Source of the DNA: Actinomycetota bacterium
GTDB taxonomy: Bacteria; Actinomycetota; Actinomycetes; Mycobacteriales; Mycobacteriaceae
DNA: 64,000 nucleotides
Assembly: GCA_018268465.1 (NCBI GenBank)
Contig: JAFDWN010000008.1
Span: forward strand, 248,001 to 312,000
Reading direction: 5' to 3'
In this document: in pieces, positions 1-64,000 of the stretch
How the letters are laid out: every line of letters starts with the position of its first letter
How positions within the stretch are numbered: the first letter of the stretch is position 1
Notes under the pieces: generated by a model
The model's database searches: none
Seen by the model: the letters and a program-made list of their open reading frames with translations, nothing else
What the model was told of the DNA's origin: nothing
Translations under genes and position numbers: made by a program

Positions 1-1
1 C

Positions 2-262
2 GGACTGGGCGCATACTGCGCGCAGAGCGTCCCGCGTGCCGCGGCCGTCGTGACGTGGCTCTTCATGGCGGCACTCTTGACCTTGGCGGCCGCCTGGGCG
101 GATATGCCGGCCTGGCGCGGCACACTTGCGGCGGCTGTTGGGATCGCGGCGGTGCTCACACTGCTGCGGCGCACCTACCGCAGGCTCGGCGGCGTCACCG
201 GCGATGTACTCGGAGCCGCTGTCGAACTGTGCCTGGCCGCGCTATTAGTGGCCCTCGTATAG
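2..262 (+). CDS. cobS: Adenosylcobinamide-GDP ribazoletransferase, C-terminal part (5' end outside window)
   Basis: The frame is open from base 2 to the TAG at 260-262, about 86 codons. CobS is an integral membrane enzyme that joins alpha-ribazole to adenosylcobinamide-GDP in the last assembly steps of B12. The visible part has hydrophobic segments and ends with RRLGGVTGDVLGAAVEL, the conserved C-terminal CobS motif. An internal GTG at 50 is not the real start, because the coding frame runs in from upstream. It is followed by a convergent regulator gene about 100 bp away. The location beside the other cob genes supports the call. Confidence 0.85.
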   Translation, partial: GLGAYCAQSVPRAAAVVTWLFMAALLTLAAAWADMPAWRGTLAAAVGIAAVLTLLRRTYRRLGGVTGDVLGAAVELCLAALLVALV

Positions 263-366
263 CCTGGCGCCACTTGGTATTTGAGAGCTCCACAGCCTTT
301 ATCCCACGCACGCCGAGCCGACCACGCTGATCACCGACCGCCCCGTGTTCGTATCGCCGCGACAGG

Positions 367-1671
367 CTAACCCAGCTCGAAGTCCAGACCAATCAAATGG
401 CCGCGGGCATGGGCGCGGATCGCAGACCCCGATTCTGCGCGCTGGTAGAGGAGCCTCCACCCCTCATGATCGTCACAGCCCTCCGGTAGCTGCAGCCACC
501 GCATCAGCATCCCCGTGTCCCGTGCAGCGGTTACCGCCGCACGAACCCCTGCACTGAGTTCGATGCGAAGTCGGCAGATGGCCGGGGCCATCGACTGCGC
601 GAGCAATGCACCGGTATAGGCGTTCAGCGCTTCCTGTGCATTGCCTGCGGCGAGCGCGCCAAACACCTGATTCAGATCGCTGGCCACCGGTTCCAGCAAG
701 CGGTACGGCCGGGACCCGACGAAGCGGGGGTGGATAACCCTGCGCAAACGGGACATCTCGGCGCGCACCGTCACGACGTCAAGGTCCTTGTCATCGAGAA
801 GCATCGCGAGGTGGTCGCTACTCAGGCCCTCGGGGTGGCGGGTCAGCAAAGCCAGGATGTCGGCGTGGCGTGGCGATAGCGTGAGGGTCTGCATGCTGCC
901 GAACTCGTCGACGAACTGCCACTTGGGCCGTGACGGCCCCAGAACCGTGAGCTTGGCACTGAATCGTTTCCCGGCCTCGACATCCGGTTCGATGGCGCGT
1001 TGCAGGGCCAGGTGATTCTCGACGGCGACCGCCGTGGCGCGCACAAGCGCCAGCGTCTGCGGCAGCGCCACCGCCGAACCGCCCGTCAGATCGATGGCGC
1101 CCAACAGCACTCCCGTGTGGGGGTCGTGGACGGGCACCGCGGCACAGTTCCACAGCTGCACCGGCCGCGAAAAATGCTCCGAACTGCGAATCTGAACTTC
1201 ACGGTCGAGCGCCACCGCGGTGCCCGGCGCATTGGTGCCCGCTCCGTTTTCACTCCAATCGGCCCCCGGGACGAAGTTGATCGACTCCGCGCGCCGGCAC
1301 GCCTTCGTGTCACCTTCCACCCAGAGCAACCTGCCGCTGGCATCGGTCACCGCCACGACGACACCGGAGTCGATGGCGTCGTTGACGAGCAGCCGCCGGA
1401 TCACCGGCAGTCCCGCTGCCAGTGGATGCGCCAGGCGTGCTTGCTCGAGCTGCATCAGATGCGGTGTCGCCGAACCCGGGAAATCCGGATCCACTCCCTT
1501 GGCCAGACTCCGCCGCCAGCTGTCGGCGACGACGGGGCGAATGGCCGCCCCGTCCAACTCGGCGGGATTCACTTCGCCCGTGACGAAACGTTGGTGCAGC
1601 GCTCGCATCGCGGCGACAGGCACCCGATTGGGCTCCCGCCCGTCGAACACCTTCGAAAGCATGCCGCTCAC
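367..1671 (-). CDS. GAF-domain transcriptional regulator (AcoR-like N-terminus, no AAA+ domain)
   Basis: A 434-residue cytoplasmic regulator. A GAF sensor region spans about residues 85-225 ([19 protein letters not shown], then [19 protein letters not shown]), like the N-terminus of the acetoin/glycerol regulator AcoR. The sigma54-type AAA+ domain is absent. Instead residues about 265-345 ([33 protein letters not shown]) resemble a winged-helix DNA-binding domain. It is clearly paralogous to the regulator at 32475-33764, which sits next to an aldehyde dehydrogenase. No such target gene is adjacent here: it lies between convergent cobS and the divergent cobalamin operon. Ligand and targets are unknown. 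Confidence 0.8.
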
Positions 1672-1772
1672 GCTCCTACCACGCCCGCATCGTCGCTGGG
1701 CGTCAGTCCGCCGATAGTCAACAATCTAGCGAAGCCAATCGAAAGGCCAGGGTATCGCCAGCGAACCTGTTC

Positions 1773-1778
1773 TACAAT
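1773..1778 (+). promoter_or_regulatory. Probable -10 box of the cbtB/cobalamin operon
   Basis: TACAAT fits the mycobacterial SigA -10 pattern TANNNT and would place a start site near 1785, just before the riboswitch. No convincing -35 hexamer is seen. Inferred from motif and position only. Confidence 0.4.
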
Positions 1779-1784
1779 AGCGCT

Positions 1785-1895
1785 GCGCTCGTACCGCAAC
1801 AATCCGGTGGGAAGCCGGAACGGGCGCGCCACTGTGTGCGCTCCCGGAAGGGAGCGCGAGTCAGATGTTGCGGTCGAGCATTCCCGTGTTTCCGT
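1785..1895 (+). ncRNA. Cobalamin (B12) riboswitch
   Basis: The leader contains the conserved B12 aptamer core CCGGTGGGAAGCCGGAAC, then GGGCGCGCCACTGT, a hairpin (GCTCCCGGAAGGGAGC), and AGTCAGAT, matching the B12 box that starts AGYCAG. It lies on the same strand and about 30 bp upstream of cbtB. Possible expression platform: TTTCCG at 1889-1894 is perfectly complementary to CGGAAA at 1912-1917, which overlaps the cbtB Shine-Dalgarno GGAAAGGA (1913-1920). Ligand binding could therefore hide the ribosome site. The exact 5' and 3' limits are estimates. Confidence 0.85.
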
Positions 1896-1926
1896 GCGGG
1901 CGCGAATACCCCGGAAAGGACGACAG

Positions 1927-2136
1927 ATGAGCCCTGTTTCCCCGAATGTTGCCACCCGCCCGATCGGCGTGACGATTCCAGCGGCATTCTGGCTGGCCGG
2001 CACCGTTTTCCTGGCCCTCCTGGTGTACTACTTCGTCGGAGTCGATCAAGGAGCCGTTTCCCTGGTCAGCGGCGACACCCACGTTCACGAGTTCCTCCAC
2101 GACGCCCGCCACCTACTCGGCTTTCCCTGCCATTGA
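1927..2136 (+). CDS. cbtB: CbtB-type cobalt transporter subunit
   Basis: A 69-residue protein with one membrane segment (about residues 18-38, [20 protein letters not shown]) and a His-rich C-terminus [16 protein letters not shown], the signature of CbtB, which is thought to work with CbtA in cobalt uptake. The ATG start is chosen for the strong Shine-Dalgarno GGAAAGGA at 1913-1920. It lies directly under the B12 riboswitch, as expected for cobalt uptake genes. The usual partner CbtA is not next to it: the next gene, 35 bp downstream, is the chelatase fusion. Confidence 0.85.
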
Positions 2137-2171
2137 CGGCCATTGACTCCTGGAGGCGCGACCACACCGGC

Positions 2172-4037
2172 GTGACGTCAACATCCGACGCCGGCTATCC
2201 GTTCAGCGCGATCGTCGGAAACGAGCAACTCCAGCTTGCGCTGATCCTGTGCGCGGTGCGTCCGCAGATCGGCGGCGTCCTCGTCCGCGGAGAGAAGGGG
2301 ACCGCGAAAACCACTGCGGTGCGCGGACTGTCGCGGATTCTCAGCCAGGTCGACGGGGGGCGACTGGTGGAGTTGCCGGTCGGGGCGACCGAAGACAGGG
2401 TGATCGGCTCCGTCGACTTGGCCCGAGTCCTGCGCGACGGCGAGCATGCGTTCTCCCCCGGGTTGCTCGCCAGGGCCGACGGTGGCGTGCTCTACGTCGA
2501 CGAAGTCAATCTCCTTCCCGATCACCTCGTGGACGTCCTACTCGACGCGGCTGCGACCGGCTGGGTGCACATCGAGCGTGACGGCGTATCGCATTCGCAC
2601 CGGGCGCGGTTCACTCTGGTCGGGACCATGAATCCCGAGGAAGGCGAGTTGCGTCCCCAGCTACTCGACCGGTTCGGGCTGACGGTCGACGTCCGCGCGT
2701 CACGGCAATCCGCCATCCGCGCGAGCGTGGTCCGCCGGCGCATGGCCTACGAAAGCGACCCCGAGACGTTCGCGGCGACCTACGCCGATGCCGACACCGC
2801 GATCGCACAGCGGATTGCCGCGGCCCGGTCCCTCGCCGACAGGGTGATCTTGTCCGATGCGCATCTCGACCGCATCGCGTCGGTGTGCGCGGCGTTCGAC
2901 GTCGACGGTCTGCGCGCCGACATCGTGATGGCACGAACGGCCATCGCCCATGCAGCATGGCGCGGAGCCGGTGAGGTCGACGCCGAAGACATTAGGGCGG
3001 CCGCCGAGCTGGCGCTGCCGCACAGAGGACGCCGGGACCCCTTCGACGAGCCCGAACTGGACCCCCGACGCCTCGACGATGCACTCAACGAGTGCGCCGA
3101 CCCGCCCGATGGCGATCCTGCCAACCCGGCCGATGGCGATCCCGACCTCGACCCCCCACCGGGCGGCCGGCCCGAGCCGCCCCCGAATGCCGGGCCGACA
3201 GGCACATCGGCGCGACAGGGGACCGGCCAGCCGCCACCCGACCGATCCCCTGTCGCGACGTTCCGCACCAGGGCGCTGACCGTTCCCGGTGTCGGGAACG
3301 GCGACCCCGGTCGGCGCTCACGCGGCCGAAATCGCTCGGGCGCGGTCATGACTTCGTGCAACGACATCAGCGACGGCCACGGGGTGCACTTGTTCGCCAC
3401 CGTGCTCGCCGCGGCGACTCGCCGCGGTGCAGTGGGCCCGCCGCGTCCGCACGCGGAAGATCTGCGCGGTGCCGTACGGGTCGGACGCGAGGCCAACCTG
3501 GTCGTCTTCGTCGTCGACGCCTCGGGGTCGATGGCGGCCCGGGACCGGATCACCGCTGTGCGCGGCGCCACGTTGTCCCTTCTGCGCGATGCCTACCAGC
3601 GGCGCGACAAACTCGCAGTCATCGCATTCCGGCAAGACCATGCCCGGGTGCTGCTACCGCCGACGTCGTCGGCGCACATCGCCCACCGCAGGCTTTCGAC
3701 GTTCGAAACCGGGGGCCAGACGCCGCTGGCTGAAGGCTTGCTCGCCGCCAGGGATATGGTCCGACGCGAGCGAATCCGCGACCCTGCGCGCCGGCCCCTC
3801 ATCGTCGTGCTCACCGACGGTCGCGCGACCGGCGGTCCCGACCCGGTCGGGCGCAGCGGCGCGGCGGCGCGGGCATTGGCCAGTGAAAATGTGGCGTCGG
3901 TGGTCGTGGACTGCGAGACTTCGTACATCCGGCTAGGTCTGGCCGCAACACTGGCCGGCGATCTCCGGGCCCCCGCTGTGCAGCTCGAATATCTGCGTGC
4001 CGAGGCCTTGGCCCGGGCCGTCCGGGACGCGGCGTGA
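2172..4037 (+). CDS. Magnesium-chelatase-like AAA/VWA fusion protein (ChlI-ChlD type)
   Basis: A 621-residue protein. Residues about 10-290 are a ChlI/BchI-type AAA+ ATPase with P-loop GEKGTAKTT (residues 40-48) and Walker [14 protein letters not shown] Pro/Asp-rich linker (about 300-380) leads to a VWA domain with MIDAS motif DASGS near residue 450. This is the fused I/D subunit organisation of metal chelatases. Between cbtB and cobO it most likely powers cobalt insertion with a CobN-type large subunit, rather than Mg insertion into a tetrapyrrole. M. tuberculosis has a similar gene (Rv2850c) before cobO and cobB. The GTG start follows TGGAGGCG at 2150. Confidence 0.8.
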
Positions 4038-4058
4038 GCACGAGGAGCTGATACCGCC

Positions 4059-4673
4059 ATGCCACAGGGACGTCCGGCCGTGGTGCCCGACGACGGCCGC
4101 ACCACCAGGTCACGGCGCAACCAGCCGGTGCTGGCGGTCCACACGGGACCGGGAAAAGGCAAGTCGACGGCCGCGTTCGGCATGGCGCTGCGCGCATGGA
4201 ATGCGGGATTGGACGTCGCGGTGTTCCAATTCGTCAAGAATGCCAAGTGGAAGATCGGTGAGGAGGCGGTGTTCGCCCAGCTCGGCCGCATCCACGACGA
4301 ACATGGCATCGGTGGTGCGGTCGAATGGCACAAACTCGGTGCGGGCTGGTCATGGTCACGCAAGGCGGGCAGCGACGAGGACCACGCCGCGGCGGCGGGC
4401 GACGGCTGGGCGGAGATCGCCCGCAGGCTCGCCACCGAGCGTCATGACTTCTACGTGCTCGACGAGTTCACGTATCCGCTGAACTGGGGCTGGCTGGATG
4501 TCGACGCTGTCGTCGACACCCTCGTGAGCCGACCCGGAACGCAGCATGTGGTGATCACCGGGCGAGCCGCACCCGCCGCGCTGATCGAGGCCGCGGACCT
4601 GGTCAGCGAGATGGCCAAGGTCAAACACCCGATGGACGCGGGACGCAAGGGCCAGAAGGGTATCGAGTGGTGA
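4059..4673 (+). CDS. cobO: Corrinoid adenosyltransferase
   Basis: A 204-residue CobO/BtuR-family enzyme that transfers the 5'-deoxyadenosyl group of ATP to the corrinoid cobalt. The N-terminal P-loop is HTGPGKGKSTAAFG (about residues 28-41). Later signatures are FQFVKNAKWKIGE, VLDEFTYPLNWGW (Walker B type) and HVVITGRAAP, and the protein ends with MDAGRKGQKGIEW. The length is normal for the family. It starts about 20 bp after the chelatase gene and its stop overlaps the cobB start, so the two are probably translationally coupled. Confidence 0.93.
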   Translation: MPQGRPAVVPDDGRTTRSRRNQPVLAVHTGPGKGKSTAAFGMALRAWNAGLDVAVFQFVKNAKWKIGEEAVFAQLGRIHDEHGIGGAVEWHKLGAGWSWSRKAGSDEDHAAAAGDGWAEIARRLATERHDFYVLDEFTYPLNWGWLDVDAVVDTLVSRPGTQHVVITGRAAPAALIEAADLVSEMAKVKHPMDAGRKGQKGIEW

Positions 4674-6061
4674 CCACACCGGCCGTCGTGATCGCCGCAC
4701 CGGCGTCGGGCAGCGGAAAAACCACGGTGGCAACGGGTTTGATCGGTGCTCTGCGCGACGTCGGCCACCGCGTGGCCCCGTTCAAGATCGGACCCGATTT
4801 CATCGACCCGGGGTATCACGGGCTGGCGGCCGGGCGCCCCGGCCGCAACCTGGACCCCGTGCTGGTCGGCGAACATCGGATCGGACCGCTGTTCCGCCAC
4901 GGTAGCTCCGGGACGGATATCGCGGTGGTCGAGGGTGTGATGGGCCTCTTCGACGGTCGCATCGAACCCGGCGTTGTCGGACCCGCCACCGGTTCCACCG
5001 CACACGTCGCGGGCCTGCTCGACGCACCGGTCCTGCTCGTCGTCGACGCCACCGGTCATAGTCAGAGTCTTGCCGCTCTGCTACACGGTTTTTCGACGTT
5101 CCACACCGGCACGCGCATTGGCGGCGTCATCCTGAACCGGGTCGGGTCGCCGCGCCACGAGGAGGTCCTCCGGCAGAGCTGCGAGCAGGTCGGTCTTCCC
5201 GTCCTCGGCGCGATCCCCCGCGATGCGGTGCTGTCCGTGCCCTCTCGTCACCTCGGTTTGATCACCGCCGTCGAGCACGGCGCCCAGGCCCGTGCCGCCG
5301 TCGACGCCATGACCACGCTGGTGGGCCGGCATGTCGACATCGCGGCGGTCGCGGCGCTGGCCCGCACCGGGGTCAGTACACCACCGTGGGATCCGATGGC
5401 CGAGGTTGGCGGTGCCGCTGCCGCTGGGAGCACGCGCCCGGTGGTGGCGCTGGCCGGCGGCCGGGCGTTCAGTTTCAGCTACGCCGAACACGCGGAACTG
5501 CTCCGCGCCGCAGGCGCCGACGTCGCCGAGTTCGACCCGCTGACCGACCGTCTCCCTGAAGGCGCCTCGGCCCTGGTTCTTCCCGGCGGATTCCCAGAGC
5601 AGTATCCGGCTGAGCTCTCCGCCAATTCCGAGGTGCGCCGGCAGATCCGCGAGCTGTCGGCACGTAGCCCCGTTCACGCCGAATGTGCGGGGCTGACATA
5701 TCTGGTCTCCGAACTCGACGGGCACCCGATGTGCGGGGTGCTGGCGGGCAAGGCGTACTTCACGCAGCGGCTGACACTCGGTTACCGTACGGCGATCGCG
5801 CTGACCGGTTCACCGCTGTGGGAGTCGGGGACTCGCATCAACGGACACGAATTTCACCGCACCACTGTCGATTTCGCACGGGACTATCCGCCGGCGTGGG
5901 CATTTTCGGTCGGTGACCGCGTTGTGCACGATGGCGCGGTCCACGGGTGGGTGAACGCGGCCTACCTGCACACCCACCCAGCAGGCCAACCAGAGTCCGT
6001 ACGCCGCTTTGTCACCGGTGCCATGACAGCCGGGATGGCTATCTCAGAGATGGAGAACTAG
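4667..6061 (+). CDS. cobB: (Hydrogeno)cobyrinic acid a,c-diamide synthase
   Basis: A 464-residue glutamine-dependent amidotransferase that amidates the a and c side chains of the corrin ring. It begins with an ATP-binding dethiobiotin-synthetase-like domain (IAAPASGSGKTTVATGL). The C-terminal class I glutaminase-like domain has FPEQYP and HAECAGLTYL, with the presumed catalytic Cys. Tandem GTG codons at 4667 and 4670 overlap the end of cobO, and either may be the start. cobT begins at the base right after its TAG. Confidence 0.93.
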   Translation: MVTTPAVVIAAPASGSGKTTVATGLIGALRDVGHRVAPFKIGPDFIDPGYHGLAAGRPGRNLDPVLVGEHRIGPLFRHGSSGTDIAVVEGVMGLFDGRIEPGVVGPATGSTAHVAGLLDAPVLLVVDATGHSQSLAALLHGFSTFHTGTRIGGVILNRVGSPRHEEVLRQSCEQVGLPVLGAIPRDAVLSVPSRHLGLITAVEHGAQARAAVDAMTTLVGRHVDIAAVAALARTGVSTPPWDPMAEVGGAAAAGSTRPVVALAGGRAFSFSYAEHAELLRAAGADVAEFDPLTDRLPEGASALVLPGGFPEQYPAELSANSEVRRQIRELSARSPVHAECAGLTYLVSELDGHPMCGVLAGKAYFTQRLTLGYRTAIALTGSPLWESGTRINGHEFHRTTVDFARDYPPAWAFSVGDRVVHDGAVHGWVNAAYLHTHPAGQPESVRRFVTGAMTAGMAISEMEN

Positions 6062-7123
6062 ATGCGCTTCGCCGCCGTACCCGCACTGGACGCGACGGCC
6101 ATGGCGGCAGCCATGGCTCGGCAGGATGTCCTGACCAAACCCCAAGGCGCGCTTGGCCGTTTGGAGCAGCTCTCGATCTGGGTGGCCGGCTGCCAGGGTG
6201 TCTGCCCGCCCAAGCAGTTCACGCGCGCGCGGATCGTGGTGTTCGCCGGTGACCACGGTGTGGCACGCACCGGCGTGTCGGCCTATCCACCTGAAGTGAC
6301 CGCACAGATGGTTGCGAACATCGATTCCGGTGGCGCGGCGATCAATGTGCTGGCCGGAGTCGCGGGGGCCACCGTCCGGGTGGTCGACATCGCCGTCGAT
6401 TGCGACCGACCGGTGTCGGAGAGCATAGGTGCGTACAAGATTCGGCGCGGGAGCGGCAACGTCGCCGTCGAGGACGCCATGACGGACGACCAAACGCGGG
6501 CTGCCCTGGCGGCCGGGGCGCGAATCGCCGACGAGGAGGTCGACGCCGGCGCCGACCTGTTGATCGCAGGCGATATGGGTATCGGCAATACGACGCCGAC
6601 GACGGTGCTGATCGCGGCGCTCACCGGCAGCGACCCGGCCGGCGTCGTCGGTCGGGGCACCGGGATCGACGACGCCGGACTGGCCCGCAAGACCGAGGCG
6701 GTGCACGCCGCACTGCAGCGGGCGCGTCCAGCTGCGTCCGACCCGGTGGCCCTATTGCGTACCGCGGGTGGCGCCGACCTGGCCGCCATGGCGGGATTCT
6801 GCGCGCAGGCCGCCGTACGCCGGACGCCGGTTCTACTGGACGGGGTGGTCGTGACGTCCGCTGCGCTGCTGGCCGACCGGATGGTCCCGGGAGCGCGTCG
6901 GTGGTGGCAGGCGGGTCACCGTTCCACCGAACCCGCGCACACCCTCGCCCTGGCGGACCTCGGACTGCGCCCGATGATCGATATGGAGATGCGCCTCGGC
7001 GAGGGCTCCGGTGCGGCCGCCGCTCTGCCGCTACTTCGCGCCGCCGTCGCGACCCTGGCAGCCATGGCCACCTTCGGCGAGGCCGCCGTATCCGATCGGC
7101 AGCAGGCTCTCGAGGACGCGTGA
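6062..7123 (+). CDS. cobT: Nicotinate-nucleotide--dimethylbenzimidazole phosphoribosyltransferase
   Basis: A 353-residue CobT that makes alpha-ribazole phosphate from nicotinate mononucleotide and dimethylbenzimidazole for the lower ligand of B12. Seen are [11 protein letters not shown] near the N-terminus, [29 protein letters not shown], and [13 protein letters not shown] near the C-terminus, which contains the conserved catalytic Glu. It directly abuts cobB (stop TAG, then ATG), so it is the last gene of the riboswitch-led operon and converges with cobQ. Confidence 0.93.
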
Positions 7124-7135
7124 ACCGGCTCGGGA

Positions 7136-8647
7136 TCAGCTGATCTCGACCGGGCGCAGCCCGGCCGGTGCGCCGGCCTTGATCAGCAGGTCGATCGCCG
7201 CGGTATCGAGCCATCGATCGACCAGATCGGCGAGCAGATCGACCTGGCCGAGCCGTACTTCCTCGAATTTTGTTTGGCCACAGACGAATCCGTACTTCCC
7301 GACACTGTCGGCAACTTCCTGCAGGTAGCTCCGCCGTAAGGCGTCGTTTCCCAGCAGTCCGTGCCAGTGGGTGCCGCGCACAGCCCCGCGCACGCTGCCC
7401 TCCGGCCCGGTCCGGTCGTCGTCGATCCAGGTCGGATCCGTCGACGCGGCGACGCGACCGTGGTGGATCTCGTAACCGCTGACCCGATGTCCGAATGCCG
7501 TTCCCTGCGAACGGCGCAGCGTCTTGTCTGGAGCGAATTCGATGTGCAGTCCCAACAACCCGAGTCCGTCAACTACGCCGGCGCCGGACTCGACCGCGTC
7601 GTCGATCCGTTTGCCGAGGATCTGGTATCCACCGCAGATTCCGAGCACCGGGAGGCCGGCGGCCGCCCGGTCGTGCAGCGCGCGGTCCAGCCCGCGCTGC
7701 CGCAACCAGCCCAGATCCTCGACAGTGGACTTGGTACCCGGCAGCACGGCCAGGTCGGCAGACCGCACGCTGGCGATATCGTCGACCCAGCGCACATCCA
7801 CCCCCGGCTCGCAGGCCAGAGCTTCGACATCGGTCGAGTTCGACACTCTGGGCAGCCGAATCGCGGCAACCGTGAGCCGTTCGGAACCCATTGCCGTCGA
7901 GGGAAGGCCGACCACACGGCCGGTCGGCGAGGCCAGCGAGTCCTCGGCGTCGAGCCACAGCCCCTCGGCATAGGGAAGCACTCCGAGCACCGGGCGGCCC
8001 GACCAGCGTTCGATATCGGCGAGCCCCGGCGCGAGGATGCCACGGTCGCCCCGGAACTTGTTGACAACGAAGCCCGCGATCCGCGCCTGGTCTGCGGGCC
8101 CGAGGACTGCCAGCGTGCCCACGAGGTGGGCAATCACGCCGCCACGGTCGATGTCGCCGACGACGATGACCGGGATGTCGGCGGCAGCAGCGAGACCCAT
8201 GTTGGCGATGTCGGTATGGCGTAGGTTCGTTTCGGCCACCGAACCCGCACCTTCGCAGACGACGACATCGAATTCGGCTCTGAGTTCCTGCAATTCGTGC
8301 GTGACCAGGCCCGCCAGTTCGGCTCGCCGGGCGTGGTAGTCCCCGGCACTGACGTACCCGTCGGCACGCCCGGACACCACCACCTGCGAGCGGTTGTCAC
8401 CGCCGGGTTTGAGCAGGACCGGATTGAACCGCGTCGACGGTTCCAGTCCGCACGCCAGTGCCTGCATCGCCTGCGCCCGGCCGATCTCGCCGCCTTCGAT
8501 GGTGACCACGGAGTTGTTGGACATGTTCTGCGCCTTGAACGGTGCCACCGCCACCCCGCGCCGCGCCAGCGACCGGCACAGCCCGGCAACCAGGAGGCTC
8601 TTACCCGCATCCGAGCTCGTGCCACCGATAAGCAACGCGCCCTTCAT
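7136..8647 (-). CDS. cobQ: Cobyric acid synthase
   Basis: A 503-residue amidotransferase that amidates the b, d, e and g carboxylates of adenosyl-cobyrinic diamide. The start [17 protein letters not shown] carries the ATP-binding loop. NMSNNSVV and [14 protein letters not shown] follow, and the C-terminal glutaminase domain has [10 protein letters not shown] (nucleophilic Cys) and GTHWHG (His). The ATG at 8647 is chosen because it begins the canonical N-terminus and overlaps the cobF stop codon; the frame stays open further upstream inside cobF. It converges with cobT, with 12 bp between the stops. Confidence 0.93.
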
Positions 8648-9426
8648 CAGTGGTCCGCCGCTCGCAGCAGGTAGATATCCATGATCCAGCCCATCCGGTC
8701 GCGCGCCTCGGCGCGGACACGGGCGATCCGCTCGCCGACTTCGCCGACGGTGCCCGAGATCAGGATCTGGTCGGGGGTACCGAGATAGGCGCCCCACCAG
8801 ATGTGGTCGGCGGGATCGGCCGTCCTGCGGAACGTGCAGTCCGCGTCGAGCATCACGATCTGGTTGGTGTCTGCACCCGGCGGGGTGTCGGGCAGCCGCC
8901 GTCCGGTGGTGATGTGGATCGCCTCGCCGATGCGGTTGGCAAGTATCTGATGGGCGGCCGTGAGGGCGGACGCACTGGTAACACCGGGGATCACCGTCAC
9001 GACGAGGCCCAGCGCGCCTCGCGCGCGGATGTCCTCGACGATCCGCAATGTGCTGTCGTACAACGCCGGATCACCCCACACCAGGATCGCGGCGACGCCG
9101 TCCTCGCCGACCTCGTCGAGCAGGGCGCGTTCGATGCGCGCCGCCCGCTCGCCATGCCAGCGCCGCACCTCGGCCTCGTAATCGGCGGGGTTGGGTTCCC
9201 GGCGCGGATCGTCGACCTCGACGAAGCGTGGTTGGCCACCGCGGACGTAGCGGGCACAGATCTCGCGGCGCACCCCGACAAGGGACTTCTTGACCGCAGC
9301 GTTGCCCCTGCTGGACTCCTTGTCGAGCACCAGGAACGCATCGACCCCCTGCATCGCCTCGATCGCCTCGACGGTCACCTGGCGGGGATCGCCGGGCCCG
9401 ATGCCGATTACCCGCAGAGTTCGCAC
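8647..9426 (-). CDS. cobF: Precorrin-6A synthase (deacetylating)
   Basis: A 259-residue SAM-dependent methyltransferase of the tetrapyrrole methylase fold. It methylates C-1 of precorrin-5 with loss of acetate, a step of the aerobic B12 pathway. The N-terminal [17 protein letters not shown] and later [10 protein letters not shown] and [15 protein letters not shown] are family motifs. The GTG at 9426 is chosen because it precedes this conserved N-terminus; the longer open frame adds unrelated residues. The stop overlaps the cobQ ATG by one base. M. tuberculosis has lost cobF, so its presence argues for an environmental mycobacterium with a fuller pathway. Confidence 0.9.
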
Positions 9427-9531
9427 CCGGTGGAGCCTAACCAGTGTCTGCCGGCGGCGGGGCGGCCGTGGCACCGAAACTGGTCCTTTGGCTGGTGTAC
9501 CACTCGCGGGGCGAGTGTCTAGGGTGAGCGG

Positions 9532-10176
9532 GTGCCCGGCCTTCCTCCCAGGTCCTACAAGTATGTCCGTGACGGCGCCGAGATCTACCGCCGCTCGTTC
9601 GCGATGATCCGGACCGAGAGCGACCTGTCGCATGTGCCACCGGAAGCCGAGAGTGTGGCGGTGCGGATGATCCACGCGTGCGGCCAGACCGATCTGGCCG
9701 CCGACCTTCGGATCAGCTCGGGTGCGGTAGCTGCCGCGCGGGCCGCCCTGACGTCGGGCGCGCCGATCCTGTGCGATGTCACCATGGTCGCCTCCGGAGT
9801 CACCCGCAAACGACTGCCCGCCGACAACGAGGTGTTGTGCTTTTTAGGATCGCCACGAACACAGGACCTGGCCGTCCAATTCGGCACCACGAGAACGGCG
9901 GCGGCGGTGGAACTGTGGCGTCCGCTGCTCGACGGGGCGGTCGTGGCGATCGGCAATGCGCCTACCGCATTGTTCGCGCTCATGGAGATGATCGACGCGG
10001 GCGGCCCCAGGCCCGCGGTCGTGGTCGGCGCCCCGGTCGGATTCATCGGCGCCGCGGAATCGTGTGCCGCTCTTTACGAGCGAACCGACCTGGAGTACGT
10101 GACGGTGCTCGGCCGTCGCGGCGGGTCGGCGATCACGGTCGCGGCGGTCAACGCCCTCGCGAGTACGGCGGAATGA
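9532..10176 (+). CDS. cobH: Precorrin-8X methylmutase
   Basis: A 214-residue enzyme that moves a methyl group from C-11 to C-12 to give hydrogenobyrinic acid. Motifs are SFAMIRTESDLSHVP, CGQTDLAADL (with the region of the catalytic His just upstream), CDVTMVASGVTRKRL and GNAPTALFALMEMI. The length is as expected. It is divergent from cobF across a 105-bp gap that must hold both promoters. Its TGA overlaps the ATG of cobD (ATGA), so the pair is translationally coupled. Confidence 0.93.
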   Translation: MPGLPPRSYKYVRDGAEIYRRSFAMIRTESDLSHVPPEAESVAVRMIHACGQTDLAADLRISSGAVAAARAALTSGAPILCDVTMVASGVTRKRLPADNEVLCFLGSPRTQDLAVQFGTTRTAAAVELWRPLLDGAVVAIGNAPTALFALMEMIDAGGPRPAVVVGAPVGFIGAAESCAALYERTDLEYVTVLGRRGGSAITVAAVNALASTAE

Positions 10177-11126
10177 CCAGGGCGTGGCGAGCTCTGGGGA
10201 TTCTCGCGGGTTACCTGGGCGACGTCGTGCTGCGCGACCCGCGGCGGGGTCATCCCGTAGCAGGCTTCGGTTCGGCAGCCGCGTCACTGGAACGCGTCAG
10301 CTACCGTGACCACCGGACCGCGGGGGCCGTCCACGTGGCGATCTTGCTCGCGGCGGTCGCGGCGGCGGTCCTTCCGGTGAGACGTTCCACGCCGGCCCTG
10401 GCCGCTGCAACGTGGGCTTGTCTAGGCGGCACCTCACTGAGTCGCACGGGTCTGGCGATGGCGGAGCTGCTCGACGCGGGTGATCTCGACGCGGCGCGGG
10501 CGCTGCTGCCGTCGTTGTGCGGGCGGGACCCGGCCACCCTCGACGGCGCCGGGCTGGCCCGCGCAGCGCTGGAGTCGATCGCCGAGAACACCTCCGACGC
10601 GGCGGTGGCACCCCTGATGTGGGCCGCGGCGGGCGGGGCGCCCGGCGTGTGTGTGTACCGCGCGATCAACACCCTCGACGCCATGATCGGTTATCGCTCA
10701 CCGCGGTATGCGCGGTTCGGGTGGGCGGCGGCCCGGATCGACGACGCGGCGAACTACCTGCCCGCCCGCCTCACGGGGGTGCTGACCGTCGCGTGTGCCG
10801 CCCTGGTCGGCGGCTCCCCGGCGGGCGCGCTGCGCGCGTGGCGGCGGGACGCCGCCCGCCACCCCAGCCCCAATGCCGGTGTGGCCGAAAGCGCGTTCGC
10901 CGGCGCCCTGGGTGTGCGGCTGGGCGGGCCGACACCGTACGCCCACGGTGTGGAGATGCGTCCCGAACTAGGCGACGGACCGGCCCCCGGCTGCGGCGAT
11001 CTGCGGCGCGGCGTCCGGCTGTCGATGATCGTGCAGGGCGCCGCCGCGGTGCTCGCCGTGGCGATGTCCGCGCCGGGATGGCGCCGCCGCGCCCGGTCAG
11101 CGTTCCAGGTCGCCCGCGGTCTCTAG
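10173..11126 (+). CDS. cobD: Adenosylcobinamide-phosphate synthase, membrane protein
   Basis: A 317-residue CobD/CbiB membrane protein that attaches the aminopropanol arm to adenosylcobyric acid. Seen are RDPRRGHPVAGFG near the N-terminus, several hydrophobic helices, and the diagnostic ENTSDAAVAPLMWAAAGG and YRAINTLDAMIGYRSP. The ATG at 10173 overlaps the cobH stop. The end of the gene overlaps, on the opposite strand, a short coding relic related to cobN. Confidence 0.92.
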   Translation: MTRAWRALGILAGYLGDVVLRDPRRGHPVAGFGSAAASLERVSYRDHRTAGAVHVAILLAAVAAAVLPVRRSTPALAAATWACLGGTSLSRTGLAMAELLDAGDLDAARALLPSLCGRDPATLDGAGLARAALESIAENTSDAAVAPLMWAAAGGAPGVCVYRAINTLDAMIGYRSPRYARFGWAAARIDDAANYLPARLTGVLTVACAALVGGSPAGALRAWRRDAARHPSPNAGVAESAFAGALGVRLGGPTPYAHGVEMRPELGDGPAPGCGDLRRGVRLSMIVQGAAAVLAVAMSAPGWRRRARSAFQVARGL

Positions 11127-11222
11127 CAGACCCTGCTGCAGACCGGCCAGCGTCTCCGGGTCGGGTTGGGCCCACATCTGCCGCTGGGCCGATTCAAGGA
11201 GGCGTTCGGCCATCCCGTGCGG
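11097..11222 (-). pseudogene. cobN: Relic of the C-terminus of cobN (cobaltochelatase large subunit)
   Basis: Read on the minus strand, this stretch has an ATG at 11213 and a TGA at 11097-11099. It encodes 38 residues beginning MAERLLESAQRQMWAQPDPE and ending LLETAGDLER. This matches the usual last residues of actinobacterial CobN as I know them (xMAERLLEAxxRGLWAxPDPETL, ending in EGDLE). Upstream the frame gives PHG and then enters the end of cobK with no CobN sequence. I read it as a leftover tail after loss or movement of cobN. It could also be a chance short ORF. Confidence 0.5.
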
Positions 11223-11227
11223 CGCCG

Positions 11228-11995
11228 TCAGCCCCGCACCGGCCGGCCCGGCAGCCGCGCCAGCCACGCCAGGACCGCCCCGACCGACGTCACCTGTTCG
11301 CCGTCCGTGACCGGCTCCGGCCGGCGGACCATCACGACCCGCACACCGGCCTGCGCGGCGGCCCGCAGTTTGGGCCGGGTGTACTCGCCGCCGCTGTTCT
11401 TCGTCACCAGCAGGTCGATGCGGTGATCGCGCAGCAGCGCCTGCTCACCGGGCAGGTGGTAGGGGCCCCGGCTGCGGAGCACGAGATGCTGCCTGGGCAG
11501 GGCCGATTCGGGAGGGTCGACCACCCGGATGAGGAACCAGACGTGGTCGATCCCGGCGAAGACCCCGACATCCTGCCGTCCCGTCGTGAGGAACACCCGC
11601 TCACCCCGGTCGGCGACCACGGCGGCGGCGGCATCCATATCGTCGACGTCGATCCACCGATCCCCCGGCTCGGGCGACCACGCGGGGCGTTGCAGCCGGA
11701 CCAGCGGCAACCCGGCACTGCGGGCCGCGCCGGCGGCGTTTTCGGAGATGCGCCGGGCGAAGGGGTGGGTGGCGTCCACGACCGCCCGGCAGTCGTTGTC
11801 GGACAACCACGTCCGCAAACCCTCCGGGCCGCCGAAACCTCCGATCCGCACCGTACCGGCGGGCAGCGCGGGTTCGCTGACCCGCCCGGCCAGCGAACTG
11901 ACGACGCATTCGCCGCGATCGGCGAGGGCGGCGGCCAGCGCCCGCGCCTCGGCCGTGCCGCCGAGGATCAGGACCGTGCCGCTCAGACCGCTCAC
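11228..11995 (-). CDS. cobK: Precorrin-6A reductase
   Basis: A 255-residue NADPH-dependent reductase of the macrocycle double bond in precorrin-6A. Motifs are LILGGTAEARALA at the N-terminus, VVDATHPFARRISENA, VFLTTGRQDV, and VTKNSGGEYTRPKL near the C-terminus. The GTG at 11995 is chosen because it precedes the conserved start and overlaps the cobM stop (GTGA). The open frame extends further upstream into cobM but without family similarity. Confidence 0.9.
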   Translation of the reverse strand: MSGLSGTVLILGGTAEARALAAALADRGECVVSSLAGRVSEPALPAGTVRIGGFGGPEGLRTWLSDNDCRAVVDATHPFARRISENAAGAARSAGLPLVRLQRPAWSPEPGDRWIDVDDMDAAAAVVADRGERVFLTTGRQDVGVFAGIDHVWFLIRVVDPPESALPRQHLVLRSRGPYHLPGEQALLRDHRIDLLVTKNSGGEYTRPKLRAAAQAGVRVVMVRRPEPVTDGEQVTSVGAVLAWLARLPGRPVRG

Positions 11996-12771
11996 CGGTC
12001 GCCCCGCGCGGGGCCGTGATGGTCCTGCAATTTGGCCATCCGCGCCTGCGAGTAGAGATAGCTGTCGGCGAAGCCCGACGCAGCCAGCACCGGCCCGACG
12101 AAGATCACCGCCGTACGGACGATCTGGGCCGCACGCATCCGTTCGGCCAGATCGGCCAGCCGGCACCGAATGACCTGCTGGTCATGGCGGCTCGCGAACG
12201 CCACCACCGCCGCGGGGCAGTCCGGCCCGTAGTGGGGCACCAGTTCGGTGGTGATCTCGACGGCTCGGTGGGCGGCAAGGTGCAGCGCCAGCGTGACGCC
12301 GGTGGCGGCCAGCGTGCCCAGTTCCTCACCGGCGGGCATGTCGGTGGACAGCGTCGACACCCGGGTGATCAGCAGACTCTGGCCGACCCCGGGAACGGTG
12401 AGTTCACGGCCGAGGGCGGCCGCGGCCGCGGCGAACGCGGGCACCCCGGGGACCAGTTCGTAACCGATGCCGCGGGCGTCGAGTTCGCGGATCTGTTCTG
12501 CCAGCGCGGAGTACAGCGAGATGTCTCCCGAGTGCAGCCGGGCCACGTCGTGGCCGGCGGCGTGCGCCCGTTCGATGTGGCCGACGATGTCGGCCAGCGG
12601 CATCCGCGCGGTGTTCACCAGCGTGGCGCCCGGCGGACAACGGCCCAGCAGTTCCTCGGGTACCAGCGACCCCGCGTACAGGCAGGTCCCGCACCGGCCG
12701 AGCAGGTCGGCGCCGCGGATGGTGATCAGGTCGGCGGCACCGGGGCCCGCCCCGATGAAATAGACCGTCAC
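11992..12771 (-). CDS. cobM: Precorrin-4 C11-methyltransferase
   Basis: A 259-residue SAM-dependent methyltransferase of the tetrapyrrole methylase family that converts precorrin-4 to precorrin-5. It starts MTVYFIGAGPGAADLITIRG with the glycine-rich motif, followed by LVNTARMPL, RLHSGDISLYSA and ELVPGVPAFAAAAAALG. It is coupled to cobK by a 4-base overlap. A hairpin lies between it and the upstream gene, so the cobM-cobK pair may have its own promoter. Confidence 0.93.
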   Translation of the reverse strand: MTVYFIGAGPGAADLITIRGADLLGRCGTCLYAGSLVPEELLGRCPPGATLVNTARMPLADIVGHIERAHAAGHDVARLHSGDISLYSALAEQIRELDARGIGYELVPGVPAFAAAAAALGRELTVPGVGQSLLITRVSTLSTDMPAGEELGTLAATGVTLALHLAAHRAVEITTELVPHYGPDCPAAVVAFASRHDQQVIRCRLADLAERMRAAQIVRTAVIFVGPVLAASGFADSYLYSQARMAKLQDHHGPARGDR

Positions 12772-12813
12772 GTCTGTGAGAACCCCTCTCCCGATGTGAT
12801 TCCGGCGCGACGG

Positions 12814-12840
12814 GGTGCGCTGCGCGTACGGCAGCGCGCC
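12814..12840 (-). terminator. Hairpin between the F420-type gene and cobM
   Basis: Arms GGTGCGCTGC (12814-12823) and GCAGCGCGCC (12831-12840) can form a 10-bp stem with one G-U pair and a 7-base loop. It sits just after the stop of the gene at 12845-13270 and before cobM on the same strand. No T tract follows, which is common for mycobacterial terminators. Confidence 0.5.
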
Positions 12841-12844
12841 GACA

Positions 12845-13270
12845 TCACGTCAGTTCGAAGATCGGGATGACGCGGTCGGTGCGCTTCTCGTAGTCGGCGA
12901 ACCCGGGGGCACGCTCCACGACGATCGCGTAGATGCGGTCGCGGTCGGCCGCGGGCAGCTCACGCGCCACGACCGGGCGCGGTGCGGCGCCGCCGATCTC
13001 CACACTGGCCTGCGGATCGGCCCGGACGTTGAAAACCCAGGCCGGATGCCGGTCGCGGCCAGCCGCGGAGCCGACGACGTAGATCGCGCCGTCGATGTCG
13101 AAGTAAGCGACCGGGTTGACGCGTGGCTCGCCGCTCTTGGCGCCGGTCGAGGTCAACAGCAGTAGCGGGAAGCCCTCGAACTGGCCGCCCACCTTGCCGC
13201 CGTTGGCGCGGAACTCGTCGATGTTGCGCTGGTTGAAATCGCGTTCTGCGCTCATCGCGTCGTCGGCCAT
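12845..13270 (-). CDS. Nitroreductase/deazaflavin (F420)-dependent oxidoreductase family protein (DDN-like)
   Basis: A 141-residue protein of the small split-barrel family that includes mycobacterial Ddn. Typical features are the N-terminal NIDEFRANGGKVGGQFEG, LLLLTSTGAKSGEPRVNPV, and AGRDRHPAWVFNVRADP, which form the F420-binding barrel in characterised members. The substrate cannot be told from sequence. It stands between cobM and the MocR regulator on the same strand, with a hairpin after it, so it is probably not co-transcribed with cobM. Confidence 0.8.
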   Translation of the reverse strand: MADDAMSAERDFNQRNIDEFRANGGKVGGQFEGFPLLLLTSTGAKSGEPRVNPVAYFDIDGAIYVVGSAAGRDRHPAWVFNVRADPQASVEIGGAAPRPVVARELPAADRDRIYAIVVERAPGFADYEKRTDRVIPIFELT

Positions 13271-13299
13271 GACTCCATCGTGTCACGGCGCCCACGCGA

Positions 13300-14694
13300 T
13301 CAGTCGAAGTACTCGCGATCGGCGGAGTTGACGGCCGCATGGACCGCGCGGGCGAGATCGTCGATGCGGCCGGGGACATCGGGCAACTGCAGGATCGAGA
13401 ACCGCAGCAGGCCCTCGGTGCCCGTGACGAACGACGTGGCACCCGCCGCCGCGACGATCCCCTGCCGCGCGAGGTTGATCAACGACGACGTCTCGTCCGG
13501 TACGCGAACCCACACGACGAATCCGTCGGGACTCGCCGACGCCCGCAGTCCCACACCGGTGAATGCGTCCAGCGCGGCGAGTCGCCTCCGCCGGTAGCCG
13601 CTGCGGGCGACGGCCATCGCCTCCGCGGTGGCGGGGTCCTCGATGAGGTGGGCCAGGGTGTTCTGCAGGATGCGGCTGTTCGACGCCATGCCGAAGCTGC
13701 GCAGCCGCATTGTTCGCTCGACCAGTTCGGCGCTCCCGCCGAGCACCGCGGTGCGCAGGTCGATACCGAATGCCTTGCAATAGCTGCGCACTCGCAGCAC
13801 CCGCCGGGGCAGATGCGAGCCAAGCGATGCCGGTTCGGCCTCGGCCAGCGGCCCGGCGCTGTCGTCCTCCACAATCCAGGTGTCGGGCGCTGACCTGGCG
13901 ATGACACCCGCCAGTTCGGCCGCCCGGGCCGGGCTCAGCAGCCCGCGCACGGCGTAGGCCCCGCCGGGTTGCAGGATCAGTGCGGTGGCGCCCCGGCGCA
14001 ACGCGGCGATCACGGAGTCGACCGTCGGGCCGTGCTGGTCGGCACCGACCCCGAACGCAGCGATGCCGAGCTGGCGCAGGATGTCGAGATAGCCGGGGCT
14101 GACGGGCTCCTCGACGCCGATCGGCCCGTTGCACGCCGCCGCGGCGGTCGCCAGCACGAGTGCCTCGCTGCCCCCGCCGACGCAGTTCCAGGCCTGCGGT
14201 GTGAAGGGCCAGTCGGCCGCGACGGCGCGGCGCAGCCGGTCGGTGATGTAGGCCCGCTCGGGGGCATGCAGATCGGGTGAGTCACGCAGGGCGCCGGCGA
14301 CGGCGGCGCCGAGATCCGGCTGGAGCGCAGGATCCGGCGTCACCCGCGCCATTTCGACCGAGGACCAGCCGACTGTCGCGCCGGGTGAATCCCCTGCTGG
14401 GTGCCGGCGATCCGCGACGACCGTTCCGCCGCGCCTGCGGGTGTGCAGGCGGCCGCTGTCCCGGACGCGGCTCCAGGCCGTCACCACGGTTCCGGGGCTG
14501 ACACCAGCCACCCGGGCGAAGTCCCGGATGGTGGGAAGGTGTGCCCCGGGCGGGAGGTCGCCGCCGTCGATGAGGCGGGCCAGTCCGTGACCCAGGTCCT
14601 TCGACGAGGTCGCCCCCAGCCGTTGGGCGAGCCACTCGGCGTCGATATGCAGCGGCGCGGCCATCATCTCCCCCGCCGCGGGAGCCCGAGCCAC
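13300..14694 (-). CDS. MocR-type transcriptional regulator (GntR winged helix plus aminotransferase-like domain)
   Basis: A 464-residue fusion. Residues about 15-90 form a GntR-like winged helix (LPPGAHLPTIRDFARVAGV, VVTAWSRVRDSGRLHTRRRG). The rest is a fold-type I aminotransferase-like domain with the PLP-lysine region RSYCKAFGIDLR. Such proteins sense PLP or amino compounds. The true start may be an internal ATG (14664 or 14667), since the residues before MMAAPLHID are not family-like. It lies 30 bp downstream of nothing related and about 80 bp from the end of the monooxygenase operon, which it might control; that is only a neighbourhood inference. Confidence 0.8.
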   Translation of the reverse strand: MARAPAAGEMMAAPLHIDAEWLAQRLGATSSKDLGHGLARLIDGGDLPPGAHLPTIRDFARVAGVSPGTVVTAWSRVRDSGRLHTRRRGGTVVADRRHPAGDSPGATVGWSSVEMARVTPDPALQPDLGAAVAGALRDSPDLHAPERAYITDRLRRAVAADWPFTPQAWNCVGGGSEALVLATAAAACNGPIGVEEPVSPGYLDILRQLGIAAFGVGADQHGPTVDSVIAALRRGATALILQPGGAYAVRGLLSPARAAELAGVIARSAPDTWIVEDDSAGPLAEAEPASLGSHLPRRVLRVRSYCKAFGIDLRTAVLGGSAELVERTMRLRSFGMASNSRILQNTLAHLIEDPATAEAMAVARSGYRRRRLAALDAFTGVGLRASASPDGFVVWVRVPDETSSLINLARQGIVAAAGATSFVTGTEGLLRFSILQLPDVPGRIDDLARAVHAAVNSADREYFD

Positions 14695-14776
14695 CCGCCG
14701 CTACGGCGGTCCAGCGACGCGAAGGTGCACTCCAGGTGATTCGGCGTGCCGAACGTGGTCGACGGCAGCTCCCGGG

Positions 14777-16129
14777 TCATCGGCCGAGCAGCGCTGCCAG
14801 CCGGTGAGGCGGCAGCCCATAATGTTCACGCAGGGTGGCGCCCTCGTATCCGTCGTGGAACACACCCGCGGACTGCAGCAATGGCACCACGTGCTCGACG
14901 AAATCCGCCAGCACCCCCGGCGAGCTTGCGACGTGCAGGTTGAACCCGTCGGCCGCACCGGCGAGGTACCACTGGGTGATCGTGTCGGCCGCCTGCTCGG
15001 GGGTGCCGATCACGGAAATGTGCTGGGTTCCGTTGCGGCGCAGCGCGAGAACTTCCCGAGCGGTGAGGTTGTCGCGGGCGGCGGCGTCGAGTAGACCGTC
15101 GAGCTCACTGGCCGCAGTGCGGCTGATCTCGGCCTTGGCGATCAGGTCGAACGGCAGCGGACGGTCGATCTGGAACGCCTCCACCGGGATGCCGAGCTGG
15201 CGGGCGAAGAACGACAGGCGCACCGCGTCGGGGGTGGCCTCGTCGAGTCGGCGGTGCCTCTCCCGCGCGGCGGCCTCGGTGTCACCGAGCACCACGAAGA
15301 ACCCGGGCAGCACTTTCAGCGAGCCGGGGTCTCGTCCGGCGTCGGCGGCCTTGCCGCGCAGCAGGCGCCGGTAGACGACGCCGCCGTCGACGTCGGTCTG
15401 ATGGGTGTAGACCGCGTCGGCCGTACGCGCCGCCAGCGCGATGCCACGTTCAGACGCACCCGCCTGCACCAATAGCGGCCGCCCCTGCGGGGACGGCGGC
15501 ACCAGCGGCTCACCGGCCACCTGGATCCGGTCACCGCCGAACGCCGCGGGCCGGATGGCACCGGGACGCAGGTAGTCTCCCGTGGCCCGGTCGCCGACGA
15601 TCGGATTCGGCTCCCACGCCTCCCACAGCGCCAAGACGGCGTCGACGAACTCCTCGGCGCGGGCGTAACGCAGGTTTTTCGGGTCGGCGTGCGACTGGGA
15701 GAAGTTGCGAGCCGCTCGGTCGCCCGCGGTGACGACGTAGTTCCAGGCCGCCCTGCCACCGCTGACCAGGTCGAGCGACGCGACCTGGCGCGCCAGGTTG
15801 TAGGGGTCGTTGTAAGACGTCGAGGCAGTGCCGATCAGGCCGATCCGCTGGGTGTGCGCGGCGATCGTGGTCAGCGCGATGAACGGGGTCAGCGCCCGCC
15901 ACGGGTGATACCAGTACGCGTCGTCCCAGGCGGGCGTGTCGGCGAGAAACACCGCTTGGAACAGTCCCCGCTCGGCCAGTTGCGCGGCCTCGACGTAGTG
16001 GCGGTGCGACACGAACCACGCGGGGTCGCGGCCGTCGAGACGCCATGACCCTTTGGCCGTCCCCCCGGGGAGCAGGTTCAAGTTGAGGATCAGGCCTCGA
16101 TCTCGACCACGGTCACGAGACCCCCGCAT
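14777..16129 (-). CDS. NtaA/SnaA/DszA-type FMN-dependent monooxygenase
   Basis: A 450-residue luciferase-like monooxygenase of the nitrilotriacetate/dibenzothiophene-sulfone class, which uses FMNH2 supplied by a separate reductase. Signatures are LILNLNLLPGG at the N-terminus, RGLFQAVFLADTP, SLDLVSGGRAAWNYVVTAG, HADPKNLRYARAEEFVDAV, PQGRPLLVQAGASERG and PGVLADFVEHVVPLLQ. The ATG at 16129 overlaps the end of the preceding gene by 17 bases. It is the last gene of the operon that starts with the sulfurtransferase at 24832. No flavin reductase gene is visible in the operon. Confidence 0.88.
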   Translation of the reverse strand: MRGSRDRGRDRGLILNLNLLPGGTAKGSWRLDGRDPAWFVSHRHYVEAAQLAERGLFQAVFLADTPAWDDAYWYHPWRALTPFIALTTIAAHTQRIGLIGTASTSYNDPYNLARQVASLDLVSGGRAAWNYVVTAGDRAARNFSQSHADPKNLRYARAEEFVDAVLALWEAWEPNPIVGDRATGDYLRPGAIRPAAFGGDRIQVAGEPLVPPSPQGRPLLVQAGASERGIALAARTADAVYTHQTDVDGGVVYRRLLRGKAADAGRDPGSLKVLPGFFVVLGDTEAAARERHRRLDEATPDAVRLSFFARQLGIPVEAFQIDRPLPFDLIAKAEISRTAASELDGLLDAAARDNLTAREVLALRRNGTQHISVIGTPEQAADTITQWYLAGAADGFNLHVASSPGVLADFVEHVVPLLQSAGVFHDGYEGATLREHYGLPPHRLAALLGR

Positions 16130-17141
16130 ACGCGCGACCCTCCTTGCGGATCGGATCGAGCACGTCGGACACGGTCAGCGCCAGACTCGACTTCCACTGC
16201 GCGAGAGTCAGCTTGGCGGGCGCAACCTGAAGCAGCACCTCGTCGACGAGATGCAGCTCCGGATCGTCGAGCAGCCGGTCGCGCACCAGGTCCGGGTCGC
16301 CGTACCACGGGTCGCCGTTGCCGTTGCGCCGGTGCAGATCGATCGCCGCCTGCCCGGCCAGCGCTCGTGCCGCCGCGGTGGTCTCCGCGACGATGACCGT
16401 CCGCGTCGCGGCGATACGCTGCCGTGGTCCGGCGTGGCCGCGGAACGCGTCGATCGCCTCGCTGTGCCGTACCAGATTGCCTTCGTAGGTCAGCGCTTTC
16501 GACGACCGCAGCAGCAGGTTGTCGCCCGCCCGGCCGATCTCCTCGGCGTGCCCCGGATCGCTGGCGACCCGCCACAGCCGCCGGCGCAGATCGCCGGCCG
16601 GCGGATGTAGTCGGCGACCGCCGCCCAGGTCGTCCCCGTCGAGGATGGACCGCAGCCTGGCGGTCTTGTCGGCGTACACCCGCAACCGGTCGTCCCAGTT
16701 GACGCCGAACGGGCCGAACGCCCAATCCTCCAGTCCGGAGCCCAGACCCAGCTGCAGCCTGCCATGCGACAGCGCGTCGGTGATCACCGCATCCTCGGCC
16801 ACCCGGATCGGATTCTCCAGGGTGAGGACGACGACCCCCGCGCCCAGCCGGATCCGGCTCGTGCGCTGACTCGCAGCGGCCAGGAACACCAGCGGCGAGG
16901 CGACGGTGCCCTTGTCGGAGCGGAAGTGGTGCGACGTGATCCACGCGCATCCCAGGCCGAGTGCCTCGGCGTGGACGATCAGGTCCAGTCCGTCGTGGTA
17001 CTGCCGGACCGGATCGGCCTCGGTGTCGTTGAGCCGGAAGAAGATTCCGAACTCAGGCTCTCGCCGAGGTGGCACGGAGGGCGGACCAGGCCGAGTGGCG
17101 CACACCGTGGGCGCAGACGGGACGCCCGCCGACTCAGGCAC
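16113..17141 (-). CDS. Luciferase-like flavin-dependent oxidoreductase
   Basis: About 342 residues of the bacterial-luciferase-like fold: EFGIFFRLND, HAEALGLGCAWITSHHF, IRLGAGVVVLTLENPIRVAEDAVITDAL and GRLQLGLGSGLED are family motifs. The GTG at 17141 is chosen because it overlaps the end of the substrate-binding protein gene by 8 bases; about 25 residues before EFGIFF are not conserved, so a later start is possible. It overlaps the next monooxygenase by 17 bases. Its substrate is unknown, and the operon setting suggests oxidation of an imported compound. Confidence 0.8.
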   Translation of the reverse strand: MPESAGVPSAPTVCATRPGPPSVPPRREPEFGIFFRLNDTEADPVRQYHDGLDLIVHAEALGLGCAWITSHHFRSDKGTVASPLVFLAAASQRTSRIRLGAGVVVLTLENPIRVAEDAVITDALSHGRLQLGLGSGLEDWAFGPFGVNWDDRLRVYADKTARLRSILDGDDLGGGRRLHPPAGDLRRRLWRVASDPGHAEEIGRAGDNLLLRSSKALTYEGNLVRHSEAIDAFRGHAGPRQRIAATRTVIVAETTAAARALAGQAAIDLHRRNGNGDPWYGDPDLVRDRLLDDPELHLVDEVLLQVAPAKLTLAQWKSSLALTVSDVLDPIRKEGRAYAGVS

Positions 17142-18807
17142 GGTCGTTGTCCCCCAGCCAGGTGTCGTAGGCCCAGAAGTTGACCATGCCCCGCGGCGGA
17201 TCCAGCCACCGTTCGATGTCGTGGACACCACCGGTGGAGGCGGCGTTGTAACGCTCGGTGTACAGCGGCAGGGTGGTGACCTGGTCGATCAGCGCGTACT
17301 GCGCGACTTTCGTGTAGGCCTCCTTGCGGGCCTCGTCGTCCAGCGCGCCGCGTCCGTCGGCCAGCCACCCGTCGACAACGGGATCCTCGAGCTTGGGTCC
17401 GTTGATGGCGCCGCCCGTTTCGTAGATCTTCTCCAGCACCACTCCGATGTCCACGCCGCCGACCGCACGGGGGAACGCCTCGTAGGCGTTGGTCTCCCGG
17501 ACCACGTCGACCGTGCCCTCGTCCCGGAACTGCAGGTCGACCGCGACGCCGGCGTTGGTGCGCAGCTCGGCCTGGTAAGCCTCCAGCACGGTGGACAGGG
17601 GCGGTTTGGGTTCGGTGGCGATCAGCCGGACGACCAGCCGCTGCCCGGCGGCATTGGTGCGGTACCCCTCGCCGTCACGCCCGGTCCAGCCGGCCTCGTC
17701 GAGCAGCTTGTTGGCCTCCTCGACGTTGCCGCCGTAGGCGTTCTCGAACCTCGGATCGTAGAACGGACTCTGCGGCCCGACGATGCTCCACGCGCGCTCC
17801 GAACTCCCCTGCAGCACCGTGTCGATGATGGGGTTGAGGTCGACCGCCTCGCGCAGCGCGCGCCGCACCCGGACATCCTTGGTGTTGTCGCCTGTCACGT
17901 TGAAGTACAGGGACCACGGCGAGACGTTGGACGGCTTCCATTCGAACTGGAAACCCGCCACTCCGTCGAACTGTGCGATGTCGGCGGGTGCCACCTGCGA
18001 GATGGCGTCGACCTCGCCGGAGGTCAGCAGCCCGGCCCGGACGTTTGGTTCGGGCACCACTTTGACGATGAGTTCGTCGAGATAGGCCGGTCCGTCGTGG
18101 GCGGCCAGCGCCGACGGCCAGCGATAGTCCTCGTTGCGCTTGAACCGCAGTTCGGAGCCCTCCACCACATCGGTCAGGATGAACGGCCCGGTGCCCGCGA
18201 CGCCGACCCCGCCCGCGGCGACATCGGGATCCTGTAGCGACTTCGGCGAGATCTGGGCGCCCTGCAGGGAGGCCAGCGTGTTGAGCCAGTTGGCGGTGGG
18301 CTCCGACAGCACGGTGCGCACCGTGTAGTCGTCGACGACCTCGGTGGCCTTCAGTGTCTGGAACGTGCTCTTGGCCACCGACGGCGCATATTCCTTGTCG
18401 CCGGTGATCTTGTCGAAGTTGGCCTTCACTGCGGCGGCGTTGAACGGCTCACCGTCGCTGAATTTGACATCCCGACGCAGCGTGAACGTGTAGACCAGGC
18501 CGTCGTCGGAGCGTTCCCAGCGCTCGGCCAGCCAGGGGTGGATCGACTCGTCGTAGTCGATGGCGACCAGGCTGTCGTACACGTTGCGCATCACCTGCAC
18601 TTCGGTGCAGCAACCGCGCACGTGCGGGTTCATCCCCTCTTCCGGATAGTCAGCCTGCGCGACGGTCAGGGTGCCGCCGCGCACCGGCTCACCGTTGCCG
18701 GCGCCGCCGCCGGAGTCGCTGCCGCAGGCGGTCAGCGCCAACAGCGCGGCGATGGCAAACACCACCCACCGCAGCATGAGGGTGTGTGGACTTCTCGTAC
18801 GGGTCAT
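17134..18807 (-). CDS. ABC transporter substrate-binding lipoprotein (dipeptide/nickel type)
   Basis: A 557-residue periplasmic-binding lipoprotein of the SBP_bac_5 family. It begins MTRTRSPH followed by a hydrophobic stretch ending in the lipobox LTAC, so the Cys near residue 27 should be lipidated. Family motifs include GGTLTVAQADYPEEGMNP, YDSLVAIDYDESIHPWLAERW and YTFTLRRDVKFSDGEPFNA. The start at 18807 is chosen for the signal peptide; a much longer open frame upstream crosses the ATPase gene and is spurious. It lies 124 bp after the ATPase gene of the same importer. The ligand class cannot be read from the sequence. Confidence 0.9.
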   Translation of the reverse strand: MTRTRSPHTLMLRWVVFAIAALLALTACGSDSGGGAGNGEPVRGGTLTVAQADYPEEGMNPHVRGCCTEVQVMRNVYDSLVAIDYDESIHPWLAERWERSDDGLVYTFTLRRDVKFSDGEPFNAAAVKANFDKITGDKEYAPSVAKSTFQTLKATEVVDDYTVRTVLSEPTANWLNTLASLQGAQISPKSLQDPDVAAGGVGVAGTGPFILTDVVEGSELRFKRNEDYRWPSALAAHDGPAYLDELIVKVVPEPNVRAGLLTSGEVDAISQVAPADIAQFDGVAGFQFEWKPSNVSPWSLYFNVTGDNTKDVRVRRALREAVDLNPIIDTVLQGSSERAWSIVGPQSPFYDPRFENAYGGNVEEANKLLDEAGWTGRDGEGYRTNAAGQRLVVRLIATEPKPPLSTVLEAYQAELRTNAGVAVDLQFRDEGTVDVVRETNAYEAFPRAVGGVDIGVVLEKIYETGGAINGPKLEDPVVDGWLADGRGALDDEARKEAYTKVAQYALIDQVTTLPLYTERYNAASTGGVHDIERWLDPPRGMVNFWAYDTWLGDNDRA

Positions 18808-18931
18808 CTCGTGGTTCCATCTCGTAGCTGGTGGGAAACCGACCGCATGCCGTATGCGGTCAGCTGTTCGGTAGGGCCCGGCGGCTTGAAACGTCAACGG
18901 CGACAACACTGATGATCGGTCTGCGGACGGC

Positions 18932-20584
18932 TCATAGCGTCGGCACCGCCCGCAGAAGTGCCCGGGTGTACGGATCGCGTGGTGCGCCGAACACCCCGTC
19001 GGCGGTGCCTTCCTCGACGATGCGACCGCGATGCATGACCAGCACCCGGTCGGCGACGTGGTGCACCACCCCGATGTCATGAGAGATGAACAGCAGGGCG
19101 GTGTTCCGGTCGGCACGGATCTCCAACAGCAGGTCCAGGATCTGCGCCTGGATGGACACGTCGAGCGCCGACACCGCCTCGTCGCAGACCAGGAGTTCGG
19201 GGTCGGAGCCCAAGGCGCGGGCGATCGAGACCCGCTGGCGTTGCCCGCCGGATAGCGAACGTGGGTGCCGATCGACGATCCCCACCGGCAGGTGCACCAA
19301 GTCGAGCAGCGTTCGGATACGGGCGTCACGTTCGGCCTTGCCCGGATGACCCAGAGCGACTGTCTCGGAGATGATCTCGCCCACCGTGTAGCGCGGGTCG
19401 AACGAGCCGACGGAATCTTGCGCGACGAGCTGCACCGATCCCAGGCGCGGCGATTGGTGGCCGCGCCGCCCGCTCCAGCGGCGCCCGTCGATCTCGACGT
19501 GCCCGGTGTCGGGGGTCAGCAGGCCCGTGACGATGCGCGCCACGGTCGACTTGCCCGATCCCGACTCCCCCACCAGGCCGAGGATCTCGCCGCGGCGGAT
19601 GGCGAATGTGACTCCCTCCGCGGCGGTGAACTCCCGCCTGCGGCCCTGCCGGTAGTACTTGCCGACACCGACGACCCCGGCGACGACCTGATCGCCGACG
19701 CTAACCCGCTGCGGTGCAGCCTGATCCGGTGCGGCCAGCCTCCGGCCACGGGTGCCGGCACCAGGCACCGCCGCCACCAGCTTGCGGGTGTAGGCGTGCT
19801 GCGGTTCACCGATGACCTCGGCGACGGGGCCGTGTTCGACGACGCGGCCGTTGTGCATCACCATGACGTCGTCGGCGACCCGGGACACCACCGCCAGGTC
19901 GTGACTGATGAGCAGCACACCGCGGCCGTCATCAGCCAGCGTGCGCAGCAACGTCAGGATTCGGGCCTGCACGGTGACATCCAGTGCCGTGGTGGGCTCG
20001 TCGGCCACCAGCACGTCGGGCCGCCCGGCCAGCGCTGATGCGATGAGTGCCCGCTGCCGCAGACCGCCGGAGAGTTGGTGCGGGTAGTTTCGCCGCCGGT
20101 AGGGCGGGTCGGGAATGCCGACCGATTCCAGCAGGTCCTCGACGGCGGCGGCGCGCCGGCGCCGCGGGAGCCGCATCGCCTCGGCCACCTCGGCAGCCAC
20201 GGTGCGCAGCGGGTCCAGCGACGTCAGCGCATCCTGCAGCACGAAACCGATCTGTGCGCCCCGCACCATACGCCAGTCGGACTCTCGGTAGCCGCGGGCA
20301 TCGGCACCGAGAACGTCGAATGTGGTTGCCTCGAACCGGCTTCCGCGGCCGCAGAGCCCGACGAGGGTGCGTGCGGTCACCGATTTTCCGGACCCGGATT
20401 CACCGACGATGGCCAGCACCCGCCCCCGGCGGATGGTCAGGTCGACATCGGCGACGACGGGCAGCGCCGATCCGTCGCCGGCGCGCACGGTGTCGAAGGA
20501 CACCGTGAGTCCTTTGACGTCGACGAGGATGTCGCCCGTGCGCCCGCGGGGCGCGCCGGCGATGGCGGAGGTGAGGGTGGTCAT
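18932..20584 (-). CDS. Double ATP-binding protein of a dipeptide-type ABC importer
   Basis: A 550-residue fusion of two ABC domains (DppD-DppF or GsiA arrangement). Each half has Walker A GESGSGKS, an ABC signature (LSGGLRQR and LSGGQRQR) and Walker B (VLVADEPTTALD and LLVCDEAVSALD). It powers the permeases encoded just upstream. The ATG at 20584 overlaps the stop of the permease gene (ATGA). The frame is open further upstream but codes nothing family-like. Confidence 0.93.
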   Translation of the reverse strand: MTTLTSAIAGAPRGRTGDILVDVKGLTVSFDTVRAGDGSALPVVADVDLTIRRGRVLAIVGESGSGKSVTARTLVGLCGRGSRFEATTFDVLGADARGYRESDWRMVRGAQIGFVLQDALTSLDPLRTVAAEVAEAMRLPRRRRAAAVEDLLESVGIPDPPYRRRNYPHQLSGGLRQRALIASALAGRPDVLVADEPTTALDVTVQARILTLLRTLADDGRGVLLISHDLAVVSRVADDVMVMHNGRVVEHGPVAEVIGEPQHAYTRKLVAAVPGAGTRGRRLAAPDQAAPQRVSVGDQVVAGVVGVGKYYRQGRRREFTAAEGVTFAIRRGEILGLVGESGSGKSTVARIVTGLLTPDTGHVEIDGRRWSGRRGHQSPRLGSVQLVAQDSVGSFDPRYTVGEIISETVALGHPGKAERDARIRTLLDLVHLPVGIVDRHPRSLSGGQRQRVSIARALGSDPELLVCDEAVSALDVSIQAQILDLLLEIRADRNTALLFISHDIGVVHHVADRVLVMHRGRIVEEGTADGVFGAPRDPYTRALLRAVPTL

Positions 20585-21441
20585 ACGCCCGACCTCCGCT
20601 CGAAGCGGCGCTGCAGTTGGCGGCCGACGACGGACACACTCACGACCGTGATGGTGATGAACAGTCCGGGGAAGAACCCGACCCACCACGCGATCCGCAG
20701 ATCCTGGCGCGCATCGGAGAGCATCGAACCCCATTCGGGCAGTGGCGGTGTCGGCCCGAAGCCCAGGAAGCTCAGACCCGCCGCGCCGATGATCGCGGTC
20801 CCGACGCCGAGGGTGGCCAGCACCGGCACCGTGCCGAGCGCGTTTGGCAGCACGTGACGCACCGTGCGGCGCGCCGCCGACGCGACCGCCAGGCGGGACT
20901 GCGCCACGTAGTCGGATTCGCGCACCCGCAACGTCTCGGCGCGCACGACCCGGCCGTACCGCGGCGCCGACGCAATCGCGATGGCGGCGATGACGTTTCC
21001 GGTACCCGGTCCGATCAGTGTGATGAGCATCAGCGCGAACAGCAGATCCGGGAAAGCGCCCACCGCGTCGAACACCCGGGAGATCGCCTCATCGATCCGG
21101 CGGTGGGAGACGCCGGCGATCAGCCCGAGGAACACCCCGATCAGCACGCCCAGCGCCGTGGACGCCACTCCGATGAGAATCGAGTAGCGGGCACCGTGTA
21201 CCACCCGTGACCACACGTCGCGGCCCAGATGGTCGGTGCCGAACAGGTGCTCGAGGCTCGGGGCCGTCAGTGCGTTGGACATGTCGCTGGCCAGCGGGTC
21301 GCGGCCGGTGAACAATCCGGGGAACACCACCGCGATCATCAGCAGCGTCAGGATCGCGGCGGCCACCAGCAGGCCGGTGTGCCGGAATCCGGTCAGGCCG
21401 GAGGACAGCGATCGGCCGGGGAAGGCGAATGTCGTTGCCAC
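20581..21441 (-). CDS. ABC transporter permease, DppC type
   Basis: A 286-residue inner-membrane permease. An N-terminal helix (LLVAAAILTLLMIAVVFPG) is followed by the DppC-family region APSLEHLFGTDHLGRDVWSR and a run of helices with the coupling motif around SDYVAQSRLAVASAARRTVR. GTG start at 21441, one base before the stop of the partner permease gene, so the two are probably coupled. Confidence 0.92.
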   Translation of the reverse strand: MATTFAFPGRSLSSGLTGFRHTGLLVAAAILTLLMIAVVFPGLFTGRDPLASDMSNALTAPSLEHLFGTDHLGRDVWSRVVHGARYSILIGVASTALGVLIGVFLGLIAGVSHRRIDEAISRVFDAVGAFPDLLFALMLITLIGPGTGNVIAAIAIASAPRYGRVVRAETLRVRESDYVAQSRLAVASAARRTVRHVLPNALGTVPVLATLGVGTAIIGAAGLSFLGFGPTPPLPEWGSMLSDARQDLRIAWWVGFFPGLFITITVVSVSVVGRQLQRRFERRSGV

Positions 21442-21442
21442 G

Positions 21443-22495
21443 TCACCGCACCCGCAATCTCGGGTCGATCCACAGGTACAGGATGTCGACGACGGTGTTG
21501 ACGGCGACGTACAGCGTGACGGCCAGCAGCGTGATGCCCAGCACGACGGGCACGTCCTGGCGGGTGACCGCGACGACGGTGGCCTGTCCGATCCCGGGCC
21601 TACCGAAGACCTGCTCGACGATGACCGTGCCGGTGAGCATCCCGCCGACCGACCAACCGGCCAGTGTGGCGGCGGGTATCAGCGCGTGGCGCAGCCCATG
21701 CCGAAGTTTGAGCTGCCACGGCGAGATGCCGCGAGCCAGCGCGGTGACGGCGTAGGGCTGCTCCAGTGACTTCTCGATGCCTTCACGCAGCACCTGGGAC
21801 AGCACCGCCGCCAACGGCAACCCCAGCGTGAGGCTGGGCAGGATGAGGTTCTCGAGCGTGCTGCCGCCCACCACCGGCAGCAGGCCGAGTTGGAAGGACA
21901 GCACGGTGATGAACACAATGCCGAGCCAGAACGTCGGGATGGATGCGAAGGTGAGCTCGCCGAGGTAGGTGATGCGGGTGCCGATGCCGGTACGGCCCGC
22001 GGTGAGCAGCGCGGTGAGCACCGCGACGGTGACCGCGATCAGCGTGGCCGCCGTGGTGAGCTGCGCGCTGGCGACCAGCCGGTGGCTGAACAGGATGTCG
22101 CTGACCGGGGTTCGCTGTACGTAGGACATACCGAAGTCGCCGTGCACCAGCCGGGTGAGGAAGTCGACGTACTGCACGAACGGCGACTTGTCCAGGCCCC
22201 ACTGGGCTTCGATGGTGGCCCGTAGTTCCGGGGTGTCGAACTCTCCCATCAGCAGGGTGACGGGGTCCCCGGGAGCGAGATGTACGGCGAGGAATGCCGC
22301 CGAGGCGGCGAGCCACAGCACGACGACCGCCGCGATCAGCTTCTCGGAGATGTAGCGCGCCTGGAACGCGACGGCGGACCATCTGCCGGACCGCCGCGGG
22401 GGCCCGGGGGCCCCGTCCGCGGGGGGCCCCACGACGTCAGCGCCGCCGGTGGGCGGGCTGCTCGGGGAGGATTGCAGAATCGTCATCGCAGTCAC
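21443..22495 (-). CDS. ABC transporter permease, DppB type
   Basis: A 350-residue permease with a long Pro/Gly-rich cytoplasmic N-terminus (about 45 residues) before the first helix (IAAVVVLWLAASAAFLAVHL). Family motifs are APGDPVTLLMGEF, HGDFGMSYVQRTPVSDIL, LPSLTLGLPLAAVLSQVLRE and EQVFGRPGIGQATVVAV. It lies 10 bp downstream of the SnaA-type monooxygenase gene, which ties transport and oxidation to one transcript. Confidence 0.92.
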   Translation of the reverse strand: MTAMTILQSSPSSPPTGGADVVGPPADGAPGPPRRSGRWSAVAFQARYISEKLIAAVVVLWLAASAAFLAVHLAPGDPVTLLMGEFDTPELRATIEAQWGLDKSPFVQYVDFLTRLVHGDFGMSYVQRTPVSDILFSHRLVASAQLTTAATLIAVTVAVLTALLTAGRTGIGTRITYLGELTFASIPTFWLGIVFITVLSFQLGLLPVVGGSTLENLILPSLTLGLPLAAVLSQVLREGIEKSLEQPYAVTALARGISPWQLKLRHGLRHALIPAATLAGWSVGGMLTGTVIVEQVFGRPGIGQATVVAVTRQDVPVVLGITLLAVTLYVAVNTVVDILYLWIDPRLRVR

Positions 22496-22504
22496 GTGCG
22501 GCGA

Positions 22505-23944
22505 TCAGCCGAACGCTGCCTCCCCTACGCGCGTCCGCGCCGCCCCACTGCCGCCCGCGGTCAGGCTCGGAGCGGACGGTGTGTGGTTCTCGAAGCCGTC
22601 TCCGGGGCGCGGCAGGCCGAGGGTGTCACGCAGGGTGGTGCCGGGATACTCGGTGCGGAAGATGCCCTTGGCTTGCAGCAGCGGCACCACGTGGTCGACG
22701 AATTCGGTAGCCACATCCGGCAATTGCGCCGCCATGATGTTGAATCCGTCGGCAGCGCCGGCGTTCACCCAGGTTTCGATCTGGTCGGCGACCTGTTCGG
22801 GCGATCCGATCGCGGTGACGTGGGTCAGCCCGCCGCCCTGGCGGGCCAGTATCTGCCGCACGGTGTAGCGCTCGCGGCGGGCGGTGCCGATCAGTGCCGC
22901 GAAATGACCGCCCTGGGCGCCCAGTTCACCGTCGGCGGGCACCAGATCCCACGGCAGTTCCTTGTCCAGTTCCAGCGCGTCGACCGGGACGCCGATCTGC
23001 AATGCCAGCGCGTTGATCGCGAAACGTTCGGTGTGCAGCTCCCGCAATTCGATCTCCCGCCTACGGGCCTGCGCCTCGGTGGGGGCGACCAGCGTGATGA
23101 GGCCCGGCAGCACCCGGACGGTGTCGGGGTCGCGACCCCAGCCCTTGGCCCGCTCGCGCACGGTGCTGCGGAATGCAATCGCCGACTCGATTGTGGGCTG
23201 CACCGTGTAGACCGCGTCGGCGAACCGCGACGCCAGGCCGATCCCGTCCGGGGACGAGCCGGCCTGCACGAGCACCGGATGGCCCTGCGGTGAGCGTGGC
23301 AGCGGCAGTGGGCCCGAGGTGGCGACGTATTCGCCGGTGTAGTCGACGGCACGGATCCGTGCCTCGTCGACGTAGGTTCCGCTGTCGCGGTCGGCCACCC
23401 ACGCGTCGTCGGCCCAGCCGTCCCACAGCGCGATGACGCCCTCGACGAACTCGTGGGCACGGCGGTAGCGGGCGTCGTGGTCGAGTCCGTGTTCCCGGCC
23501 GAAGTTACGGGCGACGTCGTCGCCGTTGGTGGCGACGATGTTCCATGCGGCCCGGCCGTTGCTGATGTGGTCAAGCGTCGAGATGCGCCGCGCCAGGTTG
23601 TAGGCCGAGTTGTAGGAACTCGACCCGGTGGCAACCAGACCGATGCGGCTGGTGTGCTGGGCCACGGCGGCGAACGCGAGCGTCGGGTCGAGACCGCGGA
23701 ACGGCCGATACTCGCCGCGGTAACGCCACACGGGCGTATCGGCCAGGAACACGGCGTCGAACAGCCCGCGCTCGGCGATCTTGGCGACCTCGATGTAGTG
23801 CTCGAGGCTGCTGAACCAGCGGGCGTCGCCGTCGACCCCGCCTCCCGTCGCGCCGGCGGCCCGGTTGGCGCGCCAGGCACCGGGGAAGACACCACCGGGA
23901 ATCAAGTTGAGGTTCAGTGTGATCGATTCGTGAGGAAAGGTCAT
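22505..23944 (-). CDS. NtaA/SnaA/DszA-type FMN-dependent monooxygenase
   Basis: A 479-residue luciferase-like monooxygenase, clearly related to the one at 14777-16129. Seen are ITLNLNLIPGGVFPGAW, AERGLFDAVFLADTPVW, ISTLDHISNGRAAWNIVAT, ARYRRAHEFVEGVIALWDGW and PQGHPVLVQAGSSPDGIGLA. Members oxidise sulfones, nitrilotriacetate or similar substrates with FMNH2. It lies 27 bp after the sulfurtransferase gene. The C-terminal 35 residues are Gly/Ala/Pro-rich and look like a tail outside the fold. Confidence 0.88.
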   Translation of the reverse strand: MTFPHESITLNLNLIPGGVFPGAWRANRAAGATGGGVDGDARWFSSLEHYIEVAKIAERGLFDAVFLADTPVWRYRGEYRPFRGLDPTLAFAAVAQHTSRIGLVATGSSSYNSAYNLARRISTLDHISNGRAAWNIVATNGDDVARNFGREHGLDHDARYRRAHEFVEGVIALWDGWADDAWVADRDSGTYVDEARIRAVDYTGEYVATSGPLPLPRSPQGHPVLVQAGSSPDGIGLASRFADAVYTVQPTIESAIAFRSTVRERAKGWGRDPDTVRVLPGLITLVAPTEAQARRREIELRELHTERFAINALALQIGVPVDALELDKELPWDLVPADGELGAQGGHFAALIGTARRERYTVRQILARQGGGLTHVTAIGSPEQVADQIETWVNAGAADGFNIMAAQLPDVATEFVDHVVPLLQAKGIFRTEYPGTTLRDTLGLPRPGDGFENHTPSAPSLTAGGSGAARTRVGEAAFG

Positions 23945-23971
23945 GTGCGGCTTCTTCTTTCGGTCACTTCA

Positions 23972-24832
23972 CTAGGGTTTCTCGATGGGGAAGCCGACGA
24001 TGCTTCCCCACTCGGTCCAGGACCCGTCGTAGACGCGGACATTCTCGATGCCCAGCACCTCCGAGAGCGCGATCCAGCCCAGGGTCGAGCGGTGTGACAG
24101 CCGGCAGTAGTTGACGATCAGCGCCGGGGCGTCGCCGACCCTGTCGTTCACGATCCGCTGCAGTTCCGCTCGCGGACGCAGCCGACCGTGGTTGTCGAGC
24201 AGGTCGCGGAAGAACAGATGGCGAGCGCCGGGGATGCGGCCGTGCCGTTCGGCGCCGTGGTCGATCGGCGCATTCGGGCCGCTGACCCGCCCGCCGCTGT
24301 ACTCCTCGACGGTTCGGTAGTCGAGGATGACGACGTCGTCGCGGCCGAGCAGGGCGCGGACGTCGTCGCGGCCGATGCGCAGTCGCTCGTCCGCGGCGGT
24401 GGGTTCGGGCACCGCCAGCGGATCGGTCGGCGGCCGTCGTTCGACGATGCGCTCGGCCGATGTGCTCAGGCCGGCGGCTCGCCAGGCCTCCACACCTCCG
24501 TCGAGATAGGCGATGTCGGCGGAATGCCCGTAGCCACGCACCCGCAGCGTCCACAGCAGATAGGCCGCGAACTGTGTCGGGTCACCCGCCAGCACGATGC
24601 GCGAGCCCTCCCCCGCACCGAGCGCGAAAAGACGCCGCGACAGCTCCGGTCCGGTGGCCAGTTCACGCTCAAGCGGATGCCAGGCCAGGTCCTTCCAGAA
24701 CACCCCGCGCGCACCCGGGATCACCGGCCGGCCGGGAGTCGCCGCGTACACCTCGATCACCGCGAGGTTGGGATCGTCCAGATCCGCGGCGAGATCCTCT
24801 GGAGCGATGACGCTTCGGGTGGCGAGAGCCAT
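23972..24832 (-). CDS. Tandem-rhodanese sulfurtransferase
   Basis: A 286-residue thiosulfate/3-mercaptopyruvate sulfurtransferase-like protein with two rhodanese domains. The catalytic loop in the second domain is VNYCRLSHRST, with Cys followed by Arg as in thiosulfate-type enzymes. The first domain lacks the Cys (VLAGDPTQFA). It heads the transporter/monooxygenase operon; its Shine-Dalgarno is GGAGG just upstream of the ATG. A near-perfect inverted repeat lies immediately before the start. It probably handles sulfane sulfur released from the imported compound. Confidence 0.87.
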   Translation of the reverse strand: MALATRSVIAPEDLAADLDDPNLAVIEVYAATPGRPVIPGARGVFWKDLAWHPLERELATGPELSRRLFALGAGEGSRIVLAGDPTQFAAYLLWTLRVRGYGHSADIAYLDGGVEAWRAAGLSTSAERIVERRPPTDPLAVPEPTAADERLRIGRDDVRALLGRDDVVILDYRTVEEYSGGRVSGPNAPIDHGAERHGRIPGARHLFFRDLLDNHGRLRPRAELQRIVNDRVGDAPALIVNYCRLSHRSTLGWIALSEVLGIENVRVYDGSWTEWGSIVGFPIEKP

Positions 24833-24841
24833 CCGCCCTCC

Positions 24842-24868
24842 TTTGTGTCAAATCCGGTTTGATACAAA
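24842..24868. promoter_or_regulatory. Candidate operator (inverted repeat) of the sulfurtransferase operon
   Basis: TTTGTGTCAAA (24842-24852), spacer TCCGG, then TTTGATACAAA (24858-24868). The arms are complementary at 10 of 11 positions. It begins 10 bp before the start codon of the first gene of the operon, right behind its ribosome-binding site. Size and symmetry suit a dimeric repressor. No second copy was noticed in the window. Confidence 0.5.
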
Positions 24869-25019
24869 ACACACTGTCCTGCAAGCACATTAAAAGCCGC
24901 TGAGCAGTCGGTCCATAATTTCCCTTGCCGCGAGAATAACTACCGGCACCCCGACTGGGCTGCGTGCGGAGAGTTTGCGTCAGGCGTAGTTTTTGTCGAT
25001 CCAAACCATCGATCGCAAT

Positions 25020-25034
25020 GTTATGAAACATAAC
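25020..25034. promoter_or_regulatory. Short inverted repeat upstream of the second sulfurtransferase gene
   Basis: GTTATG-AAA-CATAAC, perfect 6-base arms, about 25 bp before the ATG at 25059 and in an unusually AT-rich stretch. It could be an operator or the -10 region of the plus-strand promoter. A strong Shine-Dalgarno, AGGAGG at 25047-25052, follows. Confidence 0.35.
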
Positions 25035-25058
25035 TCGTGACCAACGAGGAGGACACAG

Positions 25059-25892
25059 ATGAGTGAGGCGGCCCGCACCGCCCATCTGATCGACCCGGCA
25101 GGGCTGCGCGAACTACTGACCCGCCAACCCGAGACGGTCGTGCTCGACGTGCGCCATGTGATGCCCGCCGACCATGCCGACCACGACGCCTACCTCGCCG
25201 GGCACATCCCCGGCGCGGTCTTCGTCGACGTCGACGCCGATCTGGCCGGGGTCAGCACCGGACGCAACGGCAGGCGCCCGCTGCCCCGCGCCGCGGACTT
25301 CGAGAAAGCCTTGCGCCGCTGGGGAATCACCGCCGAGACCGCAGTCGTCGTGTACGGGTCGGCGCGCTCCGCGGCACCGGCGCGGGCGTGGTGGCTCCTG
25401 CGATGGGCCGGCGTCGAGTCGGTCCGGCTCCTCGACGGTGGGCTCCAAGGCTGGAGCGGCCCGCTGGCGATCGGCGAGCAGGCCGACCGGCGGCCCCGCA
25501 GCGAGTTCGTCATCCGTCCGGGTGGACTACCCGTGATCGAGGTCGGCGACGTGCCCTCCTTCGCCGATCTGGGCCTGCTGCTCGACGCGCGACCAGCGGC
25601 CACGTTCTCCCACCCCACCGATGCCGGCGCGGGACACATCCCGGGGGCACGTAGCGCACCGGTAGGCGAATTCTTCGATGGTGCAGGCTTTCTGCTGCCC
25701 GACAAGCAGCTGCGCGCACGGTTCGCCGCACTCGGGATAGCCACGGGCGCCGAGCCGGCGGCATACTGCGGCACCGGTGTGGCTGCCGCGCTGGAGGTGT
25801 TCGTGCTGGCGCTGCTGGGGATGCGAGCCCGCCTGTACGTCGGCTCGGCCTCGGAGTGGACCGCGGATCCCTCCCGTGTGCTGGTGCGGTGA
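25059..25892 (+). CDS. Tandem-rhodanese sulfurtransferase (SseA-like)
   Basis: A 277-residue protein with two rhodanese domains. The catalytic loop of the second domain is AAYCGTGVAA (Cys-Gly-Thr-Gly), typical of mercaptopyruvate-type enzymes. The first domain has VVYGSARSAAPA without Cys. Also seen are HIPGAVFVDVDADLAG and GHIPGARSAP. It is divergent from the other sulfurtransferase, with a 226-bp region between that holds both promoters, and its TGA overlaps the GTG of the downstream exporter gene. Confidence 0.88.
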   Translation: MSEAARTAHLIDPAGLRELLTRQPETVVLDVRHVMPADHADHDAYLAGHIPGAVFVDVDADLAGVSTGRNGRRPLPRAADFEKALRRWGITAETAVVVYGSARSAAPARAWWLLRWAGVESVRLLDGGLQGWSGPLAIGEQADRRPRSEFVIRPGGLPVIEVGDVPSFADLGLLLDARPAATFSHPTDAGAGHIPGARSAPVGEFFDGAGFLLPDKQLRARFAALGIATGAEPAAYCGTGVAAALEVFVLALLGMRARLYVGSASEWTADPSRVLVR

Positions 25893-27193
25893 CACCGCCC
25901 GCCACCGGCCGCCGCCGCCTGCTGCTCGACCTGTCGCCGTTCCGGCACAGCCGGGCGTTCACCCGGCTGTGGATCGGCACGGCACTGGGCAGCATCGGCC
26001 AGGAGATGACCGTTGTCACGGTCGCCCTGCAGGTGTACACGATCACGTCGTCGACGTTCGCGGTGTCGCTGATCGCGGGTATCGCGTTGGGCCCCATGAT
26101 CGTTCTGGGCCTGTACGGCGGAACCCTCGCCGACCGGTTCGACCGGCGATGGGTGGCCACCGTTGCGTCGGTGATCTCCTGGGTAGCGATCGTCGCACTG
26201 ACGATGCACGCCTGGCTGGGCGGCACGTCACTGTGGGTGCTTTACACGGCGGCGACGGTCAACGCGGTGGCCAACACCGTCGGCGGGATCACCAGACGCG
26301 CCATCGTCCCCCGGCTGCTGCCCCGCGAACTGCTGCCCGCCGCCGGCGCGCTCAACGGCATCAATATGGGACTGATGGCCACCGTCGGGCCGCTGATCGG
26401 CGCTGCCGCGGTGGGTGCCGGCGGCTTTCAGGTTGCCTTTCTGATCGACGCGGTGCTGCATTCGGCGGCGTTTCTTGGGGTTTGGACGTTGCCGGCGCTG
26501 CGTCCGCTCGACGAGACCCGCACCGCCGCCGCCGGGGCGCTGCGTTCCGTCCGCGAGGGGTTGGGATATCTCCGCCGCGCCGACAACATTCGTTTCGCAC
26601 TGACCGTCGACTTGTTCGCCATGGCGCTGGCGCAACCGCGGGTGCTGTACCCGGCGCTGGGTGCGGTGACGCTCGGGGGCGGAGTCACCACGGTGGGCGT
26701 ACTGTCCGCGGCGTTCGCCGGTGGTGCGATGCTGATCTCGCTGTTCTCCGGATGGACGGGCCGGATTCGGCGCCAGGGTGTCGCGATCCTGGTGGTGTCC
26801 TACGTCTACGCCGCGTCGATCGTGGTCGCGGGAGTGATCCTGCTCGTCGCCGTGCTCCGTTCCGTTGACGGGACGGACGCCGTGGCGATCGTCGCGCTGG
26901 CGGGGGTGCTCGCCATCGCCGGTGCCGCCGACGCGGTGTCGGCCATCTTCCGCGGCGCCATCCTGCAGGCCGCCGTGCCAGACGAACTGCGCGGCCGGGT
27001 TCAGAGCCTCTTCTCCATCATCGTCACGGGCGGCCCGCGGGCAGGCGATGTGGTGACCGGCGTGGTAGCCAGTACGGTCGCGATCTGGAGCCCGCTGGTC
27101 GCCGGTGGCGTCGCGATGCTGCTGGCGATCTGGCTACTGGCCCGGCGAACCCCGTCGTTCACGGCCTATGACCGCGACGACCCACAGCCGTGA
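25889..27193 (+). CDS. MFS transporter (EntS/MDR-like)
   Basis: A 434-residue major facilitator protein with about 12 hydrophobic segments and a conserved loop GGTLADRFDRRWV between helices 2 and 3. Residues PFRHSRAFTRLWIGTALGSIG at the N-terminus resemble the EntS/macrolide exporter branch. The GTG at 25889 is chosen because it overlaps the stop of the sulfurtransferase gene (GTGA). Its cargo is unknown. The 3' end overlaps the convergent ferredoxin gene by 35 bases. Confidence 0.85.
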   Translation: MTPPATGRRRLLLDLSPFRHSRAFTRLWIGTALGSIGQEMTVVTVALQVYTITSSTFAVSLIAGIALGPMIVLGLYGGTLADRFDRRWVATVASVISWVAIVALTMHAWLGGTSLWVLYTAATVNAVANTVGGITRRAIVPRLLPRELLPAAGALNGINMGLMATVGPLIGAAAVGAGGFQVAFLIDAVLHSAAFLGVWTLPALRPLDETRTAAAGALRSVREGLGYLRRADNIRFALTVDLFAMALAQPRVLYPALGAVTLGGGVTTVGVLSAAFAGGAMLISLFSGWTGRIRRQGVAILVVSYVYAASIVVAGVILLVAVLRSVDGTDAVAIVALAGVLAIAGAADAVSAIFRGAILQAAVPDELRGRVQSLFSIIVTGGPRAGDVVTGVVASTVAIWSPLVAGGVAMLLAIWLLARRTPSFTAYDRDDPQP

Positions 27194-27521
27194 TCTGTTG
27201 CTGCGCTTGGGGTTGTAACGCCACGTGTGCACCCGGTGTGCGGCCGCGACCCCACCCGAGCACGGCCCGGTAGCCGCCCATGAGACCGTGCACCGCCTCC
27301 GGGTCGCGGAATCGCGAGTCCTGCGGCACCGGATACACCAGGGGTGCGACGAACAATGCGTCGACGGGGCAATAAGCCTCGCACTGGAAGCAGGTCTGAC
27401 AGCTGTCCTGGCGGGCGATCACCGGGATACCGTCGGCGCCACGGTCGAACACCCGGGTCGGGCACACCTCGACGCAGCGGTCGCAGGTGATGCATCGGTC
27501 TCCGTCGACGATCTCGATCAT
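27159..27521 (-). CDS. 4Fe-4S ferredoxin family protein (AprB-like partner)
   Basis: A 120-residue protein with two Cys motifs, CITCDRCVEVCP and CQTCFQCEAYCP, which bind two 4Fe-4S clusters, followed by a C-terminal extension of about 55 residues. The ATG at 27521 overlaps the stop of the flavoprotein gene (ATGA), so the two are translationally coupled and probably form a complex, as AprA and AprB do. Its last 35 bases overlap the convergent MFS gene. Confidence 0.87.
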   Translation of the reverse strand: MIEIVDGDRCITCDRCVEVCPTRVFDRGADGIPVIARQDSCQTCFQCEAYCPVDALFVAPLVYPVPQDSRFRDPEAVHGLMGGYRAVLGWGRGRTPGAHVALQPQAQQQITAVGRRGHRP

Positions 27522-29077
27522 GCGGCGCGCTCCCGGTCGGCCAGCCAGTGCGGTTCGGGCCGTGTCCAGATGTCGTCGAGACCACCGGTGAGCAGCCGGT
27601 GAGCCTGGGCCGGATCGCTCTCGGGGAAGTCGAATCTGCGGTGCATGCCCCGGGATTCGGTGCGGCAGAGCGCAGCGTGGCACATCCAGCGGGCGTGTGC
27701 CAGCATCGCCGCGGTCTCCCGGGCCCGAAATCCGGTGTCCGCAGGCGCTGTGCGGGCGGTGCGCCACAGCGCGTCGAGATCGGCCAGCGCGGGCGTCAAC
27801 CGCTCGGCATGGCGCAGGTAGTTGATGTCATACGCCGTCGCCAGGCGTTGCACCTCCGTGCGGACCTCGGGTGCGGCGCCAACACCACCCACCGCGGCCA
27901 GGCGCGGCGCCGCGGCACCCCGGGTGCGGGCGAAGACCGCCGCACCCGCACCGGCCCACGCCCCCGAGCACGCAGCCCACGACGCGTTGTGCGCGCCACC
28001 GCCCGTGTACGCACCGGCGATGTACTCTCGGGTCGCGGTGTCCCCGGCTGCGTAGAGACCGGAAACATCGGTGGCGCAGTCGGATCCGGCGATCCGCACA
28101 CCTCCGGTGCCGCGCACCGTGCCCTCGCACAGCAGCGTGATCTCGAAACGCTCGGTGAACGGGTCGATGCCCAGCCGGTCGAAGATCAGGAAGAAATTCG
28201 GCTGGCCGGTGCGCATGGTGGCCCGGTCGGCGGCCGACGCACGGTCCAGACGCGCGTACACCGGTTCAGAGAGCAGAGTCTGCGCGATCAGCGTGCGGTC
28301 CTTCGTCGCGCCGGGCGCCTCAAGGAACGTGCCGTCGCCACGGTAGAACGTCGCCCACGCGTAGTAGGCGTTCTTAGTCATCGAGGTGCCTTTGGGTGCG
28401 AGCGCGTAGGCGTTGGAGAACTCCATGCCGGACAACACCGCGCCGGCCTCCACAGCCATCAGCGCGCCGTCGCCGGTGTCGACGTCGCAGCCCAGCGTCT
28501 TGGATTGGAATGCGCACCCACCGGTCGCGAGCACGACCGCCCCGGCCGAGATGCGCACACGCATGCCGTCGGCGCGCCGCATCGCGACGGCGCCGGAAAC
28601 CGTACCCTCGCGGTCGGCGAGTAGGTGCAGCGCCGGGGTGTGGTCGAGGATTCGGACACCGAGACGCCGCAACCGGATTCGCTGGCGACGCATGTACTCC
28701 GGGCCCTGCAGGTCCGCCCGGATCTGGTTGCCACCGCCGTCGACCGGGAACGGGTAGCGCCCGAGCCGGGCGAGTTCGTCCATCCGCACGATCGTGTCGT
28801 CGAGCACCCGCGCCATCCAGGAGCGCTCGGTGAGGCCGCCGCCGATCTTTTGGCGTCCGGCCATCGCAGCCTCCCGTAGTTCGGGGACGTCGTCGACGTA
28901 CCAGACACCGGTGCCCGCCGAGGCGGTGGCGCCGCTGGCCCCTGTGTAGCCCTTGTCCACGACCACGACGTCGACCCCCGCCTCGGCCGCCTTGATGGCC
29001 GCCCAGGTGCCTGCCGGGCCGCCCCCGATCACCAGCACGTCAGTCGAGATCGACTCGGCATGCCGCGGGGCTTTCAC
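27518..29077 (-). CDS. FAD-dependent oxidoreductase, AprA/fumarate-reductase flavoprotein-like
   Basis: A 519-residue flavoprotein. N-terminal DVLVIGGGPAGTWAAIKAAEAG binds FAD, and a second FAD contact GLYAAGDTATREYIAGAY lies near residue 340. It resembles the flavoprotein branch with adenylylsulfate reductase alpha, L-aspartate oxidase and SdhA/FrdA. Coupled ferredoxin and nearby sulfurtransferases and organosulfur-type monooxygenases suggest a role in sulfur metabolism, but the reaction cannot be read from sequence. Full-length AprA is longer (above 600 residues), so it is not a standard APS reductase. Confidence 0.75.
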   Translation of the reverse strand: MKAPRHAESISTDVLVIGGGPAGTWAAIKAAEAGVDVVVVDKGYTGASGATASAGTGVWYVDDVPELREAAMAGRQKIGGGLTERSWMARVLDDTIVRMDELARLGRYPFPVDGGGNQIRADLQGPEYMRRQRIRLRRLGVRILDHTPALHLLADREGTVSGAVAMRRADGMRVRISAGAVVLATGGCAFQSKTLGCDVDTGDGALMAVEAGAVLSGMEFSNAYALAPKGTSMTKNAYYAWATFYRGDGTFLEAPGATKDRTLIAQTLLSEPVYARLDRASAADRATMRTGQPNFFLIFDRLGIDPFTERFEITLLCEGTVRGTGGVRIAGSDCATDVSGLYAAGDTATREYIAGAYTGGGAHNASWAACSGAWAGAGAAVFARTRGAAAPRLAAVGGVGAAPEVRTEVQRLATAYDINYLRHAERLTPALADLDALWRTARTAPADTGFRARETAAMLAHARWMCHAALCRTESRGMHRRFDFPESDPAQAHRLLTGGLDDIWTRPEPHWLADRERAA

Positions 29078-29250
29078 TCGAATCGCCTTCCCGTGCCGGG
29101 CGCGGGATGTGCGCCGCCGGGAGATGCTGCCGCGAAACAGCGCCCGGCGCCAGCGATCGAATCGCCCAGATCCTAACGACTCTGCCTCACAGCGGTATCC
29201 GCCGCGGCGGTCGTGTCAGTGTCACGCCGCAATTCCCCGGGCGCGCACGA

Positions 29251-30755
29251 TCAGTCGACGTCCACCCAGTCCAGCGTGCGCTGCACGGCCTTACGCCACC
29301 CGCGTAGCCGGCAGTGCGTTGCGCCTCGGTCCAGTCCGGCGACCACCGCTTGTCCTCCTGCCAGTTGGCGCGCAGTTCGTCGGGGTTCGTCCAGAACCCC
29401 ACCGCCAGGCCGGCGGCGTAGGCCGCGCCCAGCGCGGTGGTTTCGGCGACCACGGGTTTGACGACCTCGACGCCGACGACGTCGGCCTGGATCTGCATGC
29501 ACAACTCGTTGGCGGTGATACCGCCGTCGACCTTGAGGACCTCCAGGTGCACACCCGAGTCGGCCTCCATCGCGTCGACCACATCGCGGGTCTGATAGCA
29601 GATCGACTCGAGCGTTGCGCGGGCCAGGTGCGCGTTGGTGTTGTACCGGGACAGCCCGACTATCGCCCCCCGCGCATCCGAACGCCAGTACGGTGCGAAC
29701 AGACCGGAGAAGGCCGGCACGAAGTACACGCCGCCGTTGTCGTCGACCTGGCGTGCCAGCGATTCACTCTGCGCCGCACCGCTGATGATGCCCAACTGAT
29801 CGCGCAACCACTGCACCGCCGATCCGGTGACGGCGATCGAACCCTCCAGCGCGTAAACGGGTTTCGCATCACCGAACCGGTAGCACACGGTGGTGAGCAG
29901 TCCGTGACTGGAGCGCACGATCTTCTCTCCGGTGTTGAGGAGCAGGAAATTGCCTGTCCCATAGGTGTTCTTGGCCTCCCCGGCGGACAGGCACACCTGA
30001 CCCACCATCGCCGCCTGCTGGTCACCGAGGATGCCCGTCACCGGTAACTCGCCCTGCAGCGGACCGCCGGGATGGGTGATGCCGTAGGGATCGGGTGCGG
30101 AAGACGACGCGATCGCCGGCAGCATCTGACGCGGAATCCCGAAGAAGGACAACAATTCGTCGTCCCAGTCCAGGGTCTCCAGGTTCATCAGCATCGTGCG
30201 GCTGGCGTTGGTGACGTCGGTGACGTGCACACCGCCGCGCGGTCCGCCGGTGAGGTTCCACACCACCCACGTGTCCCACGTTCCGAAAATCGCATCGCCG
30301 CGTTCGGCGGCCTCGCGGACTCCGTCGACATTCTCCAGGATCCACTGGATCTTGCCTGCGGAGAAGTACGTCGCCGGCCGCAGGCCGGCCTTCTGCCGGA
30401 TCACGTCACCGCGCCCGTCGCGGTCCAGCGCCGCGGCGATCCGGTCGGTGCGGGTGTCCTGCCACACGATGGCGTTGTAGTAGGGCCGTCCCGTCCTGCG
30501 GTCCCAGACCAGCGCCGTCTCACGCTGATTGGTGATACCCAATGCCACCAGATCGCTCGCCGACAGCGCGGAGTTGTTCAGCGCGGACTGCAGCACCGAC
30601 CCGGTGCGCTCCCAGATTTCGACGGGGTTGTGCTCGACCCAGCCGGCCTGGGGCAGGATCTGCTGGTATTCGAATTGGTGGCGCGCCACCTCGCGGCCGG
30701 CGTGATCGAAGATCATCGCCCTGGTACTCGTGGTCGCCTGGTCGATCGCCGCGAC
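29251..30755 (-). pseudogene. glpK: Glycerol kinase, degraded at both ends
   Basis: Most of the frame is good glycerol kinase (EWIERTG region, [69 protein letters not shown]). Three lesions are seen. First, no ATG, GTG or TTG precedes the N-terminal AAIDQ in frame; the first in-frame start (30716) lies after it. Second, the phosphate-binding DQGTTST reads DQATTST. Third, near 29299-29301 a C run is one base short, so the reading frame leaves [15 protein letters not shown], which continues in another frame to a stop at 29251. It is probably a pseudogene unless the assembly is wrong here. Confidence 0.7.
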
Positions 30756-30772
30756 GGGAGGCCTTCGTGGAC

Positions 30773-30833
30773 CGCGAGATCAGGGTTTCGGCACGCACAG
30801 ACTCCGACCGCGTGCCGTTACCCTGATCTCGCG
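30773..30833. repeat. 61-bp palindrome (REP-like hairpin) between the aldehyde dehydrogenase gene and glpK
   Basis: Perfect outer arms CGCGAGATCAGGGT (30773-30786) and ACCCTGATCTCGCG (30820-30833) enclose inner arms GGCACGC (30790-30796) and GCGTGCC (30810-30816) with a 13-base loop. It lies 15 bp after the aldehyde dehydrogenase stop, so it can also terminate that transcript. Size, symmetry and intergenic location are like REP elements. No second copy was noticed in the window. Confidence 0.7.
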
Positions 30834-30847
30834 CACCTGCCATCGGC

Positions 30848-32371
30848 TCAGAAGAAGCCGAGGGCCTTGCTGCTGTAGGACACCAGCAGGTTCTTGGTCT
30901 GCTGGTAGTGGTCCAGCATCATCTTGTGGTTCTCCCGGCCGATGCCGGACTGCTTGTAGCCGCCGAACGCCGCATGCGCGGGGTACTGGTGGTAGCAGTT
31001 GGTCCACACCCGGCCGGCCTTGATGTCGCGTCCGGCGCGGTAGGCGGTGTTGCCGTCGCGGCTCCACACCCCGGCACCGAGGCCGTACAGGGTGTCGTTG
31101 GCGATGGAGATCGCGTCGTCGTAGTCGCTGAACGAGGTCACCGCCACCACGGGGCCGAAGATCTCCTCCTGGAACACCCGCATCTTGTTGTTACCGGTGA
31201 AGATCGTCGGCGCGACGTAATACCCGCCGTTGAGGTCGCCACCGAGGTCGGCGCGTTCACCGCCGGTGACCACCTTGGCGCCCTCGCTCTTGCCGATCTC
31301 GATGTAGGACAGGATCTTCTCGAGCTGGTCGTTGGACGCCTGCGCACCGATCATCGTGGTGGTGTCCAGCGGGTCACCCTGCCGGACCGCCTTGGTGCGG
31401 ATCGCGGCGAGTTCAAGGAACTCGTCGTAGATGTCGGACTGGATCAGCGAGCGCGACGGGCAGGTGCACACCTCACCCTGGTTGAGGGCGAACATGGTGA
31501 AGCCCTCAAGCGCCTTGTCCTGATAGTCGTCGTTGGCGGCCATCACGTCGGAGAAGAAGATGTTGGGGCTCTTCCCGCCCAACTCCAGGGTGACCGGGAT
31601 CAGGTTCTGGCTGGCGTACTGCATGATCAGCCGGCCCGTGGTGGTCTCCCCGGTGAACGCGATCTTGGCGATCCGGTTGCTCGACGCCAGCGGCTTGCCC
31701 GCCTCCACACCGAACCCGTTGACCACGTTCAGCACGCCGGCGGGCAGCAGGTCACCGATCAGCGAGACCAGGTACAGCACCGAGGCCGGCGTCTGCTCGG
31801 CGGGCTTGAGGACGACGGCGTTGCCCGCGGCCAGCGCCGGGGCCAGCTTCCACACCGCCATCAGGATCGGGAAGTTCCACGGGATGATCTGCCCGACCAC
31901 ACCGAGCGGCTCGTGGAAGTGGTAGGCGACGGTGTCGTCGTCGATCTCCGACAGCGAGCCCTCCTGGGACCGGATGGCCCCGGCGAAGTAGCGGAAGTGG
32001 TCGACGGCCAGCGGGATGTCCGCGGCCAGGGTCTCGCGGACGGGCTTGCCGTTGTCCCAGGACTCGGCGACGGCGATCGACTCGAGGTTCTCCTCGATGC
32101 GGTCGGCGACCTTGTTGAGGATCACGGCGCGCTCGGCGGCCGAGGTCTTCCCCCAGGCCGGCGCGGCGGCGTGAGCCGCATCCAGCGCCTTCTCGACGTC
32201 GGACGCGTCGGACCGGGCCACCTCGCAGAACACCTCGCCGGTCACCGGGGTCCGGTTCTCGAAGTACTGGCCGCCGTTCGGCGGTACCCACTGGCCCCCG
32301 ATGAAGTTGTCGTAGCGAGGCTGGAAGGACATCACCGAGCCCTCGGCACCAGGTCGCGCGTACACAGTCAT
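30848..32371 (-). CDS. NAD-dependent aldehyde dehydrogenase (acetaldehyde type)
   Basis: A 507-residue class 3/ExaC-like aldehyde dehydrogenase. Seen are [27 protein letters not shown], the general-base region [11 protein letters not shown], and the catalytic Cys in [16 protein letters not shown], plus [23 protein letters not shown]. The sequence matches well-known enzymes that oxidise acetaldehyde and other short aldehydes. It follows the GAF-type regulator, transcribed the same way, with a 104-bp gap holding a strong inverted repeat. A second possible start is the ATG in SVMSFQP. Confidence 0.92.
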
Positions 32372-32435
32372 GGAGTTCTCCTGCCTTCAATCCACACGGA
32401 ATGTGTCGGTAATCACTGAAGGTAGGTAGCAGGGG

Positions 32436-32463
32436 GTTGCAGCACAGTTGCAAGGGTTGCAAC
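32436..32463. promoter_or_regulatory. Candidate operator of the aldehyde dehydrogenase gene
   Basis: GTTGCAA-GGG-TTGCAAC (32447-32463) is a perfect 7-base inverted repeat, preceded by another GTTGCA at 32436. It lies about 75 bp before the aldehyde dehydrogenase start. The adjacent GAF regulator has a related GTTGC-C-GCAAC upstream of its own start, so both are likely sites for that regulator. Confidence 0.5.
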
Positions 32464-32474
32464 GCCGCGGAAAG

Positions 32475-33764
32475 TCAGGCGAGTTCGAAGTCCAGCCCGG
32501 CCAGGTGGCCGCGGGCCTGCGCCCGTGCCACCGAACCGGCGGGGGCGCGGTCGTGCAGCAGCCGCCATCCGTGCCGGTCGTCGCGCCCTTCGGGCAGGTC
32601 GAGCCACCGCCGCAGCAGGGCGAGGTCCCCCTTGGCCGATGCGGCCAGCACGGCGCCCCGCAGACTCGCACTCAATTCGGTGCGCAGCCGCGCGATGGCC
32701 GGCGACACCGATTGCGGCAGCAACTCGCCGGTGTAGGCATCCAGCGCGGCGACGACGTCACCGCGCTCCAGGGCGTCGAACACGTCGCCGACATCGCTGG
32801 CCACCGGTTCGAGCAGCCGGTACGGGCGCGAGGTGATGGAGGTGCCGCCGATGACCCTGCGCAGGCGCGACATCTCGGCGCGGATGGTGACGACGTCGAG
32901 GTCCTTGTCGTCGAGCAGCATCGCGAGGTGGTCGGCGCTGAGGCCCTCGGGGTGGCGGGTGAGCAGCACGAGGATATCGGCATGCCGGCCGGCCAGCGGG
33001 CTGACCTGCCGTTGCCCGCGTTCGTCGGTGTTGTGCCAGCGCGGCCGGTCGGCGCCGAGCACGGTGAGCCGCGCGGCCGCTTCCTGCACCGCGGGCGCGG
33101 TCAGCCGGACCACGGCGAGGTGGTTCTCGACGGCGACGACCGTCGCGCGGACCAGCGCCAGCGTCTGCGGTGAGGCCACCTGGGGCCCGCCGGTCAGGTC
33201 GATCGCCCCGAGCAGTGCGCCGGTGGTGGGGTCGTGGACGGGTACCGCGGTGCAGTTCCACGGCTGGACGATGCGCGAAAAGTGCTCCGATCCGCGGATC
33301 TGCAACTCGCGGTCGAGTGCCAGCGCGGTGCCGGGGGCGTTGGTGCCCGCGCTGCGTTCGCTCCAGTCGGCACCGGGCACGAAGTTCATCGCCGCGGCAC
33401 GCCGGCAGGCCTTGCCGTCCCCCTCCACCCACAGCAGGGTGCCGTCGGCGCCGGTCACGGCGACGACCACACCCGAGTCGGCGGCGTCGTCGACCAGCAA
33501 GCGGCGGATGACGGGCAGCGCCGAGGACAACGGATGGGCGTTGCGCAGTTCGTCGATGCTGCGGGTGACCGATTGGGCGCCGTCCAGGTCGGGGTCGACG
33601 CCGGTGGCCAGGCTGCGCTGCCAACTCTCCACGACGACCTTGCGCAGCGGTGCGTTGTCGAGATCGGAGGCGTCGACCTGACCCGCGACGAACATCTCGT
33701 GCAGGGCACGAACGGCCGCCGAGGGGACCCGGGCCATTGCCCGCCCGCCCGGAATCTTCGACAT
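32475..33764 (-). CDS. GAF-domain transcriptional regulator, paralogue of the gene at 367-1671
   Basis: About 430 residues. Residues [38 protein letters not shown] and [18 protein letters not shown] mark a GAF sensor like that of AcoR. The C-terminal part [35 protein letters not shown] resembles a winged helix. There is no AAA+ domain. The start at 33764 (MSKIPGG) is chosen by alignment with the paralogue; the longer frame is not conserved. The direct neighbour is an aldehyde dehydrogenase gene, the usual target of this group. Confidence 0.8.
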   Translation of the reverse strand: MSKIPGGRAMARVPSAAVRALHEMFVAGQVDASDLDNAPLRKVVVESWQRSLATGVDPDLDGAQSVTRSIDELRNAHPLSSALPVIRRLLVDDAADSGVVVAVTGADGTLLWVEGDGKACRRAAAMNFVPGADWSERSAGTNAPGTALALDRELQIRGSEHFSRIVQPWNCTAVPVHDPTTGALLGAIDLTGGPQVASPQTLALVRATVVAVENHLAVVRLTAPAVQEAAARLTVLGADRPRWHNTDERGQRQVSPLAGRHADILVLLTRHPEGLSADHLAMLLDDKDLDVVTIRAEMSRLRRVIGGTSITSRPYRLLEPVASDVGDVFDALERGDVVAALDAYTGELLPQSVSPAIARLRTELSASLRGAVLAASAKGDLALLRRWLDLPEGRDDRHGWRLLHDRAPAGSVARAQARGHLAGLDFELA

Positions 33765-33817
33765 CGCCACGGCCACCACACTCCTCGTGCGGCACCGGTT
33801 GCGCTGGTCGCCGCACG

Positions 33818-33828
33818 TTGCCGCAACA
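33818..33828. promoter_or_regulatory. Inverted repeat upstream of the GAF regulator
   Basis: GTTGC-C-GCAAC, 54 bp before the regulator start codon. It shares the GTTGC half-site with the repeat upstream of the aldehyde dehydrogenase gene, consistent with autoregulation. Confidence 0.4.
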
Positions 33829-33887
33829 ATAGTTGAAGCCCGGCCGCCACAGCCAGGTGACGGCACCGCCGACCGGATGGCGGCCCC

Positions 33888-33925
33888 GTGCGGTCCCGCG
33901 GGCTCCCCTCCCGTCGGGACCGCAC
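33888..33925 (-). terminator. Terminator-like hairpin after esxT
   Basis: Arms GTGCGGTCCCG (33888-33898) and CGGGACCGCAC (33915-33925) form a perfect 11-bp stem with a 16-base loop. It lies 30 bp after the esxT stop and would end the ESX-4 minus-strand operon. Confidence 0.6.
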
Positions 33926-33954
33926 TGGCCTGTCAGTGCCGGCCGGCGCCGGGG

Positions 33955-34251
33955 TCAGTACCCCCAGGCCGATGCGGCACTGCGGTCGGTGGCGGCGATG
34001 TCGTCGGCCCCGTCGCGGACGGCGTTGCCCAGTCGGAACAGGATGTCGTTGAGCGCCGCGGCGGACTGATTCCACCGGGTCTGCTCGACGCGGTACGCCT
34101 CGGCCGCGTCGCGGGTCCACACCTGCTGCAACGGCACGATCTGCGCGCGCAGCTCGTCGAGGGCGGCGTTGAACCGGGCAGACGTCGTATGAATCTCCTG
34201 GCGCACCGAATATTCGATCTCGTCGAAGTTGTAGGACAGCACCCCGTCCAC
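33955..34251 (-). CDS. esxT: ESX-4 WXG100-family protein EsxT
   Basis: A 98-residue helical protein, start MDGVLSYNFDEIEYSVRQEI, very similar to M. tuberculosis EsxT (Rv3444c). The turn between the helices is WTR (residues in QQVWTRDAAEAY) instead of WXG, as in other EsxT. It forms a heterodimer substrate with EsxU. In M. tuberculosis rplM and rpsI follow; here a terminator and an unrelated regulator gene follow. Confidence 0.93.
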   Translation of the reverse strand: MDGVLSYNFDEIEYSVRQEIHTTSARFNAALDELRAQIVPLQQVWTRDAAEAYRVEQTRWNQSAAALNDILFRLGNAVRDGADDIAATDRSAASAWGY

Positions 34252-34283
34252 GGATCACTCCAATCTGTTGTCGTCGTAACGGT

Positions 34284-34607
34284 TCAGAGCCCGCCGGCCA
34301 GTCCGCCGATCCGCTGCGCGTGGTGGTCACCCGCCTCGCGGAGGGTCCGTTCGTTGACGCGGATGGTCTCGGCGATGCGTTGCAGCGCGGCGTGCAGCGT
34401 GACGGACTCTGCATTCCAGCGGTCCACCACCTCCTTGAACCGGGCGGCCGCGACACCGCCCCACACCGAGGGCGGCACGCTGCTCATCCGGCCGATGAAG
34501 GACTGCAACATCGCCCGGATCTCGTCGTTGCTGGTGTCGATCCGGCCCGCGACCGCGCTCATGAGGTCGAAGTCGGTGGACAGTGATCCGCCTGCTGGGG
34601 TGGTCAT
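34284..34607 (-). CDS. esxU: ESX-4 WXG100-family protein EsxU
   Basis: A 107-residue helical hairpin protein with the WXG turn in [13 protein letters not shown]. It is the partner of EsxT, secreted or surface-exposed through ESX-4. It lies 33 bp upstream of esxT on the same strand, and after the type VII-associated membrane protein gene. Confidence 0.92.
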
Positions 34608-34688
34608 GGAGATCCTTCCGGGCCGGTGAGACGCGCTATCGGGATACGTGGATAGGACGGCGGCGCCGCGGCGGCGGTTCCCCCGGAT

Positions 34689-35855
34689 TCAGAACACCGC
34701 ATGTGCCGAGCGCACCGCCTCGTCGCACACCGCGAGCACGTCGTGTTCACGGCCACGGGGGCTCTGGCATCCGATGCCGATCCGCACGGCGCCGTCGATC
34801 AGGACAGCCCACCCGATGTCGTGGCCCGGCCGGGTCTCGCGGTAGGTGACGACGTCCCGGCCCGCGCGGTTGTCGGCCGGGCGGAAGTCGGCGAACACCC
34901 CCGGCGGCTGTTCGTCGAGGAGGTCGCGCAGCACGCGCGCCGCCTCCGGCAGCGGCTGGCGCAGCGGCACCGGCGACTGCACGACGAGCACGGCGGTGTG
35001 GGGGTCCCCCGGCGACACCACCTGCAGCCGGGCCGATCCCGGCCCCGCGGTGATCCGCTGCACCATCCACGCCGCCGGGATCCGCACCCCCACGCGTCCT
35101 TCCACAAGCAGTGTCGTCGGGGTGTCCACAGCCTGCGGGGCACCCGCGGGGAGCGTGGCGAGCGCACCGCAGACGGCCGCGGCGCACAGCACCGATCCGG
35201 CCGCGCGAAACGCGGGTCGGCGCCGGCGCGGCGGGGACACGGGCGGGCGTTCGGCGCCCGACGAGGCCAGGGCCGCGCGCCGTGTCACCAGGCCGGGTTC
35301 GGCGATGGTCACCGCCGCCCCCGCTGTCGTGAGGCGTTCGGCGAGCGCCGCCGCGAGCCGGGCCCCGCCGGGTACCCCGGGGGGCGCGTCGAGCAGTACG
35401 GTGCGCGCCGCGCCGATCGTGTCGGCGACGGCGGCGGCGATACCGGTATCGGCGTCGGCGGTGTCGCCGATCCGGGGTATTGCGGCGTCGATCGCCCCGC
35501 CGGTGGTGACGACGACCATCTCACCGGCGATCTCGACCACCGCCGAGATCCCGCCCGTCGCGAGCACCCCGGCACGCGCCAGCACGACGGCCTGCGGTGC
35601 GACGGCGCGGGCGGCGTCGCGGATGCGGGCGATGCGGCGCGCCGACCACCATGACGGGCACACGACCACCGCCGGGCCGCGCCGCGACCCCGTCGCGGTC
35701 AGCAGAACGTCCCGCCACAGGTCTGCCACCGGTACCGGCCGCTCGTCGAGCAGCGCGATGTCGTCGTCGATGTGTTCGAGGGCGGCCGCCGCGGCGGCGC
35801 TGCCCGCGGGTCCGCGCACGGCGGCGGGGCCCACTTCGACCACGGTCACGGTCAT
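34689..35855 (-). CDS. Type VII secretion-associated membrane protein (Rv3446c-like)
   Basis: A 388-residue protein. Residues 1-200 are a cytoplasmic region with repeated Ala/Val-rich segments (MTVTVVEVGPAAVRG). A hydrophobic segment near residue 220 (AAGSVLCAAAVCGALATLPAG) and an extracytoplasmic C-terminus with RIPAAWMVQRITAGPGSARLQVVS follow, as in the type VII secretion-associated TIGR03931 family. The role is unknown. The ATG at 35855 overlaps the eccC4 stop. A much longer open frame upstream is antisense noise. Confidence 0.85.
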   Translation of the reverse strand: MTVTVVEVGPAAVRGPAGSAAAAAALEHIDDDIALLDERPVPVADLWRDVLLTATGSRRGPAVVVCPSWWSARRIARIRDAARAVAPQAVVLARAGVLATGGISAVVEIAGEMVVVTTGGAIDAAIPRIGDTADADTGIAAAVADTIGAARTVLLDAPPGVPGGARLAAALAERLTTAGAAVTIAEPGLVTRRAALASSGAERPPVSPPRRRRPAFRAAGSVLCAAAVCGALATLPAGAPQAVDTPTTLLVEGRVGVRIPAAWMVQRITAGPGSARLQVVSPGDPHTAVLVVQSPVPLRQPLPEAARVLRDLLDEQPPGVFADFRPADNRAGRDVVTYRETRPGHDIGWAVLIDGAVRIGIGCQSPRGREHDVLAVCDEAVRSAHAVF

Positions 35856-38800
35856 GGCGGGTCGGTCCAGCCCACCTGGATCAGCTGCGGGGGCCCACCG
35901 CGCGTGAGCAGTGTGGCGCGCCCCGGTGGGAGCAGCGACGGCCGCACCGACCCGAGCAGCGGCCCCTCGTCCGGGTTGGCACTCATCATCAATCCCGCGC
36001 AGCCCTGCTCCCGCAGCTGCGTCAGCATCGGGTCGAACAGGGCGCGGGCGGCTCCGCCGGATCGACGGGCCACCACCATATGCAGCCCCAGATCGGCGGC
36101 GTGCGGCACCAACTCCCCGAGCGGACCGAGCGGGTTGCCCGCGGCCGCCGCCACCAGGTCGTAGTCGTCGACGACGACGTAGATCTCCGGGCCCGACCAC
36201 CACGACCTGTCCCGCAGCTGCCGCTGGGTGACCTCCGCCCCCGGCAGCCGGGCGGTGAGCACGCCGAGCAGGTCGGCTACCTGCGCGGCCAGCGTGACCG
36301 CCGACATGGCGTAGCCGAACAGGTGGCTCGACTCGACGACGCCCAACAGCGTGCGGCGATAGTCGACCATCAGCAGCGCCACGGTGCCGGCGGTGTGGTT
36401 GCCGACGATGTCGGTGCACAGCGTTCGCAGTGCGGCCGTCTTTCCGCACTGCGGCTCGCCGAGCATCAGCAGGTGGGGTTGCTCGACGAGATCGACTGTC
36501 ATGGGCTGTAATTCGCGCTCGCCGAGGCCGAGCAGAAGACGCCCGGCGCGACGCCGGCCCACCCGCTCGGCCACCTCCTCGTAACGCACGTGCGCGGGCA
36601 GCAGCCGCACCGGCGGGGCATGCCGGTCGGGGTGGCGCGTGTGTAACACCTCGCCCGCCGCGGCGATCGCCTCCCCGAGGCCCTCGGCGGCGGATCTGCC
36701 GTCGAGCCGCGGCAGCGCGATCACGAATTCGTGCCCGGTGCGGGTGATTCCGCGGCCGGCAGGACAGTCGCCGAGGCCCCGGGCCAGCCTGCGATCCATC
36801 TCCGACTCCGCCGGGTCCCCCAGACGCAGCTCGATGCGGGTACCCAGCTGGTCCTTGATCGCGGGGCGGATCTCCGACCAGCGCGACGCCGCGATCACGA
36901 CATGGATACCGAACGAAAGACCCTGAGCGGCAATAGCTGACACCGAGTTCTCCAGGGTGTCGAACTCGTGACGCAGCCCGGCCCAACCGTCGACGACCAG
37001 GAACACGTCGCCGAATCCGTCGTCGCAGTCGGTGTCCCCCGCGGCGCGTCTGCGCCGGTATTCGCCGATCGAATCGATACCGAGCCGGCGGAACAGGGCG
37101 TCGCGTGAGCACATCAACGACTCCAGCTCCGCCACCGTGCGGCGCACCAGATCGACGTCCAGCCGGCCCGCCACCGACCCGACGTGCGGCAGGGCACGCA
37201 TCGCCGACAGTGCTCCACCGCCGAAGTCCAGGCAGTACATCTGGACCTCGGCGGGCGGGTGGGTGGCCGCCAGGGCGAGCAGCAGCGTACGCACCGCCGT
37301 CGACTTTCCCGCGCGGGGTCCGCCCACCACGGCCACATTGCCCTGCGCCCCGGCCAGATCGACGACGTGCGGGTCCCGGCGCTGGTCGAAGGGGCGGTCC
37401 GTCAGCCCGATCGCCACAGTCAGGGGTGCGGCGGACATGGGTAGCACGGCGTCCAGCGGCGGCGATTCCCGCAGCGGCGCAAGCCATACCGGATGAGCCG
37501 CGGTGCCGTGACCGGCCAGCCGGTCCAGTACCGCGTCGAGGACGGTGACCGCGCCCGCATCGTCGCCGGGTCCGCGCTCGTCGGGTCCGGTGGCGCAGAC
37601 CGGTGTGGCGGTGAAGACCGGTGCGGCGGCGGCGGCCGGTGCGGGCCTCGTGGTGACGGCCCGACCGCCCGAGACGAACGCGGACCGGAACCGGGTGAGC
37701 TCGCCGGATGCGGATCTGAGGTAGGCCGCCCCCGGCTCGCCGGGCAGGTGGTACGCGTCGGGTACGCCGAGCACAGCACGGGAGTCGCTGGCGGAGAACG
37801 TCTTCAGGCAGATTCGGTAGGACAGGTGAGTCTCCAGGCCCCGTAGCCGTCCCTCGTCGAGACGCTGGCTGGCCAGCAGCAGGTGCATGCCCAGTGAGCG
37901 GCCCAGCCGGCCGATGGCGACGAACAGTTCGGCGAAGTCGGGATGGCGGCTGAGGAGTTCGGAGAACTCGTCGACGATCATCAACACCGCGGGCAGTGCG
38001 GGCAGTGGTGCGCCGGCGTCACGCACCCGGGCGTACTCCGCGATATTGCCGACGTTGCCCGCCGCCCGCAACGCTTCCTGCCTGCGATTCATCTCTCCGG
38101 CCAGCGCGTCGCGCATCCGCGCCACCAGATGCGCCTCGTCGGCGAGGTTGGTGATGACGGATGCCACGTGCCGGAGCCGGTCGAAACCCAGGAATGTCGC
38201 ACCGCCTTTGAAGTCCACCAGGATCAGGTTGAGCGCCTCGGGCGGATGGGCGGCGGCCAGCCCCAGGGTCAGCGTCCGCAGGAACTCCGACTTCCCCGAT
38301 CCCGTTGCGCCGATGCACAACCCGTGCGGACCCATACCCTGCTGCGCGGCCTCCTTGAGATCCAGTTCCACGACCCCGCCGTCGTCGTCGAGGCCGATCG
38401 GCACCCGCAGATGTGTACGCGCATCCCGGGGCCGCCACAGGACCGCGGGCTCGATTCGGCCGGGATCGGCGATCCCCATCAGATCGGCCCAGTCCCGGTA
38501 CGCGGTGCGTGGCTGCCCGTGCCCAGAGGATCCCGCGCGAAACCGGGCCAGTCGCCGGGCACAGATCTGCGCCTGCGCCGGTGTGAGGCGGTCGGGGTGC
38601 ACCGGCACCGGGTCCTCGTCGGCGCCGTCGATCCTCGACACCCCGTCGGGGTCGATCCGCAGCCGCAGTCCGGCCGCCGCGGCCTCGCCGTTGCCCACGG
38701 TCAGCACCGTCACACCCGTGACACCGTCCGCGGGCGTCTCGCATCCGTTGGGGGCGAGCAGGACGACGTGCACCGGTCCGCCGATGTCGGGATGCTGCAG

Positions 38801-39703
38801 GGCCAGTTCGGCCTGCGCCATCGTCGAATAGGTCAGCCGCGCCGCACCCGCCCCGTCCGTCGCAACGGGATGCTGATGGTGCGGAAGCCATTTCAGCCAG
38901 TCCCAGTCATCCACATCCGCCGGCGTGCCCACGACCGCCGCTATCCTCAGGTCGCCGGGACTGTGCCAGGTGGCGAGTTGGCAGACGACGGCCCGAATCA
39001 GGCCGTGGACCGATTCGGCGTCGCCGTCGACGCTCACCCGGCGGAATCCGCAGATCGCCACGGCGAAGGGGAGATCGGACACGTGCGCTCGCCTGACGAT
39101 GACCCGCTGCAGCGCCGCGACGGTGACCGGATCCGACGCGTCGGCGGCCGCCAGGTCCGGTACGACCAGCCGCGTGGACAGCCGCTGCGGCGCTCGCCCG
39201 ATGCGGGCGCTGCCGAAATCCGGATCACCGGGCCGGCGTTCCCACATCCGGGGTGTCCCCGCCAGCGTCCACAGGCTGTCGGGTTCGGGATCCGTCCAGC
39301 ACGACGCCGTCCGCTGCACGGCGGCCGTCTGTGCGGCGGCGGTATCGAGGGTCGCGAGGTAACGCAGATAGTCTCGGCGATCCTGGTCGATCTCCGAGGC
39401 CCGCCCGCTTCCGCGCATCCCGTAGGCCAGGGCGCCCAGCGCCGAGACGAGCATCATCGCCGGGAAGAGCAGGGACATCGGGCTGCGCATCGTCGCATCA
39501 CCGGATCGCAACCACAGCACCAGCATTCCGGCTCCAGCCACGATCATCGCCACGGGAAGCAACCGGGTGAGCGGGTCGGCCCCACCGGCCCGGCGCACGT
39601 CGGGCGGCGGACGCACGGCGATGTCGTCCTCGCGGATGCGCGGCCCGGGCACACGGGTGTCGGACGTGAACTCCACACCCGGTTGGACGCCGGTTCGCGG
39701 CAA
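35852..39703 (-). CDS. eccC4: ESX-4 type VII secretion ATPase EccC4
   Basis: A 1283-residue membrane ATPase, the motor that selects ESX substrates. Two N-terminal helices (about residues 46-64 and 77-95) precede three FtsK/SpoIIIE-type domains with P-loops GATGSGKS (about 462-469), GGPRAGKS (about 793-800) and GEPQCGKT (about 1082-1089). Walker B motifs are VLMIVDEF, VFLVVDGW and IYVVVDDY; the second lacks the Glu, a common feature of the later domains. The start is uncertain: the frame opens with TTG at 39703, with a GTG ten codons later. eccD4 diverges after 77 bp. Confidence 0.93.
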   Translation of the reverse strand: MPRTGVQPGVEFTSDTRVPGPRIREDDIAVRPPPDVRRAGGADPLTRLLPVAMIVAGAGMLVLWLRSGDATMRSPMSLLFPAMMLVSALGALAYGMRGSGRASEIDQDRRDYLRYLATLDTAAAQTAAVQRTASCWTDPEPDSLWTLAGTPRMWERRPGDPDFGSARIGRAPQRLSTRLVVPDLAAADASDPVTVAALQRVIVRRAHVSDLPFAVAICGFRRVSVDGDAESVHGLIRAVVCQLATWHSPGDLRIAAVVGTPADVDDWDWLKWLPHHQHPVATDGAGAARLTYSTMAQAELALQHPDIGGPVHVVLLAPNGCETPADGVTGVTVLTVGNGEAAAAGLRLRIDPDGVSRIDGADEDPVPVHPDRLTPAQAQICARRLARFRAGSSGHGQPRTAYRDWADLMGIADPGRIEPAVLWRPRDARTHLRVPIGLDDDGGVVELDLKEAAQQGMGPHGLCIGATGSGKSEFLRTLTLGLAAAHPPEALNLILVDFKGGATFLGFDRLRHVASVITNLADEAHLVARMRDALAGEMNRRQEALRAAGNVGNIAEYARVRDAGAPLPALPAVLMIVDEFSELLSRHPDFAELFVAIGRLGRSLGMHLLLASQRLDEGRLRGLETHLSYRICLKTFSASDSRAVLGVPDAYHLPGEPGAAYLRSASGELTRFRSAFVSGGRAVTTRPAPAAAAAPVFTATPVCATGPDERGPGDDAGAVTVLDAVLDRLAGHGTAAHPVWLAPLRESPPLDAVLPMSAAPLTVAIGLTDRPFDQRRDPHVVDLAGAQGNVAVVGGPRAGKSTAVRTLLLALAATHPPAEVQMYCLDFGGGALSAMRALPHVGSVAGRLDVDLVRRTVAELESLMCSRDALFRRLGIDSIGEYRRRRAAGDTDCDDGFGDVFLVVDGWAGLRHEFDTLENSVSAIAAQGLSFGIHVVIAASRWSEIRPAIKDQLGTRIELRLGDPAESEMDRRLARGLGDCPAGRGITRTGHEFVIALPRLDGRSAAEGLGEAIAAAGEVLHTRHPDRHAPPVRLLPAHVRYEEVAERVGRRRAGRLLLGLGERELQPMTVDLVEQPHLLMLGEPQCGKTAALRTLCTDIVGNHTAGTVALLMVDYRRTLLGVVESSHLFGYAMSAVTLAAQVADLLGVLTARLPGAEVTQRQLRDRSWWSGPEIYVVVDDYDLVAAAAGNPLGPLGELVPHAADLGLHMVVARRSGGAARALFDPMLTQLREQGCAGLMMSANPDEGPLLGSVRPSLLPPGRATLLTRGGPPQLIQVGWTDPP

Positions 39704-39780
39704 CCCGTTCCCCCGTGCGGAGCCGAAACTGATGCACCGCGGCGGCGCCGGGGTCGGTTACGGTCGGATTCGGGGGTGGT

Positions 39781-41109
39781 GTGGTGCCGGATGCGGTGTG
39801 CCGGGTGTCGGTGTGCGACGACTCCGGTCCGGATGTCACGGATCTGGCGCTTCCCGCCGGCCTGCCGGTCGGACTGCTGATCCCCACCGTCGTCGACACC
39901 GTCCGCGGCGCCGGGTCGGCCGGCACCCACTGGCACCTCGCACGCATCGGCGGGACCCTGTTGGAGGAGTCACTGACCTTGGCCGAGAACGATATTCACG
40001 ACGGCGAGCTCCTGGTCCTCGCACCCAGGGAAGTGCCGGTCCCGCGACCGGGCGGGCGGGATGTCGCCGACACAGTGGCCGAGGCGATACCCGCGGCCGC
40101 CCCGCCACCGCACCTCGGCGCGGCGGCCTGCCTGTGGGCCGCGATCACCGCGGCCGTCGCGCTCGCCTGGGCGGGCATCGCCGCAGCGCCGACCCATCTC
40201 ATCGCGGCCGCGACGGTGAGCGTCGCCGCCGGCTCCGCAGCGGTTCTGGCGTGTCGCGATGAGCATCGCGAGCCTGCGGCGGCGACGTTGGCCGTCGTGG
40301 CGGTCGTCTTCGCCGCGGCCGCGGGGTTCCTGGCAGTACCCGCCGGTCCCGGCGCGGCCAACAGCATGCTCGCCGCCGCCGCCGCGGCGGCGGTCGCGAC
40401 GGTCTTGCACCGCGTCACCGGTTGCGCCACCGTCGCTCTGACTGCCGTCGCCGTGATCTCGGCCGCCTGCACCGTGACCGCTGCCGGCGCCGCGCTGTGG
40501 CCGGTATCCCTGCACGCTGCGGGCGCGGTGCTGGCGGTGGTGGCACTGGGCATCCTCGGTGCCGCGCCACGGCTGGCGATCGCCCTGGCCGGGCTCACAC
40601 CGTCGACCGAACCCGGCGAGCAACCACCCGACGGTCCGGACGGACGTCGCGCCCGGCACGGGCACGCGCTGCTGACCGGCCTCGTCGCCGGGTCGTCCGC
40701 CGCGGCAGCGACGGCGACGGCGCTGATCGCGGCGGGCGCCCTGTACACCGGATCGCCATGGTTGTCGGGGCTCGCGCTGACCGCCACCGTGGCCGCGGCG
40801 CTCCTGTTGCGGGCCAGGACGTATCCGCCCGGTGCCCGACGGTGCGCACTCCTGGCAAGCGGAACAGTCTCCGCGACAGCCTGTTTCGTACTTTTCGTGG
40901 CGGCCGTGCCCGACCAGGCGTACTGGGCCTGCGGGATCGCCGTCGGCGCCGGCGCCGCAGCGCTGTGGTCCACGGGCGGGGCCGGGTTCAATCCCGTCGC
41001 GCACCGCGCGGTCGACGCGCTGGAATACCTGGCCGTCGCGGCGCTGGTGCCGCTGGCCTGCTGGGTCGCCGACGTGTACGGCCTCGCCCAAGGCTGGGCG
41101 TGGTCGTGA
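39781..41109 (+). CDS. eccD4: ESX-4 type VII secretion channel protein EccD4
   Basis: A 442-residue membrane protein. An N-terminal ubiquitin-like domain (about 1-95: CRVSVCDDSGPDVTDLAL, LAENDIHDGELLVLAP) precedes about eleven transmembrane helices (110-440). EccD forms the pore of the type VII machine. GTG start. Its stop overlaps the start of mycP4, so the genes are coupled. Confidence 0.93.
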   Translation: MVPDAVCRVSVCDDSGPDVTDLALPAGLPVGLLIPTVVDTVRGAGSAGTHWHLARIGGTLLEESLTLAENDIHDGELLVLAPREVPVPRPGGRDVADTVAEAIPAAAPPPHLGAAACLWAAITAAVALAWAGIAAAPTHLIAAATVSVAAGSAAVLACRDEHREPAAATLAVVAVVFAAAAGFLAVPAGPGAANSMLAAAAAAAVATVLHRVTGCATVALTAVAVISAACTVTAAGAALWPVSLHAAGAVLAVVALGILGAAPRLAIALAGLTPSTEPGEQPPDGPDGRRARHGHALLTGLVAGSSAAAATATALIAAGALYTGSPWLSGLALTATVAAALLLRARTYPPGARRCALLASGTVSATACFVLFVAAVPDQAYWACGIAVGAGAAALWSTGGAGFNPVAHRAVDALEYLAVAALVPLACWVADVYGLAQGWAWS

Positions 41110-42458
41110 CGATACTGCGCAGGATCGTCACCGTCCCGGTGGTGTGTGCGGTAGGGCTGGCCGGCGCTCCTGCGGCGGTGGCCGTATCACCGCCGCCGGT
41201 CGACGACGCGCTGCTGCCCAAGCCAGGGCCGCCCACCCCGCCCCGGCCCACCGAGCAAGCCGCGCCCTGCGTCAACCCGTTGCGGGATCGTGAGGTGACG
41301 CGCGCCGGAGCCCAGCTGGCGGGCCTCGACCTGCCGACGGTGTGGCGGCTGACCCGCGGAGCAAGCCAGACGGTGGCCGTCATCGACACGGGCGTGTCAC
41401 CGCACCCGATGCTGCCGCGCCTGATACCCGGCGGGGACTACGTGGCAGGCGGGGACGGCACCGAGGACTGCGACGGCCACGGCACCATCATCGCCGGGAT
41501 CGTCGCGGCGTCGGCGGATTCCACGGCCGGCGCCTTCACCGGAGTCGCGCCGGACGCGACAATCATCAGTATCCGCCAGTCCAGCAACAAGTTCCGTCCC
41601 GTCGACCAACCGGCGGCATCCGGGTTCGGGGATGTCGAGACACTCGCCACGGCCGTGCGCACCGCGGCTGATCTCGGTGCGACCGTGATCAACGTGTCCT
41701 CGGTGGCGTGCGTACCGGTCGCCGACGCGCTCGACGACCGCTCGCTGGGTGCGGCACTGTCCTACGCGGTCGACGTCATGAACGTGGTCGTGGTCGCGGC
41801 CGCGGGCAATGTCGGCGCACCCGGGCAGTGCCCGGACCAGAATCCCGTCGACCCCGCCGCCCCGAACCGGCCCGACTGGGACAACGTCCGTGTGGTGGTC
41901 AGCCCGGCCTGGTACGACGACTTCGTACTGACCGTCGGGTCGGTGGCACCCGACGGGACGCCGTCGCCGTTCAGCCTCGCCGGCCCCTGGGTCGACGTGG
42001 CCGCACCCGGGGAGGAGGTGGTGTCGCTCGACCCGGACGGTGACGGTCTGGTCGACGCCCTGTCCGCGGACACCGGGCCTGCGCCGCTCGCGGGCACCAG
42101 CTACGCCGCACCTGTGGTCACGGGGATCGCGGCGCTGATCCGCTCCCGGTGGCCGCAGCTGAGTGCCCGGCAGGTGATGCGGCGGATCGAGGACACCGCG
42201 CGCCCCCCGGCCGGCGGCTGGAACGCATTCCTCGGGCACGGTGTGGTGGATCCCCTCGCCGCGGTCAGTGGAGGCAGCGAGCCACCTCTGGGCGAGACGG
42301 AGACGCGTCGCGTGACCGTGGCACCGCCCTCCGCCGCGGATCCGCATCCGCGGCGCATCGCGTTCACGGGCGCGGCCGTCTGTATCGCGGTGGCCGGGGT
42401 CGTCCTGCTGGCCGCCGCCGCGCGCCGGTCAGGCAGGGACGCTGTCCCGCAGGACTGA
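41106..42458 (+). CDS. mycP4: ESX-4 mycosin (subtilisin-like protease) MycP4
   Basis: About 450 residues. A signal peptide (about 1-27) leads to an S8 protease domain with catalytic Asp94 (VAVIDTGV), His125 (DCDGHGTIIAG) and Ser332 (LAGTSYAAP), and a C-terminal membrane anchor (IAFTGAAVCIAVAGVVLL). All catalytic residues are present. It is the ESX-4 mycosin, needed for a stable secretion complex. A GTG at 41100 is an alternative start. The 3' end overlaps the convergent eccB4 gene by 30 bases. Confidence 0.93.
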   Translation: MTILRRIVTVPVVCAVGLAGAPAAVAVSPPPVDDALLPKPGPPTPPRPTEQAAPCVNPLRDREVTRAGAQLAGLDLPTVWRLTRGASQTVAVIDTGVSPHPMLPRLIPGGDYVAGGDGTEDCDGHGTIIAGIVAASADSTAGAFTGVAPDATIISIRQSSNKFRPVDQPAASGFGDVETLATAVRTAADLGATVINVSSVACVPVADALDDRSLGAALSYAVDVMNVVVVAAAGNVGAPGQCPDQNPVDPAAPNRPDWDNVRVVVSPAWYDDFVLTVGSVAPDGTPSPFSLAGPWVDVAAPGEEVVSLDPDGDGLVDALSADTGPAPLAGTSYAAPVVTGIAALIRSRWPQLSARQVMRRIEDTARPPAGGWNAFLGHGVVDPLAAVSGGSEPPLGETETRRVTVAPPSAADPHPRRIAFTGAAVCIAVAGVVLLAAAARRSGRDAVPQD

Positions 42459-43802
42459 TGCCGCGGCCCTGCTCAACTCGGGGCCGCGGGGCAACAACGA
42501 CAGCATCGGCCACGGCGCCGGAACCGAATCCTCAGGGAGACCGAGCGATTTCGCCGCCTCGGAGTCGCGTATGCCGAACAGCACACCGAGGTCGTCCAAG
42601 AGGAACAGCGCCCCGGCTGCGGGCCCGTCGCCGGTCAGCGGTACCGAGCGGACGTAGACGCTGCGTCCCGCGGGCACCGCCACCGCGTCGATCGCCGCGC
42701 CCTCCCCGTCGGCCTGCGCCAGGTCGACCACTGGGGCGCGCGAGGGCGCCGAATCGCCCACCAGCAGCCTGGTGTTGGTGTGTCCACCGCCGGACGTGGA
42801 CCAGCCGGCGCACAGCACGGGGCTGGCCACGGCGCGGATGCGGCCGGGGAAGGTGCCCACCGGCACGGCGTCGAGCATGGGCACCGCCGCGACGGCGTCC
42901 GCCGCGACGGTGGGGATGTCGCCTGACGGTTGCGCCACGGTGAATCGGATCAGGTCGGCCGCGACGTCACCGAGACGCTGTACCCCACCGGCCAGGACGA
43001 CGTAGTGCTCCACCGCGCCGGCCCGCGCCAGGCGTACGACGGTGCCGACCGTCAGCCCCGGCAGTGCGGCGGGCCCCGGTGCGCCCGCCCCCGCGATTCG
43101 CGGCGCGGCGATGGGCGGGGCCTCCGGCAGCGCCTCGAGGACCGCACGCGAAACCGGCCGCGGGACGACACCGTCCAGACCCAACGCCTGCACGACGGCC
43201 CGCTCGCGGAGGTCCACCCTGGCGCGCCACCCGTCGTAGACGAGGTAGGTGGCGGTGGCGCCGGCGCTGACCAGCACACCGCTGCCGCCGTCGAGGGGAC
43301 GCACCCCCTCGACCGGGCCCACGAACATCGTGGTGGCCGATTCCGCGTCGCAAACCGTCCAGGTCGCGTCGCCGGAGGACAGCGCCGGACCGATCGCGGA
43401 CGGCGCGCCGGCGATGCCCACCGACGGGCCGCGCCGCGCGCCGGCGATCGCGCCTCGACCCACCGGACGCGGCTCCCCGGGCGCACCCACGACCAGACGG
43501 GCCGATGCCAGGTTCGGCACCGGATGCAGGGTGTCGTCGATCCGCACGTACAGCGCACCGGATGCGCGGTCCATGACGATGGGTGCATCGCCCGTCGCGG
43601 CTCCGGGGCGCAGGTGGGCGAATATCACACAGCCGGCCACGACGAGGACCGCCACGGCGCACCCCGCGGCCATCGAGAGCGTTTGGGCCCGCAGCGGATC
43701 GTCGAGCATGCGGACGTCGCCGCGCACCAGCGCGTGCGCCATCCGGCGCAGCAGGAATCGATGCCCGCTGACCTGCAGCCGTGTCACGGTCCGTCGCCCC
43801 AT
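42429..43802 (-). CDS. eccB4: ESX-4 type VII secretion protein EccB4
   Basis: About 457 residues. The start at 43802 (MGRRTVTRLQVSGHRFLLRR) gives the usual EccB N-terminus; upstream codons in frame add 11 non-conserved residues. One transmembrane helix lies near residues 45-65 (AAGCAVAVLVVAGCVIFAH), with a large periplasmic domain (GALYVRIDDTLHPVPNLASARLVVG). EccB is a core component of the secretion complex. Confidence 0.92.
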   Translation of the reverse strand: MGRRTVTRLQVSGHRFLLRRMAHALVRGDVRMLDDPLRAQTLSMAAGCAVAVLVVAGCVIFAHLRPGAATGDAPIVMDRASGALYVRIDDTLHPVPNLASARLVVGAPGEPRPVGRGAIAGARRGPSVGIAGAPSAIGPALSSGDATWTVCDAESATTMFVGPVEGVRPLDGGSGVLVSAGATATYLVYDGWRARVDLRERAVVQALGLDGVVPRPVSRAVLEALPEAPPIAAPRIAGAGAPGPAALPGLTVGTVVRLARAGAVEHYVVLAGGVQRLGDVAADLIRFTVAQPSGDIPTVAADAVAAVPMLDAVPVGTFPGRIRAVASPVLCAGWSTSGGGHTNTRLLVGDSAPSRAPVVDLAQADGEGAAIDAVAVPAGRSVYVRSVPLTGDGPAAGALFLLDDLGVLFGIRDSEAAKSLGLPEDSVPAPWPMLSLLPRGPELSRAAASVLRDSVPA

Positions 43803-43865
43803 CCGACCCCCTGGTCCGACCCTAAGGCCGGCCACGCGCGGCCGACGGCACCGATTCCGCGGTGC

Positions 43866-44954
43866 TCAGCTGTCGTGTGAGACGGCGACGGGTTCGGTGT
43901 AGTAGGGCCGGCCCGCGGCCTCCCACTGCCGATAGAGCGCGAAGAACGGCTGACCGAACGGATCCTGGCCGCGCAGCGGCATGGATCCGCGCCGGATCGT
44001 GAAGTCGTGGGGGGCCAGCTCGCCGGCGCGGACGAAATGCCGTTCGGCCAGGCCGACGTCACCGCCGCGCCACAGTTCGACGGCGAGCCGGTATTCGGCG
44101 CGCGCCAGTTGCTGGTCCTCGTCGGGCATGAGCTGGTCGGCGCGCACGGCGTCGTCGTCCTCGTACGGTGTGACGCCGTCGACGATCCAGCGGTGCAACG
44201 CCGCACGATGCGGACCGGACGGCTGCCCGTGGAATTCGAGGAACTGGTCGTCGCCGAACTCGGGCGCGTTGGGCCGGACGATGCGGTCGTCCTCGTCGAT
44301 CCACACCACGGTCGGTACGTTGCGGATGCCGTAGGCGTCGACGAGAGTGTGGTCGGCGTCGATCAGCACCGGATAGGTGGCGCCGGCCGCGTCGACCCAC
44401 GGCCTGACCACGTCGACCGACTCGTCGACCGCGACGGCCAGCACCGTGAAGCCGTTGTCGGCGTATCGCTCGTGGACCTGCTGCCACGCGGCCAGGTCGT
44501 AGCGGCATCCGCACCACGAGGCGAAGGCGACCAACAGCCGCTTGCGGCCGGTGTGGTCGCCGATGCCGACCTCCGATCCGTCGACGGTGGGCAGGCGCAC
44601 GTCGGGTGCCCGCAGGGAGCGCAGAGCGGCGGCGCGTTCGGCAGCGGGGTGGCCCATGACGACGACGGCGGCGCCGCCGCGCGACACCGTCGTCTCGATC
44701 GCCACGGGACGTCCCACCGCCGCACCGAGGGCTGCCAGATCGATCCACCCATCGGGTCCGAGGCGGGCGCGGTCGGCGACCGGTATGCACACGTCGCCGC
44801 GACACAGACCGCGGCGATCCCCGGGCAGGGCTTTGATCGTCCAGCCGGTCGCCCGTTCCACATCGGCGTCCGCGACGAATACCCGATCCCCGTCGCAACC
44901 GCCCGTCAACTCGACAATCGCGTCTCCGATGACACGAATGAGAACACGTTCCAT
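43866..44954 (-). CDS. Redoxin (TlpA/AhpC-like) with extra N- and C-terminal domains
   Basis: A 362-residue protein. A central thioredoxin-like domain spans about residues 115-245 (VRLPTVDGSEVGIGDHTGRKR, LLVAFASWCGCRYDLAAWQ, VLIDADHTLVDAYGIRNVPTVVWID). The motif reads WCGC, i.e. CxC rather than the usual CxxC. The first 110 residues are unknown, and the last 90 have a TPR-like helical region (LARAEYRLAVELWRGGDVGLAERHF). No signal peptide is seen, so it is likely cytoplasmic. It is inserted between ESX-4 and the cutinases, where M. tuberculosis has no such gene. Confidence 0.72.
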   Translation of the reverse strand: MERVLIRVIGDAIVELTGGCDGDRVFVADADVERATGWTIKALPGDRRGLCRGDVCIPVADRARLGPDGWIDLAALGAAVGRPVAIETTVSRGGAAVVVMGHPAAERAAALRSLRAPDVRLPTVDGSEVGIGDHTGRKRLLVAFASWCGCRYDLAAWQQVHERYADNGFTVLAVAVDESVDVVRPWVDAAGATYPVLIDADHTLVDAYGIRNVPTVVWIDEDDRIVRPNAPEFGDDQFLEFHGQPSGPHRAALHRWIVDGVTPYEDDDAVRADQLMPDEDQQLARAEYRLAVELWRGGDVGLAERHFVRAGELAPHDFTIRRGSMPLRGQDPFGQPFFALYRQWEAAGRPYYTEPVAVSHDS

Positions 44955-44991
44955 TTCTGCAACTTACCGCGCCTGCGCCCGGCGCGAACCG

Positions 44992-45558
44992 TCATCGCGA
45001 TTCACCGGACCGGCGCTGGCGGTACGCCGCGACGTGCTGGCGGTTGCCGCAGTTGCCGGTGTCGCAGAACATGCGCGAGCGGTTCCGGGACAGGTCCACC
45101 AGCACCGCTTCACAATCGGGCGCCGCGCAGATCTTGAGGCGGCGCAGTTCGCCGCCGCGGATGAGGTCGGCCAGCGCCATCGCCATCTCGGCACCCATCC
45201 GCTGCCACAACGGATCGTGGATCGACGCGAGATGCAGATGCCACTCGGGCATTTCGGGATGCCGGGTCAGCCACGGTGCGGCCCGCGTGTCGCTGAGCAG
45301 GGCGTTGACCTGTCCGACGGCCCTGTCCTCATCCTCGGCCGTCGCCCAGATCCGGCCCAGACGGTCGCGCAGCCGGTGCACCGACTCCAGTTCGGCGTCG
45401 TCGCGGTCGCGCCGCCCCGTCCAGCCGAACGCGTTGAGGTAGGCGTCGAGTTCGCCGAAGGTCCCCAGTTGTTCACCGTCGACTTTGCCGGTGTTGACCA
45501 GGACACATGCGGCTCGCAATGTGAGCTCCGTGTCATGAGTGAAAATCATTTGACTCAT
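44992..45558 (-). CDS. CGNR zinc-finger transcriptional regulator (ABATE domain)
   Basis: About 188 residues. The N-terminal part (HDTELTLRAACVLVNT) is an ABATE-type domain. The C-terminus has the zinc-binding CGNR motif: CAAPDCEAVLVDLSRNRSRMFC followed by TGNCGNRQHVAAYR. ATG at 45558 and 45549 are both possible; the Shine-Dalgarno AAAGGAG is too close to the first and well placed for the second. It is divergent from an EamA exporter gene, which such regulators often control. Confidence 0.82.
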   Translation of the reverse strand: MSQMIFTHDTELTLRAACVLVNTGKVDGEQLGTFGELDAYLNAFGWTGRRDRDDAELESVHRLRDRLGRIWATAEDEDRAVGQVNALLSDTRAAPWLTRHPEMPEWHLHLASIHDPLWQRMGAEMAMALADLIRGGELRRLKICAAPDCEAVLVDLSRNRSRMFCDTGNCGNRQHVAAYRQRRSGESR

Positions 45559-45607
45559 GACTCCTTTCGGCGATAGCGTCACGATCAAATTCGATTTTAC
45601 TCATGAC
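45553..45607. promoter_or_regulatory. Divergent promoter region with direct repeat ACTCATGAC
   Basis: ACTCATGAC occurs at 45553-45561 and 45599-45607, 46 bp apart in the same orientation, flanking an AT-rich stretch between the CGNR regulator and the EamA gene. They could be regulator half-sites; the first overlaps the candidate start codons of the regulator. Confidence 0.35.
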
Positions 45608-45627
45608 ATCCCTGGAGGAGGTTCGGC

Positions 45628-46656
45628 ATGAAAGCCATGGCGCCCACCGTTGACCACTTCCGTCTCGGTCTGCTGTTCGCGATCGGGTCGGCCTTCACCT
45701 TCGGCATGTCCGGTCCCCTCGCCAAATCGCTGATGGAGGCGGGGTGGAGCCCCACCGCCGCGGTCACCGCCCGCCTGGCGGGGGGCGCGCTCGTCATGGT
45801 CATCTTCGCCACGATCATCAAGCCTGACTGGTTCTCCGAGGCATTGCAGCACCGCAGGACGGTGATCGCCTACGGTCTGATCCCCATCGCGGGCGCCCAG
45901 CTGTGCTACTACAACGCCGTCGCGCACCTCTCCGTCGCCGTCGCCCTGCTGCTGGAATACACCGCGCCGATCCTCGTCGTCGGCTGGCTGTGGGCGACCA
46001 CGCGCCGCCGGCCCAGCACCCTGACGCTGGGCGGCGTGGCATTGGCCCTCGCCGGCATCATGCTCGTTCTCGACGTGTTCTCCGGCGCACACATCAACAC
46101 CGTCGGCGTGGCCTGGGCGCTCGCGGCGGCCGTGTGCGCAGCCTGCTATTTCATGATGTCCGACGAAGTCTCCTCCGACGGCAGCGGACTCACGTCGATC
46201 ACGCTCGCCGCCGGAGGCCTTGTCGTCGGCGCGGTCGCGGTCGGCGCTCTCGGCGTCGCCGGCGTGCTGCCGCTGACCTTCACCACCAACGATGCCGTCG
46301 TCGCGGGGTGGACGACATCGTGGGTGGTGCCGGTCGTCGCACTGGGCCTGGTCCCCACCGCCATCGCCTACACGCTGGGCATCATGGGCATCGCACGGCT
46401 GCGACCGCGGTTCGCCTCACTGGTCGGGTTGTCCGAGGTGATGTTCGCCGTGCTGATCGCATGGGTGGTGCTCGGCGAGGCGATCGGTGTCACGCAGGCG
46501 GTGGGCGGCGCGGTGGTGCTGCTCGGCCTGGCGCTGGCGCGCCAGGGCGACCGCTCCGACACGCTTGCCCAGACGATGGCCGAGGCGAAACTCGAGGCGG
46601 CCATGTGGCCCGACGGCGGCCCGATCGAAGAGCTCTCGGGCAGGCGTCCGTCCTGA
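45628..46656 (+). CDS. EamA (DMT-family) transporter
   Basis: A 342-residue protein with ten predicted membrane helices in two EamA repeats (start LGLLFAIGSAFTFGMSGPLAKSLMEAG, second repeat starting near INTVGVAWALAAAVCAACY). Members export amino acids or other metabolites. The ATG has a strong Shine-Dalgarno (GGAGGAGG) at 45613-45620. The C-terminal about 30 residues are polar. It follows the divergent CGNR regulator. Confidence 0.87.
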   Translation: MKAMAPTVDHFRLGLLFAIGSAFTFGMSGPLAKSLMEAGWSPTAAVTARLAGGALVMVIFATIIKPDWFSEALQHRRTVIAYGLIPIAGAQLCYYNAVAHLSVAVALLLEYTAPILVVGWLWATTRRRPSTLTLGGVALALAGIMLVLDVFSGAHINTVGVAWALAAAVCAACYFMMSDEVSSDGSGLTSITLAAGGLVVGAVAVGALGVAGVLPLTFTTNDAVVAGWTTSWVVPVVALGLVPTAIAYTLGIMGIARLRPRFASLVGLSEVMFAVLIAWVVLGEAIGVTQAVGGAVVLLGLALARQGDRSDTLAQTMAEAKLEAAMWPDGGPIEELSGRRPS

Positions 46657-46706
46657 CCGTGGGCTTTTGCCTCGAAGTCGCTTCCGACCACCGGTAGCAT
46701 CGTCGC

Positions 46707-47420
46707 GTGCGCATCGATCTTGATCACCGCCGTTCGCCGCGCCGGAAAGTCGGCAATCGGCCCGGCGTCCGCCGGCTCGTTTCGATCGCGATCGCCGTGC
46801 TGACCGCGGGCATCGTCCTGGTGGCACCGGCGGTGGCGGGTGGGCCCGGCCTCCCGTCCGCGCACGCCGACGCATGTCCGGACATCGAGGTGGTATTCGC
46901 CAGGGGCACCGACGAGCCGCCCGGCATCGGTCGCGTGGGCCAGGCCTTCGTCGACTCGTTGCGCGGCCGCGTCGGGGGCAGGTCGGTCGGCGTCTACGCC
47001 GTGAACTATCCCGCGACCTACGACTTCCTGGCGGCGGCCAACGGCGCCAACGACGCCAGCGCCCACGTCCAGTACATGATGGCCAACTGCCCCAATACCC
47101 GGCTGGTCCTCGGCGGGTACTCCCAGGGTGCGGCGATCATCGACGTCATCACCTCGGTGCCGTTCCCGGCCGTCGGATTCGACAACCCCCTGCCGCCCGA
47201 CGCGCCCGAGCACATCGCGGCGGTCGCCGTCTTCGGTAATCCGACGGCCAAAGTCGGTCTGCCGCTGACCATCAGCCCCGTGTACGGGACGCGGGCAATC
47301 GACCTGTGCACCGCGAACGACCCGGTGTGCTCCGGCGGTGAGGACACCGCCGCGCACAGCAATTACGGACCGTCCGGCCTGACCAACCAGGCGGCGGCGT
47401 TCGTCGCGGGTCTCGTCTAG
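46707..47420 (+). CDS. Cutinase family serine esterase (first of three)
   Basis: A 237-residue secreted alpha/beta hydrolase. An Arg-rich leader and a hydrophobic segment (VSIAIAVLTAGIVLVAPAVAG) form the signal peptide. The mature part starts DACPDIEVVFARGTDEPPG and has the nucleophile in LVLGGYSQGAA, Asp near NDPVC and His near AHSNYG. In mycobacteria these are lipases/esterases of cell-envelope substrates. GTG start. In M. tuberculosis cut3 and cut4 hold this position. Confidence 0.88.
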   Translation: MRIDLDHRRSPRRKVGNRPGVRRLVSIAIAVLTAGIVLVAPAVAGGPGLPSAHADACPDIEVVFARGTDEPPGIGRVGQAFVDSLRGRVGGRSVGVYAVNYPATYDFLAAANGANDASAHVQYMMANCPNTRLVLGGYSQGAAIIDVITSVPFPAVGFDNPLPPDAPEHIAAVAVFGNPTAKVGLPLTISPVYGTRAIDLCTANDPVCSGGEDTAAHSNYGPSGLTNQAAAFVAGLV

Positions 47421-47469
47421 GCGGCCTGTGATTTCGGACGAACTGCGCGAATGTGTGAGTATTAGCCGC

Positions 47470-48180
47470 ATGCGCGAACATCCCGTCGCACTGGCCAACC
47501 CCACACCGGCCCGCCGGCTGGTCGCCGCCGTCGTGTCGGTGCTCGCCGCCCCGGCGCTGCTCCTCGCCCCCGCAGCAGTACCCGCCGGCGGTGTCCTGGC
47601 ATCGGCGACAGCCCAGGCCTGTCCCGACGTGGAGGTGGTGTTCGCACGCGGGACGAGTGAACCCCCCGGCATCGGCCGCGTCGGGCAGGCTCTCGTCGAT
47701 CAGCTGCGGCCTCAGCTCGGGAACATGACCATCAGCACCTACGGTGTCAACTATCCCGCGACCTATGACTTCCTCACCGCGGCCGACGGTGCGTTCGACG
47801 CCACGTCGCGCATCGTGTCGATGTCGCAGCAGTGCCCGTCGACGCGGATCGTGCTCGGCGGCTACTCGCAGGGAGCCGCCATCGTCGACATGCTCGTCGG
47901 AGTGCCCCCGCTGGGCAACCGTGTCGGTGAGTACGGTTCGGCGCCGCCGCTGCCCGGCGATGTCGCGGGCAATGTCGCGGCCGTCGCGGTGTTCGGGAAC
48001 CCGGCGCGCAAGTTCGGCAATCCGGTGTCCAATGCGGGCTCCTACGCCGGCAAGTCCATCGACATCTGTGCCGACGGCGACCCGATCTGCTCCGACGGCC
48101 GTAACCCGTTCGCCCACACCAGCTACGAGAAGACCGACCTGGTCGGCCAGGCCGTGGGATTCGTCGCCCGCCGAATCTGA
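47470..48180 (+). CDS. Cutinase family serine esterase (second of three)
   Basis: A 236-residue secreted cutinase-like protein. The start is set at the ATG at 47470 (MREHPVALANP) for a proper signal peptide (about 50 residues, ending near ATAQA); a GTG at 47428 would add 14 poorly conserved residues. Nucleophile in IVLGGYSQGAAIVDM, Asp in GDPICSDG, His in FAHTSYE. It lies 49 bp after the first cutinase and is highly similar. Confidence 0.87.
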   Translation: MREHPVALANPTPARRLVAAVVSVLAAPALLLAPAAVPAGGVLASATAQACPDVEVVFARGTSEPPGIGRVGQALVDQLRPQLGNMTISTYGVNYPATYDFLTAADGAFDATSRIVSMSQQCPSTRIVLGGYSQGAAIVDMLVGVPPLGNRVGEYGSAPPLPGDVAGNVAAVAVFGNPARKFGNPVSNAGSYAGKSIDICADGDPICSDGRNPFAHTSYEKTDLVGQAVGFVARRI

Positions 48181-48242
48181 CGGGACCGGGTTCTCGCCGC
48201 TGCGCGGGTGCGCGGCGGCGACCCCAGCTAACATCGGTGAGC

Positions 48243-48911
48243 ATGCGAGTCGGGGTCGCGGTAGCCACGGTGGTATTCGGTGTTGCACTCATGCTGGCCG
48301 CTCCGGTGGTGTTGCCAAGCCGTGCGGTTGCGCCCGTCGCCCAGGCCGCGCCGTGTCCGGAGGTGGAAGTGATCTTCGCCCGGGGCCGGGCGGAGTCGCC
48401 CGGCGCGGGCCAGATCGGCAACGCGTTCGTCAGCGGATTGCGCGCCAAGACGGGCAAGAACATCGCCCTGTACGCGGTGAACTATCCGGCCGACACCCAG
48501 GTGGACCTCGGCGCCAACGATATGAGCGCACACATCCAGAACATGATGGCCACCTGCCCCGCGACCCGGCTGGTGCTCGGAGGCTACTCGCTGGGCGCCG
48601 CTGTCACCGATGTCGTGCTGGCCGTACCCCTCGCGGCGTTCGGCTTCAAGAATCCGCTGCCCCAGGGTGCCGACCAGCACATCGCCGCGGTCGCCCTATT
48701 CGGCAACGGATTCCAATGGGTGGGGCCGATCACCACCTTCAGCCCGCTCTACCAGGGCCGGACCATCGAGCTGTGCCATGGCGACGATCCGATCTGCAAC
48801 CCCACCGATCCCAACAACTGGCAGGATTACTGGCCCGACCACCTCGCGCCGGCGTACATCAAAGCGGGCATGGTGAACCAGGCCGTCGACTTCGTCGCGG
48901 GCAGGCTCTAG
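48243..48911 (+). CDS. Cutinase family serine esterase (third of three)
   Basis: A 222-residue secreted cutinase-like protein, with a short signal peptide ([21 protein letters not shown]). Start ATG at 48243; a GTG at 48237 is possible. The nucleophile motif is [11 protein letters not shown] (not GYSQG), and the C-terminal part replaces the usual HSxY with [16 protein letters not shown]. It is the most divergent of the three and its 3' end overlaps the truA stop. Confidence 0.83.
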
Positions 48912-49750
48912 GAGCGGGTGGTCGGGGTGCGCAGATCCCGCGTCACGACCGTGCGCGCGGCGAGCTGATCATCCGCCGGATAGTCCACGCCGACGAGGGT
49001 GAGACCCTCCGGAGGAGCGGCCGCGAACGCACTGGATCGTCGTGCGGCGCCGAGCAACTCGCGGCACCAGCCCGGGTCGCGGCGCTTCTCCCCCACCACC
49101 AGCAGCGCGCCCACCAGCGACCGCACCATGGACCAGCAGAACGCATCGGCGGTCACATGTGCGGTGACGCGCGGGCCGTCGTGAGTCCACGTCAGTCGCT
49201 GGAGTTCACGAATCGTTGTGGCGCCCTCGCGGTGCCGGCAGAACGCCGCGAAATCGTGCAGTCCGAGCAACGTTTCCGATGCCGCATTCATGGCGTCGAT
49301 GTCGAGTTCACGCGGCCAGGCCGTCACATAGCGCGCCGACTGCGGCTCGACCCCGTGGGCCGCAGTACTCAGCCGGTATTCGTAGTGCCGACGGAGGGCG
49401 GAGAATCGTGCGTCGAAACCCGCAGGCGCACGGACGATGTCACGAACCCGCACGTCGGCGGGTAGGAAGCGCGCGAGTCGGCGTACCAGCGCCGCGAACT
49501 CGGGATCGGGCTTGCCGCTGCGGGGATAGGCGTGGTGCAGCGCCTCGTCGGGGACGTCGACGTGCGCGACCTGGCCGGTGGCGTGCACACCGGAGTCGGT
49601 GCGGCCCGCCGCACGCAGCACGACGGGGACACGGAACATCGTCGACAGCGCGTCACCAACCACCCCGGCGACCGTGCGCTGTCCGTGCTGCGTCGCCCAG
49701 CCGGCGAATTCGGTGCCGTCATAGGCGATATCGAGCCGCAGACGGATCAC
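48908..49750 (-). CDS. truA: tRNA pseudouridine(38-40) synthase
   Basis: About 280 residues. Seen are [20 protein letters not shown], the catalytic Asp in [21 protein letters not shown], and [14 protein letters not shown]. The GTG at 49750 is chosen because the upstream in-frame ATG (49801) falls inside the hairpin after rplQ. It is the last gene after rplQ on the minus strand and its stop overlaps the convergent cutinase gene by 4 bases. Confidence 0.92.
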
Positions 49751-49770
49751 CGGAACAGGGGACAAAGAAC

Positions 49771-49802
49771 CATGCCCGCCATCGGATGCGATGGCGGGCA
49801 TG
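49771..49802 (-). terminator. Hairpin between rplQ and truA
   Basis: A perfect stem of 14 bp (arm CATGCCCGCCATCG, 49771-49784) with loop GATG and its complement to 49802. It lies 15 bp after the rplQ stop on the minus strand, without a T tract. It could end the rpoA operon or attenuate into truA. Confidence 0.7.
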
Positions 49803-49817
49803 ATCACTGAGCTGTCG

Positions 49818-50432
49818 TTAGGACTTCTTCTCATCCTCGGCTTCGGCCGGCTCGTCGGCGGGCTCGTCGGCCACCTCGTCCTGGGCCTCCGCGGTCTGCG
49901 CGTCGGCAATCCCGGCGTCCTCCGCCTCGACCTCGGCGACGGTCTCCTCGACCGGGCTCTCCGCTGCCTCGGTCTCCTCCGCCACAGCGTCCTCAGCCTT
50001 GGCGGCCTCGGCCTGCTGCGACGACGCGACGCGGCGGGCCCGGTCGGCCACCCGGGTGGCCTCGGAGGTCACGGTCTTCTCCCGCACCAGTTCGATGACC
50101 GCCATGGGGGCATTGTCGCCCTTACGGTTCTCGACCTTGATGATGCGGGTGTAGCCGCCGTTGCGGTCGGCGAAGAAGGGGCCGATCTCCGCGAACAGGG
50201 TGTGCACCACATCCTTGTCGCGGATCTTCTTCATCACCTCACGCCGGTTGTGCAGCGAGCCCTTCTTGGCGTGGGTGATCAGCTTCTCCGCGTAGGGCCG
50301 CAGCGCCCTGGCCTTGGGCTCGGTCGTCTTGATGCGGCCATGCTCGAAGAGCGAGGTGGCCAGGTTGGCCAGCAGCGCCTTCTGATGCGACGACGACCCG
50401 CCGAGGCGAGGACCCTTGGTGGGCTTAGGCAT
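49818..50432 (-). CDS. rplQ: 50S ribosomal protein L17 with acidic C-terminal tail
   Basis: A 204-residue L17. The core (about 1-120: [45 protein letters not shown]) matches bacterial L17. Beyond it lies an about 85-residue Ala/Glu-rich tail ([18 protein letters not shown]...) seen in mycobacterial L17, of unknown role; the tail here looks long. Follows rpoA on the same strand. Confidence 0.96.
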
Positions 50433-50536
50433 TGGAAACTCCAGCCATGGTGACTACTCCTTATTGGGGCCGGTCCCCGTATCAGGTAGGACCGGGACGG
50501 ATTCGGGCGGGCGAAGCTGGGTGAAAAGGTGCCCTG

Positions 50537-52278
<1,742 letters not shown>

Positions 52279-52302
52279 GAGTCTTCGCTTCTCCTTCTCG
52301 GC

Positions 52303-52722
52303 CTAGACCCGGCGCCGCTTGGGCGGGCGGCAGCCGTTGTGCGGCTGCGGGGTGACGTCGGAAATGGCGCCCACCTCCAGGCCGGCGGCCTGCAACGAGC
52401 GGATCGCGGTCTCACGGCCGGAGCCGGGACCCTTGACGAACACGTCGACCTTCTTCACGCCGTGCTCCTGCGCCTTGCGCGCGGCGTTCTCGGCGGCCAG
52501 CTGCGCGGCGAACGGGGTGGACTTACGCGACCCCTTGAAGCCGACGTGACCCGACGACGCCCAGGCGATGACGTTGCCCTGCGGATCGGTGATCGACACG
52601 ATCGTGTTGTTGAACGTGCTCTTGATGTGCGCGGCGCCGTGCGGGACGTTCTTCTTTTCCCGGCGACGGGTCTTCTGCCCCTTCTTGGCGGTGCTGCTCG
52701 CGCCCTTTTTTGCTGGTGGCAT
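52303..52722 (-). CDS. rpsK: 30S ribosomal protein S11
   Basis: A 139-residue S11, with the typical [19 protein letters not shown] and [21 protein letters not shown]. 24 bp before rpsD, in the same operon. Confidence 0.97.
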
Positions 52723-52727
52723 TCTGC

Positions 52728-53102
52728 TTACCTGGCCTTCTTCTTGCCGGCGATGGTGCGCTTGGGGCCCTTGCGGGTGCGCGCGTTGGTCTTGGTCCGC
52801 TGGCCGCGCACCGGCAGGCCGCGGCGGTGCCGCAGACCCTGGTAGCAGCCGATCTCGATCTTGCGGCGGATATCCGCCTGCACCTCGCGGCGCAGGTCGC
52901 CCTCCACCTTCAGGTTCGCCTCGATGTAGTCGCGCAGCTGGGTCACCTGGTCGTCGGTCAGGTCTTTGGTGCGCTGGTCCCGGTCGATGCCGGTCGCCTC
53001 CAGGATCTCCTGGGAGCGGGTACGGCCGATGCCGTAGATGTAGGTCAACGCGATCTCCATGCGCTTGTCGCGCGGGAGGTCCACGCCCATAAGTCGGGCC
53101 AT
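52728..53102 (-). CDS. rpsM: 30S ribosomal protein S13
   Basis: A 124-residue S13 ([49 protein letters not shown]). It starts after a 239-bp gap from rpmJ that holds several hairpins and no gene. Confidence 0.97.
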
Positions 53103-53341
53103 GTGTATGCCATTCCTCGTTATTCGGCGGAGGTCTGTTCCCAGCCCGTTCCCGGTTGGCCTGTCGGCTTAGCGGGGCCCGGCCTCCGTTCCGGGCGTTC
53201 GAGGCGCACGACGTCGCGTGGCGCTCATCCGAGCGGCCAATCCGCTCGGTGGTGCTGGGAGGTCATCATTCAGTTGTGTTCGATCCGACGGGGTCGGTCA
53301 GGTCCTTGCGCTCGCCGCGCAAACGCTCATCGCGCCTGACT
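53103..53341 (-). promoter_or_regulatory. Structured non-coding leader between rpmJ and rpsM
   Basis: No gene is seen here. On the minus strand it would be the rpsM leader or the rpmJ-rpsM spacer. Hairpins: CCGAGCGG-CCAAT-CCGCTCGG (53229-53249), GCCCGG/CCGGGC with 8-base loop (53177-53196), and CCGAC-GGG-GTCGG (53285-53297). The position is that of the S4-binding alpha operon leader of other bacteria, but there is no visible sequence similarity to it. Confidence 0.4.
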
Positions 53342-53455
53342 TCAGCCCTGTCTCTGCTTGTGGCGGGGATCGGAGCAGATCACCATGACCCGCCCATGCC
53401 GGCGGATCACCCTGCACTTGTCGCAGATGGGCTTGACGCTCGGGTTCACCTTCAC
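53342..53455 (-). CDS. rpmJ: 50S ribosomal protein L36
   Basis: A 37-residue protein starting at GTG 53455 and reading [20 protein letters not shown] and ending RHKQRQG. The four zinc ligands C-x2-C-x12-C-x4-H are intact. Located between infA and rpsM as usual. Confidence 0.96.
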
Positions 53456-53501
53456 GGCTTACTCGATCCTTCTGTCCTAGTCGTTGACTCGCGCGAGCGC
53501 G

Positions 53502-53723
53502 TCACTTGTACCGGTAAACGATGCGGCCCCGGGACAGGTCGTAGGGAGACAGCTCCACCACCACGCGGTCCTCGGGCAGGATGCGGATGTAGTGCTGCCG
53601 CATCTTGCCGCTGATATGGGCGAGCACCTTGTGACCGTTCTCCAGCTCAATGCGGAACATCGCATTGGGCAGAGGCTCGACCACGCGGCCCTCGACCTCT
53701 ATGGCACCGTCTTTCTTGGCCAT
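53502..53723 (-). CDS. infA: Translation initiation factor IF-1
   Basis: A 73-residue S1-fold protein ([40 protein letters not shown] region). The ATG at 53723 is chosen because it begins the conserved N-terminus. It is first in the minus-strand run infA-rpmJ-rpsM-rpsK-rpsD-rpoA-rplQ. Confidence 0.97.
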
Positions 53724-54051
53724 AAGTCCTCGGAGATCCTCCGTTGTCCTCGTGTTGTTCGGCGCCAATGTCGCCGCGGACGGCGACATTTAGCTTTGTC
53801 GCCGGAGCGACAGCTGCTCGACGCAGCGTTCGCTCCGACTACACAACGTGGACGCGAAGTCGGAAATTCCGTGAAGTTCCAGGCCAGGGCACGCAGGAGC
53901 CGGCGCGAGTGCCGCACCGTTGATCAATAGTACCCGCTCGGCGGCGAGCCCCAAAATCACCGATACCGCCGTGCCGATCGGCGCCGCCGGCTAACAGAAT
54001 AGAGGGCGAGACACCACGAGAACATCCCCCGAGGCCACCGCGGCGCCCGAC
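53724..54051. other. Divergent region between infA and the NfeD-like gene, with hairpin cluster
   Basis: No gene is seen in 328 bp. It should hold the promoters of infA (minus) and the NfeD-like/flotillin operon (plus). Four hairpins lie in a row: AATGTCGCCG-CGGA-CGGCGACATT (53767-53790), TGTCGC-CGGA-GCGACA (53797-53812), GCTGC/GCAGC (53813-53827), and TCCGACT/AGTCGGA with a 17-base loop (53834-53864). They would lie in or near the infA 5' leader. Confidence 0.55.
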
Positions 54052-54597
54052 GTGCCGCACGGAGGAAACGCGACAACTTTCTATATCGCCGCCTTTGTGG
54101 TGGGTGCCATCGCAGTGCTGTCCGCGCTGGTACTCACCGATGTCGGCGCCGGTCACGACGGCATGCCGTTCCTGAGCCTCACGGGGCTGTCGGCCGGTTT
54201 GCTCGGCGCGGGCACCGGCGGGCTGATCGGATCGTGGGCCGGCCTCGGCCGCGCCGGCGCCGCCGTCGTCGCATTGCTCAGTGCCGCCGCGCTGGTCCTG
54301 GCGCTGCACGGACTGCTGCTGCCCTACCTGCGCCGGCAGCAGGCCAATTCACATCGGAGCCGATCGTCCTACGTCGGACTGCTCGGCACCGTCACCCTCG
54401 ACGTCCCGCCCGACGGTTGGGGCGAGGTGTCCTTCGTCGACGCCGACGGCAACCGGGTGCGCTCCCGGGCCAAAACCGCAGAACCGTCGGCCCTGCCCAG
54501 ATCCACCCGCGTCTACATCGCCGATGTCGACGCCGACTACGTCCACGTCGTCGCCGTTCCCGATCAGTTCGAAAGGCTGACATGTCCACCCTCATGA
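54052..54597 (+). CDS. Membrane protein with NfeD-like OB domain (YqiJ-like)
   Basis: A 181-residue protein. Three hydrophobic segments (TFYIAAFVVGAIAVLSALVL, SLTGLSAGLLGAGTGGLIGS, AAVVALLSAAALVLALHG) precede an OB-like domain (LLGTVTLDVPPDGWGEVSFVDADG, RVYIADVDADYVHVVAV). This is the layout of YqiJ, whose gene accompanies the flotillin-like yqiK. The GTG start is the only one in frame after an upstream stop. It overlaps the flotillin gene by 16 bases. Confidence 0.75.
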   Translation: MPHGGNATTFYIAAFVVGAIAVLSALVLTDVGAGHDGMPFLSLTGLSAGLLGAGTGGLIGSWAGLGRAGAAVVALLSAAALVLALHGLLLPYLRRQQANSHRSRSSYVGLLGTVTLDVPPDGWGEVSFVDADGNRVRSRAKTAEPSALPRSTRVYIADVDADYVHVVAVPDQFERLTCPPS

Positions 54598-56039
54598 TCG
54601 TCGTCATCGCAGTCGTCGCGGCAGTGCTGGTGCTGGTGGTGCTGCCCGTGGTCTACGTGAAGAACTACATCAAGGTGCCGCCCAACGAAGTGGCGGTGTT
54701 CACCGGCCGGGGTGCACCGAAGGTCGTGCGGGGCGGCGCGCGCTTCCGCATGCCCGGCATCGAACGCGTCGACATCATGAGCCTGGAGCCGTTCAACGTC
54801 AGCATCAATCTGCAGAATGCGCTGTCCAACAACGGGGTGCCGGTGAACGTCGAAGCCGTCGGCCTGGTCCGCATCGGTTCGGCCGACGAAGCCGTGCAGA
54901 CCGCGGTGCAACGCTTCCTGACGTCCGACCTCAACGAACTGCAACGCCAGATCAACGAGATCCTGGCCGGCAGCCTGCGCGGGATCACCGCGACCATGAC
55001 CGTGGAGGACCTCAACTCCAACCGCGACACCCTGGCCCGCAGCGTCGTCGACGAAGCCGGCGGCGACCTCGCCCGTATCGGCATGGAGGTCGACGTCCTC
55101 AAGATCGCGGGGATCTCCGATCGCAACGGCTATCTGGAATCGCTGGGGCAGCGCCGCATCGCCGAGGTCAAACGGGATGCCGCGGTCGGCACCGCCGAAG
55201 CCGAACGCGACTCGCAGATCCAGTCGGCCAAGGCACGCCAAGAAGGTGCGATCGCCCAGGCCCAGGCCGACACCGCCATCGCGACCGCCAACCAGAAGCG
55301 CGACGTCGAACTGGCCCGCCTGCGGGCGGAGACCGAGGCCGAGAACGCCCAGGCCGACCAGGCCGGCCCGCTGGCCAACGCCAGGGCCCAGAAGGATGTG
55401 GGCATCGCCGTCGAACAGGCCGAGGCGGCCAGGGTGCAGGCCCGCATCGAGGTCGAGCAACGGCGCAGCGAACAGGCTCAGGCCGCGCTGCAGGCCGATG
55501 TCATCGCCCCCGCGGAGGCCCAGCGCCAGGCCGACATCGCCCGCGCCGAAGGCCAGCGGCAGTCCGCGATTCTCGCCGCGCAGGCACAGGCCGAGGCCGC
55601 GCGCCAGGCCGGTCAGGCGCAGGCCGATGCCCGCAAGGCGGCCGCGGACGCGCTACGGATCGAACGCCAGGCCGAAGCCGACGGCATCAAGGCCAAACTG
55701 GTGGCCGAGGCGGCGGGCAAGAAGGAGATCGCCGCGGCGCTGAACACCTACACCGCGGAGGCGGCGCGGTTGCAGACCCTGCCCGACGTGCTGGAGTCGG
55801 TCGTGAAGGCCACCGAGGCTGCCGCGATGCCGCTCTCGGAGATCGAGCGGCTGTCCATCATCGGCGGCCCGGGCGACACCCGGGACGCCGTCGGCGGTCT
55901 GCTGGGTGTCAGCCCGATGGCCGTCGCCAAGATCATCGAGGCCCTCAAGGCGTCCGGAATCGATCTTCCCGCGATGCTGAACCACTCCTCGGACGGCGCC
56001 GTCGCCGACGGTGAGCATCTCGACGGTCGGCAGATCTAG
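54582..56039 (+). CDS. Flotillin/YqiK-like SPFH protein
   Basis: A 485-residue protein: one N-terminal membrane segment (MIVVIAVVAAVLVLVVLPVVY), an SPFH/band 7 domain (PPNEVAVFTGRGAPKVVRGGARFRMP..., about 33-185), and a long Ala/Glu/Gln-rich coiled coil (about 200-400) typical of flotillins, which scaffold membrane microdomains. The ATG at 54582 is chosen for the membrane anchor. Coupled to the NfeD-like gene, as in the YqiJ-YqiK pair. It converges with the TetR gene, overlapping by 4 bases. Confidence 0.85.
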   Translation: MSTLMIVVIAVVAAVLVLVVLPVVYVKNYIKVPPNEVAVFTGRGAPKVVRGGARFRMPGIERVDIMSLEPFNVSINLQNALSNNGVPVNVEAVGLVRIGSADEAVQTAVQRFLTSDLNELQRQINEILAGSLRGITATMTVEDLNSNRDTLARSVVDEAGGDLARIGMEVDVLKIAGISDRNGYLESLGQRRIAEVKRDAAVGTAEAERDSQIQSAKARQEGAIAQAQADTAIATANQKRDVELARLRAETEAENAQADQAGPLANARAQKDVGIAVEQAEAARVQARIEVEQRRSEQAQAALQADVIAPAEAQRQADIARAEGQRQSAILAAQAQAEAARQAGQAQADARKAAADALRIERQAEADGIKAKLVAEAAGKKEIAAALNTYTAEAARLQTLPDVLESVVKATEAAAMPLSEIERLSIIGGPGDTRDAVGGLLGVSPMAVAKIIEALKASGIDLPAMLNHSSDGAVADGEHLDGRQI

Positions 56040-56608
56040 GCCCGCAGGCCGGCGATCAGCAGCCCGACCATGCGGCGCGCGTCGTAGCCGGAATCGACAT
56101 CGGCGCCGATACACAGGTTGCCGACCCCGCGCATCAGCCCCACCGGGTCGACGTCGGGCACGATCTCGCCGGCCTGCGCGGCAGCCCTGAGCAGGTCTTC
56201 GCACACCGGGACCAGCCGGTCGAGGAAGTGGGCGTGCAGGGTCGCGTATGCCGCCGTATCGGACTGCAGCGCGCCGGCGAGCCCGCGTTTGGTGACCAGG
56301 AAGTCGACGAACAGGTCCACCCACTCGACCAGCGCCGCGTACGCAGAGCGGTGCTTGGCCAGCAGCGCCGGTCCGGCCTGCGCACACGCTTCGACCTGGT
56401 GGCGGTACACGGCGACGACGAGGTCGGCGCGGGTCGGGAAGTGGCGGTAGAACGTTCCGACACCGACGCCGGCGGCGGCGGCGATCTCGCGCACCGGCGC
56501 GTCGACGCCTGCGGTGACGAATGCCCTCGCCGCGGCATCGAGCAGCGTCTCCGCATTGCGCTGCGCGTCGGACCGTTTACGCCTGACGGATCGCGGACCC
56601 TCCACCAC
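56036..56608 (-). CDS. TetR-family transcriptional regulator
   Basis: A 190-residue protein with the TetR N-terminal HTH (ETLLDAAARAFVTAGVDAPVREIAAAAGVGVGTFYRHFPTRADLV, residues 19-64). The C-terminal ligand domain ends with DSGYDARRMVGLLIAGLRA. It is divergent from the luciferase-like gene at 56703; the 94-bp gap holds a palindrome, its likely operator. Confidence 0.88.
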   Translation of the reverse strand: MVEGPRSVRRKRSDAQRNAETLLDAAARAFVTAGVDAPVREIAAAAGVGVGTFYRHFPTRADLVVAVYRHQVEACAQAGPALLAKHRSAYAALVEWVDLFVDFLVTKRGLAGALQSDTAAYATLHAHFLDRLVPVCEDLLRAAAQAGEIVPDVDPVGLMRGVGNLCIGADVDSGYDARRMVGLLIAGLRA

Positions 56609-56642
56609 CGGATGACACTAACCCGTTGATAAGAGGAACACA

Positions 56643-56675
56643 GTTCCGTATTGTCTGTTCCGGAACAATGTTCCG
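56643..56675. promoter_or_regulatory. Candidate TetR operator
   Basis: TGTTCCGGAACA (56656-56667) is a perfect 12-base palindrome flanked by GTTCCG at 56643-56648 and 56670-56675, between the divergent TetR and luciferase-like genes. Confidence 0.5.
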
Positions 56676-56702
56676 ACTAATCCGCGCTGAGGAGGCACCA
56701 CG

Positions 56703-57581
56703 ATGTCCCAGCCGTCGGTCCGATTCGGGATCATGACCGCCCCCTCGCAGGTGGGCTACGACGACATCCAGCGCATCTGGCGCGAAGCCGACGACATCCC
56801 CGAGATCGAACACGCGTGGCTCTACGACCACCTCATGCCGATCTTCGGGGATCCGCAGGGACCGACGTTCGAAGGCTGGACGCTGCTGTCGGCCCTCGCC
56901 GCCCAAACCCACCGGCTGCGCGTCGGACTCCTGGTAACCAGCAACCGCTTTCGGCCACCGGCCATGCTGGCCAAGATCGCCACGACCGTCGACATCGTGG
57001 CCCGCGGGCGCCTCGACTTCGGCATCGGCGCCGGCTCCCGACCCGGCCACCCGCTGGCCCGCCGCGAATACGAAGCGCACGGCCTGCCGTTCCACGACTT
57101 CTCGCACTCGGTGGACAGCCTCGCCGAATCGCTCACCGTCATCCGGCGGCTGTGGACCGCGACCGAACCGTTCGACTTCTCCGGTGCCCACGTGCACGTC
57201 AGATCGGCGTACGGCAGCCCAAAGCCGGTGCAGCGGCCGCATCCGCCCATCCTCGTCGGCGGCCGCTCGACCCCGGTGTTGCGCGTCACCGCGGAGCACG
57301 CGGACATCTGGAACGTCCCAGGCGACGACCTCGACGAGGCCGCGCGACGCAGCGTCCTGCTGGACCGATGCTGCGAAGAGATCGGGCGTGATCCCGCCAC
57401 CCTCACCCGATCGATCCACCTCCACGTCGACCCGGAGCGGCCCGAGGCCAGCCGGGAGGCGATCGCCACCGCGGCCGGCGCGGGCTTCGGCCATATCGTC
57501 CTGGGACTCACCGCGCCCTACCCGCCCGGACTGGCCCGGTGGGTGGCCGACGAGCTGATCGGCCCGCACCGGCAGCCGTGA
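56703..57581 (+). CDS. F420-dependent LLM-class oxidoreductase
   Basis: A 292-residue luciferase-like protein: VRFGIMTAPSQVGYDDIQRIW, HAWLYDHLMPIFGDPQGPTFEGW, RLRVGLLVTSNRFRPPAMLAKIATTVDIVARGRLDFGIGAGSRP. This is the usual start of F420-dependent alpha-hydroxy/other oxidoreductases; the cofactor is inferred from family. Divergent from TetR and about 120 bp before the response regulator gene. Confidence 0.83.
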   Translation: MSQPSVRFGIMTAPSQVGYDDIQRIWREADDIPEIEHAWLYDHLMPIFGDPQGPTFEGWTLLSALAAQTHRLRVGLLVTSNRFRPPAMLAKIATTVDIVARGRLDFGIGAGSRPGHPLARREYEAHGLPFHDFSHSVDSLAESLTVIRRLWTATEPFDFSGAHVHVRSAYGSPKPVQRPHPPILVGGRSTPVLRVTAEHADIWNVPGDDLDEAARRSVLLDRCCEEIGRDPATLTRSIHLHVDPERPEASREAIATAAGAGFGHIVLGLTAPYPPGLARWVADELIGPHRQP

Positions 57582-57703
57582 GCGGGAAGCCGGTGCCGTC
57601 GACCGGTCGTTTTCATCCCGGTTTCGCCACGCGAAGAATCACGGCGCAGCGACTGGGTACGGGCATCCGTCTGCGCAGATCGGCGCGCATACTGAAGGGC
57701 GAT

Positions 57704-59392
57704 ATGACTGGACCAGACTCCCAGCCCCGTAAAGCCATCATCCTCACCGTCGACGACGACCCCGCCGTGTCGCGCGCCGTCGCCCGGGACCTGCGCCGCC
57801 ACTACGGCGAGAGGTACCGGATCGTGCGGGCCGAGACGGGCTTCGACGCGCTGGACACCCTCAAGGAACTCAAACTGCGCGGCGACACGGTCGCGGTATT
57901 CGTCGCCGACTACCGGATGCCGCAGATGAGCGGTATCGAATTCCTCGAACAGGCCATGGACATCTTCCCGATGGCACGCCGGGTGCTGCTCACCGCCTAC
58001 GCCGACACCCACGCCGCGATCGACGCGATCAACGTCGTCGACCTCGACCACTACCTGCTCAAACCGTGGGATCCCCCGGAGGAGAAGCTCTACCCCGTCA
58101 TCGACGCGCTGCTGGAGGCCTGGCGGACCGACGGCGGGCATCCGATGCCCGACACCAAGATCGTCGGCCACCGCTGGAGCAGGCGGTCCTCGGAAGTCCG
58201 CGAATTCCTGGCCAGCAACCGGCTGTCCTACCACTGGATCTTCGCCGACGACGAGGAGGGCAAGCGGATGCTGGAGGCCGCCGGCCTCGACGCGCTGCGG
58301 CTGCCCGTCGTCATCACCGAGGACGGCGAACCGCTGGTCGATCCGTCCAACGCCGAACTCGCCGCGCGCCTGGGCCTGTCCACCGAACCGCGGCAGGACT
58401 TCTACGACCTGGCGGTGATCGGCGGCGGCCCCGGCGGGCTGGCGGCAGCCGTGTACGGCGCATCCGAGGGGCTCAAGACCGTGCTGATCGAAGCGGTCGC
58501 GACCGGCGGACAGGCCGGCCAGAGCTCCCGGATCGAGAACTACCTCGGCTTTCCCGACGGGGTTCGCGGTGATCAGCTGGCCGACCGCGCTCGCAGGCAG
58601 GCCGAAAAGTTCGAAGCCGACCTCATCACCGCACGCGAAGCCGTCGCGCTGGAACTGCACGGCAACGCCCGCACGATCCGGTTCGCCGACGGAGGGTCCA
58701 TCGACTGCCGCGCGGTGATCCTGGCGACCGGGGTGTCCTACCGCGAACTCGACGCCGACGGCTGTAACAGCCGAAACGGCGAGGACCGCAATCTGACGGG
58801 CCGCGGCGTCTACTACGGCGCGGCGACCTATGTCGCGTCGGAATGCGCCGACCAGCAGGTCTACGTCGTCGGTGGCGCGAACTCGGCAGGTCAGGCCGCG
58901 ATGAATCTGGCCAGGAAGGCCGCCAAGGTCACCCTCGTGGTACGCGGATCCGATCTGGCCGCGTCGATGTCCTACTACCTGATCCAGCAGATCAAGGCCA
59001 CCCCCAACATCGAGGTCATGACCAACACCGAGGTGTGTCACGCCCACGGCGAGAAGAGCCTGGAGAAGCTGGTCCTGGTCGACAACAAGAGCGGTGAGAC
59101 GACCGAGGTGGACTGCGCTCAGCTGTTCATCTTCATCGGCGCGCAGCCCCGCACCGACTGGTTGCCGCCGGAAATCGCGCGCGACGCCCGCGGGTTCGTC
59201 ATCTCCGGGCCCGACCTGGGCTCCGGCAGCGGCTGGCCGCTGGACCGCCCGCCCTACCACCTGGAAACAAGCGTGCCGGGTGTGTTTGTTGCAGGTGACG
59301 TACGAGCCGAATCGGCCAAACGCGTCGCCGCCGCCGTGGGCGAAGGGTCGATGGCCGTGATGTTCGTGCACCGCTATCTCGCCGAGGCGTAG
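57704..59392 (+). CDS. Response regulator fused to cysteine-less glutaredoxin-like and thioredoxin-reductase-like flavoprotein
   Basis: A 562-residue fusion. Residues 10-140 are a CheY-type receiver with Asp17-19, phosphoacceptor Asp69 (VADYRMP), Thr97 and Lys120 all present. Residues about 150-225 resemble a glutaredoxin-like fold with WSRRS in place of the usual CPxC. Residues 234-562 are a TrxR-like FAD/NAD(P) domain: IGGGPGGLAAAVYG, ATGGQAGQSSRIENYLGFP, VVGGANSAGQAA. The active site CxxC is replaced by YYGAAT (370-375), so it cannot act as a thiol reductase by the usual mechanism. Output is thus probably enzymatic or redox sensing. ATG at 57704; followed after 11 bp by a kinase gene. Confidence 0.85.
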   Translation: MTGPDSQPRKAIILTVDDDPAVSRAVARDLRRHYGERYRIVRAETGFDALDTLKELKLRGDTVAVFVADYRMPQMSGIEFLEQAMDIFPMARRVLLTAYADTHAAIDAINVVDLDHYLLKPWDPPEEKLYPVIDALLEAWRTDGGHPMPDTKIVGHRWSRRSSEVREFLASNRLSYHWIFADDEEGKRMLEAAGLDALRLPVVITEDGEPLVDPSNAELAARLGLSTEPRQDFYDLAVIGGGPGGLAAAVYGASEGLKTVLIEAVATGGQAGQSSRIENYLGFPDGVRGDQLADRARRQAEKFEADLITAREAVALELHGNARTIRFADGGSIDCRAVILATGVSYRELDADGCNSRNGEDRNLTGRGVYYGAATYVASECADQQVYVVGGANSAGQAAMNLARKAAKVTLVVRGSDLAASMSYYLIQQIKATPNIEVMTNTEVCHAHGEKSLEKLVLVDNKSGETTEVDCAQLFIFIGAQPRTDWLPPEIARDARGFVISGPDLGSGSGWPLDRPPYHLETSVPGVFVAGDVRAESAKRVAAAVGEGSMAVMFVHRYLAEA

Positions 59393-59403
59393 GAGGGAGC
59401 CCG

Positions 59404-60867
59404 ATGACCGATCCGGACTCGGACCTGCGCTGTGTACGCGACGAACTGCGCACCCTGTTCCTGTTCGAATCGCTCACCGACGCCCAGCTGGACCGGCTGT
59501 GCGCAGCGGGTGACATCGCGCGTTTCGAACCCGGTGTGCTGTTCGTCGAAGGAGCGCCAGCGACGTGCCTCTATGTGCTGACCGACGGCGAGGTGGCGCT
59601 GTCCAAGCGGTCCGGCGGGGTGGATATCGAGACGATCCGCAGCACGCAGCGCGGGGCGTACTTCGGGGCGTGGTCGGCGTTCCTCGACGGTGAGCAGACC
59701 TACGAGACTTCGGCGCGGGTGATCGCCCCGTCACGGATGTTCGTCCTCGACGCGGCCGGACTCGGCGACTTCATGCGTACCGAATTCCCGATGGCCTGCC
59801 ACTTCCTCGTCGGCCAGTCGCTCGGCCGGTTCAACCAGCACCGCATCGTCGGGCCGCATGACCGCCTCATGCAGCTCGGCCAGCTGACCGCGGGGCTCAC
59901 CCACGAGCTGAACAACCCCGCCGCCGCGGCGGTCCGTGCGACATCCGCGCTGCGCGGTCGCGTCGCGAGCCTGCGGCGCCGGCTGGGTTCGCTGGCGGAC
60001 GGCACGATGAACAACGCCACCATGCGCACCCTGGTGGCCATCGCCGACGAGGTGGCCGAGGCGGCGGCCAAAGCCCCCGACCTGAGCCCGCTGGAGAAGG
60101 CCGACCGCGAGGAGAGCGTCGGCGACTGGCTCGACGACCACGACGTCGGCGGGGCGTGGGAACTGGCCCCGACGTTCGTGGAGGCCGGGCTGGACATCGA
60201 CTGGCTGGAGCGGACCGCCGCCGCGCTCGAGGAGACGGACGGAGCCGCGTCACTCGTCGGCGCCGTGCAGTGGCTCAGCTGCACCATCGAATCCGAGTTG
60301 CTGTTCAACGAGATCACCCAGTCCACGTCACGGGTGGCCAACCTGGTGGGCCAGGCCGCGCATTACTCGCACCTCGACCGTGCGCCGTTCAACGTCGCCG
60401 ACGTGCACGAACTGCTGAAGAACACCGTGATGATGCAGTCGCACACCATCGGTTCGGACATCGCGGTGGTCGAGGACTTCGACGAGTCCATTCCGCCGAT
60501 CCTCTGTTACCCGGCCGAACTCGGCCAGGTGTGGACCAACCTGATACTCAACGCCGTGTCGGCCATGCGGTCCGGCGGCGGGACGACGCTGACGCTGCGT
60601 ACCTATCACCAGGGCGACGTCCTTCGCGTCGAAGTGTGCGACGACGGCCCGGGCGTCCCCGAGGAACTGCGGGAACGGATCTTCGACCCGTTCTTCACGA
60701 CGAAACCCATCGGTGAGGGCAGCGGGCTGGGCCTGGATTTCGCGTCGCGCATCGTGCACAAACACGGCGGGACGATGTGGGTGGAATCGGTGCCGGGTGA
60801 TACGCGTTTCATATCCGTGCTGCCGCTTCGCATCGAAGCCCGCTCCGACGCGGCCGAAGCGCGATGA
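59404..60867 (+). CDS. Histidine kinase with N-terminal cyclic-nucleotide-binding domain (1)
   Basis: A 487-residue cytoplasmic sensor kinase. Residues about 14-135 form a CRP-type cNMP-binding domain (FESLTDAQLDRLCAAGDIARFEP, LYVLTDGEVALSKRSGG). The H-box is GLTHELNNPAAA with His167. The ATPase domain has VWTNLILNAVSAM (N box), CDDGPGVPEELRERIFDPFFTT (G1) and GSGLGL (G2). Typical receiver partner is the adjacent response regulator fusion. The coding gap to the next paralogous kinase is 21 bp. Confidence 0.88.
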   Translation: MTDPDSDLRCVRDELRTLFLFESLTDAQLDRLCAAGDIARFEPGVLFVEGAPATCLYVLTDGEVALSKRSGGVDIETIRSTQRGAYFGAWSAFLDGEQTYETSARVIAPSRMFVLDAAGLGDFMRTEFPMACHFLVGQSLGRFNQHRIVGPHDRLMQLGQLTAGLTHELNNPAAAAVRATSALRGRVASLRRRLGSLADGTMNNATMRTLVAIADEVAEAAAKAPDLSPLEKADREESVGDWLDDHDVGGAWELAPTFVEAGLDIDWLERTAAALEETDGAASLVGAVQWLSCTIESELLFNEITQSTSRVANLVGQAAHYSHLDRAPFNVADVHELLKNTVMMQSHTIGSDIAVVEDFDESIPPILCYPAELGQVWTNLILNAVSAMRSGGGTTLTLRTYHQGDVLRVEVCDDGPGVPEELRERIFDPFFTTKPIGEGSGLGLDFASRIVHKHGGTMWVESVPGDTRFISVLPLRIEARSDAAEAR

Positions 60868-60888
60868 TCTCAGAGGGAGGGGACGACC

Positions 60889-62394
60889 ATGGGCGAGAAA
60901 TGTCTGCCCGGCGAACTACGGACGCTGTTCTTGTTCGAGGCGCTTTCTGACGCGCAGCTGGACACGCTGTGCGCCAACGGGCATATCGCGTCGTTCGAGC
61001 CGGGGCCGATCTGCACCGAGGGCGATCCCGCGACGTGCTTCTACGTGCTGCTCGACGGCGAACTGGTGATGTCCAAACGTTCCGGCGGCGTCGATATCGA
61101 GACCAACCGGACCTCGCAGCGCGGTGTGTACTGCGGGGCGTGGTCGGCCTACGTCCCCGGTGAGGAAAACGTCTACCAGGCCTCGGTCCGGGTGACCACA
61201 CCGTCGCGGTTCTTCGTCCTCGACGCGGGCGCGTTCGCGGCGTTCATGCAGCAGGAATTCCCGATGGCCGTCCATCTGCTCGAAGGCCATATGGTCGGCG
61301 GCCTGCGGCAGCGTCAGATTCTGGGGCAGCGGGAGAAACTGCTGGCGCTCGGCACGATCACGGCCGGGCTGACCCATCAGCTCAACAACCCCGCGGCCGC
61401 CATCTCCAGGGACGTCTCCGATCTGCGGGACAACGTCGGCAAGATGCGCCACAAGTTGGCGATGCTCGCCGACGGGGAGTTCACCCCCGAGGCGCTGCGG
61501 GTGTTGGTCAGCATCCAAGACGAGGTCGCCGAGCAGGTGGCCAAGGCGAAGATGCAAGAACTGTCGGCCCTGGAGACTTCCGATCGGGAGGACCAGATCG
61601 GCGAGTGGCTCGAGGATCACGACATCGCGTCGGGCTGGGATTACGCACCGACCTTCGTGGAGGCGGGGCTGGACACCGACTGGCTGGAGAAGGTGGAGGC
61701 GTCAATCGACGACGTCGACTGCTCGGCGACCCTGCGCGGCGCGATCGGCTGGCTGAAGTACACCATCGACACCGAGCTGTCGGTGAACCGTATCGCCGAG
61801 GCCAGCAAGCGCATCTCGGCGCTGCTCGCCGGCACCAAACAGTATTCGCAGATGGACCGGGCGCCGTATCAGTCCGCCGACGTCCACGAACTGCTGCACA
61901 GCACCGTGATGATGTTCGGGGAGAAGATCGGCAAGGACGGCCCCGTCAAACTGGTCAAGGAATGGGATAAGACCCTGCCCGAATTGCTTTGTTACCCGGG
62001 CGATCTCAACCAGGTTTGGACCAATCTTATCGACAACGCGATCCAGGCCATGGACTATCACGGCACGTTGACCGTCCGCACCGGGCGTGAGGGCGACGAT
62101 ATGGTGCGAGTCGAGATCTGCGACGACGGCCCGGGGATCCCCGAGGAGATCGTCGACCGCATCTTCACGCCGTTCTTCACCACCAAACCCTTCGGTGAGG
62201 GCACCGGTCTCGGGCTCGACCTGGCCTGGCGCATCGTGGTGGAGAAGCACCAGGGCAATCTGCGGGTCGAGTCGCAGCCCGGCGACACCCGGTTCATCGT
62301 GCTGCTGCCGCTGGAGGCGCCCGCCCCGACGGCGCTGACACCGGCGGAAATCAAACCCGCGGACGTTTCGCTCAGCACGAGTTCAACGGAATAG
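60889..62394 (+). CDS. Histidine kinase with N-terminal cyclic-nucleotide-binding domain (2)
   Basis: A 501-residue paralogue of the preceding kinase, colinear over its whole length. cNMP-binding domain at about 9-128 (FEALSDAQLDTLCANGHIASFEP, FYVLLDGELVMSKRSGG), H-box GLTHQLNNPAAA with His163, N box VWTNLIDNAIQAM, G1 CDDGPGIPEEIVDRIFTPFFTT, G2 GTGLGLDLAW. All kinase motifs are intact in both, so neither is obviously decayed. It is followed by F420-type oxidoreductase genes in the same direction. Confidence 0.88.
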   Translation: MGEKCLPGELRTLFLFEALSDAQLDTLCANGHIASFEPGPICTEGDPATCFYVLLDGELVMSKRSGGVDIETNRTSQRGVYCGAWSAYVPGEENVYQASVRVTTPSRFFVLDAGAFAAFMQQEFPMAVHLLEGHMVGGLRQRQILGQREKLLALGTITAGLTHQLNNPAAAISRDVSDLRDNVGKMRHKLAMLADGEFTPEALRVLVSIQDEVAEQVAKAKMQELSALETSDREDQIGEWLEDHDIASGWDYAPTFVEAGLDTDWLEKVEASIDDVDCSATLRGAIGWLKYTIDTELSVNRIAEASKRISALLAGTKQYSQMDRAPYQSADVHELLHSTVMMFGEKIGKDGPVKLVKEWDKTLPELLCYPGDLNQVWTNLIDNAIQAMDYHGTLTVRTGREGDDMVRVEICDDGPGIPEEIVDRIFTPFFTTKPFGEGTGLGLDLAWRIVVEKHQGNLRVESQPGDTRFIVLLPLEAPAPTALTPAEIKPADVSLSTSSTE

Positions 62395-62423
62395 CGCGCG
62401 GGCCGTCCAGGGTTGGACAGGCT

Positions 62424-63287
62424 GTGACGCAGCCTACGAGCTCCTCCCCCGACCCCTCGTCCACACCCGATCTGGGGCGCTACGGCGTCTTCGGGCGGGG
62501 CTTCAGCCCCGATCAGGCCCGCGAGATCGAAGCGCTGGGCTACGGCGCCATCTGGGTCGGCGGGTCGCCACCGGCAGAGTTGGAATGGGTCGAACCGATC
62601 CTGGAGAAGACCAGCACACTGTCCGTCGCGACCGGAATCGTGAACATCTGGACCGCCGCGGCAGGTCCGGTGGCCGAATCCTTCCACCGCATCGACGCGG
62701 CGTATCCGGGCCGTTTCCTGCTGGGAATCGGCGTCGGACATCCCGAAGCCCACGCGGCGTACCGCAAGCCGTTCGACGCGTTGTCGGAATACCTCGACGA
62801 GCTCGATGCACTGGGTGTCCCCCGGCAGCGCCGGGTCGTCGCCGCACTCGGGCCCAGGGTGCTCAGGCTGTCCGCCGAGCGCTCCGCCGGGGCGCACCCG
62901 TATCTGACGACGCCCGAACACACCGCGAGGGCACGGGAGCTGATCGGCCCGTCGGCGTTCCTGGCGCCCGAGCACAAGGTGGTGTTGACCACTCAGGCCG
63001 AGACCGCACGCACGGTGGGCCGTGCGGCGCTCGACATCTACCTCAACCTGCAGAACTACCTCAACAACTGGAAGCGGCTGGGCTTCACCGACGACGACGT
63101 GGCCAGGCCGGGCAGCGACAGGCTCGTCGACGCGGTGGTGGCGTACGGTACGGCGGAGGCCATTGCCGCCAGACTGGCCGAACATCTCGACGCCGGCGCC
63201 AATCACGTGCCCGTGCAGGTGCTGACCTCTGACGACGCCCTGCTTCCCGCACTCACCGAACTGGCCGGCCCGCTCGGGTTGCGCTGA
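62424..63287 (+). CDS. F420-dependent LLM-class oxidoreductase (TIGR03620-like)
   Basis: A 287-residue luciferase-like protein (LGRYGVFGRGFSPDQAREIEALGYGAIWVGGSPPA; VATGIVNIWTAAAGPVAESF; AYPGRFLLGIGVGHPEAH). GTG start 30 bp after the kinase gene. It is a close paralogue of the partial gene at 63401. Cofactor by family inference. Confidence 0.85.
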   Translation: MTQPTSSSPDPSSTPDLGRYGVFGRGFSPDQAREIEALGYGAIWVGGSPPAELEWVEPILEKTSTLSVATGIVNIWTAAAGPVAESFHRIDAAYPGRFLLGIGVGHPEAHAAYRKPFDALSEYLDELDALGVPRQRRVVAALGPRVLRLSAERSAGAHPYLTTPEHTARARELIGPSAFLAPEHKVVLTTQAETARTVGRAALDIYLNLQNYLNNWKRLGFTDDDVARPGSDRLVDAVVAYGTAEAIAARLAEHLDAGANHVPVQVLTSDDALLPALTELAGPLGLR

Positions 63288-63301
63288 CAGACGGGAGACA
63301 C

Positions 63302-63408
63302 GACATGACCGACGAGCGCTTGCGCGAGGAGCCGACATGACCGACGAGCGCTTGCGCGAGGAGCCGACATGACCGACGAGCGCTTGCGCGAGGAGCCGAC
63401 ATGACCGA
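63302..63408 (+). repeat. Three 32-bp tandem repeats with coupled mini-ORFs (MIRU-like)
   Basis: A 32-bp unit, GACATGACCGACGAGCGCTT plus 12 more bases ending GAGGAGCC, is repeated exactly three times (63302, 63334, 63366), with a partial fourth at 63398. Each unit encodes ATG...TGA of 11 codons (MTDERLREEPT); the stop of each overlaps the next ATG (ATGA) and GAGGAG lies 6 bases before it. The last overlaps the start of the gene at 63401. Comparable in logic to mycobacterial MIRU repeats. Confidence 0.85.
63305..63404 (+). CDS. Three overlapping 11-residue mini-ORFs
   Basis: Mini-ORFs 63305-63340, 63337-63372 and 63369-63404 all read MTDERLREEPT. They overlap by four bases (ATGA), as does the last with the start of the oxidoreductase gene at 63401. 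Whether they are translated is unknown; the spacing of the GAGGAG motif would allow it. Their main role may be to hand ribosomes on to the next gene. Confidence 0.4.
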
Positions 63409-64000
63409 GGCAGTGGAGCTGAAGCCGGCGCTGGGCCGGTACGGGGTGTGGACGCTGGGCCCGATAGCGCCCGAGCAAGCCGCAGAGGTCGAGCAGCTCG
63501 GGTACGGGGCACTGTGGGTCGGCGGCTCACCCGCCGCCGATCTGTCGTTCGTCGAGCCGATCCTCGAGCAGACCGAGAACCTGCAGGTGGCCACGGGGAT
63601 CGTCAACGTCTGGAAAGCGCCGGTAGATGAGGTCGCCGCCGCTTATCACCGGATCGAGGACGCCTATCCGGGCCGGTTTCTTCTCGGGATCGGCATCGGG
63701 CACCCGGAGCACACCGATGAGTACCGCAAACCCTATGACGTACTTGTCGAATACCTCGACGCACTCGATGCCGCCAAGGTGCCGACGAGCAGGCGGGTGG
63801 TGGCCGCACTGGGGCCCAAGGTGCTCAAGCTGGCGGCGCTGCGCAGCGCGGGGGCGCATCCGTATCTGACCACCCCGGAACACACCGCGCAGGCCCGGGA
63901 ACTGCTGGGTAATACGGTGTTCCTGGCGCCTGAACACAAGGTCGTGCTGGCGCCCGATGAGCGCTCGCGCGAAGAGAATGTGACAGCTGAGCGCTCGCGC
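63401..64000 (+). CDS. F420-dependent LLM-class oxidoreductase, 3' end outside window
   Basis: Open from ATG 63401 to the window end (200 codons). MTEAVELKPALGRYGVWTLG, LGYGALWVGGSPAADL, VATGIVNVWKAPVDEVAAAY and AYPGRFLLGIGIGHPEHT make it a paralogue of the gene at 62424. After FLAPEHKVVLAP the sequence leaves family similarity and reads DERSREENVTAERSR, encoded by a repeat related to the 32-bp unit. The gene may be enlarged or broken there. Confidence 0.75.
   Translation, partial: MTEAVELKPALGRYGVWTLGPIAPEQAAEVEQLGYGALWVGGSPAADLSFVEPILEQTENLQVATGIVNVWKAPVDEVAAAYHRIEDAYPGRFLLGIGIGHPEHTDEYRKPYDVLVEYLDALDAAKVPTSRRVVAALGPKVLKLAALRSAGAHPYLTTPEHTAQARELLGNTVFLAPEHKVVLAPDERSREENVTAERSR
63956..64000 (+). 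repeat. Repeat related to the 32-bp unit, in frame inside the last gene
   Basis: GAGCGCTCGCGC occurs at 63959-63970 and 63989-64000, 30 bp apart, matching GAGCGCTTGCGC of the unit at 63302. The 30-bp spacing keeps the reading frame (DERSREENVTAERSR). The array continues beyond the window. Confidence 0.65.

Follow-up and report, generated by a model that had tools for sequence, protein, structure and literature searches.

The products of the locus described here resemble several known proteins in part. AhpF has two thioredoxin-fold domains and, like our fusion protein, carries a thioredoxin fold before its TrxR core, and low-molecular-weight TrxB has the FAD and NAD glycine motifs in common with it. 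Mycoredoxin-1 (Rv3198.1, labelled a putative glutaredoxin in the PDB) shares fold and sequence profile with the middle domain of the fusion, as well as the proline at the cis-Pro position. The kinases encoded beside the fusion share HATPase_c and the catalytic boxes with kinases of the ZraS/AtoS type.

Closer still are the REC-TrxR proteins, whose architecture is the same as that of our fusion and is already in print, and a form with a cyclic nucleotide-binding (cNMP) domain, for which NCBI uses the annotation name "cyclic nucleotide-binding domain-containing thioredoxin-disulfide reductase". A relative of this cNMP type, ATII-TrxR, is reported to bind FAD and use both NADH and NADPH, and to reduce thioredoxin and DTNB (PMC6544261). 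The consulted parts of the REC-TrxR and cNMP-TrxR accounts discuss neither a kinase partner nor a missing dithiol, and in the open-licence PMC literature we found no account of a kinase-coupled fusion system. Papers on M. smegmatis name the inferred orthologue of the fusion a thioredoxin reductase, although the relatives examined here are without the dithiol that defines TrxR.

The locus is one case of a signalling pair that is widespread in bacteria; in it, a flavin enzyme that is TrxR-like but without disulfide chemistry is probably switched directly by a sensor kinase. If this is true, the pair would stand out among two-component systems by its output, a flavin oxidoreductase on which Asp phosphorylation acts directly. 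The family is large and spans five phyla, and a function could be assigned to it by phosphotransfer and NADH-oxidation assays.

The locus, its receiver and the proposed signalling route

The window, a stretch of 64,000 nucleotides from an actinomycete of the Mycobacteriaceae, contains three intact, codirectional reading frames, with the adjacency and the gaps of 11 bp (fusion/HK1) and 21 bp (HK1/HK2) that the first-pass annotation had given; the two kinases are paralogous and directly follow the fusion gene.

57687..57693, + strand: -10-like element GCATACT, 10 nt before the ATG of the fusion gene
57704..59392, + strand: fusion protein gene (P0001), receiver - glutaredoxin-like - TrxR-like, 562 aa, intact ORF
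57734..58087, + strand: receiver domain, residues 11-128 (Pfam Response_reg at residues 13-125, E=3.3e-13)
57908..57910, + strand: Asp69, predicted phosphoacceptor
59404..60867, + strand: HK1 (P0002), histidine kinase with cNMP-like sensor, 487 aa, intact ORF
60889..62394, + strand: HK2 (P0003), histidine kinase with cNMP-like sensor, 501 aa, intact ORF

The ATG at 57704 is taken as the start because a -10-like GCATA[AC]T is conserved close upstream, in 15/15 sequences of the genus including the window. Its distance to the next ATG is 8 nt in 12 sequences, 7 in one and 10 in the window, and in one of the 15 it is 2 nt to the first ATG. To judge from this position, the transcript may have no leader or almost none, supposing that the element acts as a promoter; SigH- and SigB-type motif patterns found no match upstream of the fusion in the 15 sequences. 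The genome encodes a single fusion gene and five family kinases, three of them without an adjoining fusion gene, as well as a separate TrxB homologue with CxxC.

The receiver possesses the acidic pair (D17, D18), the acceptor Asp (D69), the Thr/Ser (T97) and the Lys (K120), that is, the complete phosphorylation residues already noticed in the first pass. The full set is also present in 43/43 kinase-linked relatives and in 0/7 unlinked ones, and Asp69 itself follows the same division. The FAD/NAD residues tested, on the other hand, are kept both in the linked rows and in 7/7 of the unlinked, distant fusions that lack the acceptor Asp. Mean pairwise identity of the receiver is 72.8% among linked against 35.4% among unlinked rows, compared with 63.2% and 56.4% for the TrxR part. 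All seven unlinked rows fall in one clade of the tree, so the loss of the acceptor Asp should be counted as one or few events. Because the pairing is obligate and Asp69 is lost where the kinase is missing, Asp69 is very probably the target of the neighbouring kinase.

On balance, we consider it probable, though by no means secure, that the genes form a two-component system whose output is an NAD(P)H/FAD enzyme free of dithiols and whose input, in actinomycetes, comes through probably thiol-sensing kinases. A Pfam search found no DNA-binding domain in the fusion, and the output would be enzymatic instead. Each kinase would phosphorylate its own H-box His and then transfer the phosphoryl group to Asp69. 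The Cys-free glutaredoxin domain would thereby move against the TrxR-like core, and the shift may set the rate at which electrons from NAD(P)H pass onto FAD and off to an acceptor that does not require CxxC; O2, a quinone, a metal or a protein partner would be examples. The kinase input would not be cAMP but, in actinomycetes, the thiol redox state as read by cysteines, and one fusion could receive from several kinases. This keeps the two-component unit of the first-pass annotation, with its redox-type flavoprotein output, missing dithiols and several kinases per regulator, and abandons the gating by cyclic nucleotides that it had thought possible.

The dithiol sites of the flavoprotein

58154..58381, + strand: glutaredoxin/mycoredoxin-fold domain, residues 151-226, both cysteines replaced (2lqo profile match and model)
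58175..58189, + strand: W158-S-R-R-S162, replacing WCxxC (sequence and family alignment)
58403..59383, + strand: TrxR-like FAD/NAD(P)H module, residues 234-560 (Pfam Pyr_redox_2 at 234-548, E=3.2e-32)
58811..58828, + strand: YYGAAT, residues 370-375, replacing the TrxR CxxC (sequence and alignment)
58844..58846, + strand: Cys381, the single conserved Cys beyond the former CxxC site (family alignment)

The segment at residues 140-230 had been singled out for structure prediction, and within it residues 151-226 are, as judged from profile and model, a glutaredoxin fold. A profile built from 17 sequences matches the putative glutaredoxin Rv3198.1 (2lqo) with E=1.5e-8, and the AF2 model (7 sequences as input, pLDDT 68.7, read at the level of the fold) gives the order beta-alpha-beta-alpha-beta-beta-alpha. 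In Pfam, the window's own segment alone matches no family, and just 6/17 family members match Glutaredoxin.

Where Mycoredoxin-1 has WCxxC, most family rows have WSxxS. Neither site holds a Cys in any of 59 rows, and the window protein, with Ser at both, has the catalytic Cys of neither a CxxC nor a CxxS glutaredoxin. The CxxC of TrxR is likewise missing from the window protein and 59/59 relatives, which rules out an active TrxR working through it. This count leaves out the genome's own TrxB and a short Grx-TrxR protein with a real CxxC (L141_10), which groups with TrxB in the tree. The two thiol centres that the first-pass annotation had found gone (WSRR and YYGAAT) are thus erased family-wide, while the FAD and NAD(P) glycine motifs are conserved in 59/59 relatives.

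As to known families, TIGR01292 (TrxB) is the best NCBIfam match at 212.8 bits, below its cut-off of 343.45 bits, and for TIGR03140 (AhpF), where the cut-off is 502.9, the score is 157.4 bits. The NADPH motif of TrxB is HRRxxxR, of which the first Arg (R414) is kept in 59/59 rows and positions 415 and 419 are mostly replaced. Without CxxC, and on a branch of its own (support 100/99), the fusion stands apart from TrxB. In Foldseek the three top matches of its model, by E-value, are AhpF structures, with poor superposition (rmsd about 20); it differs from AhpF in having one thioredoxin-fold domain, both dithiols erased and a receiver in front.

The loss of both dithiols would also suit a flavoprotein that is a sensor or binding module, in which bound NAD(P)H or redox state tunes the receiver's acceptance of phosphate or its binding, and the kinase addresses other targets; the three further kinases without an adjoining fusion, which make kinases outnumber the fusion, fit this too. 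We take it seriously but think it rather unlikely, since the FAD/NAD residues tested are unchanged in all seven dead-receiver fusions, which fits an activity of their own, and the cNMP-type relative is reported to be active with NAD(P)H.

We give less credit to the idea that the fusion has remained a disulfide or thioredoxin reductase, using Cys381 or the cysteines of a partner in place of CxxC. Cys381 is present in 38/43 linked, 1/7 unlinked and 6/9 non-receiver relatives, and a partner gene for a UBP-type zinc-finger protein occurs in 8/60 neighbourhoods; moreover, the reduction of thioredoxin and DTNB reported for ATII-TrxR (PMC6544261) suggests that a relative has some disulfide activity, and counts against our proposal. 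Such a reductase is nevertheless improbable in view of the absence of CxxC from 59/59 relatives, of a Cys381 that is missing in 6/7 unlinked and 3/9 non-receiver rows and in a Deinococcus plasmid copy, and of the separate, CxxC-bearing TrxB homologue of this genome.

Kinase architecture and input

60889..61263, + strand: HK2 cNMP-like domain, residues 1-125, with Cys5, Cys28 and Cys50 and without the usual Glu/Arg (alignment)
61375..61377, + strand: HK2 His163, predicted phosphorylation site (LTHQLNNP; H-box aligned across the family)
61474..61773, + strand: inserted helices within the DHp region of HK2, at about residues 196-295 (alignment and model helices)

HK1 and HK2 both exceed the Pfam cut-off for HATPase_c, and the H, N, G1, F and G2 boxes are found in them and in the alignment of their relatives. 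ZraS and HK853 are the best fold matches of the AF2 model (6 sequences as input, pLDDT 66.2, read at the level of fold and helices). From ZraS/AtoS-type kinases they differ by the cNMP-like sensor, by a DHp region that is longer by an insert of about 90-100 residues (88-104 residues in 56/58 aligned kinase rows) and by giving no Pfam HisKA match.

That cyclic nucleotides gate the system through these sensors, as the first-pass annotation had thought possible, is suggested by Pfam cNMP_binding, at 40.1 and 35.8 bits in the two kinases (cut-off 27.5), and by the two family kinases that still have both ligand residues. However, HK2 has Ala84 and Tyr96 where a phosphate-binding cassette carries its Glu and Arg. 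The two residues are retained together in only 2/61 family kinases, against 2/2 cNMP proteins taken from this genome as controls; the 61 leave out two pieces of one kinase (L098) and another with a receiver-like N-terminus (L131). Gating by cAMP is unlikely because most of these domains lack the residues with which cyclic nucleotides are usually bound, and as an account of the whole system we give cyclic nucleotides very little chance.

The same domains carry cysteines. The Cys5/28/50 triad is aligned in 28/61 family kinases, the cysteines of HK1 aligning with those of HK2, and all 28, among them both kinases of the window, have Glu replaced by Ala and Arg by Tyr; 12 of them have an additional Cys82. 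An FNR-like iron-sulfur sensor of CRP fold may also be considered for these cysteines. None of the three cysteines occurs in 22/61, and Cys is absent from residues 1-80 of six kinases found in four plasmid records from outside the actinobacteria, so the triad is, on this alignment, lineage-limited, a point against our proposal. MSMEG_1515/1516 are the putative M. smegmatis orthologues of this system. In a published study, oxidation of MSMEG_1515 Cys5 rises from 13.1 to 48.5% on NaOCl and is already 39.2% in an unstressed mshC mutant (PMC5430705). The cysteine conservation and this in vivo measurement make thiol redox state the most likely kinase input in actinomycetes; the readers would be the cysteines of a cNMP fold devoid of its ligand residues. 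The cysteines make a thiol-stress input experimentally approachable.

One may go further and imagine, with considerable doubt, a redox circuit that closes on itself with no dithiol as catalyst. Kinases reading the cytosolic mycothiol or thiol state, through cysteines in a cyclic-nucleotide fold put to new use, would phosphorylate an AhpF-like flavoenzyme that has lost its redox cysteines; its dead mycoredoxin domain would be a regulatory hinge, and electron flow from NAD(P)H to a new acceptor would be switched by Asp phosphorylation instead of transcription.

Pairing and distribution

A family kinase adjoins the fusion in 43/43 sampled relatives of the same phylum at least 45% identical (40 downstream and one upstream, with two more downstream), a count that holds for a sample of 60 neighbourhoods chosen from homology matches, stronger first. 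Among 61 related genomes (fusion scored at E<=1e-200), 35 have both genes, none the fusion only, none the kinase only and 26 neither; among 296 genomes of the phylum (E<=1e-150) the figures are 35, 2, 1 and 258, the two "fusion only" genomes containing short kinase-like pieces and the "kinase only" genome (G198) having pieces of the fusion on the same contig. Adjacency by chance, which the first-pass annotation had named as fatal to its reading, is excluded by this survey (43/43; 35/0/0/26), and although the genes farther from the pair vary between lineages, chance neighbours or a decaying locus are scarcely credible where pairs also occur in other phyla, frames are open and motifs conserved. 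That two kinases may feed one regulator, also foreseen there, agrees with five kinases for one fusion here and with two or three tandem kinases in 7/60 neighbourhoods of relatives.

Ktedonobacter has three receiver-type fusions, one detected family kinase and a pair with its genes 14 bp apart; its fusions without a neighbouring kinase were counted apart from the 43/43. One of them (L158, 47% identical) keeps Asp69, with Ala at the T97 position, although its locus contains no kinase, and this counts against our proposal. Pairs are found in Actinomycetota, Chloroflexota, Cyanobacteriota, Deinococcota and Pseudomonadota, and lie on plasmids in Streptomyces, Deinococcus, Nostoc, Caballeronia and Gloeothece. 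The fusions are deposited as FAD-dependent oxidoreductase or thioredoxin-disulfide reductase; for the kinases the deposited name is "ATP-binding protein".

Pairing of the fusion with its kinases

The pairing of the fusion with its kinases, and the phosphorylation logic that goes with it, are much stronger than the sequence alone could tell the first-pass annotation. The architecture of the fusion is already known (the REC plus thioredoxin reductase combination has been published as "Mycobacterium-like", PMC5847659). The three codirectional genes first proposed as a possible redox two-component system are confirmed to be present as described.

57704-59392, + strand: fusion of receiver, glutaredoxin-like and TrxR-like parts; Response_reg and Pyr_redox_2, both over the Pfam cut-off
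59404-60867, + strand: kinase HK1, after an 11-bp gap; cNMP_binding and HATPase_c over the Pfam cut-off
60889-62394, + strand: kinase HK2, after a 21-bp gap; cNMP_binding and HATPase_c over the Pfam cut-off

The closest named record to the fusion is from Mycobacterium sp. ACS4331 (86% identity). The genome holds a single fusion of this type and also a separate TrxB homologue (36% identity, redox CxxC intact, followed by a 110-aa gene of a thioredoxin cluster), so that the fusion is not the sole TrxR homologue of the cell.

Genes were called on 60 neighbourhoods of relatives and on five stretches of the own genome. In this neighbourhood survey, which the first-pass annotation had suggested, the adjacency clearly recurs: 50 receiver-type fusions were found, 43 of them at least 45% identical to that of the window, and all 43 have an adjoining kinase (gene calling placed 40 directly downstream and one upstream; a further two, overlooked in that step, are downstream). 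None of the seven receiver-type fusions below 45% identity has a family kinase, that is, a relative of HK1 and HK2, in the stretch read, one locus (L134) giving one weak, distant kinase match. Among 61 related genomes, 35 have fusion and kinase, none has one alone and 26 have neither; among 296 genomes of the phylum the figures are 35 with both, two with the fusion only, one with the kinase only and 258 with neither. In the two "fusion only" genomes there are three short kinase-like fragments that may represent broken partners; two of the three lie at the start of a contig. Streptomyces, Deinococcus, Nostoc, Caballeronia and Gloeothece carry plasmid-borne pairs annotated "FAD-dependent oxidoreductase" and "ATP-binding protein". 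Seven such ATP-binding proteins were compared with HK2: that of Streptomyces is 57% identical, and the other six are 33-37% identical across most of their length. Ktedonobacter (Chloroflexota) has one fusion-kinase pair, 14 bp apart, and two further receiver-type fusions elsewhere in its genome.

Three more family kinases lie in the own genome with no adjoining fusion (L034-L036: G000:C22:190370, C43:20539 and C37:38316, the last match containing one in-frame TGA), and tandems of two or three occur in 7/60 of the relatives' neighbourhoods. One fusion is therefore probably served by several kinases, in line with the earlier idea that two kinases feed one regulator. The reverse of this pattern is seen in Ktedonobacter, with three receiver-type fusions (L158; G351:C6:881423, C6:144341) and one detected family kinase.

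Around the pair, we observed a -10-like GCATA[AC]T shortly before the ATG in the window (57687-57693) and in 14 relatives of the genus (15/15), which suggests, from sequence, a leaderless transcript. Downstream of the kinases, members of the genus have between one and three paralogues of about 285 aa (cluster c2 in relatives; in the window, 62424-63287 and the gene after it), presumably resembling LLM-class (F420-type) oxidoreductases. A "low temperature requirement protein A" is annotated close downstream of the pair in Deinococcus aetherius and Nostoc (L164, L165).

Receiver conservation with and without a kinase

The phosphorylation residues already noted in the window (D17, D18, D69, T97, K120) are complete in 43/43 linked receivers, those with a family kinase next door. 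The acceptor Asp is lost in all seven unlinked ones, none of which has the full set; the same seven rows show no change at the FAD and NAD positions tested. Mean pairwise identity in the receiver is 72.8% for linked rows (window included) versus 35.4% for unlinked rows, and in the TrxR part 63.2% versus 56.4%. The simplest reading of these alignments is that the kinase would phosphorylate Asp69 and that the flavoprotein could keep working without the kinase. All seven unlinked rows fall in a single ten-row clade (support 98/91), so the loss of Asp represents one or a few evolutionary events. A strict rule tying Asp69 to a kinase is weakened by the Ktedonobacter copy L158, which retains Asp69 (with Ala at the T97 position) and has no kinase at its locus, the sole family kinase found in that genome adjoining a different fusion copy. 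L158 lies near grpE and dnaK.

A TrxR-like core without its dithiols

Both thiol centres are indeed missing, as first noticed. The CxxC site of the fusion reads YYGAA or similar, and CxxC occurs in 0/59 family rows and 0/9 plasmid relatives; the branch separating this Cys-less family from TrxB has support 100/99. At the WCxxC site of the glutaredoxin-like domain, linked rows have Ser in place of the first Cys in 37/43 and of the second in 40/43, the Pro at the cis-Pro position being kept in 43/43. Residues 151-226 form a glutaredoxin fold, nearest by sequence profile to Rv3198.1, which we take to be mycoredoxin-1. Structure prediction, proposed earlier for the segment around 140-230, gave an AF2 model of the fusion (pLDDT 68.7, low at the C-terminus). 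The best matches of this model by E-value are AhpF, which likewise has a thioredoxin fold ahead of the TrxR core; the fusion differs in having neither dithiol. A lone Cys381 beyond the former CxxC is present in 38/43 linked rows versus 1/7 unlinked. A 410-aa glutaredoxin-TrxR with intact CxxC (L141, G044, gene 10) clusters with TrxB, outside the Cys-less family.

In the fusion family, most rows have lost the second and third Arg of what we take to be the TrxB NADPH motif. These replacements fit the use of both NADH and NADPH reported for ATII-TrxR, a cNMP-type relative published as a thioredoxin reductase (PMC6544261). The megaplasmid relative of C. metallidurans (L169), which may not be the record used by those authors, is without CxxC; the published redox-cysteine assignment merits a second look.

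In a sister clade (support 100/99) a cNMP domain replaces the receiver (5/5 scanned), and this form adjoins dnaK/grpE/dnaJ/clpB genes in 5/60 neighbourhoods (L136-L139, L145). The annotated order in Streptomyces angustmyceticus (L170 5212-7692) is dnaK-grpE-dnaJ-cbpM-clpB-trxA-UBP zinc finger-fusion. In 8/60 neighbourhoods and in Streptomyces fungicidicus, the second gene downstream of the fusion encodes a UBP-type zinc finger (the L157 copy matches Pfam zf-UBP), which is a possible partner for the flavoprotein module. The zinc-finger protein (about 90-120 aa) was seen near both receiver and cNMP forms (L157 13131-13481; L163 8119-8472).

Kinase input and probable orthologues

The catalytic boxes are conserved in the family kinases, and 56/58 aligned rows carry an insertion of 88-104 residues in the DHp region, modelled as helices with moderate confidence. 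In their cNMP-like domain, Ala and Tyr take the place of the Glu and Arg found in two control cNMP proteins from the own genome, and only 2/61 family kinases retain both Glu and Arg, so that the gating by cyclic nucleotide considered in the first-pass annotation is unlikely. Cysteines aligned with Cys5, Cys28 and Cys50 of HK2 number three in 28 of 61 kinases, two in five, one in six and none in 22; in six kinases from four plasmid records outside the actinobacteria, the N-terminal 80 residues contain no Cys at all. We think that thiol sensing, confined to part of the family, is a better lead for the kinase input than cyclic nucleotide.

Judging from neighbouring tags, size and annotation, the probable orthologues in M. 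smegmatis are MSMEG_1516, described in PMC7474061 as a "thioredoxin disulfide reductase" with 36% identity to Rv3913 and a band near 60 kDa, and MSMEG_1515, a "two-component sensor histidine kinase" in PMC5430705. Oxidation of MSMEG_1515 at Cys5 (in HK2, Cys5 is the first residue of the cysteine triad) is reported to rise on NaOCl from 13.1 to 48.5% in wild type, and to be 39.2% before and 58.3% after NaOCl in an mshC mutant (PMC5430705). Msmeg_1516 is reported to co-precipitate with gp145 of phage Wildcat, whose expression is toxic; it further appears among the ClpC1 interactors (PMC10433963) and is listed as under-represented on VapC overexpression (PMC10745673).
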